Shown here: in pieces, positions 1 to 52,607 of the stretch | Layout of the letters: every line of letters starts with the position of its first letter | Numbering within the stretch: position 1 is the stretch's first letter | Source: Pseudomonadota bacterium | GTDB taxonomy: Bacteria; Pseudomonadota; Gammaproteobacteria; Acidiferrobacterales; Acidiferrobacteraceae | NCBI GenBank assembly: GCA_021819245.1 | Contig: JAKARI010000018.1 | Location: 1 to 52,607, forward strand | Length of the DNA stretch: 52,607 bases | Direction of reading: 5' to 3' | Translations under genes and position numbers: made by a program | Notes under the pieces: generated by a model | What the model saw: the letters and a program-made list of their open reading frames with translations, nothing else | What the model was told of the DNA's origin: nothing | Database searches by the model: none

Positions 1-2
1 GG

Positions 3-308
3 GTCCTGTGGGTGATCCTCGGTCTTTTGGGGATCGCGGTGTTTAGCGCGCTGCCGGTCTCGGTCCTCGTCGGGCAAGACATCTTTCCGGAAAACCGCAG
101 CCTGGGTTCCGGGGTGGCGCTCGGTCTGGGCAACAGCCTAGGCGCCCTCCTGTTGCTGGCCTTTGGCGCGGCCACGTCCGCCCTAGGCGTCCACACCGCC
201 CTCTGGATCCTGCCCCCCGTAGCGCTCCTGTGTGCCTTCCTGGCCACACGCCTGCCGGCTGCGGCCGCGCACAAAGGCGGCGGCGGACCCATGCCCGCAC
301 GCGCCTAA
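3..308 (+). CDS. MFS transporter, C-terminal part (cut by window edge)
   Basis: This is the C-terminal end of a membrane protein whose reading frame stays open to the left edge, so the start is outside the window. About 100 residues are visible. They hold hydrophobic segments separated by the short loop FPENRSLGSGVALGLGNSLG, which is typical of the last helices of major facilitator superfamily exporters, and resembles fosmidomycin-resistance-like members. The protein ends in a small Ala/Gly-rich tail. Substrate cannot be told from this fragment. The nearest neighbour downstream runs in the opposite direction, so it ends its own transcription unit. Confidence 0.7.
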   Translation, partial: VLWVILGLLGIAVFSALPVSVLVGQDIFPENRSLGSGVALGLGNSLGALLLLAFGAATSALGVHTALWILPPVALLCAFLATRLPAAAAHKGGGGPMPARA

Positions 309-433
309 ACCTAAGGGCCGCGCGCCAAACGCAGGAGATGATCGCACCCCCTCATACCGGCAAACGGCGCCTCGCGGGGCCTGACCCCGTGAGGGTACCC
401 GGCCCATTTCGGCATGCCGTGGTGGCCGGTTTT

Positions 434-955
434 TCAGGAAGATGGCGTACTGTCCTCTCGATCCGGCTCCTTATCGCGCATTTCATGCGATTGACCTGGG
501 TCCATGGCCGCTGCCTGGGCGGCGGGTATCCCGGAATCCGGAACCCGCACGCCCAATGACGCCGCCCATCGCATCAAGAGATCCATACCCCCTTGAGCTA
601 TGGTGATAGCCTCCTGTGCGTCTTTTTTCGTGAAATGCTTGCGGACCGTTGAACCACTTGGTAGGGCGTCTGGGTATCGAGCCGCTATGTAAAAGCGATC
701 TAGCTTGATCACTTCCCGCTCATCCCATCCTCCCTCGACCGGTACCATCCCAGAAAGTTCTTCAATGGAATGAGTTTTCGGAAGCGTACCGTGAGCCATC
801 AACAATCCCTTAAAGGCCTTCTCAAGGGATTGTTGCGCATGGAAACAGGCCGTAGCATGCATCCCCCTCTCGGCGAGAATACATGCCGCACTCATGTCAT
901 CGCACGCCGCGTCAAACCATCGCGCGCTTTCCTTCAGTTGATCAGAAAGACTCAT
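434..955 (-). CDS. HEPN-domain protein, HepT-like toxin partner
   Basis: A 173-residue HEPN-family protein. The N-terminal half is helical (WFDAACDDMSAACILAE, then ACFHAQQSLEKAFKGLL), the usual HEPN pattern, followed by the ARYPDA segment and a basic RKH stretch. HEPN proteins paired with MNT nucleotidyltransferases act as toxin-antitoxin modules in which the HEPN partner is an RNase. The start at 955 is chosen because its ATG overlaps the stop of the upstream nucleotidyltransferase (ATGA), implying translational coupling. The C-terminal 40 residues are acidic, low in complexity and less conserved-looking. The pairing is clear from sequence; toxicity is inferred from the family. Confidence 0.8.
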   Translation of the reverse strand: MSLSDQLKESARWFDAACDDMSAACILAERGMHATACFHAQQSLEKAFKGLLMAHGTLPKTHSIEELSGMVPVEGGWDEREVIKLDRFYIAARYPDALPSGSTVRKHFTKKDAQEAITIAQGGMDLLMRWAASLGVRVPDSGIPAAQAAAMDPGQSHEMRDKEPDREDSTPSS

Positions 956-1404
956 GCGATGAGCTCCTTCTCCTTCCATATCTCTCGGAAAAAGGGATTT
1001 TCGGCTTTCAGTTTATCCGCGATCTCCTCCGAAGAGAGCGTCACGATATCGCAGGAAAACGGCAGCCGCGCCTGTCGGCGCGCCGCATAAGCGAGACTCA
1101 TCCGGTCCATGAAACGGTCATCCGCAAACCGGCCGCCGACTTCTACCAGAACGTCGGCGTCGGAGCCCTGCGTCGCTTCCCGCCTCGCGACTGAACCAAA
1201 AAGCCAGACGTGTTTGGCCTCCAGCGCTGCCGCCAAAAGCGGGGCGAGGCGCTCCACGCAGGCATCCCGCATGGCCCGCGAATGCCTCTGTGCGCGCTCG
1301 ATGAGCACATCACGATTTCTGGTCAACTGTCCCGGGTCATCCGGCGGCACGAAGGCCTCGCCGACCGCGGACCCTAGGGTGTTAGATGCGTGCTTGTCGT
1401 CCAT
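952..1404 (-). CDS. MNT-type nucleotidyltransferase, MntA-like antitoxin
   Basis: A 150-residue minimal nucleotidyltransferase. The active-site signature is visible as FGSVARREA followed by GSDADVLVEV, that is GS plus an Asp-x-Asp pair that binds metal and NTP. In MntA/HepT modules the MNT protein neutralises the HEPN RNase by adding AMP to it. It overlaps the HEPN gene by 4 nt. The start at 1404 (MDDKHAS) is preferred over the upstream ATG at 1476 because a promoter-like pair sits immediately before it, and the extra 24 residues look non-coding (Cys/His-rich). Confidence 0.8.
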   Translation of the reverse strand: MDDKHASNTLGSAVGEAFVPPDDPGQLTRNRDVLIERAQRHSRAMRDACVERLAPLLAAALEAKHVWLFGSVARREATQGSDADVLVEVGGRFADDRFMDRMSLAYAARRQARLPFSCDIVTLSSEEIADKLKAENPFFREIWKEKELIA

Positions 1405-1410
1405 GGGCGA

Positions 1411-1439
1411 AGTATGGCGCCAGCACCCGCTTCCCGCAA
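1411..1439 (-). promoter_or_regulatory. Predicted leaderless promoter of the MntA/HepT module
   Basis: On the minus strand a TTGCGG box (1434-1439) and a CATACT box (1411-1416) are 17 bp apart. The -10 box ends 6 nt before the ATG at 1404, so transcription would start on or next to the A of the start codon. No ribosome binding site is present. Each box matches consensus at 4 of 6 positions, so this is a moderate prediction. Confidence 0.4.
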
Positions 1440-1719
1440 TCTTTGCGCATTCCTTTTGCGTAGCGTGACACCCCAAAATACCGTGGCGGCCGGCTCAGCC
1501 TTTTTGCCCCGTTACCATGTTCCCGCCTCTACAATAGAGGTGCGGCCAGTCCAACCCGGCATGATTGCTACCACCCCCCGCGCTTCACCAGGGCCACCGC
1601 GCGCGCAGAGTTCACGGCCCTTAGAATGGGGACGTTTCGGACAATTGGTCGCAGGCGACAAGGTCAGTGCCGCGAACCGCGCGCCCATGGAGGGGGTGTA
1701 GGGTTCACTCGAAACACCA
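1440..1719. other. Intergenic region without recognisable gene
   Basis: The spacer between the mntA-like promoter and the 3' end of the pirin gene holds no convincing coding sequence. I see no strong hairpin followed by a T-run. Confidence 0.5.
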
Positions 1720-2586
1720 TTACCCAAAACGCCCCGCGCGCATATCCTCTACCGCCGCCTGAATCTCCTCGCGCGTATTCATCACAAACGGCCCGTATTG
1801 CACGATGGACTCTCCAAGGGGCCGGCCCGCCACCAGAAACACCCGCGCCTCCTCGTGTGCGCTTATGATCACGCCGTCGGCAGACGGATCATCATGGAGC
1901 ACGCACAGCGCCTCCAGCGCCAGTCCCTCATCACCGATGGATGCCCGCCCGGCATAGAGCACCGCGAACGCGTGGTGGCCTGGGACCAGCGGTTGCGACC
2001 AGGACGTACCCGCCGGCAGGCGCAGATCCAGAATGAGCGGCTCGGTCACCGGACGCTGCACGGCCCCGGCCACGCCCGCGGTCTCCCCGGCGAGCACGAC
2101 CGCGTGCGCGCCGCCTAAGCCCTGCGCCTGCGGAAGGTCGGCCGCCGCGAAGTCCCGGTACCAGGGCTTTACCATCTTGTCGCGGGCCGGGAGATTCAAC
2201 CAGAGCTGGAAACCGGCCATGCGCCCGGATTCCTGCTCCGGCATCTCGGAGTGCACGACCCCGCGTCCGGCCACCATCCACTGCATGCCCCCGGTCGCGA
2301 GCAGGCCCTCGTGGCCGGCATTGTCGCGGTGGCGCATGCGGCCTTCGAGCATATAGGTTATCGTCTCGAAACCGCGGTGGGGGTGATCCGGAAACCCGGC
2401 CAAATAGTCGTTGGCATCATGGCTGCCGAAGAAATCGAGCATCAAAAAGGGGTCGAGGCGCCTTTGCAGCCCCTGCGCTAGGAGTCTCGTCAGGCGCACC
2501 CCGGCCCCGTCAGACGTGGGCTGCCCCCGGTGCACACCCTCGATACGGCGCGAACGCCTCACTTCGAATCCTTTGCGCGCAGTCAT
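1720..2586 (-). CDS. Pirin family protein
   Basis: A 288-residue bicupin of the pirin/YhhW family. The metal-binding cupin motif is seen as FPDHPHRGFETITYML with later HSEMPEQ, giving the expected His/His/His/Glu ligand pattern in the N-terminal domain. The C-terminal pirin domain ends with YGPFVMNTREEI, the family's conserved tail. Some pirins are quercetinases or redox-sensing iron proteins; the role here is unknown. The ATG at 2586 is chosen because a strong AAGGAGGAG site lies just upstream; the ATG at 2625 has none. It follows the Nudix gene on the same strand after a 220 bp gap, so it may or may not belong to the carbon superoperon. Confidence 0.85.
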   Translation of the reverse strand: MTARKGFEVRRSRRIEGVHRGQPTSDGAGVRLTRLLAQGLQRRLDPFLMLDFFGSHDANDYLAGFPDHPHRGFETITYMLEGRMRHRDNAGHEGLLATGGMQWMVAGRGVVHSEMPEQESGRMAGFQLWLNLPARDKMVKPWYRDFAAADLPQAQGLGGAHAVVLAGETAGVAGAVQRPVTEPLILDLRLPAGTSWSQPLVPGHHAFAVLYAGRASIGDEGLALEALCVLHDDPSADGVIISAHEEARVFLVAGRPLGESIVQYGPFVMNTREEIQAAVEDMRAGRFG

Positions 2587-2808
2587 CGCGACTCCTCCTT
2601 CGCAGGGGATCAGGGCCGGCCGCACGCCGTGCCATGGATCAGTCGACGGCGGCGAACCGGACTGCCCCGATAATACCGCAGGCCGTCATTCGGCGCATTC
2701 TTGACCCGGCACCACAGAAGGGCCCGTCCTGGCGCACGGTCCTTAAAGCTTCCCCAGAGACCATCTCGGGCGCATGGCCGCACAGGGGCCCGCGGCGGCT
2801 GCGCGCCC

Positions 2809-3366
2809 TTAGGGCAGATGCCGCCAGGCGGTGCTCTTTACCACCAACCTATGGAGCGAGCGCCCGCGGTTATAGCGCGGCACATCACGCAATGCCACCC
2901 AGCGCAATTCGTGCGATTCGTCGTTGCCCGGCAAGGTCAGGCCATCGTCGATCTCGACGAGGAATCGGATGTCCAGGTGCTCATGCTCGGGATCAACGGC
3001 GGTCGCGGGTATCCTATGGATGTCGATATCGAAGACCTGCGGGCTCAGGAGCCGGATCTGCCCCACCGCGATCCCCGTCTCCTCGCTGCACTCCTTGAGC
3101 GCCACGCGGATCACCTCCTCGTCGCCATCGGCATGTCCGCCCGGCTGAAACCACTGCCCGAGCTTGCGATGGAGCATGAGCAGGGTCGCGTCGCGGCGCG
3201 GATTCAAGACCCAGGTCGAGGCGGTCACATGCAGACCCTCGGCATCCCGGTCGAAACAGCGGGGCGACTCCCGAAGAAGGCGGCAGGCGCGGCGCGCATA
3301 GCCCCCTTCTTCCGGAAACCGGCTGCGGTAACGGCACAAGGCCTCATAGAGGGCGTGACGATCCAT
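2809..3366 (-). CDS. Nudix hydrolase at the 3' end of the carboxysome superoperon
   Basis: A 185-residue Nudix hydrolase. The Nudix box is intact: the GGH at residues 76-78, then EEVIRVALKECSEETGI, with the REXXEE core present as KECSEE. Nudix enzymes cleave nucleoside diphosphates linked to another group, using Mg2+. The ATG at 3366 lies about 5 nt beyond the csoS1D stop, so the gene is read as part of the carboxysome operon. The substrate is unknown. Housecleaning of a nucleotide or sugar-phosphate by-product linked to carbon fixation is a reasonable guess, not shown by the sequence. Confidence 0.88.
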   Translation of the reverse strand: MDRHALYEALCRYRSRFPEEGGYARRACRLLRESPRCFDRDAEGLHVTASTWVLNPRRDATLLMLHRKLGQWFQPGGHADGDEEVIRVALKECSEETGIAVGQIRLLSPQVFDIDIHRIPATAVDPEHEHLDIRFLVEIDDGLTLPGNDESHELRWVALRDVPRYNRGRSLHRLVVKSTAWRHLP

Positions 3367-3370
3367 GGCC

Positions 3371-3985
3371 TCAAGTCCAGGACGGGTGTTCGACGGCATG
3401 AACCGCGGCCGCCGCCGCCTCGTCCACATCCGCCTCGCGCCCGGCGATGATCATGCGCCCGTAGGCCCCCACCGCGCGCACATCGACCAATGTGATGTTC
3501 GCGGCCTTTTCCGCCTGATTGGCGGCATAGATGATATAGCCTGCGGGTTCGGTCTCGAGGATGAACATGCTCTGCTCGGGCAGGATCATGGAACCCCGGC
3601 GATTCTGCCGATTGATGAGCACGGTGTGGTCCGGCATCATGCCGCGTATGATCTCTCGCCAGGTGACGCGGCACGCCTTGCGGTCCGCTTGCCCCGCGCC
3701 CAGATGCGCCAGTACCGCCTGCCCGGCCTCGCGCACATCGCTCTGATCGCGGTGATGGATGACCATGGCCCCGAATTCGCGCTCGATGACAAGCTGCGAC
3801 AGATGCACCCGCGTGGCCTTCAAGGCGATGTCCGTAAGCCTATGCACCGCCATGCCCGGCGACACCTCCACCCACAGCGCGGCATCGCCCGGCACCGGCA
3901 AAAAGCCCTGCGACACGCTGCCGATATAGGCAGCGAGCTGCGGCTGGAGCGAATCGATATAGACATAGGTGCGGAGCTGGATCAT
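3371..3985 (-). CDS. csoS1D: CsoS1D, tandem BMC-domain (BMC-T) carboxysome shell protein
   Basis: A 204-residue protein whose C-terminal half reads as a BMC domain ([36 protein letters not shown]), preceded by a diverged first domain ([19 protein letters not shown]). This is the length and order of CsoS1D. Family members form stacked trimers with a gated central pore and are minor shell components thought to pass larger metabolites such as RuBP. The gene lies just downstream of cbbQ at the distal end of the superoperon, where csoS1D is often found. Confidence 0.88.
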
Positions 3986-4043
3986 AGGTCACACACGACA
4001 CATACCGCCATTTCCTCAAAAATCATCCGGGCGGCCTGCCGTC

Positions 4044-4847
4044 TCAAAAGAACGTCCCGACCGCGGCATCCAGGGCATCGCGCATATCCGGATCATCGGT
4101 GATCGGCCGCACCAGCGCCATGCTGCAGGCATCCAGGGGATCGACCCCCTTTTGCATGAGCGACCCGGCGTAGATCAGCATGCGCGTAGACAGCCCCTCG
4201 TCGAGCCCGTGGCCCTTGAGATTGCGCGAGCGCTCGGCCACCGACACGAGCTTGCCGGCGATGTCGGCCGACACCCCCGACTCGTGGGCCACGATCTCGA
4301 TCTCGGTATCGCGGTCCGGATAGCCGAAATCCAGCGCCCCGAAGCGCTGCTTGGTGGACTGCTTTAAGTCCTTCATCGCCGCCTGGTACCCGGGATTGTA
4401 AGAGATCACCAGCTGAAAATCGGCGTGCGCATGGATGAGCTCGCCCTTCTTGTCGAGCGGCAGGCTGCGCCTATGGTCGGTCAGCGGGTGGATGACGACC
4501 GTCGTATCCTGGCGCGCCTCCACCACTTCGTCGAGATAGCAGATGGCGCCGATGCGCGCGGCGGTGGTGAGCGGGCCGTCTTGCCACTTGGTCCCATCCT
4601 TATCGAGCAGAAAGCGCCCCACGAGATCGGAGGCCGTCATGTCCTCGTTGCAGGCGACGCTGACGAGCGGGCGCTTTAGGCGCCACGCCATGTATTCGAT
4701 AAAGCGCGACTTGCCGCAGCCCGTGGGGCCCTTGATCATCATCGGCAGCCTGGCCGCGTACGCGGCCTCGAACAGACTGATCTCGCCCTCGACCTCGCGA
4801 TAGTAGGGCTCCTTCTCGATGCGGTATTGCGTTTCTGAATTCGACAT
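4044..4847 (-). CDS. cbbQ: CbbQ, AAA+ Rubisco activase subunit
   Basis: A 267-residue MoxR-type AAA+ ATPase. Walker A is GPTGCGKS (residues 40-47) and Walker B is ICYLDE (Asp106, Glu107). The C-terminal VPITDD-like part appears as ALVRPITDDPDMRDAL, the CbbQ C-terminal region. CbbQ hexamers, together with the VWA adaptor CbbO, use ATP to remove inhibitory sugar phosphates from Rubisco, and in alpha-carboxysomes CbbQ associates with the shell. The partner cbbO is in the same operon but about 6 kb upstream, separated by the DAB genes, as in sulfur-oxidiser loci. Confidence 0.93.
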   Translation of the reverse strand: MSNSETQYRIEKEPYYREVEGEISLFEAAYAARLPMMIKGPTGCGKSRFIEYMAWRLKRPLVSVACNEDMTASDLVGRFLLDKDGTKWQDGPLTTAARIGAICYLDEVVEARQDTTVVIHPLTDHRRSLPLDKKGELIHAHADFQLVISYNPGYQAAMKDLKQSTKQRFGALDFGYPDRDTEIEIVAHESGVSADIAGKLVSVAERSRNLKGHGLDEGLSTRMLIYAGSLMQKGVDPLDACSMALVRPITDDPDMRDALDAAVGTFF

Positions 4848-4877
4848 GGCGACCTCGCGATGTGGGTATTGACGGTG

Positions 4878-5204
4878 TCAGCTCTTGAACTTCACCAGCC
4901 GGCTGACCTGGATATCCGAGACGAAGACCACCCCCGAATGCCGCTCGAAAAACGGCGCGAAACCCTCGAGGATGGGAGTCACGAGCTCCTCGCTCACCGC
5001 GGCGATGATCATGATCAGGGCGTCGTCCTCATTGAACATGACGTGCCCCTCATACATGCCGTGACTGCCCTTGCCCGACAGATTGCCGACGATGGTGTAG
5101 CCCTTCAAGCCCGCGCGGTCGAGCAGATCGGTGGCGAAATCCTTGTGGACGCCCTCGAGGATGATCTCGAGTTTCTTCAACGGGCTTAAGTTCAGCGATT
5201 GCAT
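4878..5204 (-). CDS. PII-like protein of the carboxysome/DAB locus (CPII-type)
   Basis: A 108-residue ferredoxin-fold PII-like protein (KKLEIILEGVHKDFATDLLDRAGLKGYTIVGNLSGKGSHG, then DDALIMIIAAVSEE). The T-loop is short (GSHGMYEGHVMFNED) and lacks the uridylylation Tyr context of GlnB, so it is not a nitrogen PII. Carboxysome-associated PII proteins have been reported to bind adenine nucleotides and bicarbonate. Position directly after dabA, whose stop lies inside its first codons (13 nt overlap), suggests it controls the bicarbonate-accumulating complex. Confidence 0.85.
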   Translation of the reverse strand: MQSLNLSPLKKLEIILEGVHKDFATDLLDRAGLKGYTIVGNLSGKGSHGMYEGHVMFNEDDALIMIIAAVSEELVTPILEGFAPFFERHSGVVFVSDIQVSRLVKFKS

Positions 5205-8200
5205 GGCGAAGCCTCCAAAACAGGGTTGTCCGGCGCGCTATGGGCCGCGCGCCCGGAGCGTGGGTGGACATGAAAGCCGCCGTCTTCCAGGACGTGCATC
5301 CGGTAGTCATCCTCGGGATCCAGAACGACGAGCCGCACCCAGCCGCCGCTGATGAGCGCCTGCACCTTGGCAAGCCGCGCGACCGTGCGGCGCGCAAACT
5401 CAAGCGGCGCCTCCACCATGGCAATGAGACGCACGGGTTCATGATAGGGGCGGCCGTCTTTGACCACCGTCTGGCTCGGTAGCCCGGTGCGCAGATCGCT
5501 CTGATTGCCGGTCATGACCGCAAACCGCCCGGCCACGTTGTGATAGACCTTGCTGCCGCTGCCGAAGCTCTCGGTATCGACCACCGAGAAATAGTGCTCC
5601 AGATTGATCCACTCCCCGACCACAAGCGGCCCCGTCAGGATATTCTCAAGCAGGCGCCCCTTGGGGTCGAGGCGGTAATCATAGGATTGCAAAAATGCCC
5701 GCGCCTCGAGGTCGACCCCCTCGGTCAGGACGCGCCGCCCGACGATGGCGTAGACGTTGCGCGCAAGTCCCCATTCGGGGCGCACCTGCGACCAGTCGTG
5801 GGCCTGGCGCTGCGCGAGTGCCGCGGCCGCGAAGGGTTCCGCGGCAAGCCGCGCCGGCAGGTCCAGAAGCGGCATGCGCTCCGCTGCGCAGCAGCGGCCG
5901 GCGGCGGCAAGCCCGCTGCGCAGACGCTCCAGATACAAAAGATGCCGCGCCGGCAGCATATCGAGGTCGTGGAGCTCGATCACATCCGTAGTCGTATTAT
6001 GAATGGCCGGCACAAACCACGTATCCTCCGGGATCACGATGCCGCGCTCGCGCAGGCGCCGGCGTATCTCGGGCTTATTGGCCATGGCGGCGAGCGCGCG
6101 GGCGTTGGGCAATCCCTTGCCGCCGCCGCACGCCCCGCAATCCAGGGCGGACTCATAGGGATTGTTTTCACTATGACTCATGTGCCCAATGAGCAGGACG
6201 AACCGCGAGAAATTGCGATCCAACCCGATCGACAGCAGCGCCTGCGTCACATAGCGCACCTGCTCCTCGACGCTAAATCCAATACGCCCGAGCCGGCCCA
6301 TCTGCAGGCTCGTCACCGCCCGGTCGATGCGGTAGACACTGCGCAGCTTCTCCAGGAAATCGTGCTCCGCGGCCTGCGACATGCCAAGCCGCTGCGCAAG
6401 GCGGCTGGGGCCGGCCTCGTTGCCAAGCGCCACCTCGCGCAGATTGCGCACATCATCATCCGTGACCTGGTCGCGCGGGATGGACAGCTCGCGCGCCAAG
6501 GCGCGCACGATCATCGCCCTTTGCACCGCACGCATGATGGAATCGGCCTGCTCGATGCTGAGCTTGTCTAGCAGAAGGCGCGTGATCGGCTTGCCGGTGC
6601 GCATGCGCGAGCGGAAGCGATGGTAGCCCAGGGGTGCAAGCGTGCGCCCGACAAGCCCCAGGCTAAAGAGCAGGCCCACGGCCTCCACCGCCACAAACGG
6701 CGACAGCACCGAGGCCTTGAGCTCGTGCAAGACATGCTCGAGCGCCGTAAAGAGCGGCTCTTCTTCAAACTCGAGGCCGGCGGGGATCTCGAGCACAAGG
6801 TTCTTCGGGGTCTGCACCGCCGGGCACAGATGCGCCTCGCTGCCCTTGCCATACTCGAGATAGCCAAGCGGGACCCCGAAGAATCCGGCGATGCCGAAGG
6901 TCTGGTAGTCGCCCAGGGACTCGAGGTGGCGGCGCATGCGCTCGGAGCGCACATCGATGCAAAAGAGGGCCTGCGCAAACGGGCGCCGCGTGGCCGGGGG
7001 CTCCGCCTCTGCGGGCGGGCGGATACGCGCGGCAAGCTCGCCGATATAATGGGATTCCATGGCCTCGAGCCACACCGGGCCCTCGCCCTCCTCCCAATCA
7101 CGCAAAAGCCCGACCAGGACATCGATCTGCCCCGGCGCAAGGCCCGCAAGGCCCGCCTCGGCGTCCGCGCCGACCGTGCGCGCAAGCCCCCGCAGGGCCT
7201 GTGCTGTGCGCTGGTTCTCCCAGTCGGCCTTGGCCTGCACATAGGCCGCGGCGAGCCCGGCCAGGGCCGATGGGCGAGCGCGCGCCAAGGCATCATCGAC
7301 CTTGTGCGCCCACGCCGGGAGTATGGTCCCGCCATAGAGCTCGTGGCGCAGATAGGCCTGAACCGGGGCAGTGCGCAAAAGCCCCGCGACGCCCGCGCTC
7401 GACGCCGGGGTCCCGTGACGCCGGCGGCCCTCCTGCAGCAGCGCGAATCCGAGCACCATGCGCACCGCCAGGAAATCGACGAGGTCGGCGGGATAGCGCT
7501 GCGCCCAGTAATAGTGCTTGGCGCCCATCCGATAGCGGATGAACCCCGCCCACCCATGCATGCGCGTAAGCTCATGGGTGATGTAATCCTGCCAGGCCGC
7601 CTCCGGCACCTCCAGGCGCCGCAGGATATAGGCCACCATGCCTTCCGCGGTGTCCTCCTCGGAGAACACCTGACGCAGATGCAGGCCGCGCAAAAGGAAG
7701 CGCACATTGCGCCGCGCAAGCCCCTTCCACGCCTGAAAGAACCCGGCCTCGCGCCCCGGGGCCTGCCACGCCGACTGGCCCTCATCGAAGAAATCGAGGC
7801 AGCTCTTGGTCACGAGGTCGTCTACGGTCGCGCCGATGGTGGTGCCAAAGAGGGCATCCACCTGCCGGTACACAGGCGCAGTCGGCCCATAGCGGGGCTC
7901 GAGCAGCGCGCGCAGCCTGCCCTCGAGATCGTCCCCGGGTACCGGCTGCGTGCGTCCCTCGAGGGCCGCACGGATGCCCGCGCCGCTCGCAAAATCGCCG
8001 CGCTCGATCATCCGCGGCCTGTCCGTGGCGGTCATGAGCTGCCAGAGCCAGGCCTTGAGATCGAGCCCCGCGGGCCCCTCGGTGCGGCCCGCCAGGAATG
8101 CGTCGATCCGCCGCCCGATGAGCACGTCATCGATCTTGCCCGCGCGGCGATAGTCCTGATACGACCCGCGGTCGAGATATCCGCGGGCGTGGAACAGGCG

Positions 8201-8359
8201 GCTGCCCTCGGCGACCGCCGCGGTAAAGGGCCGGTCCTCGAGGCCATAGAGCGGATTGTGATGAATGAAGGTGCGCATCGGCCAAAAGCGCGGTATGGGC
8301 TCGCTTGCCACATACACCATCGCGCGCACCTTGAGGCGGTCGCTCAGTATCAATACCAT
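5192..8359 (-). CDS. dabA: DabA, inorganic carbon accumulation subunit (DUF2309)
   Basis: A 1055-residue DUF2309 protein. The beta-carbonic-anhydrase-like zinc site is intact: ALFCIDVRSE gives Cys467 and Asp469, IGHMSHSENNP gives His726, and LDCGACGG gives Cys741, with the same 15-residue His-Cys spacing reported for Halothiobacillus DabA. DabA with membrane partner DabB hydrates CO2 to bicarbonate in one direction, coupled to cation flow, raising cytoplasmic bicarbonate for the carboxysome. The start ATG overlaps the upstream membrane gene by 10 nt and is preceded by a G-rich Shine-Dalgarno. It is longer than many DabA proteins, with extra sequence before the first Cys. Confidence 0.93.
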   Translation of the reverse strand: MVLILSDRLKVRAMVYVASEPIPRFWPMRTFIHHNPLYGLEDRPFTAAVAEGSRLFHARGYLDRGSYQDYRRAGKIDDVLIGRRIDAFLAGRTEGPAGLDLKAWLWQLMTATDRPRMIERGDFASGAGIRAALEGRTQPVPGDDLEGRLRALLEPRYGPTAPVYRQVDALFGTTIGATVDDLVTKSCLDFFDEGQSAWQAPGREAGFFQAWKGLARRNVRFLLRGLHLRQVFSEEDTAEGMVAYILRRLEVPEAAWQDYITHELTRMHGWAGFIRYRMGAKHYYWAQRYPADLVDFLAVRMVLGFALLQEGRRRHGTPASSAGVAGLLRTAPVQAYLRHELYGGTILPAWAHKVDDALARARPSALAGLAAAYVQAKADWENQRTAQALRGLARTVGADAEAGLAGLAPGQIDVLVGLLRDWEEGEGPVWLEAMESHYIGELAARIRPPAEAEPPATRRPFAQALFCIDVRSERMRRHLESLGDYQTFGIAGFFGVPLGYLEYGKGSEAHLCPAVQTPKNLVLEIPAGLEFEEEPLFTALEHVLHELKASVLSPFVAVEAVGLLFSLGLVGRTLAPLGYHRFRSRMRTGKPITRLLLDKLSIEQADSIMRAVQRAMIVRALARELSIPRDQVTDDDVRNLREVALGNEAGPSRLAQRLGMSQAAEHDFLEKLRSVYRIDRAVTSLQMGRLGRIGFSVEEQVRYVTQALLSIGLDRNFSRFVLLIGHMSHSENNPYESALDCGACGGGKGLPNARALAAMANKPEIRRRLRERGIVIPEDTWFVPAIHNTTTDVIELHDLDMLPARHLLYLERLRSGLAAAGRCCAAERMPLLDLPARLAAEPFAAAALAQRQAHDWSQVRPEWGLARNVYAIVGRRVLTEGVDLEARAFLQSYDYRLDPKGRLLENILTGPLVVGEWINLEHYFSVVDTESFGSGSKVYHNVAGRFAVMTGNQSDLRTGLPSQTVVKDGRPYHEPVRLIAMVEAPLEFARRTVARLAKVQALISGGWVRLVVLDPEDDYRMHVLEDGGFHVHPRSGRAAHSAPDNPVLEASPCNR

Positions 8360-9120
8360 GATGCCCCCCCGCTACCGGCCAGGCTCACGGCCAGCGACAC
8401 CAGGAACGCGACGCTGATCAGTGCCACACTCAGGGCGCCGATATCGGCCATAGGCTCGCCGTGGTAATCCCCAAACAGCAGGTCCTGAAAGAGTCGCCCG
8501 GCCGCCCATCCCCAGAGAAAGATGAGCGGTAGCCAAAACGGCAGCCACGCCAGGGGCACCGACTCAAGGCCCCGCCAGAGCATGAAGAATGCCGGAAATA
8601 CCGGCGTCACGGTCAGGGCCAGTACCGCGAGCACAAGACCGGCGGTCATGCGCGGCATGACCGCGATCAGGCCGCCCTGTAAGCCGATATAGGCGCCGCC
8701 CGCGCGCCGCGTGAGGGCCCCGGCCAGAAACAAGGCCACCGCGGCCGGCAGCCCCCAGCCAAGCGCCATCAGGCGCAGCACCGGGCCAGGCGACCCGGCC
8801 GCCCAGGCAAGCCACACCACCGCAAGCCCCGAACACAGCATAAGCCGTGTCCAGATACTCAACTCGCGGGCGCTCAACGCCCGCAGCGCATAAAGGAGCG
8901 CCGAGGCCGTCGCGAGCCCCATGATCCATGGCCTCAGTGAGAGGGGAGGAGGCGCGCCATGGAACGTCGCGGCAAGCAGCGTGATGCCGATCTGCGGCAC
9001 GATCAGGACCACAAGCGCCTGGGCCCCGGCCGGCAGCAGGGCCGCGGTCCTGTTAAAGACCCAGCTCAAGGGGAAGATCGGCACGAACACCGCGGCCAAG
9101 GCGAAGAGCGCTCTGTCCAT
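8350..9120 (-). CDS. Membrane protein between dabB and dabA (NuoL/DabB-like accessory)
   Basis: A 256-residue protein with about eight hydrophobic segments and no soluble domain. It begins MDRALFALAAVFVPIFPLSWVF and ends in a hydrophobic helix. ATG at 9120 follows the dabB stop by one base (TGA-C-ATG), and its 3' end overlaps dabA by 10 nt, so the three are co-translated. A membrane gene at this spot is, to my recollection, also present in the DAB2 locus of Halothiobacillus. The sequence resembles the terminal helices of Complex I antiporter-type subunits only loosely. An accessory subunit of the DAB complex is the natural inference. Confidence 0.75.
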   Translation of the reverse strand: MDRALFALAAVFVPIFPLSWVFNRTAALLPAGAQALVVLIVPQIGITLLAATFHGAPPPLSLRPWIMGLATASALLYALRALSARELSIWTRLMLCSGLAVVWLAWAAGSPGPVLRLMALGWGLPAAVALFLAGALTRRAGGAYIGLQGGLIAVMPRMTAGLVLAVLALTVTPVFPAFFMLWRGLESVPLAWLPFWLPLIFLWGWAAGRLFQDLLFGDYHGEPMADIGALSVALISVAFLVSLAVSLAGSGGASWY

Positions 9121-9121
9121 G

Positions 9122-10813
9122 TCAGCACCACCTGAGCCAGACATTGAGCCTGCGCGACCACTGCACGATGAGCTGGCTCGAGCGCTCATAGACGTCGGCG
9201 ACATACAGCTCGCGCGACAACAGCGCATAGACCCCGAGATAGACGCCGCGCCCGCGAGCGCCGAGCCGGCCTTCGAAATCAAACGACTCGGCGAAAAACG
9301 TCAGCGCCCATCCCCCCACGAACACCGCCGCAAGCAGCATGACCAGGGCATCGAACGACAGGCGGTGGATGCTGGCGGCCTGGTAGAGCCGGAGGCTCTC
9401 GTGTTCATCGGGGTAGAGGAGCTGCCCGAAATAATGGCTGATCAGGGTGTAGCCGATGACCACCACAACAAACGACGAGAGGATGCCGAGCATGAGCCGC
9501 CAGGGGTCCTGCTGCGACATCTTGTGGGCGGCAAACAGGGCCTGAGCCCCCGTCACCCACCCAAAGAACAGCAAGACCACGACCCCCTGCTCATAAAAGA
9601 GGTGCTCGGCCACGAAAAAATGCGACAGGCTCAATACCACCACCGGCACGAGCACCGTGAGGCTTGCGGCCACGAGCCACGGCAGGCGCGAGGGCTTCGC
9701 CGGACGCCGTTCCACCACCGAGGTATAGATCGGATCCGCGGGCACGCCGTCGTGCGCGCGCGCATCGCCTATGACATCCCCCGCGCCAAGAAACAGAGAG
9801 GCCTTGAAAAATCCATGGGCAATGAGGTGAAAGACCGCGAGCGGAAACGCCCCCAGGCCGCACTCCATGACCATAAACCCCATCTGTCCCATGGTCGAGT
9901 AGCCGAGCGATCGCTTGATGTCGTTTTGCATCAGCATGAGCCCGGAGCCTATGAGCGCGGTCATCAGGCCCACTCCGAACGTCCAGTGCAAGGCCCATCC
10001 GGCGTGCTCGAAAAGCGGCGCGAAGCGGTTGAAGAGAAACCCCCCGGCATTGACGATGCCGGCGTGCATCAGCGCCGACACCGGGGTCGGACCGTCCATG
10101 GTATACGGTAGCCAGATATGCAGCGGGAACTGCGCGGAGCGCGCGAAGGCCGCAAGCGCCAGCAGAAACCCCGTAAGCTCGGGCACCGGCATCCCCCACA
10201 GCTCCGTGCCCGGCGCCTTGTGAATGCGCGCGAAGATCACGGGCAGCGACACGCTATGATAGCTATGCACCAGGATCAGGGCCGCAAGCCACAGCGGCAG
10301 GTCCCCAAAGCGGTAGGTGATCTGCGTCCAGAAGGCATAGCGGCCGGCGGCCGGCCGCCTATGGTCATGCCCGAGAAGGAAATAGAGCACCACGCCCACC
10401 AGAAACCACGCCACAAGCAGGGTCACGAGATTGGCCGCCGACACCATGACAAGGATCACGCCCGTCATGAGATCGAGGAGCGCGAAAAACCGCGCATACC
10501 CCGGCTCCTCGGCCATGTAACGCACGGAATAGATGTGCACGATGAGACTGATGCCCGATACGAACGCCCAGAGTACGAGGCTCAAGGGATCGAGCCACAG
10601 GCTCCCGAACACCCCCCCTGTGTCTATGACCGCCATGCCCCCACCCATGAGGTAGCGCACAAGGAGTCCCGCCGCCAAGAGGAGCGAAAGGGTCAGGGCC
10701 GAGAGGCTCACACGGGCCGCGGCGCGGTGCGTGCCGCGCAAAAACACGAGTATGAAAAGCGCCGACGCCACCGGCAGGGCCGGCACCCACACCCCTAACG
10801 ATTCCACGTCCAT
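9122..10813 (-). CDS. dabB: DabB, proton-conducting antiporter-like membrane subunit
   Basis: A 563-residue NuoL/MrpA-family membrane protein. The family hallmark DGPTPVSALMHAGIVNAGGF is clear in the middle, after the half-channel region LVAWFLVGVVLYFLLGHD and before MLMQNDIKRSLGYSTMGQMGFM, the broken-helix lysine region. About 14 membrane segments are expected. In DAB complexes this subunit couples cation flow to CO2 hydration by DabA. Genomic context (cbbO upstream, dabA downstream) excludes a respiratory Complex I role. Confidence 0.92.
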   Translation of the reverse strand: MDVESLGVWVPALPVASALFILVFLRGTHRAAARVSLSALTLSLLLAAGLLVRYLMGGGMAVIDTGGVFGSLWLDPLSLVLWAFVSGISLIVHIYSVRYMAEEPGYARFFALLDLMTGVILVMVSAANLVTLLVAWFLVGVVLYFLLGHDHRRPAAGRYAFWTQITYRFGDLPLWLAALILVHSYHSVSLPVIFARIHKAPGTELWGMPVPELTGFLLALAAFARSAQFPLHIWLPYTMDGPTPVSALMHAGIVNAGGFLFNRFAPLFEHAGWALHWTFGVGLMTALIGSGLMLMQNDIKRSLGYSTMGQMGFMVMECGLGAFPLAVFHLIAHGFFKASLFLGAGDVIGDARAHDGVPADPIYTSVVERRPAKPSRLPWLVAASLTVLVPVVVLSLSHFFVAEHLFYEQGVVVLLFFGWVTGAQALFAAHKMSQQDPWRLMLGILSSFVVVVIGYTLISHYFGQLLYPDEHESLRLYQAASIHRLSFDALVMLLAAVFVGGWALTFFAESFDFEGRLGARGRGVYLGVYALLSRELYVADVYERSSQLIVQWSRRLNVWLRWC

Positions 10814-10828
10814 CCCCCTCGCATGCGC

Positions 10829-13183
10829 CTACTTCGTCATGGCAATATAGAGCTGCGGGAGTTTCTCCGGCAGCCGGTCCACATGATCCAGGACCAGGTA
10901 ATTGCGCGCCCCGAAGATGCGCGACACATACTCGTCGGCATACGGATCCAACGACAGGCAGAAGGTCCGTATGCCGTTACGCGCCAATTCCTCGACGGCC
11001 TTCTTGGCGTCAAAGCGCAGGTACTGGGGATCGCGGACGTCGTTGTCGGCGGGCTCGCCGTCGGTCAACAGAATGATCAGCTTTTTCTGGCTCGCGCGCC
11101 GCGCCATGAGCGCGCCTGCGTGGCGCAGCGCCGCCCCCATGCGCGTCGACAGCTGCCCGGTCATGCCGGCAAGGCGGGCCTTGACCTTGTCGTCATAAGG
11201 CCCGTCGAATTCCTTGAAACGGTAGAACTCCACGTCGTGACGCCCGTTGGAATCGAAACCGCAGAGCATGAACGGGTCGCCGATGCGATCCAGGGCCTGC
11301 GCGAGCAGGGCCGCGGCCTCGCGCGCGAGCTGCAGGACCGTGACATCGCCCTCGGCGCGCGAGCGCAGGGTGTCGTTGGTCGACTCCGACAGATCGATCA
11401 GGAGCATGACCGACAGATCGCGGATATGAAGCCTTGTGCGGATGCCGATGCGGGGATCGGGCTGCTGCCCCATGCGGATATCGGTGAGCGCCAGGACCGC
11501 GGCATTGATGTCGATGTCGTCGCCGTCTTCGACCTTGCGTTCGCGCACCACGCCCTGCGGCTGCACCGCCTCGATCAGCTTCTTTAAGCGCTGCACCAGC
11601 GGCTTTTGCTGCTCCAGAAAGCTATTGATGACCTCCGGATCCCCGGCCTTCGGCCGCTTCTCGTAGAGCGTCACCCAAAGCGGCCGCTCGAGCTGCGTCT
11701 GATAGTCCCATTCCGCATAGGTCATCGGCTGGGAGATCGGGGTCTTGCCCTCGCGCTCATTGAAGGTCGTGCCATCGTCGTCGTAGAGCTCAGTCGACAG
11801 GATCCACACCTCCTGGGCGTCGTCACCGGCGTTTTCGACGTCGACTGCGTTCAACATCTCCATGAGATTGACGTACTTGCGCACCTGCGGCTGGCCGCCG
11901 GCGAGCGGATCCCCCCACTCCGAGGCCCGCGGCGCGGTCCACAGATAGCGGTTGTCGTCGCGGTAGATGATGGCGCTACCCTCGGCGCTCGGCGAAAACG
12001 CCACGCCGGCCTCCTGGGCGCGCGCCGCCAGATCCTGCGCCGACTCGAGGAGGGGCGTGTAGCGGTCCCCGTCATCCTCCGGCAGGCGCGCAAACGCCGC
12101 GCGCGCGGCCGCGACCACCGGGTGATCGTCCTCGTACCCGGCATCGAGCAGCGCCGCCGCGCAGCGGTCGTGCAGCGCCGAAAGGTCCGGTGCCGCTGTC
12201 TTGTCGAGGGTCGCAGGCTGCGTCAAAAGCCCCCTCCATAGGGGATACAGACCCGGAAACGCCTGAATCGCCCGCCGCTCGATCCAGGCGTCCTCGAGCA
12301 GCCCGATCCAGGGGCGCACCGCGGGCGCGGCGAGCTCAAAACGCGCGTCGAAGCGCGAAAACACCACATGGGCGCTCGCATGCGCGGCGGATGCGCGGAA
12401 CACCTCGAGCGCCGCCGTCCGCTCCCCGCGGGCGTTTTCCCAATCGTCGAAGGCATCCGGGACGTATATGAAGTAGTCTTCGATGTAGGGCCGGTAGCCC
12501 GTGCGCGTCTCGAAGTCCCCGGAGGTCGGACGCAGAAAGAAATCCCGGCCCCACAGGGCGCGCAGATACATCACGAGCCGGCGCTGGATGTCGATGAACA
12601 GCACCCCGCGCCGCTCCTGTTGCATCACCGCCAGCGCCTGGGGGCTTGCGAGCCCGAAGAACTCGGCCTGGGCCGCAAAATCGTTGCGGTAGGCCGAGAC
12701 CCCCCACATCGCCCAGCGGCGCAGCCCGCCCAAGGTCATCTGATCGAGCAATATCTCGATCTTGCCCAGCATCGGCCGCACGCCCTGCGGGGCCTGCGCC
12801 AAAAGCTGGTCGATCAACACGAGATAGCCCCGGAAAAGACCGATCTCACCCAGACGCCGCGCCACCACGGGAGCGGTCGAGAAAAACAAAGACAGCACCT
12901 GGGCGCTCGTCTTTGAATACATGCGTATCGCAGTCGACAGCATCTCGAAGACCGCCTGTTCGCCGATCTCGCGCGCCACCTGGGGCGCGCTCTCGACGAA
13001 CGCCACCACGAGATCGCTGCCGCGCCCGAGGGCCTTTAAGCTCCCCGCGCCCTGCAGATAGGCCTCGAGCCCGCGCGCCGTAAACACGCGCGCCGCCTCG
13101 TGCCAATTCGCCTCCAGGACCTCTGCGGCATGTTCCCCGAGGTCCTCGAGCAGCTCCGGATAATCTGCCAACTGGACTGCCAT
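10829..13183 (-). CDS. cbbO: CbbO, von Willebrand A-domain Rubisco activase adaptor
   Basis: A 784-residue protein with a helical N-terminal region and a C-terminal VWA domain (from about residue 585). The metal-ion adhesion site is visible as LLIDLSEST (Asp597, Ser599, Ser601), with LLTDGEPADND later. CbbO bridges the CbbQ hexamer to Rubisco through this MIDAS site. Its stop lies 16 nt before the dabB start, and its start is 74 nt after the mcdB stop. Length matches the family (roughly 770-790). Confidence 0.92.
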   Translation of the reverse strand: MAVQLADYPELLEDLGEHAAEVLEANWHEAARVFTARGLEAYLQGAGSLKALGRGSDLVVAFVESAPQVAREIGEQAVFEMLSTAIRMYSKTSAQVLSLFFSTAPVVARRLGEIGLFRGYLVLIDQLLAQAPQGVRPMLGKIEILLDQMTLGGLRRWAMWGVSAYRNDFAAQAEFFGLASPQALAVMQQERRGVLFIDIQRRLVMYLRALWGRDFFLRPTSGDFETRTGYRPYIEDYFIYVPDAFDDWENARGERTAALEVFRASAAHASAHVVFSRFDARFELAAPAVRPWIGLLEDAWIERRAIQAFPGLYPLWRGLLTQPATLDKTAAPDLSALHDRCAAALLDAGYEDDHPVVAAARAAFARLPEDDGDRYTPLLESAQDLAARAQEAGVAFSPSAEGSAIIYRDDNRYLWTAPRASEWGDPLAGGQPQVRKYVNLMEMLNAVDVENAGDDAQEVWILSTELYDDDGTTFNEREGKTPISQPMTYAEWDYQTQLERPLWVTLYEKRPKAGDPEVINSFLEQQKPLVQRLKKLIEAVQPQGVVRERKVEDGDDIDINAAVLALTDIRMGQQPDPRIGIRTRLHIRDLSVMLLIDLSESTNDTLRSRAEGDVTVLQLAREAAALLAQALDRIGDPFMLCGFDSNGRHDVEFYRFKEFDGPYDDKVKARLAGMTGQLSTRMGAALRHAGALMARRASQKKLIILLTDGEPADNDVRDPQYLRFDAKKAVEELARNGIRTFCLSLDPYADEYVSRIFGARNYLVLDHVDRLPEKLPQLYIAMTK

Positions 13184-13257
13184 ACGCCCGCCACCGTGTC
13201 TGTTCGGTCATAGGCCTCGGTGGCGCGGCGCGCCACCCCCTTACCGCAAGGCCCCGC

Positions 13258-13452
13258 TCAGTCCGGCCAGACGCGCGGCGGATTCACGCCCCGCCCCCCG
13301 CCTGCGTTCAGATCCGCCTCATCGGCCGGCGTGGCCATGCCCTTGCCACCGGCGTCCGGGGCCGCGGGCCGCTCGGCCTCCGCGGGCTTCGTACCCGGGC
13401 GGCGCCGCTGGGTCTGAAGACTCGCGCTCAACTTATCTTCCAAGTTGCTCAT
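13258..13452 (-). CDS. mcdB: McdB, small disordered carboxysome-positioning adaptor
   Basis: A 64-residue protein with no hydrophobic core: a short N-terminal MSNLEDKLSASLQTQRRR segment followed by Ala/Pro/Gly-rich sequence. It ends VWPD; alpha-McdB proteins carry an invariant tryptophan near the C-terminus, and this is the only Trp here. Its ATG overlaps the mcdA stop (ATGA), the standard mcdAB arrangement. McdB loads onto carboxysomes and stimulates the McdA ATPase so that the organelles spread over the nucleoid. It is very short for the family. Confidence 0.8.
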   Translation of the reverse strand: MSNLEDKLSASLQTQRRRPGTKPAEAERPAAPDAGGKGMATPADEADLNAGGGRGVNPPRVWPD

Positions 13453-14072
13453 TTCAAGACCTCCTCGATGAGTCCTTCGATCTCTTCCCGCGCCCCCGCG
13501 GCCCGCTTGCCCATGTGATAGACGCTCAGGCCTTCGAGCGCCGCGCTGCGATAGATGGCGCGCCGGCCGACCCGGGCCGAGAGCACCGGCAGGCCGATGG
13601 CCGCGATCGCCGACTGCGAGGCCCGCGACAGGGCGCTGTGCGCCTCCATCTGGTTTAATACAAAATACCCGCGCAACCCCGGCCTCTGGTCCTGCAGACC
13701 CTTGAGAAGCTCGGCACTGCGCCGGCTCGCCCACAAATCGAGCGGCGATGGCAGCACCGGCAAAAGGACCACGTCCGTCTCCTCCAGGATCGCCTGAATC
13801 TCGTCGCCGTCTAGGCGCGGGGGGCAATCGTACACCCGGTAGTGGTGCTCGGGCGGCAGCCCCTGGCGCAGGCCCGTCCAGTCCGTGAGCGCGATGGCGT
13901 AATGCCCCTCGCTATCCGCCCAATTCGCCCAATCGCCGAGGCTGCCCTGGGGGTCGGCATCGACAAGGAGCGTGGGCGCGCGATGCGCAAGCCCCATCGC
14001 CAGGTTCCACGCGAGCGTGGTCTTGCCGCAACCGCCCTTGCTGTTATACAAAGCGATTCTCAGCGGCGCCAT
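13449..14072 (-). CDS. mcdA: McdA, ParA-type ATPase for carboxysome distribution
   Basis: A 207-residue ParA/MinD-type ATPase. The deviant Walker A is KGGCGKT at residues 12-18 with the signature lysine Lys12; the switch region TLLVDADPQGSLGDW follows. McdA forms ATP dimers on nucleoid DNA and positions carboxysomes with McdB. I start at MAPLRIALYN (14072) rather than at 14156, because ParA proteins begin just before the first beta strand and the upstream extension overlaps the acRAF gene. It overlaps mcdB by 4 nt. Confidence 0.9.
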   Translation of the reverse strand: MAPLRIALYNSKGGCGKTTLAWNLAMGLAHRAPTLLVDADPQGSLGDWANWADSEGHYAIALTDWTGLRQGLPPEHHYRVYDCPPRLDGDEIQAILEETDVVLLPVLPSPLDLWASRRSAELLKGLQDQRPGLRGYFVLNQMEAHSALSRASQSAIAAIGLPVLSARVGRRAIYRSAALEGLSVYHMGKRAAGAREEIEGLIEEVLK

Positions 14073-14079
14073 GGCGGAT

Positions 14080-14355
14080 TTAGCCCCGGATGCGCTGCGC
14101 GCAGGCGTCGGCCTCGCGCGCGAAATCCCGCAATCGGGGCCCGGCCTCATCGCCATCGAACGAAATGGTCACTACGACGTGCGTGCGGGCGAAATTGAGA
14201 TTTGGGTAATAACCGCTCGTCTCCGACAGCGCCGTAAGCCCATCGAGAAACCCGCGAGTCTGGGCATAGTCCGCGAAATCGAAGCGCTTGTTCCAGGCCG
14301 GCGGACGCTTCTGCTGCGTCCATCCTGGCAAAACCGCCGTATCATGGTCGTCCAT
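14080..14355 (-). CDS. acRAF, pterin dehydratase-like Rubisco assembly factor
   Basis: A 91-residue protein of the pterin-4a-carbinolamine dehydratase fold (PAWNKRFDFADYAQTRGFLDGLTAL, then YPNLNFARTHVVVTISFD). The canonical dehydratase motif with paired active-site histidines is altered (ARTHVVV keeps only one), which fits the carboxysomal acRAF group, reported as a Rubisco assembly factor without dehydratase activity. It sits between the bacterioferritin-like gene and mcdA, its usual place in alpha-carboxysome operons. Confidence 0.85.
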   Translation of the reverse strand: MDDHDTAVLPGWTQQKRPPAWNKRFDFADYAQTRGFLDGLTALSETSGYYPNLNFARTHVVVTISFDGDEAGPRLRDFAREADACAQRIRG

Positions 14356-14367
14356 ACCCCCCCCTTG

Positions 14368-14805
14368 TCACAGGCGTGGTGCAAGCGCCGCGCGCAACTC
14401 CCGCAGATGCCGCAGATGCTCCTCTTCGTCGGCCTTGAGGGCCGCGAAAAGTTCCGCGGCCTCGCGATCCCGCAGGCGCATGCTCACCGACGCGGCCTCG
14501 GCATAGAGGTTGACTGCCGCCTGCTCGAGATCGCAATCGCGCTCGAGCATCTCGTCGAGATCCCGCCCCGGCCGCGCCGCTCGCAAGGACCCGGCACAAG
14601 GCGCGATCCCGGCCATGAGCAACTGCCCGCTCAAGGCCTCGGCATGAGCGAGTTCCTCGCGGGCCTCGTCACGAAAACTCTGGGCCCAGTCCGCACGGCC
14701 CTGAAGCGTGCACACCGCCGCCTGCGCCACATACTGCTGCACGGCGCTGTATTCGTGATTGAGCGCCCGGGTGAGGAATCCCGTAACCCGCGGATGGCGA
14801 TGCAT
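14368..14805 (-). CDS. Bacterioferritin-like four-helix protein of carboxysome operon
   Basis: A 145-residue four-helix-bundle protein. Ferritin-type ligands are visible as NHEYSAVQQY in helix 1, EELAHAEAL in helix 2 and DEEEHLRHLRELR in helix 4. Bacterioferritin-like genes sit at this position in many proteobacterial alpha-carboxysome operons, but their role in the organelle is not settled. The protein is somewhat shorter than standard bacterioferritin (about 158) and has no obvious heme-binding Met. Immediately downstream, 12 nt away, is acRAF. Confidence 0.83.
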   Translation of the reverse strand: MHRHPRVTGFLTRALNHEYSAVQQYVAQAAVCTLQGRADWAQSFRDEAREELAHAEALSGQLLMAGIAPCAGSLRAARPGRDLDEMLERDCDLEQAAVNLYAEAASVSMRLRDREAAELFAALKADEEEHLRHLRELRAALAPRL

Positions 14806-14819
14806 GGCCGCCCCGCGCC

Positions 14820-15155
14820 TTAGCTCATGTTGCCCGTCACATCCCCATCGCGCCCGCCGCCGCTGCCGTCCGGCCGTGTCGGCAGGATGTGCTCCACCTC
14901 GGCGTGCACGCGCGCGATGATGTGGGCCGCCACCAGGCCGTCCCCCACCCGCTCGCAGGCATCGGCGCCGGCGCGCACCGCGGCGTTCACAGCCCCGGTC
15001 TCGCCGCGCACCAGCACCGTCACATAACCGCCGCCCACGAACTGGCGGCCGATCAAGCGCACCTCGGCGGCCTTGGTCATGGCGTCGGCCGCCTCGATGG
15101 CCGGCACCAGACCACGCGTCTCGATCATGCCTAAGGCTATACCCGTAAGCGCCAT
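14820..15155 (-). CDS. csoS1B: CsoS1B-like BMC-H shell protein with C-terminal tail
   Basis: A 111-residue BMC-domain hexamer protein (GIALGMIETRGLVPAIEAADAM, then the pore-lining loop of the family). It differs from its two neighbours by a 17-residue Gly/Asp-rich tail ending DVTGNMS, a length feature of CsoS1B. The start is set at 15155, since GAGGAG lies 7 nt before it; the ATG at 15161 is too close to that site. CsoS1 hexamers tile the flat facets of the carboxysome shell. Confidence 0.92.
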   Translation of the reverse strand: MALTGIALGMIETRGLVPAIEAADAMTKAAEVRLIGRQFVGGGYVTVLVRGETGAVNAAVRAGADACERVGDGLVAAHIIARVHAEVEHILPTRPDGSGGGRDGDVTGNMS

Positions 15156-15895
15156 CTGCATTCTCCTCGAAGATCTCGATCCATCGCTATCACCCCGTTA
15201 CGCCTTTCCATGCCGGTCGCAGATACCGCTCGGGCATCCGCCACCTTCCCCCGGCCCGTTTAGGCGCTCGGGGCCTTGGGCAGGATGTGCTCCACCTCGG
15301 AATGCACGCGCGCGATGATGTGGGCCGCCACCAGGCCGTCCCCCACCCGCTCGCAGGCATCGGCGCCGGCGCGCACCGCGGCGTTCACAGCCCCGGTCTC
15401 GCCGCGCACCAGCACCGTCACATAACCGCCGCCCACGAACTGGCGGCCGATCAAGCGCACCTCGGCGGCCTTGGTCATGGCGTCGGCCGCCTCGATGGCC
15501 GGCACCAGACCACGCGTCTCGATCATGCCCAATGCAATACCCGTCACGTCTGCCATTTTCCTGATCTCCTTCCTGTAAGCCGTTGAAAAGCCCGGACCGC
15601 GGCGCCTTAGGCGCTCGGGGCCTTGGGCAGGATGTGCTCCACCTCGGAATGCACGCGCGCGATGATGTGGGCCGCCACCAGGCCGTCCCCCACCCGCTCG
15701 CAGGCATCGGCGCCGGCGCGCACCGCGGCGTTCACAGCCCCGGTCTCGCCGCGCACCAGCACCGTCACATAACCGCCGCCCACGAACTGGCGGCCGATCA
15801 AGCGCACCTCGGCGGCCTTGCTCATGGCGTCGGCCGCCTCGATGGCCGGCACCAGACCACGCGTCTCGATCATGCCCAATGCAATACCCGTCACA
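14885..15895 (-). repeat. Three near-identical tandem copies of the csoS1 coding region
   Basis: Units of about 250 bp inside the three csoS1 genes (roughly 14890-15135, 15283-15530 and 15628-15875) are almost identical at the nucleotide level, including silent positions. Differences are confined to the ends, one Thr/Ser codon and the Ala/Ser codon near the C-terminus. The intergenic parts between copies do not match. Confidence 0.9.
15260..15556 (-). CDS. csoS1A: CsoS1 BMC-H carboxysome shell protein (second copy)
   Basis: A 98-residue BMC-domain protein starting MADVTGIALG and ending HILPKAPSA, the standard length of CsoS1A/CsoS1C. It forms hexamers whose small pores pass bicarbonate and other charged metabolites. 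It differs from the upstream copy at one residue (Thr for Ser in DAMTKAAE). The A/C naming is by position only. A longer in-frame extension upstream is not coding: it is the out-of-frame reading of the preceding copy. Confidence 0.93.
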   Translation of the reverse strand: MADVTGIALGMIETRGLVPAIEAADAMTKAAEVRLIGRQFVGGGYVTVLVRGETGAVNAAVRAGADACERVGDGLVAAHIIARVHSEVEHILPKAPSA

Positions 15896-15903
15896 TCTGC
15901 CAT
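15607..15903 (-). CDS. csoS1C: CsoS1 BMC-H carboxysome shell protein (first copy)
   Basis: A 98-residue BMC-domain shell protein, first of three in operon order and directly after csoS4B. The start is placed at 15903 (MADVTG), 6 nt behind a GGAGGG site; the ATG two codons earlier directly abuts that site. Function as for the neighbouring copy: main facet-forming hexamer. The gene has one distinguishing residue (DAMSKAAE). Confidence 0.93.
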   Translation of the reverse strand: MADVTGIALGMIETRGLVPAIEAADAMSKAAEVRLIGRQFVGGGYVTVLVRGETGAVNAAVRAGADACERVGDGLVAAHIIARVHSEVEHILPKAPSA

Positions 15904-15941
15904 TTCCATCCCTCCATACAGACCCTAACCCAAAACCCGCC

Positions 15942-16187
15942 TTACGGCTCCCAAAAATCGATGATCCCGCCGATGGTGAGATCGGTGTGGACCCCGAAAT
16001 CCCCTTGCGCATAGCGCGCCGCCGACCCCGCCACGGTAAACACCCACTTGCCGGGCGGTACCCCCACGGGATCGGTGGCCACGCTCAACTTTCCGGCCCC
16101 ATCGACAAGCACCCGCAACGATGCCTGCTTGAGGCCCGGCCCGCGCCGTGTCACCACGAGATCCGACACTACGCGCATGATCTCCAT
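15942..16187 (-). CDS. csoS4B: CsoS4B pentameric vertex protein
   Basis: An 81-residue EutN/CcmL-family (BMC-P) protein starting MEIMRVVSDLVVTRR and ending LTIGGIIDFWEP. Pentamers of this family cap the 12 vertices of the carboxysome shell. It begins one base after the csoS4A stop and ends 38 nt before csoS1. Compared with CsoS4A it shares the overall pattern (KIMRV-like start, GKWV, GSAAR, DLTI.GIID) at moderate identity. Confidence 0.93.
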   Translation of the reverse strand: MEIMRVVSDLVVTRRGPGLKQASLRVLVDGAGKLSVATDPVGVPPGKWVFTVAGSAARYAQGDFGVHTDLTIGGIIDFWEP

Positions 16188-16188
16188 C

Positions 16189-16440
16189 TCACTCCGGGCT
16201 CCAGTTGTCGATGATCCCGATGATGGTGAGATCCGAGGGATACTCCTTGCTGCCGGCCGCCTCGCGCGCCGCCGACGACCCCACGCAGATCACCCAATCC
16301 CCGGGGATGCAACCCACCGCGTCCACCGCCACCGAGCGCGGACCACCTTCCTTTTCCTGCACCACGAGAAGCGGTCTATGCCCCATCTCGCCTATGCGGT
16401 TGGTGGACACCAAGGTCTTTTCCACCCGCATGATCTTCAT
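16189..16440 (-). CDS. csoS4A: CsoS4A pentameric vertex protein
   Basis: An 83-residue BMC-P vertex protein starting MKIMRVEKTLVSTNR, with VDAVGCIPGDWVICVGSSAAR in the middle and DLTIIGIIDNWS at the end, all hallmarks of CsoS4A. It overlaps the csoSCA stop by 4 nt (ATGA). Two CsoS4 paralogs are normal for alpha-carboxysomes and seal the shell against CO2 leakage. Confidence 0.94.
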   Translation of the reverse strand: MKIMRVEKTLVSTNRIGEMGHRPLLVVQEKEGGPRSVAVDAVGCIPGDWVICVGSSAAREAAGSKEYPSDLTIIGIIDNWSPE

Positions 16441-18008
16441 GTCAGCACCACCTCCTCCAAGGCGCTGCCCGGCGCCCCGCTCTGAACGCTGCCGTGCAGA
16501 TACAAAAACCCGTCGCGCGTAAGCGTCGCGTAGCGGGCGCGTATCCCTTCGGCGATGCGCCGGATCTTGCTCTCGACCCGCGCGCGGCTCCCCGGGACCT
16601 GCTCGTTATAGTGGTAATGCAGCGCCATCGGGATCGGCAGGCCCCGCTCGACATTGAGGTGCGTAAAGATCTTCACCCCGACGTCGAGATCGGCGGTCGC
16701 CTCCTCCACGGTATCGAGCCTTGCGTAATAGGCGATGTTGCGCACCTGCACCTCCGGAAACCCATCGCCTACATTGATGAACCGCTCACCATGCCCCATG
16801 TCCCCATACCAGCCGCCATGGTGCTCGCCGACATACTCGATCTCGCTCATATTATTGATGAGCAAGGTGGCGATGAGCCTACGCATGCCATCATGCGGCA
16901 TACCCTCACCCTTGCCCCATCCGTCGGTGGCACTCGCTGCGCGGATCGCCTCGTAGACTGCAAGCCGCGCGCGGTCGGCATCGAGATGAAGCGTCTGCCG
17001 GTAGAGCGCGGCGTTGTCGATGAAGCGGTAGGCACTGACATCGCCGTGGGCGTCCGGCACATGCACGCGTATGGCATCGGTATCGGTATCGACACCGATC
17101 AGAAGGATGTCGGTCGCCGCCCCGCAACAAAACGTGTTTTCGATAGCGCGCCGAAACTCATAGAGCCGCTCGAGTGCCGCCTCGGTCGCGGCGCGCTCGT
17201 TGCTCCCGTGCGCCGCGCACCCCTGATGAGCAGGATCGAGCGAGCTGCCGTGATAGACCGCCACCTTGAGATAGCGGGTCTGCCCATCGGCCGTCACCGG
17301 GAAGCCCTCGCGATAGCGGCGCAGCTCGGCGCGCTCCCAGTGATGCACATCCTCCTCGACATCAAACATCGTCCCCGCAAAGGCGCTGCGCTTGACGAGC
17401 GATGCCGAAGGGATCCGCAGGATGTACGGAAACAGGCCCTTCAAGCGTCCGTCCGCGCACGCCGAGACATTCATGGCGTGAAACCCACAGTCGACCAAAA
17501 GCGCGTCCCAGCCCTGGCCCGCGGCCAGTTCCTCGCGTACGCGCTCGCCAAACTGCGCCACCGCGCCGGCGAGCGCCGCGAATACCGCGTGGGCATACAA
17601 GGCGCCCATGTCCGGGCCCCGCACCCAGGCACGCTCCAGCACCGGGACCGGCAGCTCGAACCCCAGGCGCGTGCGCGCCCTGTCCTGGGCGCGCGCCACA
17701 AAGTCCGCGCCCCGCCCCAGGTCTGCGATCTCCTGCAGGGTCGGCACGATGCGGTCAAACCGCCCTGTGATGCCCTGCTCGCAGGCGAACAATCGGGCGT
17801 TTTCGTTGCGGTCGACGAGCGCATGGCGGCAACCCCGATCGGGCAGTGTGGCGCATGCCGGGTGCGCGACACCCAGGGCCTGGGCGCGCGCCGCACCCGC
17901 GCGCGGCCACCCGGGCCGGGCCGGGCCGGCCGACGCCTGGCCCAGAAGACCGCCGCGCGCACGCCGCAGGGTGGAGGATCTGCGCGTATCCACGGCGCTA
18001 GCCCTCAC
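16437..18008 (-). CDS. csoSCA: CsoSCA (CsoS3), carboxysomal carbonic anhydrase
   Basis: A 523-residue epsilon/beta-class carbonic anhydrase. The zinc ligands and catalytic pair can be read directly: SACADGRLKG gives Cys184, Asp186 and Arg188; VYHGSSLDPAHQGCAAHGSN gives His253 and Cys264, the 11-residue spacing known for the Halothiobacillus enzyme. It dehydrates bicarbonate to CO2 next to Rubisco inside the shell. The N-terminal 70 residues are basic and Ala/Pro-rich, fitting the disordered region that docks the enzyme to Rubisco. The start is a GTG at 18008; an in-frame stop lies shortly upstream and the ribosome site is weak. Confidence 0.94.
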   Translation of the reverse strand: MRASAVDTRRSSTLRRARGGLLGQASAGPARPGWPRAGAARAQALGVAHPACATLPDRGCRHALVDRNENARLFACEQGITGRFDRIVPTLQEIADLGRGADFVARAQDRARTRLGFELPVPVLERAWVRGPDMGALYAHAVFAALAGAVAQFGERVREELAAGQGWDALLVDCGFHAMNVSACADGRLKGLFPYILRIPSASLVKRSAFAGTMFDVEEDVHHWERAELRRYREGFPVTADGQTRYLKVAVYHGSSLDPAHQGCAAHGSNERAATEAALERLYEFRRAIENTFCCGAATDILLIGVDTDTDAIRVHVPDAHGDVSAYRFIDNAALYRQTLHLDADRARLAVYEAIRAASATDGWGKGEGMPHDGMRRLIATLLINNMSEIEYVGEHHGGWYGDMGHGERFINVGDGFPEVQVRNIAYYARLDTVEEATADLDVGVKIFTHLNVERGLPIPMALHYHYNEQVPGSRARVESKIRRIAEGIRARYATLTRDGFLYLHGSVQSGAPGSALEEVVLT

Positions 18009-18038
18009 CCTCGGTGCACGACGCCCGCACGCCGCCTG

Positions 18039-20531
18039 TCATCCCCGTGCCCCTCCCGAGTAGGTCACGACCGAACCCTTGGGGGAGTTGCCGCTGCTGC
18101 CCGTGACCTTGCCCTCCGGCACCGGCACGGCCAGCGCGCGCTCGCGGTTGCCCGCGGCCGACATCACGCAATTGCGCGCCACGCCCCGCTGCGTGGGGTT
18201 GCGGCCCTGCGCCCAATGCCCCTCGGTGCCGGTCACGCGCCCGCTGCGGCTCCAGTCATCGCCCGTGATGCGCCACGCCCCCGGGGCCGGCGGCGCTGCC
18301 GCCGGTGCCTCGGGCGCCGGTGCCAAAGCGGCCTCCGGCCGCGCCTGTGCGCTCCCGCGGAATTCCGGTGTCCCGGTCACAAGCCCGCGTGCGAGATTGA
18401 TGGGCCCCGTGATGCGCCCGCCCTCTTCGCCGGCATGGCCGGTGATGCGCGAACGCCCCTGCCGGGCGGGCGACACCACGCTAAACTCCGCCACCGGCGC
18501 GTCCGTACGACCCGCCTCGTCCTGCGGGGGCGACACAAATCGGTGGCTGGCCATGGGGTGCGGCGCCCTGCGCGCGGACAGCTCCGCCTGCAGCGAGCGC
18601 ACGCGGTTTTCGAGCTCCTCGAACCGCGGCTTGCAGCCGCAGCCGCCCGCGCAGCCGCCGGTCCCGGGCTGTCCGTCGCGTGCCTGTCCCGCCGATGCGT
18701 GATGATCCATCACCGCCTCCTCGCGCCCTGCGTAGGGCGTGCCGCTTACCGTCAGTTCGGCCCCGGCCTCGTTGCCGGTCATGCCATCGCGCCCACCCAT
18801 GGCCGGGCCGCTCACGACATGGCCGCGGTCGGTGCGCGTAAGACCCACCTTGCGCGCACCCGCCTGCGGGGTGCTCCCGCACTGGGCGTAATGCTCCCGC
18901 CCGTAATACGCCACTCCGGTGACGGGCCAGCACCCTCCCCGCTCGTCACCTGTCGTTTTTGGGGGCTTGTCCATCCCCGTACCCGTCACCGCCGCGCCGC
19001 CCAGCCCCGTCATGACCTGCACCTTGTCGGGCGCGCCGCCGCATAACTGCGGACCGTTGTAGTGGGTGCCGGTCACGCGCTGGCAGGATCCCGGCTCGTT
19101 GCCCGTCACCTTTTCGGACCGATCCACGATATTGCCGGTGATGCGCTGCTGCCTGTCCGTCTGGCTCTCCAGGACCTTCGGGCCCCTGGTCGGCTCGGGC
19201 TTGGTGCGGCACACCGATGCAAAGGTTTCGGGGCTGAGGTATTCCGTCCCCGTGAGGGTCCGGCATGACCCGGCCTCGAGACCCGTGATCCGCCCGCTTG
19301 CCCCCACCGCCGTCCCCGATACCGGCCGGCCGGCTATGGTATGCGTCAAGGCGACCTTCTTCGGGGCCCCATTTATGGTCATGCGCGCAGCCCCCGCGTC
19401 GGCGTACTGCGACCCGGTCACCCGGGCCGCCGCCCCCGGCTCGGCGCCGGTGACCCGGTTTACACGCGCCTCATCGCTGCCGCTTACCGGCAGGCCCTGG
19501 CGCGCCGTGCGCCCGACCGCCACTTTTGCCGGATGCGCGGGCGCGGCGCTGTCGCACGCCGCCGCGAAATGATCGCCGCCGACGTATTCGGTCCCGGTCA
19601 CCGCGCGGCAGACCCCGGCCTCCGTGCCCGTCACGGCGCGCGCCGAGTTGATGAAGGTCCCCGTCACCGCCACGCTGGCCCCGGTCTGCCCGACCTGCAC
19701 CTTCGCCGGCCCAGGCCGCGGGCGCGTGTCGCAAAACCGCGTATAGTGCTCGGCCCCGAGGTACTCGGTACCGGTGATTGCGCGGCACGAGCCGGCCTCC
19801 GTACCCGTGATCGCGGGCGCGCGGTGCACCTGGCTTCCGGTCACGGCGCTGCCGGCAAGCGTCGCATCCGTCTCGACCTTGGCCGGGGCCTCCGGCCTGC
19901 GCCGCCGGGCGCCCGTAGGCCGCGCGGGCGCGGCCTCCCCGCGGCCACGAGCGGCTTGTTCCTGCCGATGCCTGCGCGCAAACTCGCGCGCGCGGCCGGT
20001 CTCGAGATACCGTTCACGGGCGGCCGCCGACAACAATCCGTTGCGCACCGGAATCGCCACCTTGCCGCGCTCTGCGAGTGAACGGCGCCGCGCCTTGCAC
20101 AGAGTGCGCACACTCGCGTCGCGCCCTCCCGACGCGCTGCCCTCGCCCTCGGCCGTTGCGCACACGGCATCGAGCACCGCGTCCTCAACGGTGGCCGCCC
20201 CCGGTGGCACGGCCTGCAGCGCGGTATCGGCCGCGGGCGTCACACCAGGCGATGACACGGTCGCACTTGCACCCGCGCCGGTATCGCGCGCCCCGGTGCT
20301 CGCGCGCTGTGCGCGCCGCAGGGCCTGGGCCTCGCGCCCGCGCGGCCTTACGGCCTGACCCTGCCCCGCGGTCGCAACCGCCGCGCCGGCCGTGGCCGCA
20401 GCAGGCCTTGGCGGCGTCGCGCGCACCCCCGACCGTCCCGGCCCACGCGCCCTTTGCTCTGCCTGCCGGCGCCGCATCTCCTGCGCCAAGGCCCGGCCAT
20501 GCAGACGGCCCGCTTCGGATAACTCCGACAT
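18039..20531 (-). CDS. csoS2: CsoS2, carboxysome scaffold (two predicted isoforms)
   Basis: An 830-residue intrinsically disordered scaffold. The N-terminal part (about 1-235) carries basic Rubisco-binding repeats, for example RRRSLAERGKVAI. The middle part has six to seven M-repeats built on VTGT/ITGT motifs with paired Cys (AGSCRAITGTEYLG, AGVCRAVTGTEYVG, PGSCQRVTGTHY). The C-terminal part ends in ITG/VTG motifs and the terminal peptide GSVVTYSGG, which anchors to the shell. The start at 20531 is preferred over 20552 because GAGGGGGA sits just upstream. A -1 frameshift signal at Lys525 predicts a 528-residue short form. The gene follows cbbS by 63 nt. Confidence 0.95.
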   Translation of the reverse strand: MSELSEAGRLHGRALAQEMRRRQAEQRARGPGRSGVRATPPRPAAATAGAAVATAGQGQAVRPRGREAQALRRAQRASTGARDTGAGASATVSSPGVTPAADTALQAVPPGAATVEDAVLDAVCATAEGEGSASGGRDASVRTLCKARRRSLAERGKVAIPVRNGLLSAAARERYLETGRAREFARRHRQEQAARGRGEAAPARPTGARRRRPEAPAKVETDATLAGSAVTGSQVHRAPAITGTEAGSCRAITGTEYLGAEHYTRFCDTRPRPGPAKVQVGQTGASVAVTGTFINSARAVTGTEAGVCRAVTGTEYVGGDHFAAACDSAAPAHPAKVAVGRTARQGLPVSGSDEARVNRVTGAEPGAAARVTGSQYADAGAARMTINGAPKKVALTHTIAGRPVSGTAVGASGRITGLEAGSCRTLTGTEYLSPETFASVCRTKPEPTRGPKVLESQTDRQQRITGNIVDRSEKVTGNEPGSCQRVTGTHYNGPQLCGGAPDKVQVMTGLGGAAVTGTGMDKPPKTTGDERGGCWPVTGVAYYGREHYAQCGSTPQAGARKVGLTRTDRGHVVSGPAMGGRDGMTGNEAGAELTVSGTPYAGREEAVMDHHASAGQARDGQPGTGGCAGGCGCKPRFEELENRVRSLQAELSARRAPHPMASHRFVSPPQDEAGRTDAPVAEFSVVSPARQGRSRITGHAGEEGGRITGPINLARGLVTGTPEFRGSAQARPEAALAPAPEAPAAAPPAPGAWRITGDDWSRSGRVTGTEGHWAQGRNPTQRGVARNCVMSAAGNRERALAVPVPEGKVTGSSGNSPKGSVVTYSGGARG
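18925..18963 (-). promoter_or_regulatory. Candidate -1 programmed ribosomal frameshift element in csoS2
   Basis: On the minus strand the slippery heptamer C CCA AAA (18963-18957) lies in the correct phase (codons Pro524, Lys525). Six bases later a hairpin can form from GGTGACG and CGTCACC, a perfect 7-bp stem with a 19-nt loop. In the -1 frame three codons (Asn-Asp-Arg) lead to TGA, which falls inside the stem. The truncated protein would lack the last M-repeats and the shell-anchoring C-terminus. Frameshifting that yields CsoS2A and CsoS2B is established in Halothiobacillus. Confidence 0.72.
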
Positions 20532-20594
20532 AGTGTCCCCCTCTAGGCCCATGACCCGATGCGACTCGAATCCGGCCCGTACGACTCAGTGTCT

Positions 20595-20927
20595 TTAAGA
20601 ACCCCGATGGACGACAAACGACAACCCCTGGCTCTGGGTGTAGTTGTCGTAGCCGATCAGGCGAATCAGGTGGTTGGGATACTCCCGCCGGCAGGCCTCG
20701 ATCTCCGCTAGCACCGTATCGGCATTGCGCTCCCCGAACATCGGCAGCTTCCACATATACCAGTAATAGGTAAACGGCCGGTTGGGCTCTATATGCTCCA
20801 CTGCCGGATTCCAGCCCTGCGCGATGATGTACTGAATCTGCGCGCGGGTCTGCTCAGCGGACAACGGCGGGAGATACGAGAATGTCTCGTACCGGCGGAC
20901 TTGCTTGTACTCTTGCACATCGGCCAT
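20595..20927 (-). CDS. cbbS: Rubisco small subunit, form I
   Basis: A 110-residue form I small subunit. Family marks include [10 protein letters not shown] at the N-terminus, [13 protein letters not shown] in the middle and [13 protein letters not shown] near the end. It assembles with CbbL into the L8S8 holoenzyme packaged in the carboxysome. The gene lies 42 nt after cbbL with its own ribosome binding site (AAGGAGAT just before the ATG). Confidence 0.97.
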
Positions 20928-20969
20928 GGCGATCTCCTTAAACTCGATAGACGTGTCTGATCACGGACA

Positions 20970-22388
20970 TTAGCGGTTCTGAACGTCGAGCTTGTCGACG
21001 GTATCGAACTCGAACTTGATCTCCTTCCACGTCTCCAGGGCGATCTTGAGCTCGGGCGAATGGCGCGCAGCATTGGTCAAGATGGCCTTGCCTTCCTTCT
21101 CGACGTCCACACCGCGGTTGCGGGCCTCGACGCACGCCTCGAGCGCCACGCGATTGGCGGCCGCACCCGCGGCATTGCCCCACGGATGACCCAAGGTGCC
21201 GCCGCCGAACTGAAATACCGCATCATCGCCGAAGATGGCGAGCAACGACGGCATGTGCCAGACATGGATACCGCCCGAGGCCACCGCGAAGGCCCCCGGC
21301 ATCGCGCCCCAATCCTGATCAAAGAAGATGCCGCGATTGCGGTCTTCCGGGATGTAGGACTCGCGCAGCAGATCGATCCAGCCGAGCGTCGAGGCGCGAT
21401 CGCCTTCGAGCTTGCCGACCACGGTCCCGGTATGGAGGTGGTCGCCGCCGGACAGGCGCAGGGCCTTCGTGAGCACGCGGAAATGGATACCGTGGTGCGG
21501 GTTACGGTCGATCACGGCATGCATGGCGCGATGGATATGCAGCAAGACACCGTTCTTGCGGCACCAGCGCGCAAGCCCGGTGTTGGCGCAAAAGCCCCCG
21601 GTCAGATAGTCGTGCATGATGATCGGCATGCGCAGTTCCTTGGCGAACTCGGCACGCTCGTACATCTCCTCGGGCGACGGTGCGGTGACGTTCAGGTAGT
21701 GCCCCTTGCGTTCACCGGTCTGGGCCTCGGCATTGTGAATGGCGTCGGCCACGAACAGGAAGCGGTCACGCCAGCGCATAAACGGCTGGGAATTGACGTT
21801 CTCGTCGTCCTTCGTGAAGTCGAGACCGCCGCGCAACGCCTCATAGACCGCGCGGCCGTAGTTCTTGGCCGAAAGACCGAGCTTGGGCTTGATCGTGCAG
21901 CCGAGCATCGGCCGGCCGTACTTGTCCATCTTGTCGCGCTCGACCTGAATGCCGTGCGGCGGGCCGTTGCAGGTCATGACATAATGCAGCGGGAAGCGCA
22001 CGTCCTCCAGGCGCAGCGAGCGCACCGCCTTGAATCCGAACACGTTGCCGACAAGCGACGTGAATACGTTTACCACCGACCCCTCCTCGAAGAGGTCGAT
22101 CGGATAGGCGACGAAGGCGTAGAAAGATGTGTCGTCGCCCGGGACGTCTTCGATGCGATAGGCGCGCCCCTTGTAGTAGTCGAGGTCCGTCAGCAGATCC
22201 GTCCAGACCGTAGTCCAGGTCCCTGTGGAGGACTCAGCCGCCACGGCCGCCGCCGCCTCTTCCCGGTCGACACCGGGCTGCGGCACGATCTTGAAACACG
22301 CGAGAATATCCGAGTCCAAAGGCACGTAGTCCGGAGCCCAATACGTCTGGCGGTACTCCTTGACGCCGGCTTCATATTTCCCAGCCAT
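20970..22388 (-). CDS. cbbL: Rubisco large subunit, form IA
   Basis: A 472-residue form I Rubisco large subunit. Catalytic residues are visible: TIKPKLG (Lys167, Lys169), the carbamylated lysine in FTKDDE (Lys193), HIHRAMHAV, and loop 6 [10 protein letters not shown]. The N-terminus [21 protein letters not shown] is that of carboxysomal form IA. The start at 22388 is chosen because GGAGGA lies just upstream and homologs begin MA(V/G)K; the 18-residue extension to 22442 crosses the predicted transcription start. First gene of the carbon superoperon. Confidence 0.98.
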
Positions 22389-22442
22389 AGATCCTCCTGA
22401 AGTAACGGTCAACTCGACCTGCAAAGCGGCTTTAAGGCGCAC

Positions 22443-22515
22443 ACTCTACAAAGGCCGACCCATAAGTCCAAGTAAAAAAAAATTAATGTAACGTTTTATT
22501 AGACCATATCGTTAA
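22443..22515 (-). promoter_or_regulatory. cbbL promoter and upstream CbbR-type site
   Basis: On the minus strand a TTGGAC box (22466-22471) and a TAGAGT box (22443-22448) are exactly 17 bp apart, predicting a start near 22436 and a leader of about 48 nt. An AT-rich block lies upstream, containing the inverted repeat TTA-N11-TAA (22499-22515), centred near -71, the usual spot of a LysR-type activation site. Together this fits CbbR-activated transcription of the whole operon. Confidence 0.6.
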
Positions 22516-23230
22516 TAGAGGCCAGCGGGCGACCTGCTACCCCCGCCGACAGCGTGCCTCCGCCCCCCACCGGAAAGGCGGGCCCCGTCGCGACCCCGCG
22601 CTGCGCCTCCTGGCCCCTGGCAATCATGCGTTGCGATCGATGGCAATCCGGCATTCCGGTTCATTGCGATCACAGGGGGGCATGTCGGGGCCCATTGTTC
22701 ACAAGAGGGGCGCGTGGACGCAAGATACAGCAGGATGTTGTGGGCTCACGGGCCACCCCTGGCCATTCGTCCGGAAGGGGCATGCCCGCAGAAGGGCTGT
22801 GTGGGGTCTTTTCGTGAGATGATCGCACCAATGCTCTCGAAATGCCCGGGCGCGCGCCGCGCCGCATGCCTCTTACGGCGCTCTTTTGAATACCAGGCGA
22901 TTGCTGGGGGCTATGGGACATCATGACCCGCAGCCGGCGACGGGGATGCTGCCGCCCAGGTCCGACCGTATCCTGCGCCCGCGGTCATAGCGACGGGCCG
23001 TTTTGCGGGTCCCGGCTCGTCCCCCGGCATGCCGAGCGTCCGGCCGCCAGGGATCACCTATAGCCCTCGGGGGCACGGCGCCGCGGGGGACATGGCACGA
23101 TCATCGCCTCCGACAGGCCCACCACGCCCGGTGCGCAGGACATCGACCGCGAGCCTTTTTACGAGGCATGGCCCGTCGGGCGTGAACCTCGCCCGGCGTC
23201 CGCCCGTTGTAAGGTGTCTCTCGTGGGCGA
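22516..23230. other. GC-rich central part of the cbbL-cbbR intergenic region
   Basis: About 700 bp separate the two AT-rich promoter islands. Open frames here are short, Arg/Pro/Gly-rich and without recognisable motifs, so I see no gene. It is unusually long for a divergent LysR-type control region. Confidence 0.5.
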
Positions 23231-23237
23231 TTGCGGC

Positions 23238-23270
23238 TTTACACGCTTTCGCATTTTATTATAATAAAAT
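23238..23270 (+). promoter_or_regulatory. cbbR promoter overlapped by an 18-bp perfect palindrome
   Basis: A TTTACA box (23238-23243) and a perfect TATAAT box (23260-23265) are 16 bp apart. The -10 box lies inside the perfect palindrome ATTTTATTATAATAAAAT (23253-23270). Binding there would block RNA polymerase, as expected of LysR-type autorepression. Which protein binds is inferred, not shown. Confidence 0.6.
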
Positions 23271-23303
23271 ATCATTACTAATACGTTAAACTACAACACG
23301 CTC

Positions 23304-24227
23304 ATGTTCCTGCGCCGCCTCACGCTCCATCAATTAAAGATCTTCCTGTCGCTCGCGCGCCACCTGAACATGACACGGGCGGCCGAGGAACTCCATATGA
23401 CGCCGGCGGCCCTCTCCATACAGATCAAGCAATTGGCGGGCACGGTCGGCGCCCCGCTTCACGAACAGATCGGCAAGCGGCTGTTTCTGACCGAGGCCGG
23501 CCGCCTCGTGTACGCCGGGGCCCTCGACGTATTCGATCGCCTTGAGCGCCTCTCGGCGGACCTCGCCGCCGACCAGGGGCTCGAGCGCGGCAATCTCAGG
23601 CTTTCCATCATCACCACCGCGCAATACTTCGCGCCGCACTTCCTGGGGGCCTTCTGCAAGCGCCACTCCGGGATCGAGGCCACCCTGGAGATCGCCAACC
23701 GCGACCAGCTCATAGAGCGCCTCAAACACAATCAAGACGACCTCTATATCATGGGCCAGGCGCCTGAGCATCTGAGCGTGACCGCGCAGCCGTTCATGGA
23801 AAATCCGCTCGTATTGGTGGCGCCCGCCGATCACCCGCTGGCCACCGAGCGCGACATCGCCCCCGAACGCCTGGCCGATGAATCCTTCATCATGCGCGAG
23901 CCGGGCTCGGGCACGCGGCTTGCCGCCGAACGCTTCTTTAAACGACACGGCGTGGAACTCAAGATCCGCATGACCCTTGGCAGCAACGAGGCGGTCAAGC
24001 AGGCGGTGGCAGGCGGACTCGGGGTGGCCGTGCTGTCAGGCCACACACTGACCCTCGACGCGGCCTCCGGGGCGTTCGCGGTGCTCGACGTGCATGGCTT
24101 CCCGTTGCGCCGCCAATGGTATGTGATCACCCCCTCGAATAAGCAGCTCTCGCCGGTGGCGCGGGCGTTTTTGCATTACCTCACCGAAGAGGGGGCCTCT
24201 CGCAGTCACGACCCTATCCCCTCGTAA
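23304..24227 (+). CDS. cbbR: CbbR, LysR-type regulator of the CO2-fixation operon
   Basis: A 307-residue LysR-type regulator. The N-terminal helix-turn-helix is LNMTRAAEELHMTPAALSIQIKQL; the effector domain follows from about residue 90 (GNLRLSIITTAQYFAPHFL) with the CbbR-like FMENPLVLVAPADHPLA and MREPGSGTR segments. It is transcribed divergently from cbbL, the standard arrangement. CbbR proteins activate Calvin-cycle operons and respond to metabolites such as RuBP or NADPH. No clear ribosome binding site precedes the ATG. Confidence 0.92.
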   Translation: MFLRRLTLHQLKIFLSLARHLNMTRAAEELHMTPAALSIQIKQLAGTVGAPLHEQIGKRLFLTEAGRLVYAGALDVFDRLERLSADLAADQGLERGNLRLSIITTAQYFAPHFLGAFCKRHSGIEATLEIANRDQLIERLKHNQDDLYIMGQAPEHLSVTAQPFMENPLVLVAPADHPLATERDIAPERLADESFIMREPGSGTRLAAERFFKRHGVELKIRMTLGSNEAVKQAVAGGLGVAVLSGHTLTLDAASGAFAVLDVHGFPLRRQWYVITPSNKQLSPVARAFLHYLTEEGASRSHDPIPS

Positions 24228-24311
24228 TGGCCCGCGGCGCGTGTCGCGCCATCAAGGGCGGCTGCGCTATACTGGGGCCCATCGGGACTCACCACACAGG
24301 GGGAATCGATC

Positions 24312-24575
24312 ATGACCCACAAGATCCTCGAAAACGACCGCGAGCTGCCAAGTCTCCACCCGCAAGACAATGCCGTGCATTGGTCGCTCTTTCGCCGCCG
24401 CAAGGAGGCCGAGCAGTACCTCGAGCACATGCGTCTGGACACCGGCTATGAACTGATCGGCGGCCACAGCCACGACAGCATCGGCGATTACTGGTGGGTC
24501 GGGCTGCGCGTACCCTCGATTGCCGATTGGGGCCATTCGCGGGCGGTCAACAAGCACGCCCGCCACGGCGACTAG
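24312..24575 (+). CDS. Small conserved-looking hypothetical protein
   Basis: An 87-residue protein I do not recognise. It is charged and compact, with VHWSLFRRRKEAEQYLEHM, then DTGYELIGGHSHDSIGDYWWVGLRVP, rich in His, Trp and Tyr. A GGGGGAATC site lies before the ATG, supporting translation. Codon use matches the neighbours. It stands between cbbR and hflX (convergent) and may be monocistronic. No signal peptide or membrane segment. Confidence 0.65.
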   Translation: MTHKILENDRELPSLHPQDNAVHWSLFRRRKEAEQYLEHMRLDTGYELIGGHSHDSIGDYWWVGLRVPSIADWGHSRAVNKHARHGD

Positions 24576-24627
24576 CGCCTCGCCGGACAAGCCGGACGCC
24601 GGCCTTAAGGGTCCCGCCGCCCGCGCT

Positions 24628-25932
24628 TTAGGGATGGGGGGCCGGGGCGGGTTCGTGTGCCGCATCGCCCGCGACTATATAGGTCACCTCCACCCCCTGC
24701 TCGGCGGCGATCCACCGCCCCGCCTCGCGCGACATCGACAGCGTCATGCGCAGCCTATCGCCCTCGACCTCCTCGCTGAGCACCGTCCCCGCCCCATAGA
24801 GGCGCGACCGCAGGCGGCCCTCATGCAACGGGATGCGGACCACGGCGCGCACCTGGCGCGGGCCGAGTCTCTGGTGGATCGCCTCGAGGAGCCCGCCCAG
24901 ACCCGCGCCGGTGTGCGCGGACACGAACACCCGGCGCGCCTCGCCCCACTCGTCTTCCTCGATCCGCGGCTGATCCGATGTGGCATCGATCTTGTTCATG
25001 ACGATAAGCCGCGGGACATGCTCGGCCCCGATCTCCGCCAACACCTGATCGACTTGCTCTTCATAGGCCTGATGATCCGGATGACTGGCATCGACGACGT
25101 GCAAGAGGAGATCGGCAAACTGCACCTCCTCGAGCGTCGCATGAAACGCCGCCACGAGCGCATGCGGGAGGTGGCGGATGAAGCCTACGGTGTCGGCCAG
25201 GATCATGGCCCCGGCCCCCGGCAGCTCCACGCGCCGCATGGTGGGGTCGAGGGTTGCAAACAGGCGGTCAGCGGCGTAGACACCCGCCCCGGTGAGCCGG
25301 TTAAAGAGCGATGACTTGCCGGCATTGGTGTAGCCGACCAGAGACACGGTGGGGACCACGGACCGCAGGCGCGCGCGCCGGCGCAGCAGGCGCTGTCCAT
25401 GGACCTTGTCGAGGCGCTTGTTCAAGACACGGATACGCTCGCCGATCATGCGCCGATCACTCTCGAGCTGCGTCTCGCCCGGGCCGCGCAACCCGATACC
25501 GCCCTTCTGGCGCTCGAGGTGCGTCCAGCCACGGACCAGCCGTGTCGACAGATGCTCGAGCTGCGCGAGCTGCACCTGAAGTTTGCCTTCGTGCGACTGG
25601 GCACGCTGCGCGAAGATATCGAGAATAAGGCCGGTGCGATCGAGGACGCGCGCGCCTACCGCCTTCTCGAGATTGCGCTCCTGCCCAGGCGACAAAGCGG
25701 CGTTCACCACCACGAGCTCGGCGCCGGAGGCGGCAATCAGCGCGCGCAACTCCTCGGCCTTGCCCGAGCCGACGTACGTCGCGCTATCGGGCCTTGAGCG
25801 CACCCCCTCGACGACCCCGACGATCTCGGCACCCGCGGAGGCCGCAAGGAGCCGCAGCTCGTCGAGATCCTCTTGCTCCTTCGCATCGGCCAGCCGCAAA
25901 TGCACTAAGACGGTGCGCTCGTGACCGGCCAC
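24628..25932 (-). CDS. hflX: HflX, ribosome-associated GTPase
   Basis: About 434 residues of an HflX-type GTPase. The N-terminal nucleotide-binding-like domain contains YVGSGKAEEL and the Gly-rich linker GGIGLRGPGETQLESDRR, both HflX hallmarks. The G domain has G1 GYTNAGKSSLFN, G3 DTVGFI and G4 NKID. HflX splits stalled ribosomes under stress. The start is uncertain: I favour the GTG at 25932 after the hfq stop, because upstream residues overlap hfq. It has a long proline/alanine-rich end. It is the last gene of the prfB-lysS-miaA-hfq-hflX run. Confidence 0.93.
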   Translation of the reverse strand: MAGHERTVLVHLRLADAKEQEDLDELRLLAASAGAEIVGVVEGVRSRPDSATYVGSGKAEELRALIAASGAELVVVNAALSPGQERNLEKAVGARVLDRTGLILDIFAQRAQSHEGKLQVQLAQLEHLSTRLVRGWTHLERQKGGIGLRGPGETQLESDRRMIGERIRVLNKRLDKVHGQRLLRRRARLRSVVPTVSLVGYTNAGKSSLFNRLTGAGVYAADRLFATLDPTMRRVELPGAGAMILADTVGFIRHLPHALVAAFHATLEEVQFADLLLHVVDASHPDHQAYEEQVDQVLAEIGAEHVPRLIVMNKIDATSDQPRIEEDEWGEARRVFVSAHTGAGLGGLLEAIHQRLGPRQVRAVVRIPLHEGRLRSRLYGAGTVLSEEVEGDRLRMTLSMSREAGRWIAAEQGVEVTYIVAGDAAHEPAPAPHP

Positions 25933-25948
25933 GTCGAGACGCTGCGAA

Positions 25949-26209
25949 TTACTCGTTGCCGACCCCCTTGTCCGCGTCGTCCATATCGAACGCAAATTTC
26001 ACGGGACGACTGGGCACCACCGTCGAGATCGCGTGCTTGTAGATCATCTGGCTCACGGTGTTTTTCAACAACACCACGAACTGATCGAACGACTCGATTT
26101 GCCCCTGCAACTTGATGCCGTTTACCAAAAATACCGAAACCGGCACATGTTCCTTGCGCAGAACATTCAAATAAGGGTCTTGTAAAGCCTGCCCTTTATG
26201 CTGACTCAT
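25949..26209 (-). CDS. hfq: Hfq RNA chaperone
   Basis: An 86-residue Sm-fold RNA chaperone. Sm1 is seen in [39 protein letters not shown] and Sm2 in [15 protein letters not shown]. It forms hexamers that pair small RNAs with mRNAs. An AGGAGAACTGTC leader precedes the ATG. It lies 51 nt after miaA and just before hflX, the gene order conserved in gammaproteobacteria. The C-terminal tail is short and acidic. Confidence 0.97.
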
Positions 26210-26260
26210 GACAGTTCTCCTGTTCTTATATTCCGTTACTGAGGCATTGAGCGGTGCGCT

Positions 26261-27199
26261 TCACGAGCCATGCGCCATGGCATCGATGGCATCCCCTATG
26301 ATCGCCGCGCAGGACTCGGGCCCCCGGGGGCCGCCGGCATCCAGCCAGCGCACGGCCGGATCGGCCCGCAGCCATGTGAGCTGGCGCTTGGCGAGCTGCC
26401 GGGTCGCGACCACCCCTTGCGCGGCCAATTCATTATACGGGATTTTGCCCCGCAGGTATTCTCCCGCCTGACGATAGCCCACGAGCCGCAACGCCGGGGC
26501 TGTAGCCGGCAGATTCAGGCCAAATAGCCACGCCGCCTCTTCCATAAGCCCGCGCGTGAGTATCCTGTGAAAACGGACCGCGATGCGCCGGTGAAGTTCC
26601 CCCCGCTCGCGCGGATTGATCGCAAACTTGAGTACGGGATAGGGCAACACCGGCGCCGGCGCAACCGCCTGCGGCACACGCCCGAGCGTGCGCGCGATCT
26701 CGAGCGCGCGCACGATCCTCTGCGGGTCGGTGGGCGCGATCGCCAGGGCCCGTTGCGGGTCCCGCCGCATCAGCTCGCCATAGAGGGCCGGCAGGCCCTT
26801 GGCATCGCGCTCCGCAAGGAGCGCTGCGCGCAGCGCGGGATCGCTTGGCGGGATCTCGGGCAGGCCATATTCCAGGGCGTGGAAATAAAAACTGCTGCCC
26901 CCCACCAGCACGGGCACGCGGTCACGTTCACGCGCGGCCTCGATCGCCCGGCGCGCATCCTCCGCAAAGGCCGCCGCCGAGTAGCTTTCGGCCACGCTGC
27001 GGATGTCGATCAGGCTATGCGGGAGGGCGCGGCGCTCGCCGGCCGTGGGCTTGGCGGTGCCGATGTCGAGTCCGCGGTAGATCTGCGCGGCATCGACGCT
27101 TATGGCCTCTATGGGTGCAAGGGCGCAGAGCGCCAGCGCGGTGGCGGTCTTGCCCGCCCCTGTCGGCCCCATGAGGAACACGACAGGGCGGGTCGTCAT
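26261..27199 (-). CDS. miaA: MiaA, tRNA dimethylallyltransferase
   Basis: A 312-residue enzyme that adds a dimethylallyl group to A37 of tRNAs reading UNN codons. The P-loop [12 protein letters not shown] is at the N-terminus, followed by [19 protein letters not shown], the substrate region; [11 protein letters not shown] and [11 protein letters not shown] further along are also family motifs. The ATG overlaps the lysS stop by 4 nt, so the two are coupled. Confidence 0.95.
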
Positions 27200-28707
27200 G
27201 AGCCCTGCGGGCGCATATGCGGAAACAGGATCACGTCGCGAATGCTCGGGGCATCGGTCAAGAGCATGACCAGGCGGTCGATGCCGATGCCCTCTCCGGC
27301 CGTGGGCGGCATGCCATATTCCAGCGCCTCGATATAATCGGCATCGTAGTGCATGGCCTCCTCATCGCCCTCCCCGCGCCGCTCGACCTGGCGCCTGAAG
27401 CGCTGCGCCTGGTCCTCGGGGTCGTTGAGCTCCGAGAACCCGTTGGCGATCTCGCGCCCGCCGACAAAGAATTCGAAGCGGTCGGTGACAAACGGGTCGC
27501 CATCGCTGCGCCGCGCAAGCGGCGACACCTCCGCCGGGTAGGCGGTGATGAAGGTCGGCTGCAAAAGCTGCCCCTCGATGGTCTTTTCAAAGATCGTCAT
27601 CTGCAGCCCCCCGGCCTCGAGGCCGTCTTCCACCGGCAGGCCCTTGGCGGCCAGAAACGCGCGCAAAGACGCCCTATCGCGCAGGTCGGCCGGGGCGTCC
27701 GGATGATGGCGGCGGATCGCCTCCTCGATCGTCAGCCGCGCAAAGGGCGCGCCGAAATCGTACTCCTGCCCCTGATAGGTCAGTGTCGTCGTTCCCCCGA
27801 TCTCCCGGCACAATCCGCGCAGCAAGACCTCCGTCATATCCATGAGATCGCGATAGTCGGCGTAGGCCTGATAGAACTCCACCATCGTGAATTCCGGGTT
27901 ATGCCGGGTGCTCAGGCCCTCGTTGCGGAAATTCCGATTGATCTCGAACACGCGCTCGAGACCGCCCACCACCAGCCGCTTGAGGTACAGCTCGGGCGCA
28001 ATGCGCAAAAACAAGGGGATATCGAGGGCATTGTGATGGGTCACGAACGGCCGCGCGGTGGCACCGCCGGCCAGCGGCTGCATCATCGGCGTCTCGACCT
28101 CGCTAAACCCGCGGTCTTTCAGAAACGCGCGCAGGTAGGCGATGATGCGCTCCCGGCGCTCGAAGAGCCTGCGGGTCTCGGGATTGACGATCAGGTCGAG
28201 ATAGCGCTTGCGGTAGCGGGTCTCCTGATCGGTGAGCCCATGGAACTTCTCGGGCAAGGGCCGCAGGCACTTTGCGAGCAGCCCAAGGCGTCCGGCGCGC
28301 ACGCTCAACTCGCCGGTCCGGGTGCGAAAGAGCCGCCCGGTCACACCGATGATGTCGCCCAGATCCCAGTGCTTGAAGGCCTCATAGGCCGCGCCCAGGG
28401 CGTCTTTTTCGACAAACACCTGAATGCGCCCGCTGCCATCCTGAATGTGGCAGAAGCTTGCGCGCCCCATGATGCGCCGTGTCATCATGCGCCCGCCCAG
28501 GCGCACCTCGCCTATCCCGGCGAGCGCCTCCTCGGGGGCGTCCCGGTACTCGGCCGCCAGCGCACCGGCCTGCCGATTGGGGCGAAAGTCGTTGGGATAG
28601 GCCGCGCCCTCGGCGCGCCACGCCGCGAGCTTCTCGCGGCGCTGCGCGATATGGCGGTCTTCATCCCCCGGGGTCCCGATGTCGTCTTGCCGTTCGCTCA
28701 CATCCAC
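27196..28707 (-). CDS. lysS: Lysyl-tRNA synthetase, class II
   Basis: A 503-residue class II LysRS. The N-terminal OB fold ([23 protein letters not shown]) binds the anticodon. Class II motif 2 is [20 protein letters not shown], and motif 3 is [24 protein letters not shown]. It starts 8 nt after the prfB stop, the usual prfB-lysS arrangement. Confidence 0.96.
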
Positions 28708-28714
28708 CTCGCCG

Positions 28715-29813
28715 CTAGAGCCCGCTCTTTAAGCTGGCCTCGATGAACCGATCCAGATCCCCGTCGAGCACCGCCTGGGTATTGGCCACCTCGACACCGG
28801 TGCGCAGATCCTTGATGCGCGACTGATCCAGGACATAGGAGCGGATCTGGCTGCCCCAGCCGATGTCCGATTTGCTGTCCTCGAGCCGCTCTTGGGCCTC
28901 GCGCCTTTTTTGCATCTCGAGCTCGTAGAGCCGGGCCTTCAACATCTTCATGGCCTGCGAGCGGTTCTTGTGCTGCGAGCGATCCGTCTGGCACTGCACG
29001 ACAATGCCGCTCGGGACATGGGTGATGCGCACCGCCGAGTCCGTGCGGTTGACGTGCTGGCCGCCGGCACCGCTTGCCCGGTAGGTATCGACGCGCAGGT
29101 CCGCGGGATTGATCTCGATATCGATAGTATCGTCGACCTCGGGGTAGACGAACACCGACGCAAACGAGGTGTGCCGGCGATTGCCCGAATCAAACGGCGA
29201 CTTGCGCACCAGCCTGTGGACCCCGGTCTCCGTGCGCAGATGGCCGAAGGCGTAGGGCCCGGTCACTTTGATCGTGGCGCTCTTGATCCCCGCCACCTCG
29301 CCGGGCGAGGCCTCGACGATCTCGGTGGCGAAACCGCGGCGCTCGCCGTAGCGCAGATACATGCGCAGCAGCATCTCCGCCCAGTCCTGGGCCTCGGTGC
29401 CGCCGGACCCCGACTGGATGTCCAAAAAGGCATTGGCCGCATCCATCTCGCCCGGGAACATGCGCTGGAACTCGAGGGCCTCGAGACGCGCCCTAAGACC
29501 TGCCACATCGCGCGCCAGGGCCCCTTCGATGGTGTGATCGCCCTCGGCGCGCGCCAGGGCCAGGAGTTCTGCGGCCTCGTCTAGGCCCGCCTCGAGGGCC
29601 TGGATCGTGCCCACCGCCTGCGCAAGCCGCGCCCGCTCCCGTCCCAGCCCCTGGGCGCGCGCCTTGTCCGCCCACACCGCTTGATCGAGGAGCTCGCGCT
29701 CGACCTCGGCGAGGCGCTCTTCCTGCGTGGCGATGTCAAAGATACCCCCGAAGGGCGGCCGTCCGCTCACGCAGCGCGCGCAACGCCTGCTCTAGGCTCC
29801 CCTGGTCTTCCAC
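28715..29813 (-). CDS. prfB: Peptide chain release factor 2 with +1 programmed frameshift
   Basis: RF2 read through a +1 frameshift. The first frame starts at a GTG (29813) 6 nt behind GGAGGG and runs exactly 25 codons to CTT (29741-29739) followed by TGA (29738-29736). The ribosome slips to read GAC at 29737 and continues to the stop at 28715. The total is 365 residues. The Shine-Dalgarno-like CGGGGGTAT before CTTTGAC is the classical site. The GGQ motif is in [11 protein letters not shown] and the stop-codon-reading SPF motif in [12 protein letters not shown]. Frameshifting autoregulates RF2 levels. Confidence 0.95.
29735..29750 (-). promoter_or_regulatory. RF2 +1 frameshift site
   Basis: The minus-strand order is CGG GGG TAT CTT TGA C: an internal Shine-Dalgarno-like run, the slippery CTT and an in-frame TGA in poor termination context. 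It matches the element known in Escherichia coli prfB in sequence and codon position (stop at codon 26). Confidence 0.93.
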
Positions 29814-30808
29814 ACGCGTCCCTCCGAAAACGACGCAGGATACCGGAACCCCCGCCGAAAGACGAGGGCCAGTCTCTTCATCCCATGGTATGAGTCTGAA
29901 CGGGGGGCGCATCCCTTACAAGGCGTACGCCTGAACACGGACATCTGGGTCAATCATACCCCCCGGCGATCGCCCTGAACGAAGAACTCCCTGACGAAAA
30001 CGGCGCCGGCCCGCGGCCTTCTCGATGGCACTCAGGAGGGGCACTTTGCGTCCAAGGATGGGGATGCGCAGCGCCACGCCTTCACGGCCGCGCGGTGGCA
30101 AGGCGCCTGGACTTATGATCGCCTGCCCCGGCCCGGCTCCGGGTCGTGCTGCGCGATCTCAAGCGCACACCGGCTGCTTGCGCCCGCAACTGACACGCCT
30201 TTCGCGCCGCGCCCGGGCCGGCTGGACCCGCGAGAGAACCCAGGCACGGCTTCTGCCCGCCGATTCGCGGCGATGGGGGCGGCACCAGGCCGGCAGGGCG
30301 CCGGCTGATCGGTCATGATCGACCCGTTCGATACGGGGCCCGGATGCATAAAACCCCTCCCTCGCCGCCGCGCGGCGCTCATCAACCCCCTTGCCCGCAT
30401 CGCCACCCCGGATGATGCCAATAGCCCCGAAAAAGGCGCCATGTCAGGACGCCTGCGCATCATCCGCCCGCCGGATTCCCGGGGCGCCACATCCCTGGGG
30501 CTTTTTCGCACCACAAGTGGGTTCGTCCGGCAGCGGCTCACGAACACGCTGGGGCCGCAGCTTTTTTCGGCCTTCGAATCACGCGCCGGGGATCGTGCCG
30601 TGCGCGACCGGCCCTATACGCTCATCGGCGTGCTGCCCCGCCCTGCGGGTGATCGCCATGACCTGCCCGGGCGGCATCACACCCGAGGCCGACCGGCGCA
30701 AGACGCTCCTGCAGGATCAGGGGCTTGCGGGCCAAGACGCCGAGGCCGACATCGTGAACGACCGGACGAGGAGCTGGAGAAGGCCGCGCGAGGTCATGTC
30801 TCACATCG
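29814..30808. other. Gene-poor region upstream of hipBA
   Basis: About 1 kb with only short, low-quality open frames on both strands. The frame around 30650-30800 (TCPGGITPEADRRKTLLQDQ) looks slightly protein-like, but is broken and has no assignable family. It most likely holds decayed accessory DNA between prfB and the hip module. Confidence 0.45.
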
Positions 30809-30840
30809 TTGACATATTATCGGATTCTTGTCTATTATGT
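30809..30840 (+). promoter_or_regulatory. Predicted leaderless hipB promoter with inverted repeat
   Basis: A perfect TTGACA (30809-30814) and TATTAT (30833-30838) are 18 bp apart. The -10 ends 7 nt before the hipB ATG (30846), so the transcript would begin at or just before the start codon, with no ribosome binding site. The half-sites ACATA and TATGT (30812-30816 and 30836-30840) form an inverted repeat over the promoter, a likely HipB autorepression operator. Confidence 0.6.
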
Positions 30841-30845
30841 GATAC

Positions 30846-31148
30846 ATGCCGAGCAAAAGACAACCTATTTTCCCCCGCGAGCGAGACCTGCTTGCCCAGT
30901 TCGGCGAGCGTCTCCGATTGGCGAGGTTGCGCCGGAAGATACCGGCTGAAGCATTGGCCGAACGGTCGTCCATTTCCCGGATGACCCTCCACAGGGCCGA
31001 GCACGGGTCGCCCGCGGTATCCATGGGGGCCTATCTGCGGATTTTGGCCGCGCTGCATCTCCAAGATGACATCAATCTCCTCGCAGCCGACGACAAGTTG
31101 GGCCGGAAGCTCCAGGACCTTGAACTGGATTCCCGAGCAAAGGAATGA
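30846..31148 (+). CDS. HipB-like XRE-family antitoxin
   Basis: A 100-residue DNA-binding protein with a helix-turn-helix (FGERLRLARLRRKIPAEALAERSSISRMTLHRAEHG). It belongs to the HipB/XRE group. HipB binds and neutralises HipA and represses its own operon. The stop overlaps the hipA ATG at 31145 (ATGA). Base composition is lower in GC than the core genes, suggesting transfer. It appears intact, unlike its partner. Confidence 0.85.
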   Translation: MPSKRQPIFPRERDLLAQFGERLRLARLRRKIPAEALAERSSISRMTLHRAEHGSPAVSMGAYLRILAALHLQDDINLLAADDKLGRKLQDLELDSRAKE

Positions 31149-32387
31149 CAAACGGTCTTGAAGTGTGGCTGGACGTGTATTTCCTGGACCAAATGGTCAA
31201 GGTGGGCATGCTTGCGCACGACAAAGGTCAAGTGTGATTCAACTATTCCAGGGACTGGCTAAGGAACCCGTTGTGTTTCAATCTCGATCCGCAATTATCA
31301 CTGGATCAGGCGCCGTTCTTCCCAAATCCCGAGACTGGGAACTTTGGGATCTTTCTGGATTCGTCTCCGGATCGTTGGGGGCAGACCCTGATGCTCAGGC
31401 GGGAGGCGATCTGCGCGCGTGATGAAACGAGGAAGGCCAGAAACCTTTATGCCTGGGACTTCCTCATTGGAGTCCAAGATATCACGCGCCAGGGCGCATT
31501 AAGATTCACATACGCCGGGGACACATCATTCCTGGCCGACAGCCACCTACCCATCCCGCCAGTGGCCCATCTCAGCGAGCTACAAACCGTGGCCATGGAA
31601 CTTACCAACAAAAAGATCGAGGACCTCGATGCCATGAAGCGATGGTTGGCTATCCTGGTTGCGCCCGGATCCTCGCTCGGTGGCGCCAGACCCAAAGCCA
31701 GTTTCGCTGAATCGGACGGTTCGCTTTGGATTGCAAAATTCCCGGCCAAGGATGACCCATACGACATGGGGGGCCTGGGAAATGGTCGCACACAATCTCG
31801 CGCAGTCCGCCGGCATTTCGGTGCCACCCGCACGCATGCTGCAATTAGGTAATGGCCATCGCACCTTCTGCGTCAAACGCTTTGATCGTCATAACGGTAG
31901 GCGGGTCTTCTATGCCTCTGCCAGGACCATGTTAAGCCGCACAGACAGCCACGGCGCCAGCTACCTGGATCTGGCGCAGTTCATTATGTCGAATGGCGCG
32001 CATACGTTCATCAAGGATGATCTCGCGCAGCTCTTCCGGCGAGTAATCTTCAATATCGCCATTGGTAACCGCGACGATCATCTGCGAAACCATGGATTTG
32101 TCTTGACAGAAACGGGATGGCGTTTATCCCGGGCCTTTGATGTCAACCCGAACCACGAAAAAGCCGACCATGTACTCAACATCGACGACCGGGATAATCG
32201 GCCACTTATCGAGAATGCCTTGGCCACAGCGGAATACTATGAGTTGACCAATGATCAGGCGGTCAAAATCGCTTCCGAGGTGACAGCGGTCATCAAGTCA
32301 TGGAAGGACGTTGGTAACCAATACAATATCCCCCGCGCCGACATCAATCTCATGGAGGGTGTATTTCTCTCTAGACATGTGGAATAA
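31145..32387 (+). pseudogene. hipA-type Ser/Thr kinase toxin, disrupted twice
   Basis: A full-length HipA reading frame of about 414 codons is recognisable, but has two lesions. A TGA at 31235-31237 replaces an expected Arg codon in KGQV-stop-FNYSRDWL (a CGA to TGA change would explain it). A six-G run near 31777-31782 has one G too many, shifting the frame after DDPYDM. Otherwise all kinase motifs survive: the Gly-rich GGARPKASF, the Lys in WIAKFPAKDD, the catalytic IGNRDDHLRNHGF, and AFDVNP. The decay must be recent, or the second lesion may be a sequencing error in the homopolymer. Confidence 0.85.
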
Positions 32388-33383
32388 ATTCAACGGACCC
32401 TGTCCAAACATGCACTTGATAAGATGGATTCGAGCGTCCCGGCGGGACATGACCATGACGTCGAGGGACGAAAACCGTGGTAAGCGGGGCACCCCATGGC
32501 CAACTGATCATCAGCGCGCGGATTGCCCAAAGCGACAAGCTCCTGCGGCAAATGCGTGACTGGCTACAGCGGGCGTCCCTTTGGCGGACTGGCCTTTGGT
32601 GTCACGCGCGGCACTCGGACGGGCCCTCGTGCCGGCTCCCGGCGAAAGCTTGAACACCGCCGAGTGGCGCACAGTCGGGGCCCTGCGTTTCGGGACCTGG
32701 ATGGACGCAAAGGACGTTGACCGCCTTGCGCCCCGGGAGATTGCCGGAGATCCGACAGAGTTTGCCTATCTCGTAGACCGCCTGCGCGCGGATCTGGCCT
32801 CGGGTTGGGATCGGCCGCACGTGGTGCGCTAAAAGGGATCATGATGGCATGGAGGCACAACACAGTTGATAGGGCCTCCGGTGGGATTACCGAGGGAGAT
32901 GCGATAGCACAGGCAATTCTTCAAGGCTGTTGGTTCTGGTGCGATTGAGTTTTTCGCCGAGAGTGGTGATGCCGAAGATGCGCGAGGCGCATAACATTTC
33001 AGTCCGGCAGACCCGCACAAAGAGCCGCTCAGGGCACTAACTTCCCATGGATACGCAACCTAATTGAGTTGCTGGGCCGGAATCGGCTGGTTGATGAACT
33101 TCTTCTTGCGGGTCTAGAAGTCGCCCTTCCCGCCAGAGATAAAGGAAGGTACTCCACGTCAGCCCCGGGCACGAAACTCTGTGTTCTGCTCGCCCCATAC
33201 AAAATGTCGCCTGCCGCGTGGTGGGCGCGAATCACCGGATGTACCAGTAATGCTCTCTCACCCATCGTTGCGGGAAACCGGCAATGCGCCGCCCGGTTTC
33301 CTCCGCCCGCCGCCTACAGACCGCCCGGGCCTTGAGGATTGCCTGCCCTCGCCTTCTTCGCGCGCGCCATCAGGACACTGGTG
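32388..33383. other. Remnant-rich region between hipA and second TA-like pair
   Basis: About 1 kb without an intact gene. At 33069-33150 the plus strand reads LGRNRLVDELLLAGLEVALPARDKG, which resembles the start of a family of hypothetical proteins, but the following sequence does not continue it. Another weak frame at 32581-32832 (83 codons) has an ordinary composition and no motif. I treat both as decayed. Confidence 0.45.
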
Positions 33384-33389
33384 TATAAT
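33384..33389 (+). promoter_or_regulatory. -10 box of a predicted leaderless promoter
   Basis: A perfect TATAAT ends 6 nt before the ATG at 33396, so transcription should start on the start codon. The -35 region is weak (GC-rich); a TG directly precedes the -10 box. No ribosome binding site is present. Confidence 0.45.
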
Positions 33390-33395
33390 AAGCAT

Positions 33396-33608
33396 ATGAA
33401 AAACATGCCGTTTGGGTACTTCGATCCTGTTGCTCGCAATGCCGAAAAAGAAGCGGCGCGAGCCGAGGATGCCCGTCGCTTGGAATCCGGTGAAATGACG
33501 CTGGAGCAGCTGGCGCACCAGAATGCCTTTCTCCCCTATGCCATCGACCTGTCTCGATGGAAGCTGGTTCATGACTCAATCGCCGAAGGCGATGATGATC
33601 TGCCATGA
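33396..33608 (+). CDS. Small protein paired with a nucleotidyltransferase-like gene
   Basis: A 70-residue charged protein (MKNMPFGYFDPVARNAEKEAARAEDARRLESGEMTLEQLAHQN and on). I do not recognise a named family. The segment ARRLESGEMTLEQLAHQNAFL resembles small proteins that precede nucleotidyltransferase-like genes in mobile regions. Its stop overlaps the next ATG (ATGA). It could be the antitoxin-like partner. The ATG at 33396 is preferred to 33339 because of the -10 box placed in between. Confidence 0.7.
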   Translation: MKNMPFGYFDPVARNAEKEAARAEDARRLESGEMTLEQLAHQNAFLPYAIDLSRWKLVHDSIAEGDDDLP

Positions 33609-34411
33609 GTGGTCACGCGCATGATGAATTAACCGCCGACGAGGTGATCGCCATGCTGGCGATGCTCAAAGGTGTCGATCCGCCCATCCTGGTCGGTGGG
33701 CAGGCGCTCAATGTCCTCGCGCGGCACTATCGGGTCGAGGGTTTTGACGCGCAGTTTAGCATCGACATGGATTTCGTCGGTGATAGTGAGGAGGCGCGTC
33801 AGGTCGCCCGGCTCTGGGGGGCCGAAGTCAAGGTACCGACGATGGACGACAACACACCGAATACGGCGATCGTCACGATACGCCGCCCAGGGCGGGCACC
33901 GCTTATCGTGAATTTTCTGGAAAGTGTGGCTGAAAGCGCATTTGGGGCCGAAGTGCCGTCCATTCGTATCACCGAGAATGACGTGGAAATGCGCGTCATG
34001 CACCCCTTATCCTGCCTGCAAAGCCGCCTCTGGAACATGTATGGGCCACTCGCCCGCCGCAATGGACGCGAAATCGATCGCGCGCACCTCGCTATTCGAG
34101 TACTTCATGCGCATCTTACCGCCTTGCTGAACAACGATGATGCGCGCGGCGCACTGAAGGTCATCGAGCGCCTCGCGCGGCGTGTCGCCCTGCCCAGGGT
34201 CAGCCGCAAGGCGTGGGCCTATGACCGCATCGACGTACTGACTGCCGTACCGGCCAGCCACAACTCGCTGCCAGAAATGTTTCGTACCGTGCGGTGGCCG
34301 TCAATCCAGAAAGAGGTCCATGAAGCCCGCCAAACAGACGAGCAGGTACAAGAGAGTAATGCGGCCCGCGCGTCTCCTGAGGGAACGGAAGCTGTGAACG
34401 GGAGACCATGA
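33605..34411 (+). CDS. Nucleotidyltransferase-fold protein, AbiEii-like second gene of pair
   Basis: A 268-residue protein with a nucleotidyltransferase-like signature near the N-terminus: PPILVGGQALNVLARHY, then FSIDMDFVGDSEEA, giving GG and an Asp-x-Asp pair. The domain then passes into a helical C-terminal half. It resembles the AbiEii/MNT superfamily toxins, which modify tRNA or protein with nucleotides. Coupled by 4 nt overlap to the small upstream gene, so a two-gene TA-like unit is likely. No experimental family match can be claimed from sequence alone. Confidence 0.65.
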   Translation: MSGHAHDELTADEVIAMLAMLKGVDPPILVGGQALNVLARHYRVEGFDAQFSIDMDFVGDSEEARQVARLWGAEVKVPTMDDNTPNTAIVTIRRPGRAPLIVNFLESVAESAFGAEVPSIRITENDVEMRVMHPLSCLQSRLWNMYGPLARRNGREIDRAHLAIRVLHAHLTALLNNDDARGALKVIERLARRVALPRVSRKAWAYDRIDVLTAVPASHNSLPEMFRTVRWPSIQKEVHEARQTDEQVQESNAARASPEGTEAVNGRP

Positions 34412-35198
34412 TGAGCGAGATAAAGCTCACGACATGACGCCCTAAAACATCGCCCTCAAGATTCCCTACCCTGCTCGGCGGACACCTCATGGCCGGCTGG
34501 GCCTTGTGAATAACCAGCCCCTAGCTTTGCCCCCCGCCCTCTTCGCCCGGGCCATCAAGACACGGGTCGAATCCATCACCACACCCGCGGCCTTTCTCCG
34601 GCGCCGGCGGCCACCGCTGCCGGCTACGAAAGATCCGCATGCACGGCGTCCAGGGCCCGCTCCGAGGTGTGTGCGGCCGCCTCGGGTGTCCCCCGGGGTC
34701 CGCAGCCAGCTCGATCTGCGCCAGACCCGCCCCAAGGGCCGCGTCGCCCTCTTCCCCAAAGAGGGAGGCCGTGACGCGGGACACCGACTCCGCGAGACTG
34801 ACGGCCCCCTCCGGCCCCAAAGGGTCTTCCCCACCCTTCGGGTTCCGGATCCGTATCAACCGCCACAACCGGCGTAAACGGTGCGAAATCCGGCCTGTCC
34901 CGGTCTCTGGCGTGCGCGCCGCGACGCACCCGGTGCTTCATCTCCACGATGGGTGCCCTGCCCGCGGAATCCCTGCCACTGTCTGGCCATCCGGAATCGG
35001 CTTTTCCGGTCGACTGCTGCCCCCGCCCGTCTTTCGCTGTTCGCTCCGGACCACGCCCGTTTTCTCCCAGGAAAAGGAGGCGTGCGTGAGGCAACGTACT
35101 GTGTTATCACGATGTTTGCCTTGGCACGATTGCTTTAACCCCTGGAGTGAAGACTTTGGTGGTTGACGGTGGCTTGGGGAATTTCCACACTGCGCACT
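34412..35198. other. Gene-poor region before the IS1634-type remnant
   Basis: About 790 bp with no convincing gene. A minus-strand frame at 34521-34868 (AVSLAESVSRVTASLFGEEGDAALGAGLAQIELAAD) has protein-like composition but no start site or motif, and may be a fragment of a lost gene. Confidence 0.45.
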
Positions 35199-35834
35199 AT
35201 GTTTCTCAAATGCACACGCCGCAAGAAGGATGGTAAGACCCACCACTACTAGAGCGTGGTCGAGAACCGTAGGCTCAGCTCAGGCCGCGTCGCCCAACGC
35301 CAGGTCTTGTACTTAGGCGAGATCAATGACAGCCGGAAAGCCGCATGGCGCAAGAGTATCGATGTGTTCGATGAAGGCCGCGTGCGTCATGTGGCCGTGT
35401 TTCCGGAAGCCCTGGCCCCGCCCGGCGATGCCAACGCCGTTGGTATCCGGCTCAACGAACTGCAGCTCAAGCGTCCGCGCCAATGGGGTGTCTGTTGGCT
35501 TGCCGATGTGCTGTGGCGGCAGCTAGGACTTGATGCCTTCTGGGAGGCGCGCTTGCCGCCCTCACGTAAAGGCACGCCCTGGGCATCCGTCCTGCAAACG
35601 CTCGTGACCTATCGGCTGATCGATCCCGGCTCCGAGTGGCGGCTGCACCGGCAGTGGTTTATTCAAAGCGCGATGGCTGATCTGCTCGATGCCGATTGTG
35701 CGCTGGCCGAGAAGGATACGCTCTCCCGTGTGCGCCATGCCCGCGGCTATGAGTTGAGGCGGCACCACGGGACGAAGACTCGAGACTCCCTTTGCACAGC
35801 CCCATCAAGCCGCTGCGACCATGAGCGACAATGA
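35199..35834 (+). pseudogene. IS1634-family-type transposase, N-terminal fragment
   Basis: The frame from 35199 begins MFLKCTRRKKDGKTHHY, the usual N-terminus of this transposase group, then hits TAG at 35250-35252 where Trp is expected, and continues SVVENRRLSSGRVAQRQVLYLGEIND. Sequence stays family-like to about DADCALAEKDTLSRV (near 35732), after which it diverges and ends. The DDE catalytic core and C-terminus are missing. It is thus a dead, truncated insertion sequence. Terminal repeats could not be identified. Confidence 0.75.
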
Positions 35835-36009
35835 GGCGGGAGAATGGCTCAACGCGGCCCGAAAGTGGTCTTTCCAACCCCGCAACCGTCGATGCCAACC
35901 TGCCGCCTGTTGGATTCACCCGCCTGAGGCCCTCGTTGAGACTCACGCCTCCCTGAAAGGTGACGGGGCCCCACCACGCGGCGAGGCCCCCGGGGCGCTT
36001 AGGCGCCGC

Positions 36010-36594
36010 CTAGCCTTTGGGAGCGGCCAAGTGGGCGAGCTGCGCCCGGTAAAAGGGCGAGATCGCCTGGCCCGGAAAGAACTTCTGCACGGTCGCGATC
36101 GGCAGATTCACTCCGGAGGGGAAGGTGAAATCGGTCTTTTTGGCGATCGCGTGGCAGGAGATGCAGCTCTGCACCCGCCCGTAGGCGATGACCTGCCCGT
36201 TCGGCTTATAGGCGGCCATGACCCAGTCGCGGTCGGCGCGGTCATAGCCCGGGACCTTCAGCATCGCGGTCACCGTCTTCAGGACCTTATGGATATCAAA
36301 ATTTTCCTTGATGTAGAGGCTCCCGGCCGGGAACCGCGTCACGGTATGCACGCCATGGGCCGCAGCCCGGACGGCGATGGCATTGGCGCGGTCTATGGTG
36401 TAGTAGTCCACCATCCGCGAGCCATGCATCCACAGATGGCTTCCAGGCAGGAGCGCCCCCCCGTTTTCGAGCGCGCGCACCTGGGCAAAGAGCGCCTGGG
36501 GGGTCGGGGCCTTGTCGGCGCCGCAGGCGGCGAGCGGCAGCAGCAACGCGGCGCCCAGGGCGCCGGCCAACCTATTCTTATTGTATATTGACAT
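36010..36594 (-). CDS. Cytochrome P460-family lipoprotein
   Basis: A 194-residue exported heme protein. A lipoprotein signal with lipobox LPLAAC predicts lipidation at Cys24. One c-type heme motif, CISCH, is at residues 144-148, followed by AIAKKTDFTF, the family's typical C-terminal context. RFPAGSLYIKENFD carries Lys96, at the place of the lysine that crosslinks the heme in cytochrome P460. P460 enzymes oxidise hydroxylamine; many relatives are uncharacterised. It is divergent from the ammonium transporter. An AGGAGATG site precedes the ATG. Confidence 0.8.
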   Translation of the reverse strand: MSIYNKNRLAGALGAALLLPLAACGADKAPTPQALFAQVRALENGGALLPGSHLWMHGSRMVDYYTIDRANAIAVRAAAHGVHTVTRFPAGSLYIKENFDIHKVLKTVTAMLKVPGYDRADRDWVMAAYKPNGQVIAYGRVQSCISCHAIAKKTDFTFPSGVNLPIATVQKFFPGQAISPFYRAQLAHLAAPKG

Positions 36595-36899
36595 TACACA
36601 TCTCCTGTGGGCGATACCCGGGCATCTTCACGCGACGCCCGGCCCGCTGTCAACCCGGCCCGGGCATATCCCCCCTGAAGGCGCCGCGTCCGTGCAGGGC
36701 GCGAAGACATCCCCACTTTGGTGCCATTGATGCCCCATTACGGGGCGCGTACAGTCATGTTCGCCCACGCGCGCTTGTGCCTGGGCGAACACGAATCGCG
36801 CGGCCCGCGACCCGCTCGATGCCACGATCGCGTGGCGTGCGGGCCGCACGACGCGCCGGATGCATCGGCATCGACCCCTTTCGACATAAGGAAAATATT
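36595..36899. other. Divergent control region, P460 gene and amt
   Basis: About 300 bp between two divergent starts. It must carry both promoters, but I see no clear sigma-70 or sigma-54 box pair, nor a repeat I would defend. Confidence 0.5.
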
Positions 36900-38273
36900 G
36901 TGCGCACACTGCCACTTGTCTGCGGCTCGACCCTGGCCGCAACCGTGCTTTCGCTGACCCCCGAGGCGGCGCTTGCCGCCCCATCCCCGCCGGCGGCAAC
37001 GGGACTTTTCGCCGTCCCCCTGGCGGCCGCCGCCCCCAGCGCCCCCCATGTCCTCATCAATCACGGCGACACCGCGTGGATGCTGGTCTCGACGGTGCTG
37101 GTGCTGATGATGACCATACCGGGGCTCGCGCTCTTCTACGGCGGTATGGTGCGCGACAAGAATGTCCTGAGTACGCTCGCCCACAGCTTCGCCACCACCT
37201 GCCTTGTCACCCTCCTCTGGTATATCGTCGCCTACAGCCTGGCCTTCACCGACGGCAATGCCTTCATCGGCGGGCTAAGCCGCCTCTTCCTCGAGGGCAT
37301 GGGCCGCGACACGGTCTCGGACCGCTCCATGGCGGTCCCGGAATCGGTGTATATGTCCTTTCAGATGACCTTTGCCATCATCACCCCGGCGCTCATCTCC
37401 GGTTCGTTCGCCGAGCGCATCAAGTTCTCATCGGCCCTCTGGTTTAGCGGGCTTTGGCTCCTCTTTGTGTATGTGCCGGTGGTCCACTGGGTGTGGTCGG
37501 CCCACGGCTGGCTTGCGCACATGGGGGTCCTCGACTTCGCCGGCGGCACGGTCGTCGAGGTGAACTCAGGCGTCGCCGGGCTTGTGACCGCGCTCGTGGT
37601 GGGACGGCGCACAGGCTACGGGCGCGAACCGATGGCGCCTCATAACCTCGCGCTCACCACCCTCGGGGCCTGTCTTTTGTGGGTGGGCTGGTTTGGCTTC
37701 AATGCCGGCAGCGCGGTCTCCGCAGGGGGGCTTGCCGGCATGGCGATGGTGACCACGCAGATCGCGACCGCCGCCGCGGCCATGGCGTGGATGTTTCTGG
37801 AATGGGCCGCGCGCGGCAAGCCGAGCGTGCTGGGCATGGCCTCGGGGGCGGTGGCCGGGGCGGTGGCCATCACCCCGGCCTCGGGGTTCGTGGATCCCAC
37901 CGGCGCGCTCATCATCGGGCTCGCCGGGGGGCTTGCCTGCTTTACGGCGGTGACCTACGTCAAAAACGCCCTGGGCTATGACGACACCCTCGATGTCTTC
38001 GGGGTGCATGGCGTAGGCGGGGCCGTGGGGCTTATTCTGACGGGCGTGTTCGCGGTGCAGGCCATTGGCGGAACGGCCGGGGCGCTCGAGGGCAATACCG
38101 GCCAGATCGGCAAGCAACTGATTGCGATCGCGGCCGTTGCCACCTATGATGCCCTAGGGACGTTTCTCATCCTCAAGCTCATCGACCTTGTCATGGGGCT
38201 GAGACCGAGCCGGGACGAGGAGCGCGAGGGTCTCGACATCACTCAGCATGGCGAACGCGCCTACAGCGAGTAA
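36900..38273 (+). CDS. amtB: Ammonium transporter, Amt family
   Basis: A 457-residue Amt/AmtB channel. A GTG start at 36900 is chosen; an AAGGAAAAT site lies upstream, and the next residues (RTLPLVCGSTLAATVLSL...ALAAP) form a cleavable signal peptide as in many AmtB proteins. Hallmarks are MMTIPGLALFYGGMVRDKN, FAIITPALISGSFAERIKF, and HNLALTTLGACLLWVGWFGFNAGS, with DVFGVHGVGG near the end (twin-His pore region). Eleven membrane helices are expected. No glnK-like gene adjoins it, which is unusual. Confidence 0.95.
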   Translation: MRTLPLVCGSTLAATVLSLTPEAALAAPSPPAATGLFAVPLAAAAPSAPHVLINHGDTAWMLVSTVLVLMMTIPGLALFYGGMVRDKNVLSTLAHSFATTCLVTLLWYIVAYSLAFTDGNAFIGGLSRLFLEGMGRDTVSDRSMAVPESVYMSFQMTFAIITPALISGSFAERIKFSSALWFSGLWLLFVYVPVVHWVWSAHGWLAHMGVLDFAGGTVVEVNSGVAGLVTALVVGRRTGYGREPMAPHNLALTTLGACLLWVGWFGFNAGSAVSAGGLAGMAMVTTQIATAAAAMAWMFLEWAARGKPSVLGMASGAVAGAVAITPASGFVDPTGALIIGLAGGLACFTAVTYVKNALGYDDTLDVFGVHGVGGAVGLILTGVFAVQAIGGTAGALEGNTGQIGKQLIAIAAVATYDALGTFLILKLIDLVMGLRPSRDEEREGLDITQHGERAYSE

Positions 38274-38436
38274 CGAGGGCGTGGGCCGTTGCGCCCTGCG
38301 CCGGGCCAGGGGGTCGGTGCGGGGGGCTTGCGCGTGACCCCCATCCCCCGGCGGGGATGGCGGCTAGGCGCGGGCCCGGCAGGGAAACGCCCCGGACATC
38401 TCTGGAGTCTCACCGGCACGAGGGTGCCATTGCGCC

Positions 38437-40506
38437 GTGACCGACGTCGACCTGAAAAACCCGGCACTCTACATAAACCGGGAACTGAGCATGCTCGCGT
38501 TCAATCGGCGGGTCCTGGAGCAGGCCAAGGACGCGCGCGTGCCGCTGCTCGAGAGGCTGCGGTTTTTGTGCATATCGAGCACCAATCTCGATGAATTCTT
38601 CGAGGTGCGCGTAGCCGGGCTCCAGCAGCGCGCGCAGATCGCCGGCAACACGCTCGCACCCGATGACATGACCCCGACCGAGACCCTGCGCGCGGTGCGC
38701 GACGAGGCCCTGGACCTCATCTCCGAGCAATACCGGGTGCTCAACGAGGTCCTGATCCCGGAACTCGCCGCCGCGCGCATTCATATCATCAGGCGCGACA
38801 ACTGGACGGAGGCCCAGGAGGCCTGGCTGCGCCGCCACTTCGAGGAGGCGCTGCTGCCGATCCTGAGCCCCCTGGGGCTCGATCCCGCGCACCCGTTTCC
38901 GAAGATCCTGAACAAGAGCCTCAACTTCATCGTCTCGCTCGAGGGCCAGGACGCCTTCGGGCGCCACGGCGGCATGGCCATCGTCCAGGCCCCGCGGGCG
39001 CTGGCACGCGTCATCGCGCTGCCGGCGGGCGACCGCCAGAACCACGAGTTCGTGCTCTTATCCTCGGTCATCCATGCCTATGTGGGCCGGCTGTTCCCGG
39101 GCATGACGGTACTGGGCTGTTATCAGTTCCGGCTGACGCGCAACAGCGACCTTTTCATAGATGACGATGAGATCGAAGACATCCTGCGCGCGGTGCAAGG
39201 CGAGATCGCCTCGCGCCGCTATGGGGACGCGGTGCGCCTCGAGGTCTCGCGCGAGTGCCCAGACAACACACGCAAGTTCCTGCTGCGCCAATTCGGGCTC
39301 GAGGCCGACGACCTCTATGCCGTAAACGGCCCCGTCAATCTCAATCGCCTGGGCGAGATCTACGATCGCATCGAGCGCCCGGATCTCAAGTACCCGGCCT
39401 TCGTCCCCGGGGTGCCGCGGGCGCTCATGTCCGGGGTCGACCCGTTTGCCGCCATCCGCCGCGGCGATATCCTCCTGCACCACCCCTTCGAGTCGTTCCT
39501 GCCGGTCGCCGACTTCATCACGCACGCGGCCGCCGACCCGCTGGTGCTCGCCATCAAGCAGACCATGTACCGCTCCGGTCCGGACTCGCTCATCGCCGAT
39601 GCCCTGGTGGCCGCCGCACACGCCGGCAAGGAGGTGACCGTGGTCATCGAACTGCGCGCGCGCTTCGACGAGGCCGCCAATATCGCGCTCGCCAACCGGC
39701 TGCAGGAGGCCGGGGCGCACGTCTTGTATGGCATCGTGGGCTTCAAGACCCACGCGAAGATGGCGCTCGTGGTGCGCCGCGAGGGCGCCATCCTGCGCCG
39801 CTACATCCATCTCGGGACCGGCAACTACCACCTGCGCACCGCCAAGGCCTACACGGATTACGGCTACTTCACGTGCCGTCCGGAGATCGGCGAGGACGTC
39901 AATCAGGTGTTTTTGCAGCTCACGAGCCTCGGCAGCGCCCTGCCCTTACACCGCCTCGCGCAAAGCCCCTTTACCCTGCATCAACAGATGCGGGCCTTGA
40001 TCGAGCGCGAGCGCGCGCATGCCCTGGCCGGCCGCGCGGGGCGCATCATCCTCAAGATCAACGCCTTGACCGATCCCGACACCATACAGGCGCTCTACCG
40101 CGCCTCTCAAGACGGCGTGCGCATCGCCCTTATCGTGCGCGGCATCTGCTGCCTGCGCCCGGGGCTCCCTGGGGTCTCGGAGACTATTCAGGTGCGCTCG
40201 ATCGTCGGGCGCTTCCTGGAACATAGCCGGGTCTATTACTTTGCCAATGGCGGCCAGCCGGAGGTCTTCCTCGCGAGCGCCGACTGGATGGAGCGCAATT
40301 TCTTCCGGCGCGTCGAGGTGAGCTTTCCGATCCAGTCGCCGCGGCTGCGGGATCGCCTGGTGCGCGACTTGAAGCGCTACTTAAAAGACAATACCCATGC
40401 CTGGATCCTGCACCCCGACGGACATTACCGCCGCTTGCGCCCGCGCAAGGGCAGCGCCCATGACGCGCAGGCCGAGCTCCTCGCCGAGTGGGCCGATCAG
40501 GGCTGA
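38437..40506 (+). CDS. ppk1: Polyphosphate kinase 1
   Basis: A 689-residue Ppk1, the standard length. The N-terminal domain has YINRELSMLAFNRRVLEQA and ISSTNLDEFFEVRVAG. The catalytic part includes VGFKTHAKMALVVRREG, carrying the phosphorylated His, and YIHLGTGNYH. It polymerises ATP gamma-phosphate into polyphosphate. The start is a GTG at 38437. It converges with ppx, the polyphosphate-degrading partner, with only 13 bp between the stops. Confidence 0.96.
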   Translation: MTDVDLKNPALYINRELSMLAFNRRVLEQAKDARVPLLERLRFLCISSTNLDEFFEVRVAGLQQRAQIAGNTLAPDDMTPTETLRAVRDEALDLISEQYRVLNEVLIPELAAARIHIIRRDNWTEAQEAWLRRHFEEALLPILSPLGLDPAHPFPKILNKSLNFIVSLEGQDAFGRHGGMAIVQAPRALARVIALPAGDRQNHEFVLLSSVIHAYVGRLFPGMTVLGCYQFRLTRNSDLFIDDDEIEDILRAVQGEIASRRYGDAVRLEVSRECPDNTRKFLLRQFGLEADDLYAVNGPVNLNRLGEIYDRIERPDLKYPAFVPGVPRALMSGVDPFAAIRRGDILLHHPFESFLPVADFITHAAADPLVLAIKQTMYRSGPDSLIADALVAAAHAGKEVTVVIELRARFDEAANIALANRLQEAGAHVLYGIVGFKTHAKMALVVRREGAILRRYIHLGTGNYHLRTAKAYTDYGYFTCRPEIGEDVNQVFLQLTSLGSALPLHRLAQSPFTLHQQMRALIERERAHALAGRAGRIILKINALTDPDTIQALYRASQDGVRIALIVRGICCLRPGLPGVSETIQVRSIVGRFLEHSRVYYFANGGQPEVFLASADWMERNFFRRVEVSFPIQSPRLRDRLVRDLKRYLKDNTHAWILHPDGHYRRLRPRKGSAHDAQAELLAEWADQG

Positions 40507-40519
40507 CGGCGGCCCGCGG

Positions 40520-42076
40520 CTAGGCCCTTAAGGCCAAATGAATCGGGCCTTTTTGCATATCGGCGCATTCCGGGCCGAGTTCGCGCACGAGGGCCGCGCG
40601 CACCGCGCCGCTTGGCCGCGCCGCCGAGATCTCGAGTGCGTGGGCGCGCGCCTCCACCCGCCAGGGCACCCGCTGCCGGCCCGCACCCAGGGATCCCTCG
40701 AGCCGCAAGAGCGCGATGGCAAGGCGCGCAAGCACCGCGAGCCGCACCGCCGACTCCCCGAAGGACTTGCGCAGCGCGTTGACCGCAGGCTGCGTCCAGC
40801 GGCCGCGATGGCGGACGATCAAGGCCGCGAGCAAGGCCTGCTCGCGCGGTGCGAATCCCGCCAGTTCCACATGGCTTACGATATAGGCGCTGTGGTGCTC
40901 ATAACGCTGCTCGTTGACCGCCATCCCGCAGGCGTGCAGTTGCACCGCCCACTCCAGCAGCCGGCCCTCCTCGGACGACAGCCCCCACGGCCCGGCGGTC
41001 GCCTCGAACAGTGCGGCGACACACCCGGATACCCGGGCGCCGTAGGGGTCCGGCCAGCGCGCGGCCAGGCGCATGATGGCCTCGCTGCGCACGTCACTGC
41101 CCGAGAGCCGGTCCGCGAGATCGCGCAGGATCCCCTCGCGCAAGGCCCCCTTGGCGACCTCGAGGGTGGTGATTCCGAGCACCTCGAAAAGCGCCATCAG
41201 AACGGCAAGCCCGGCCGCGAACACCGGGGCGCGCTCGGTGGCAAGCCCCGGCAGCACCAGCCGATCGACGTGGCGCTCTGCCAAGACGCGGTCCTTGAGC
41301 CCTGCCAGCACGGCGGCGGTCAGCCCCCCTGACGCCAGACCCAGTTCGCGCGAGACGGCATCGACGGCGCGCACCGTCCCCGAGGACCCCGCCGCGTGCT
41401 GCCAGTGCGCCGCCACGAGCCGGTCGCGCACCGGCATGAGCCGATCGCGCGCAAAGGCCACCGCCTGATCGAATCGCGCCGCGGTCAGCAGATGTCCGGC
41501 GAATAGTTGATCGGTCAGGGTCACGCACCCGAGGGTCACGCTCTCCAAGACCTCGGCATGGCCATCGATGCCGACAATGAGCTCGGTGCTGCCGCCGCCG
41601 ATGTCCACGACCAGCGCGCGCGTCCCCGGGGCGATGCCGGGGCTCACCCCCCGGTAGATGAGCCGCGCCTCCTCGACGCCTGAGACCACCTCCACCGGCA
41701 CCCCAAGCCTGGCCTCGGCCTTACGCAAAAAGCCCTCGGCGCCCACCGCCTGACGCAAGGTATTGGTGCCGACTGCGCGCACGAGCCCCGGCTGCCAGAG
41801 CGCCAGGCGCTGCGCGAAGCGCTTAAGGCACGCAAGCGCCGCCTTGGCGGCCATCGGCCGGATGTGCCGGGTGCGATCGAGCCCCGATCCGAACCGCAGC
41901 ATCTCGCGCAGCTTGTCGACTAGGACCGGCTCGCCGTTTTCGATCGTGGCGATCGCCAGATGAAAGCTGTTGGAGCCAAGATCGATGGCGGCGATCACCG
42001 GACCGCGGTGGCGCGATGCACGCTTGACGACCTTCTTGGGGGTCCGCAAGGCGGCCTGGGCGAGGGCTTTGGGCAT
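40520..42076 (-). CDS. ppx: Exopolyphosphatase / pppGpp phosphatase (Ppx/GppA)
   Basis: A 518-residue actin-like ATPase-fold phosphatase. Phosphate-binding loops are AAIDLGSNSFHLAIA at the N-terminus and ALVVDIGGGSTELIVG. The C-terminal HD-like domain has QLHACGMAVNEQRYEHHSAYIVSH. It releases phosphate from polyphosphate ends; relatives also cleave pppGpp. The start is set at 42076 (MPKALAQ), since the upstream extension is low-quality sequence that overlaps the divergent MFS gene. Confidence 0.93.
   Translation of the reverse strand: MPKALAQAALRTPKKVVKRASRHRGPVIAAIDLGSNSFHLAIATIENGEPVLVDKLREMLRFGSGLDRTRHIRPMAAKAALACLKRFAQRLALWQPGLVRAVGTNTLRQAVGAEGFLRKAEARLGVPVEVVSGVEEARLIYRGVSPGIAPGTRALVVDIGGGSTELIVGIDGHAEVLESVTLGCVTLTDQLFAGHLLTAARFDQAVAFARDRLMPVRDRLVAAHWQHAAGSSGTVRAVDAVSRELGLASGGLTAAVLAGLKDRVLAERHVDRLVLPGLATERAPVFAAGLAVLMALFEVLGITTLEVAKGALREGILRDLADRLSGSDVRSEAIMRLAARWPDPYGARVSGCVAALFEATAGPWGLSSEEGRLLEWAVQLHACGMAVNEQRYEHHSAYIVSHVELAGFAPREQALLAALIVRHRGRWTQPAVNALRKSFGESAVRLAVLARLAIALLRLEGSLGAGRQRVPWRVEARAHALEISAARPSGAVRAALVRELGPECADMQKGPIHLALRA
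40521..40555 (+). terminator. Possible terminator after ppk1
   Basis: AGGCCC and GGGCCT form a 6-bp stem with a 17-nt loop, followed by TTTT. It lies within the 3' coding end of ppx on the other strand, as is common for convergent pairs. The stem is short and the loop long, so confidence is low. Confidence 0.35.
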
Positions 42077-42257
42077 AGGCGCCGTTTCCTGAACACGATA
42101 AGCCGCGAGTCTGGCGAATCTGTGCGGCCATGACAAGACAAGGCCCGCGGGCCTACCCGCGGCAGGCGGCACGCGCGCCCAAGATGCCGGCCTTACCGTC
42201 GGGTTGCAGGCCCCGATAAAACCGCTACACTGGCGCTCCCTTTGTGCCGGACGCGCC

Positions 42258-43484
42258 ATGTCTGACCGCAAGCCCTCCCATGCCGCACCTCTGGCGCCGG
42301 TCTCCTCGGGCCTCCTTGGGTTTCTCGCGTTCATGGCCGGCGCCACCGTCGCCAATCTCTACTACAGCCAGCCGTTGCTTGCGCAGATCGCCGCACGTTT
42401 CCATATCGCGCCGGACCGCGCAGGCCTCGTGGCCGTCGCCACGCAGATCGGCTATGCCGCGGGCCTTCTCATCATCGTGCCCCTGGGCGATGGCCGCGAG
42501 CGCAAGCGCCTGATCCTCACGACCACCGCCCTGCTCGCAGGCGCGCTCCTTTTGGTGGCGCTCAGCCCCGACTTTCCCCTGTTGCTTGCGGCCTGCCTTG
42601 TCCTGGGGTTTGTCACCACCGTCCCGCAGCTCTTGGTGCCGTATACCGCGCACCTCGCCTTGCCCGCACGCCGCGGGCGCGCGGTGGGGATCGTCATGAG
42701 CGGGCTGCTCATCGGCATCATCCTGTCCCGGGCGTTAAGCGGCTTTGGCGCCTTCCTCGGCTGGCGCGTGATCTACGCGCTCGCGGCGGGCGCCATGGCA
42801 TTGTGCGCGGCCGCCGCCGCCTGGCTCCTGCCCCGGCAGATGCCGGATGCCCGCCACCCGCACGGGGCGCTGCTGCGATCCCTGGTGCCGGTCTGGCGGC
42901 AGGAACCCGCGCTGCGCCGGCATGCCTTTCTCGGCGCCATGGGCTTTGCCGCCTTCAATACCTTCTGGACGCCGCTCGTGTTCCACTACACGCGCCTCTT
43001 TCCGGGGGACGCAAGCCGCATGGTCGGCATCACGGGGTTCATCGGCGCCGCCGGGGCGCTCGCCGCGCCGCTGTCCGGACGGCTGTCCGACCGCCTGGGG
43101 GCGCGCGCCGTCAACGGCACCTTCCTTGCGCTCATCCTGGCGGCCTTCCTGATCCTGTGGCTATACGGCGATTCGCTTCCCGGCATCGCCCTGGGCGCGG
43201 CCCTGCTCGATGCCGGCGTGCAGGGCAGCCACGTCTCGAATCAGACCCGCATCTACGCCCTGCACCCGCACATCAGAAACCGCCTGACCGCGCTTTACAT
43301 GGCGGCCTACTTCGCGGGCGGGGCGCTTGGGTCTTTCGTCGCGACCTCTGCCTGGCAGGAGGCGGGCTGGACGGCGGTATGCGCCTGCGGCGCGGCCTTT
43401 GCGCTCGCCGCGCAGGCGCGATTGTTCATGAGCCGCCGCGAGCCCTCGGCGCATGGCCCGCCGGTCCGCCCCCGCTGCCGGTAG
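42258..43484 (+). CDS. MFS efflux transporter
   Basis: A 408-residue, 12-helix major facilitator. After a short N-terminus it runs LLGFLAFMAGATVANLYYSQPLLAQIA, then PLGDGRERKRLIL, the loop 2-3 motif of the drug exporter group, and LSGRLSDRLGARAVNG in the second half. The ATG at 42258 is used rather than 42204, which would extend into divergent control sequence. Substrate unknown. Confidence 0.88.
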   Translation: MSDRKPSHAAPLAPVSSGLLGFLAFMAGATVANLYYSQPLLAQIAARFHIAPDRAGLVAVATQIGYAAGLLIIVPLGDGRERKRLILTTTALLAGALLLVALSPDFPLLLAACLVLGFVTTVPQLLVPYTAHLALPARRGRAVGIVMSGLLIGIILSRALSGFGAFLGWRVIYALAAGAMALCAAAAAWLLPRQMPDARHPHGALLRSLVPVWRQEPALRRHAFLGAMGFAAFNTFWTPLVFHYTRLFPGDASRMVGITGFIGAAGALAAPLSGRLSDRLGARAVNGTFLALILAAFLILWLYGDSLPGIALGAALLDAGVQGSHVSNQTRIYALHPHIRNRLTALYMAAYFAGGALGSFVATSAWQEAGWTAVCACGAAFALAAQARLFMSRREPSAHGPPVRPRCR

Positions 43485-43505
43485 ACCGCTTTCTCAAGCG
43501 CGCAA

Positions 43506-44039
43506 TCAGGACCGCGCCCCCTCCGTCGCGAGCGGGTCGGGGCCATAGGAATTCCCGCCCGAGGTGCCGGGCAGGACCAAGAAGACGAATATCGTGATAT
43601 CGAGCGCCAGGGTCACCACAAGCCCCAGGACGAGGAGCCCATGGCCGCTCAGGGTCAATCCGCGTATGAACTGAGGGATCCCGCTGACCGCCACGTGCGC
43701 CGCCACGATATCGATCACCACGGCCCCCTCCATGAGGAGCCCCATGAGTACGCTCGCCCCGACCCACCAGCCGCTGCGGTTGACGTCATGGAGCCGCCGG
43801 ACCTCGACGCACAGGCCCACGATGGCCGTATAGAGCAGAAAAAGCGTGCCTGCCACTCTAAGCAGAATCCCGAGCAACGAGGGAGGCGCCCCCGGCACCC
43901 CGCTATCCATGAGGCCCTGGAAGACAGCCTGAAGGACCGCAAAATAGAGCATGAACCACCAGTACTCCGAACGGATCGCCCGGCCGCGCATGACGAAACC
44001 CTTGCGATAGCATGTCCTGACTGCATCGATCGCGTTCAT
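43506..44039 (-). CDS. DUF805 membrane protein
   Basis: A 177-residue membrane protein. The DUF805 pattern is visible: RKGFVMRGRAIRSEYWWFMLYF, then EVRRLHDVNRSGWWVG, where the family's RLHD and GWW residues are kept. Four hydrophobic segments are expected. The function of the family is unknown. It ends next to the MFS gene, convergently. Confidence 0.88.
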   Translation of the reverse strand: MNAIDAVRTCYRKGFVMRGRAIRSEYWWFMLYFAVLQAVFQGLMDSGVPGAPPSLLGILLRVAGTLFLLYTAIVGLCVEVRRLHDVNRSGWWVGASVLMGLLMEGAVVIDIVAAHVAVSGIPQFIRGLTLSGHGLLVLGLVVTLALDITIFVFLVLPGTSGGNSYGPDPLATEGARS

Positions 44040-44379
44040 CCCGCCTCCTCCCGATTTTCATCCCTGTCGCCTCGCCCTGATCGCCCCGCGGCGACCGGCC
44101 TGCGATACCCTCCAGGACCCATGGGCCCTTTTATTATGGCACTACCCTGCCGCTATCGATTGCTCGGGCCTTCCCGATGGATCCAACGCGACCCGCGAAC
44201 CGTTCGGGCATCACGATGGGTCAGTATAGCAGGTCGGTGGCCCCATAATTTGGCACAGGCCGATGGGCCGGCCGCTCGCGCCCTCACAGGGGCCCGTGCC
44301 CGGCGTCTCGCATACTGCGCGCGCACCCCAGGGCGCGCCGCACGCCCGTACCTGCCCATCGTGCCAACATACCGCGATT
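44040..44379. other. Control region before the Wadjet operon
   Basis: A 340-bp spacer between the DUF805 gene and jetA. A CATACC box (44368-44373) lies 6 nt before the jetA ATG, in the same spacing as the leaderless promoters seen elsewhere in the window, but the -35 is poor. No other gene seen. Confidence 0.4.
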
Positions 44380-45834
44380 ATGAGCCTCGATTACGCCACT
44401 TTAAGCCTGCTGCGCCAGAACCATCCGGCCTGGAGGCTTTTGTGCTCCGACCATGCGCCGCTCGTGGCGAGCTTTCTCGAGCGCGCGTTCCTTAGCCCCA
44501 ACCGCCGGGCGATCGCCGAGGCCGATCTCATAGAGGCCCTGGAAGACGAACTTTATGGGCTGCGCGAGCAGCGCGGCGCCGAGGCCTTTCCGCGCACGGC
44601 GCGCGCCTATCTCGACGACTGGGCCTCGCCGGACAAGGACTGGCTGCGCAAATTTTACGCGCCGCAATCCGATGAACCGCAATACGACCTGACGCCGGCC
44701 GCCGAGAAGGCAATAGCCTGGCTTGCCACACTCACCGCGCGCGCCTTCGTCGGCACCGGCTCGCGTCTTATGACGCTCTTTACGCTTTTGCGGCAGATGA
44801 GCGAGGGGAGCGAAACCGACCCCGCGGTGCGCTTAGCCGAGTTGCGCAAGCGCCGGGACGAGATCGATGCGGAGATGGCGCGCATCGCGCAAGGCGACGT
44901 GCCGATTCTCGAAGACAGCGCGCTCAAGGACCGCTTTCAGCAATTTACGCAGCTCTCCCGCGATCTGCTCTCGGACTTCCGCCAGGTCGAGCACAATTTC
45001 CGCCAGCTCGACCGGCGCGTGCGCGAGCGCATCGCCCTCTGGGAGGGCTCCAAGGGGGCGCTGCTTACGGAGATCCTGGGCGAGCGCGACCTCATCACCG
45101 GGTCCGACGAGGGGCAGAGCTTTCAGGCGTTCTTCGACTTCCTCATGAGCAGCGACCGCGAGGAGGAGCTCGCCCGGCGGCTTGCGCAGGTCCTGGCGCT
45201 GCCCGCGATCGCCGCGCTTACGCCCGATCCGCGCATCCGCCGCATGCACCACGACTGGCTGGCGGCCGGCGAGCACACCCAGCGCACCGTAGCCCAGCTC
45301 TCCTGGCAGCTGCGCCGCTTCCTGGATGACCGCGCGTGGCTCGAAAACCGCCGCATCATGGACCTGTTGCGCGATATCGAGGGGCTGGCCCTGGGGCTGC
45401 GCGAGGCGCCGCCCCAGGGCCCGGTCATGACCGTGCCCGAGACGGCCGCCGGCATCGAACTGCCGCTCGAGCGCCCGCTCTACAGCCCCGCCATGCGACC
45501 GCTCCTCCTGGATGCCGATATCACAGCCGGGCTTAGCCATGGCGACGACAGCGCCCTCTATACCCAGATCGTAGTGGATACCGCGGAACTCGACCGCCAT
45601 ATCCGCCAGGCCCTGCAAGACCGCGCGCAGGTGACGTTGCGGGAGATCTGTGAGATGCACCCGCTGCGCCACGGCCTGGCCGAACTCGTGGCCTATCTGA
45701 ATCTCGCGACCGAAGACAGCAAGGCCTGTATCGACGAGGGCGCCACCGATGTCCTATCATGGCAGGGCGTGTGCGCCGACGGCCAGACCCAAGAGCGGCG
45801 CGCGCATATCCCGCGCGTCATCTTTACGAGATAA
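44380..45834 (+). CDS. jetA: JetA, Wadjet anti-plasmid subunit (DUF3375)
   Basis: A 484-residue DUF3375-type protein, the kleisin-like subunit (MukF role) of the Wadjet SMC complex. The N-terminus YATLSLLRQNHPAWRLLCSDHAPLVASFLERAF is characteristic; long helices follow (LRKRRDEIDAEMARIAQG). Wadjet complexes extrude and cut closed circular DNA and so restrict plasmids. The ATG at 44380 is preferred because the frame upstream is non-coding in look. It leads a tight four-gene operon. Confidence 0.88.
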   Translation: MSLDYATLSLLRQNHPAWRLLCSDHAPLVASFLERAFLSPNRRAIAEADLIEALEDELYGLREQRGAEAFPRTARAYLDDWASPDKDWLRKFYAPQSDEPQYDLTPAAEKAIAWLATLTARAFVGTGSRLMTLFTLLRQMSEGSETDPAVRLAELRKRRDEIDAEMARIAQGDVPILEDSALKDRFQQFTQLSRDLLSDFRQVEHNFRQLDRRVRERIALWEGSKGALLTEILGERDLITGSDEGQSFQAFFDFLMSSDREEELARRLAQVLALPAIAALTPDPRIRRMHHDWLAAGEHTQRTVAQLSWQLRRFLDDRAWLENRRIMDLLRDIEGLALGLREAPPQGPVMTVPETAAGIELPLERPLYSPAMRPLLLDADITAGLSHGDDSALYTQIVVDTAELDRHIRQALQDRAQVTLREICEMHPLRHGLAELVAYLNLATEDSKACIDEGATDVLSWQGVCADGQTQERRAHIPRVIFTR

Positions 45835-45839
45835 GGACT

Positions 45840-46463
45840 ATGCCCGAGCAGCCGGACGACGCCGGAATGGGGCTTTCGGCAGTAGTGGTCCCCCTTTTGA
45901 AGGGCGTCCTCTATGAAGACGGCGAGGCGCGCCTGTGGGGCGCGCTTTTGCGCCTGCAGGCGCAGGTCCGGGATTACATCACGGTGCTCGGGCTCGAGCT
46001 CGTGATCGACGAGGCCGAGGGCTACGCCTTCCTGCGCGCGCGGCCCGTCGAAGACGAGACCCTCCCGCGGCTCGTGGCGCGCCGGCCGCTGTCGTTTGGC
46101 GTAAGCCTCCTGCTGGCGCTCTTGCGTAAGCGCCTGGCGGAATTCGACGCCACGGGCGGGGACACCCGCCTTGTGCTCACGCGCGACGAGATCGTGGAGC
46201 TCATGCGCGTGTTTCTCCCCGAGACCGCCAATGAGGCCCGGCGCGTCGATCAGATCGAGGCCCATATCAACCGCGTCGCCGACTTGGGTTTCGTGCGCCG
46301 GCTCAAACCCGCCTCATCGGATACAGGCCCGCCCCGCTATGAGGTGCGCCGCATCCTCAAGGCCTTCGTCGACGCCCAGTGGCTGGGGGATTTCGCCGCG
46401 CGCCTCAAGGCCTACAAGGAGCAACTCGATCCGTCCGCGGAGGCTGTCCGTGAGGAGGCCTGA
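45840..46463 (+). CDS. jetB: JetB, Wadjet subunit (DUF4194, MukE-like)
   Basis: A 207-residue winged-helix protein of the DUF4194 group, the KITE/MukE-like subunit. The region VVVPLLKGVLYEDGEARLWGALLRLQAQVRDYI is typical, followed by EGYAFLRARP and RLVARRPLSFGVSLLLALLRKRLAEF. An AAGGAC site lies just before the ATG at 45840, 5 nt after the jetA stop. Confidence 0.88.
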   Translation: MPEQPDDAGMGLSAVVVPLLKGVLYEDGEARLWGALLRLQAQVRDYITVLGLELVIDEAEGYAFLRARPVEDETLPRLVARRPLSFGVSLLLALLRKRLAEFDATGGDTRLVLTRDEIVELMRVFLPETANEARRVDQIEAHINRVADLGFVRRLKPASSDTGPPRYEVRRILKAFVDAQWLGDFAARLKAYKEQLDPSAEAVREEA

Positions 46464-49400
46464 CGCGGCGCACGCCGCCGAGACCCTAAGCCTCGACTTC
46501 CTCGGCGATGACCGCCTTGCGGGCTTTCGCCTGCAGCGCCTCGAGGTCTTCAACTGGGGGACCTTCGATGGCCGCGTGTGGTCGCTTACGCCCGATGGCC
46601 GCAACGCGCTCGTAACCGGGGACATTGGCTCCGGCAAATCGACCCTGGTCGACGCCGTGACCACCCTGCTCGTACCCGCCCAGCGCATCGCCTATAACAA
46701 GGCCGCAGGGGCCGACGCGAAGGAGCGCTCGCTGCGCTCCTATGTGCTCGGCCACTACAAATCCGAACGCGGCGAGGCGAGCCAATCGGCCCGCCCCATC
46801 GCCCTGCGTGATGCGAGCCACTATTCCGTGATCCTGGGGGTCTTTCACAACGCCGGCTACGATCAGACCGTCACGCTCGCCCAGGTCTTCTGGATCAAGG
46901 ACCCGCAGGGCCAGCCGGCGCGTTTTTATGTCGGCGCCGAGCGGGAGCTCGCGATCGCCACGGATTTCGCGCGCTTTGGGTCGGACATGGCCAATCTCCG
47001 AAAGCGCCTGCGCGCGCAGGATATCGAGATCTTCGACAGCTTTCCGCCCTACGGGGCGTGGTTTCGGCGGCGCTTCGGCATCGATAACGAGCAGGCCCTC
47101 GACCTCTTCCATCAAACCGTCTCCATGAAGTCGGTCGGCAACCTCACCGATTTCGTGCGCCAGCACATGCTCGAGCCGTTCGACGTGGGTTCGCGCATAG
47201 AGGCCCTGATCGAGCACTTCGACAATCTCAACCGCGCCCACGAGGCGGTCTTGAAGGCCCGACGCCAGGTCGAGCTCCTGACCCCGCTTATCGCGCGCCT
47301 CGATGAACACGCGCAGGTCCAGGGGCGCCTCTACACCTGGGAATCGGCCCGCGAGGCCGTGCACTTCTACTTCGCGCGTCTTAAGGCCGGGCTGCTCGAT
47401 GCCCGCCTTGCCGATCTCGCCGCGCAATGGACGCGGCGCGACCACGCCATAACACGGCTCACCTTGGCCCGCGACGGCCTGCGCGAGCGCGAAGACGAGC
47501 TCAAGCGCCAGATCGCAGACAATGGCGGCGATCGCCTGGAGCGGCTTGCCCATGAGATCGAGCGCACGCAGCACGAGCACGCCGCGCGCGCCGCCAAGGC
47601 CCGGCACTATGAAGACCTCGGCGCGTCCTTGGGCGAACCCGCCCCCGAAGACGAGGCGGTATTCCTCGCGCAGCGCGAGCGCCGGGCAGACCTTGCCGCG
47701 CAGGCCCAGGCCGACGAGGCGGCCCTGCAAAACACCCTCACCGAACAGGCCATGGCGCTGCGCGAGGCCCGCGGGCGGCATGCGGCCCTGGCCTCCGAGA
47801 TCACCGACCTGAAGGGCCGGCGCAGCAATATCGACTCGCGCCACGCCCTGATCCGCGCCGCCCTCTGCCAGGCGCTCGCGGTATCCGAAGACGACATCCC
47901 CTTTGCCGGTGAACTGCTGCGTGTCCGCCCCGAAGACAGCGCCTGGGAGGGGGCGGCCGAACGCCTGCTTCATAACTTCGGGCTGTCGCTGCTCATCCCC
48001 GACGCGCGCTACCCCGAGGTCGTGCACTGGGTCGACCGGACCGACCTCAAGGGTCGCATCGTCTACTTTCGCGTGCGCAAGGCCGCGCGCGCCCCCGCGA
48101 GCGCCCTGCATCCGGACTCGCTCGTGCATAAGCTCGAGATCCGGTCGGACTCGCCGTTTTACGAATGGCTCGAGCGCGAGGTGGGGCAGCGCTTCGATGT
48201 CGCCTGCTGCGCGACGTTTGAGCAGTTTCAGCGCGAGACCCGCGCGCTCACCCGCGCAGGCCAGATCAAGGCCCCCGGCGACCGCCACGAGAAAGACGAC
48301 CGCCACCGTCTCGACGACCGCAGCCGCTACATCCTCGGCTGGAGCAACACCGCCAAGATCGCCGCGCTCGAGGTCCAGGCCCGCGCGCTCGAGACCGAGA
48401 TCGCCGCGCACGCCGCGGACCTTGCGCGGACGCAGACCGCCCATACCGGGCTCAAAGAGCGCCTGGGGCGGCTTGCGCGCCTAGACGAGTACCGCGACTT
48501 TCGCGAGATCGACTGGCGCACGGCGGCGGCCGAGGTGGCCGCCCTCGAAGACGAGCGCCGCACGCTGGAATCGGCCTCCGACATCTTAAAAGAGCTTTCC
48601 GCGCGCCTCGGCGAGGCGGCCGCCGAGCGCCGCCGCCACGACGCCCGCCTCGAGGCCGAGCGCGACCTGCGCGCCAAGTGCGAACAGCGTACGACTGATA
48701 CCAAGGCGCTGCGCCAGGCGGTTCAGGAGGTCCTGGACGGACCGGAGTTCGCCTCTCATGCGCCGGCCTTCGCCACGCTCGATACCCTATCGGCCGAGAT
48801 CCCGGGCGGCGAGGCCCTCACGCTCGAGTCCAGCGACAGCCGCGCCAACGAGCTGCGGTCGGCAGCCGCCAGGCGCGCGGCCGAGGCCACGCGCGAGATC
48901 GGGCGGCTGCGCGACTCCATCATTGGGGCCATGGCCTCCTACAAAGAGGCCTACAAGCTCGAGACCGCCGAGGTCGATGCCGCCGTCGAGGCCGGCTTCG
49001 AATACCGCAAGATGCGCGATGACCTGGTCGCAGACGGGCTGCCGGGCTTCGAGGCGCGCTTCAAAGAGCTCTTAAACGAAAACACCATACGCGAGGTCGC
49101 AAACTTCCAGTCCCAGCTTGCGCGCGAGCGGGAACTGATCAAGGAGCGCATCGACCGGGTCAACGGGTCTCTGACCAAGATCGACTACAACCCCGGCCGC
49201 TACATCGTGCTCGAGGCCGAACGCACCACCGACGCCGACATCCGCGACTTTCAAAGCGAGCTGCGCGCCTGCACCGAGGGCGCCCTCACCGGGTCCGATG
49301 ACTCCCAATACTCGGAGGCCAAGTTCCTGCAGGTCAAGCGCATCATCGAGCGCTTCCGCGGACGCGAAGGCCAGTCGGAATCCGACCGGCGGTGGACCGC

Positions 49401-49842
49401 AAAGGTCACCGACGTGCGCGCCTGGTTCGTATTCGCGGCCAGCGAGCGCTGGCGGGAGGACGAAAGCGAATACGAGCACTACTCGGACTCAGGGGGCAAA
49501 TCCGGCGGCCAGAAGGAAAAGCTCGCCTACACCGTGCTTGCCGCAAGCCTCGCCTATCAGTTCGGCCTGGAATGGGGGGCCACGCGCTCGCGATCATTCC
49601 GCTTCGTGGTGATTGATGAGGCCTTCGGGCGCGGCTCGGATGAGTCCGCGCAATACGGCCTGCGGCTCTTTCAGGAGCTCAATCTTCAGATCCTGATCGT
49701 CACCCCCCTGCAAAAGATCCACATCATCGAGCCGTTCGTCGCCTGTGTCGGCTTCGTGCACAACGAAGACGGCCGGTCCTCGAAGCTGCGCAATCTGACG
49801 ATCGAGGAGTATCGCGCCGAAAAGGCCCGGATCGCGGGATGA
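46450..49842 (+). CDS. jetC: JetC, Wadjet SMC-like ATPase
   Basis: About 1130 residues of an SMC/SbcC/MukB-like ATPase. Walker A is GDIGSGKST near the N-terminus. Long coiled coils occupy the centre. The signature SGGQKEKLAYTVLAASLAYQ and Walker B FRFVVIDEAFGRGSDES close the C-terminal head. The start is a GTG at 46450, overlapping the jetB 3' end by 14 nt with AGGAGG nearby. JetC is the DNA-extrusion motor. Confidence 0.92.
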   Translation: MRRPDAAHAAETLSLDFLGDDRLAGFRLQRLEVFNWGTFDGRVWSLTPDGRNALVTGDIGSGKSTLVDAVTTLLVPAQRIAYNKAAGADAKERSLRSYVLGHYKSERGEASQSARPIALRDASHYSVILGVFHNAGYDQTVTLAQVFWIKDPQGQPARFYVGAERELAIATDFARFGSDMANLRKRLRAQDIEIFDSFPPYGAWFRRRFGIDNEQALDLFHQTVSMKSVGNLTDFVRQHMLEPFDVGSRIEALIEHFDNLNRAHEAVLKARRQVELLTPLIARLDEHAQVQGRLYTWESAREAVHFYFARLKAGLLDARLADLAAQWTRRDHAITRLTLARDGLREREDELKRQIADNGGDRLERLAHEIERTQHEHAARAAKARHYEDLGASLGEPAPEDEAVFLAQRERRADLAAQAQADEAALQNTLTEQAMALREARGRHAALASEITDLKGRRSNIDSRHALIRAALCQALAVSEDDIPFAGELLRVRPEDSAWEGAAERLLHNFGLSLLIPDARYPEVVHWVDRTDLKGRIVYFRVRKAARAPASALHPDSLVHKLEIRSDSPFYEWLEREVGQRFDVACCATFEQFQRETRALTRAGQIKAPGDRHEKDDRHRLDDRSRYILGWSNTAKIAALEVQARALETEIAAHAADLARTQTAHTGLKERLGRLARLDEYRDFREIDWRTAAAEVAALEDERRTLESASDILKELSARLGEAAAERRRHDARLEAERDLRAKCEQRTTDTKALRQAVQEVLDGPEFASHAPAFATLDTLSAEIPGGEALTLESSDSRANELRSAAARRAAEATREIGRLRDSIIGAMASYKEAYKLETAEVDAAVEAGFEYRKMRDDLVADGLPGFEARFKELLNENTIREVANFQSQLARERELIKERIDRVNGSLTKIDYNPGRYIVLEAERTTDADIRDFQSELRACTEGALTGSDDSQYSEAKFLQVKRIIERFRGREGQSESDRRWTAKVTDVRAWFVFAASERWREDESEYEHYSDSGGKSGGQKEKLAYTVLAASLAYQFGLEWGATRSRSFRFVVIDEAFGRGSDESAQYGLRLFQELNLQILIVTPLQKIHIIEPFVACVGFVHNEDGRSSKLRNLTIEEYRAEKARIAG

Positions 49843-51053
49843 GCTGGACTACGCCGGCGGACATTCGCGCGCAGGCCGCGCGGCGCTATGCGCGCGGCGC
49901 CCTCTTGTCGCCCCTTGTCACCGGATGCCGGGACTTCCCGTGGCGCCTGCCGTGCAAGGCCCCGACCGCACGCGAGATCGGCGAGCGCTTCGACGAGGTG
50001 CGCGCCTGGGCCGCGGATCTGCGCGCCCTGCCGCACATACGCGTGGTGATGCGCACCATCCGCCACCGAAGCCTGGGCACCAACACCCTACCCGCCGAGA
50101 TCTGGATCGATACGCTCGAAGACGCCCTGGCGCTCGCCGGCAAAACGGCCAGCGCCAGGGCCTTCACCGAACTCGTGACCGCCACCGAGGAGGCGTGCCC
50201 GGCGCTTCTTGACTGGCTTGCGCACTATCCGCTGCGCGCGCTCGATCTCGCCCCGGCCTGGGGGCGAGTGCTGGCGGTGGTGGGGTGGATCGCCGAACAC
50301 CCCCGACCCGGCCTCTATCTGCGGCAGGTGGATGTCCCGGGGATCGACAGCAAGTTTCTCGAGGCCCACGGCGCGGTGCTCACCGAGCTTTTCGATCGCG
50401 CCGCGCCCGAGGCGCGGTGTCAACCCAACGAAGGCGGGGACGCATCGTTTGCCGCGCGCTACGGCTTTCGCGAACGGCCCGTGCGCATACGCGTGCGGCC
50501 GCTCGACCGGAACCTGCCGATCGCTGCCATAGGCCAGGACATCACCCTCGATGCCCTAAGCCTCGCGCGCCAGGACCCCGGCGCCCGTCACGTGATCATC
50601 ACCGAAAACGAGGTGAACTTCCTCGCGCTCCCGGAGATCCCGGGGGCCATCGCGCTCTTTGGCGCGGGCTACGGCTTTGCCATGCTCAAGGCCCTCCCGT
50701 GGCTGACGCGCACGCGCGTCCATTACTGGGGCGATATCGATACCCATGGCTTTGCGATCCTCGACCAGTTGCGCGCGGTCTTGCCGAACGCTCAATCGCT
50801 GCTCATGGATGAGGAGACCTTGTTGGCCTTCGAGCCCCAATGGGGGCGCGAGGACCGGCCCACCACCCGCGACCTCGCACGGCTTACACAAGCCGAGCGC
50901 CGGCTCTATGATGCCCTGCGCGACAACCGCATCCGCCCGCAGCTGCGCTTAGAACAGGAGCGGATCGGGTTTCAGTGGGTCAAGCAGGCGCTGGCCCGCC
51001 AGCTGTCTTCCGATCCCGCGCCGGCCGACGGCACGCGCTCAGCGTCGGACTGA
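49839..51053 (+). CDS. jetD: JetD, Wadjet Toprim-type nuclease
   Basis: A 404-residue protein combining a DUF3322-like N-terminal part (WRLPCKAPTAREIGERFDEV) and a DUF2220 C-terminal Toprim-like nuclease. The catalytic acidic residues are visible in HVIITENEVNFLALPE (Glu) and YWGDIDTHGFAILDQL (Asp-x-Asp). JetD cleaves plasmids bound by JetABC. The ATG overlaps the jetC stop by 4 nt. Confidence 0.92.
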   Translation: MSWTTPADIRAQAARRYARGALLSPLVTGCRDFPWRLPCKAPTAREIGERFDEVRAWAADLRALPHIRVVMRTIRHRSLGTNTLPAEIWIDTLEDALALAGKTASARAFTELVTATEEACPALLDWLAHYPLRALDLAPAWGRVLAVVGWIAEHPRPGLYLRQVDVPGIDSKFLEAHGAVLTELFDRAAPEARCQPNEGGDASFAARYGFRERPVRIRVRPLDRNLPIAAIGQDITLDALSLARQDPGARHVIITENEVNFLALPEIPGAIALFGAGYGFAMLKALPWLTRTRVHYWGDIDTHGFAILDQLRAVLPNAQSLLMDEETLLAFEPQWGREDRPTTRDLARLTQAERRLYDALRDNRIRPQLRLEQERIGFQWVKQALARQLSSDPAPADGTRSASD

Positions 51054-51075
51054 GGGCTGCGGACCGCGGTATGCA

Positions 51076-52083
51076 TCATGAAGGCGCGTGCGGCCCGTCC
51101 GATACCGGCGGCTGCCCGCCGGTCTTCGCGGTGATACGCCTAGCCCTCTGGCGCAGGACGTCGAGCCCATCCAGGCCGACCCCTTCGCTTACCGATTCGT
51201 AGATCAATATCACGCCCAGCAGATGGATCAGGCCGACGACGCCAAACGCAAGATACCAGACGAGCGCCGAAGACACCCCGGCGGCCCCCATGCCGTGACC
51301 GATCAGAGAGCCAAACGACGCCGCCATACCGGTGATGCCCATGCCGCCCTGGCTACCCCCGCCCATAGTCGCGTACGTGCCGCTCATCGATCTCATGGCG
51401 TCCATCAGATACATCCCCGCGACGCTCATGTCCCCTAGGCTGATCATGGCAAACAAAAAGAGCGCGGCCGGCATGACGATGAGCGCCAGCACCAGGAAAC
51501 GCATGAAGACGTCGAGCGGCCGCTTGACCACGATCGTCACCGCGCGCATCAAGGACTCCATCAGGCCGTCGCCATGCCAAAGCCCCGCAAGGGCAAGCGG
51601 CGCGGCCAGCACCAGCACCGCCATGGTCATGGCCAAAAGCAGGACCGAGGGGCCGGAGAGCACAAACGCGAACACCCCGCCGATGCCGGGGATGCGCGCC
51701 AGAAGCGATAAGAGAAAGACCCCGATGAACACCAGCGCATAACCGATCCCGAGCAGTACGAGCACGCCGATCGCCGCCAGGGTGACCTGCAGGGCCCCCA
51801 AAAAGGCGCCCGCAAGGCTGCGGCTCGGCCTGTCGTAGGCCTGATCGGTGAGCATGAGCCCGCTTGCATTCACGCCCACGATCGCCACCGCCAGCGCCAC
51901 GAGCCCCAAAAGGATGGCCAACACCGCGCGCGCCGCGCCCCCCGACGCCAGGTCCAAGGCCCCGATGACGATAAGTCCCGCTACCGCGAAACTACCCGCC
52001 AGCATCACCAGGGCCCGCCAGTTATACAAGGCCTCGTAACTGCGCAACAACACGCCGAGATTATCGGCCGCCTTTCTTTCCAT
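51076..52083 (-). CDS. Multi-pass membrane protein of unknown function
   Basis: A 335-residue protein with about seven membrane helices (ALVMLAGSFAVAGLIVIGALDLASG and later VLVLLGIGYALVFIGVFLLSLLAR). A Gly/Met/Ser-rich, flexible segment (DAMRSMSGTYATMGGGSQGGMG) precedes the last helices. I do not recognise a family. The start at 52083 (MERKAADN) has GGGGAGGATCC just upstream. It converges with jetD with 22 bp between stops. Confidence 0.75.
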   Translation of the reverse strand: MERKAADNLGVLLRSYEALYNWRALVMLAGSFAVAGLIVIGALDLASGGAARAVLAILLGLVALAVAIVGVNASGLMLTDQAYDRPSRSLAGAFLGALQVTLAAIGVLVLLGIGYALVFIGVFLLSLLARIPGIGGVFAFVLSGPSVLLLAMTMAVLVLAAPLALAGLWHGDGLMESLMRAVTIVVKRPLDVFMRFLVLALIVMPAALFLFAMISLGDMSVAGMYLMDAMRSMSGTYATMGGGSQGGMGITGMAASFGSLIGHGMGAAGVSSALVWYLAFGVVGLIHLLGVILIYESVSEGVGLDGLDVLRQRARRITAKTGGQPPVSDGPHAPS

Positions 52084-52607
52084 GGATCCTCCCCGACCCC
52101 GCATGGTAGGCCGCGGTCCGTGCCCCCACCTGCTGCCAGGGGCCACGGCTTACGGCAGACCCTATTTAATCTTGCGATAGTATTCTCTTGCGACAGTGCC
52201 CCATTCGAATGCATATACCCCATTCCCATGGACACCATGCCGCCAATCGGCCAGTACCTATCATAGCAAGGCCCGGTACAAAATGGGCCCATGAATCCTT
52301 GTGTGCCAAGAACCAGGGGCGCGCCGCGCGCACATAAGGCGGTCACGCTGTACATTCCGGAATCCACGCACCGCGCCTTTGTGGTTGGGATTTTGCGGGA
52401 CAATCCTAAAGCCTCGCATCACCTGCAAGCAATGGAGTTACACCCGCCACACGCGCCTTAAGTTCGCGTATAATGGCTAAGCCACCGCTTTCCCCCGAAG
52501 GGAACCGTCCCCGCAGAGAGGGGGGGGTATCGCTGACATCCTGACCTATCTCGAGACGCCTGCCACGATGCGCCCATTGGCGACATACGAACCCGGGCAC
52601 CTCGATC
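52084..52607. other. Region at window end without recognisable gene
   Basis: About 520 bp, partly lower in GC. A TATAAT box on the plus strand (52469-52474) hints at a promoter directed out of the window, but no convincing -35. A minus-strand frame (52406-52600) open to near the right edge has no motif. Possibly insertion-sequence edge or gene fragment. Confidence 0.4.

Follow-up and report, generated by a model that had tools for sequence, protein, structure and literature searches.

The csoS2 gene in the window (here the whole stretch of DNA analysed, 52,607 nucleotides) raises the question of whether its messenger is translated into one protein only or also yields a shorter one by −1 ribosomal frameshifting. 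According to passages of the literature, CsoS2 bridges the cargo and the shell of the alpha-carboxysome and influences carboxysome size. Frameshifting by −1 in csoS2 has been published for Halothiobacillus neapolitanus (Chaijarasphong et al. 2016, J Mol Biol), and a passage of a review puts its efficiency there at 50 % and counts 79 of 162 species for which it was predicted. As an idea, csoS2 frameshifting is already published; the site in the window adds another, predicted case.

The gene lies on the minus strand at 18039..20531 and encodes a zero-frame product, CsoS2B, of 830 residues. It was assigned by its match to Pfam CsoS2_M (3.5e-111) and, with phmmer, to the CsoS2B chain 8b12_X (7.4e-159). 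The surrounding cso operon (13449..22442, minus strand throughout, assigned by Pfam matches) comprises cbbL (20970-22442), cbbS (20595-20927), csoSCA (16437-18008), two genes for EutN/CcmL-type vertex proteins (16189-16440 and 15942-16187), genes for BMC shell proteins (within 15260-16012, and 14820-15161), a ferritin-like gene (14368-14805) and a ParA-like gene (13449-14156). The CsoS2_M domain, with cbbL, cbbS, csoSCA, vertex and shell genes nearby, identifies the gene as csoS2 of an alpha-carboxysome. Its start was set at the ATG at 20531, upstream of which stands a Shine-Dalgarno-like GAGGGGG; this gives 830 codons, and the mechanical open reading frame begins at 20552. In 10 of 15 family-type csoS2 genes (the window gene and L002 among the ten, L017 not) the open frame opens just 5′ of the matching Met, so an earlier start is impossible in those genes. 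An open frame of 850 codons also runs along the plus strand at 16494-19046, antisense to csoSCA and csoS2, and is likely a by-product of G+C-rich codon use.

At the site the minus strand reads AAG CCC CCA AAA ACG ACA GGT GAC GAG. Direct reading confirmed the slippery heptamer C CCA AAA, which the original prediction had placed in phase at codons 524-525 (18957..18963, minus strand, read from 18963 to 18957). It is followed by a spacer of 6 nt (18951..18956, minus strand; direct reading, and a gapless alignment of 36 distinct sequences) and by the predicted 7-bp stem, the arms of which were assigned by folding, RNAalifold and pair counts: GGTGACG at 18944..18950 and CGTCACC at 18918..18924, both on the minus strand. 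The 5′ arm can be extended to 18941, with an A·C mismatch at 18943, and the 3′ arm to 18927. In the −1 frame the reading AAC GAC AGG TGA likewise bears out the claim of a stop after three codons within the stem; the TGA (18947..18949, minus strand) lies in the 5′ arm, and the tail would be Asn-Asp-Arg. The predicted products of 528 and 830 residues agree with this stop and with the start at 20531. The interval first given for the signal, 18925-18963, takes in the heptamer and the 5′ arm but stops just short of the 3′ arm at 18924..18918. All the sequence elements of a −1 frameshift signal are present, and they support the interpretation as a prediction for this organism.

The position of the heptamer, which follows the pattern X XXY YYZ in phase, is homologous to that of the published site. 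CsoS2B chains in the PDB are 863 and 869 residues long (8b12, 9ly8); the PDB listing names no organism for them, and 869 is the H. neapolitanus length according to passages of papers. Pro566-Lys567 of the 869-residue protein align with Pro524-Lys525 of the window gene. Lys567 plus three codons makes 570, the CsoS2A length in the published passages, so that the position coincides with the known site. An older paper, in the part available, gives R573, three past 570, as the last mapped CsoS2A residue before a gap, and passages of other papers put the H. neapolitanus site in the sixth middle repeat. As far as these sources describe it, the H. neapolitanus case thus shares with the window the gene, the sixth middle repeat, the Pro-Lys pair, the three −1 codons followed by a stop, the 3′ stem and the loss of the C-terminal shell-binding region; it differs in the bacterial group and in the product lengths, 570 and 869 there against 528 and 830 here. 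The predicted tail Asn-Asp-Arg is that of the window gene, and the two sites are likened from a protein alignment.

The dnaX gene of Escherichia coli combines a heptamer with a 3′ stem-loop and has an additional Shine-Dalgarno-like stimulator upstream, and the short form of the beta-carboxysome protein CcmM arises from internal translation starts, hence without the N-terminus and with no frameshift involved. Both genes resemble csoS2 in giving two products: tau and gamma from dnaX, a comparison drawn in a passage of the review, and long and short scaffold forms from the gene for CcmM, as described in passages of the literature. Differences from dnaX are the gene and the heptamer, and the review, in the passage available, saw no upstream Shine-Dalgarno-like stimulator for H. 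neapolitanus csoS2.

Relatives of the gene were collected by Pfam CsoS2_M searches, which brought together csoS2 from 127 genomes chosen by kinship to the window, one gene being read in each. Omitted from the 127 were second loci of the same gene, the named copies L061-L068, the second csoS2 of G396 and the contig-end pieces of G295 and G246; L178 was added later and stands outside this number. The two csoS2 genes of G396, on contigs C7 and C206, are of similar score. A phylum-level search found csoS2 in 2 of 398 genomes and added one gene, a pattern search in one order matched 1 of 12 genomes, which was already in the set, and a plasmid search returned four records, none of which covered 80 % of the query.

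A gene was counted as a carrier of the cassette if the second half of its protein has the motif Pro-Lys-x-(Thr/Ser)-Gly-Asp with C CCA AAR in phase before it. This motif presets the spacing to Gly-Asp, and with it the spacer length in every carrier; it does not preset GGT, the −1 stop or the 3′ arm. By this definition 48 of the 127 genes are carriers, 38 with C CCA AAA and 10 with C CCA AAG, and they span eight family labels (15, 14, 9, 4, 2, 2, 1 and 1 genes). The proportion of 48 in 127 holds for a sample drawn by kinship, against the statement in a passage of the review that the slippery sequence occurs in most proteobacterial csoS2. All 48 carriers use GGT for Gly at the site, whereas the remaining Gly-Asp/Glu pairs of these genes have it in 114 of 339 cases, and the −1 TGA therefore follows after exactly three codons in all 48.

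The comparison of the heptamer with flanking silent sites in close relatives, proposed as a check in the original prediction, came out in its favour. In the window's genus 13 of 14 csoS2 genes keep the heptamer, the window gene included, and the codons CCA, AAA, GGT, GAC, GAG, TGC, GTC and ACC are invariant in the 13. In these genes the 20-codon window adjoining the heptamer shows synonymous differences at 0.20 of expectation, the lowest ratio of 483 such windows; ranked by deficit it is fourth, behind overlapping or nearby windows, with the best offset at +4. When column values were redealt within each amino acid, 0 of 2000 permutations reached the synonymous conservation of the site in the genus, and 0 of 2000 in the 14 genes of family f178; masking the heptamer codons left the result at 0 of 5000 in each set. 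L012 and L002 were excluded from the genus test and L143 from the f178 test. The site windows were first again in 12 genes chosen one per genus (0.40 of expected, 124 windows). In nine f164 genes the site window stands at 0.0, tied with N-terminal windows, these genes being too alike. The frameshift signal is under selection beyond that on the protein sequence, and the cassette for which the survey shows this extends across eight family labels.

The stem was examined in a gapless alignment (A1) of 36 distinct carrier sequences, from which L002 is absent, so that it stands outside the pair counts. RNAalifold, unprompted, returned nearly the same helix, minus pair 8, which is unpaired in 28 of the 36 sequences, the window gene among them. 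In the 10-pair version of the stem 91.7 % of cells pair, and pairing falls to 21-55 % if the partner is slid by 1 to 3 columns. Three of the ten pairs show two-sided changes (7 of 500 shuffles had as many). Cells changed on both sides number seven; the shuffles averaged 1.3, and none of 500 reached seven. A slide of one column likewise yields three pairs with two-sided changes, but only 37 % of cells then pair. Among the clearest paired changes are GAG/CYC to GTC/GAC in L082 and C-G to G-C in four f157 genes. Only a few lineages contribute paired changes (L082, L150, the four f157 genes and the CTC variants), and five of the ten pairs never vary and hence give no covariation signal. The alignment indicates that the stem is maintained via paired changes among relatives.

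One congener has parted from this pattern. In L002 (codons 525-541 of its open frame) CCG CAA stands where the others have CCA AAA, and both ends of the stem are disrupted, with GAT for GAG and ACG for ACC; about half of the gene (0.47) folds as well as the stem region. The full-length csoS2 frame is retained despite the loss of the heptamer and the stem ends. In the CsoS2 tree L002 is nested among carriers, so that this looks like a natural loss of the entire frameshift signal. The orthologous repeat is without the heptamer in L070 and L071 as well.

The tree was a quick one, with long-branch warnings and with the site's own columns included, and L175, L058, L072 and L035 were omitted from it. 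In it, 43 of 47 carriers form one group with L002, and the four f157 genes stand apart at an unresolved place, with 13 cassette-free genes separating them from the main carrier group. The history of the cassette may comprise one origin with losses or two origins, both being compatible with the tree. Genus g491 of family f178 has two distant kinds of csoS2, one with the cassette and 857-917 codons (L131-L136, L138) and one cassette-free with 698-774 codons (L144, L145, L148, L149, L151, L152), as if cso operons had been exchanged.

On these grounds the site in the window csoS2 is, very probably, a programmed −1 ribosomal frameshift site, because the sequence elements, the conservation beyond the protein, the covariation of the stem, the joint loss in L002 and the match to the published CsoS2A end all point to it. 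A rival reading takes the heptamer and the inverted repeat as by-products of coding for Pro-Lys and for TGD/VTG repeats, without slippage. TG and VTG are indeed common across CsoS2. The caution attached to the original prediction, that GTCACC and GGTGAC recur because they encode VTG and TGD, was tested on the pairing: among five canonical-pattern repeats of the window gene the site repeat forms 7 of 7 pairs and the other four only 3, 2, 3 and 5 of 7. Given the high G+C content of the gene, the stability of the site stem is unremarkable: an equally stable fold is found for 15.6 % of the gene's in-phase 40-nt windows, and folding gave z −1.8 for a 47-nt stretch (11 of 200 shuffles equally stable) and z −0.8 for a 117-nt stretch (43 of 200). 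Slippery strings also arise elsewhere, 11 in-phase CCC AAA R being scattered among the 79 cassette-free genes, with −1 stops 1 to 110 codons on. Codon use at the site nevertheless speaks against an origin through coding. AAA accounts for 2 of 17 Lys codons and CCA for 3 of 58 Pro codons in the window csoS2, the site included in both counts; in the 48 carrier genes none of the 156 other Pro-Lys pairs is slippery, and a second in-phase CCC AAA R was not found in them. With the peak of synonymous conservation at the site and the constancy of the GGT codon in addition, it is most improbable that coding alone accounts for the cassette. Chance through coding was rejected on codon counts, permutations, masked permutations and repeat pairing.

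Conservation might also reflect some other RNA or DNA element, such as a regulatory hairpin, an RNase site or a pause. Downstream of the stem the codons Tyr TAT, Gly GGG, Glu GAG and Tyr TAC are invariant in the 13 genus genes, at +18 to +24 after the heptamer (18888-18908, minus strand), so that the constrained RNA may extend beyond the stem; upstream, codons −6 and −5 are alike in 12 and 11 of the 13. This reach, to about +24, exceeds what a heptamer and a stem need. A generic hairpin, however, requires neither an in-phase C CCA AAR nor a −1 stop three codons on, features that are joined in every carrier, and the position equals the CsoS2A end given in the published passages. The Rfam search found no family at the site, with three weak sub-threshold matches elsewhere, and a known Rfam element at the site was ruled out on this basis. 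We consider an element of this kind very unlikely to explain the site. That the site worked in ancestors and survives in the window's species as a relic has next to nothing to recommend it: the congener L002 has lost the cassette, and such a loss would be tolerated, the short form being described in passages on H. neapolitanus as dispensable, but the window gene retains every element of the cassette and has none of the decay seen in L002.

If the site acts as a programmed frameshift signal, the ribosome would be held by the stem 6 nt ahead while tRNA-Pro sits on CCA and tRNA-Lys on AAA. Both tRNAs would slip back by one base in tandem, tRNA-Pro from CCA to CCC and tRNA-Lys from AAA to AAA; Asn, Asp and Arg would then be read, and the TGA would terminate translation. 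A fraction of the ribosomes would produce the 528-residue CsoS2A and the remainder the 830-residue CsoS2B. Judged from domain roles given in passages of the literature, the predicted CsoS2A would keep the Rubisco-binding N-terminus and most of the middle repeats and lack the C-terminal shell-binding region. For the window's organism itself we infer the slippage, its rate and the role of the short form from sequence comparison. Natural comparisons that bear on this role are offered by L002 against its congeners, and by the A AAU UUU genes described below against their neighbours without the site.

A candidate for a second site emerged from a scan of cassette-free genes, and its statistics are therefore to be read as those of an unplanned find. 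L041, L043, L044 and L051, and L178 as a later addition, have A AAU UUU in phase with a stop in the −1 frame three codons on (csoS2 codons 526-556), and all five are without a CCC AAR cassette in the sixth repeat; L178 was the one gene added by order searches for more such genes (8, 4 and 2 genomes). The five bear the family labels f52, f64, f50, f138 and f64, respectively, and their proteins share 63-83 % amino-acid identity. The heptamer is found where a middle repeat ends, 68-69 % of the way along the protein. The base before AAT is always A although the codon varies (GTA in three genes, GAA in two), and AAT, TTT, TGC, GCT, GAA, GAC and the first GCG are invariant in the five genes. The 20-codon window at the site is the most synonymously conserved of 570 (observed/expected 0.09) and also first by deficit; 1 of 2000 permutations was as extreme, and 120 of 5000 were once the heptamer codons had been masked.

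A hairpin follows A AAU UUU in all five genes, and its stability is equalled by only 1.2 to 3.5 % of the in-phase windows of the respective gene. Its inner stem begins 6 nt past the heptamer and includes the TGA, like that of the first site, and its outer stem begins 0-1 nt past the heptamer. In L051 two departures form G-U pairs, and 22 of 200 shuffles are equally stable. The five genes lie far from the cassette carriers in the tree, four of them as a group and the fifth, L051, sharing an unresolved fork with three genes that have no A AAU UUU site; of 19 short-type genes aligned at this place, four have the site. We are evenly divided on whether A AAU UUU represents a second, independent csoS2 site, by which the short-form frameshift would have been gained at least twice. 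Our confidence is held at this level by the statement on most proteobacterial csoS2 in the review passage and by the tree place of L051. Chaijarasphong et al. (2016) may already count heptamers other than CCC AAR, and literature searches, judged from passages, returned nothing on a second heptamer in csoS2. If the second site is real, the short CsoS2 was reinvented with another heptamer, which argues that the ratio of short to long form is under selection. The natural loss in L002 and this possible second origin add to the interest of the cassette.

Further heptamers were met with in the collected genes. A third site was considered in L131-L137, where an A AAU UUU close to the C-terminal domain is followed at once by a −1 stop; it was rejected on finding no excess of synonymous conservation (rank 65 of 463). 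The same heptamer occurs in isolation in L079. CCCAAAA is found in phase, with a −1 stop after three codons, at codon 236 of L044 and codon 239 of L058, in two genomes of one genus; it lies near the start of the middle region, and a frameshift there would leave little beyond the N-terminal domain.
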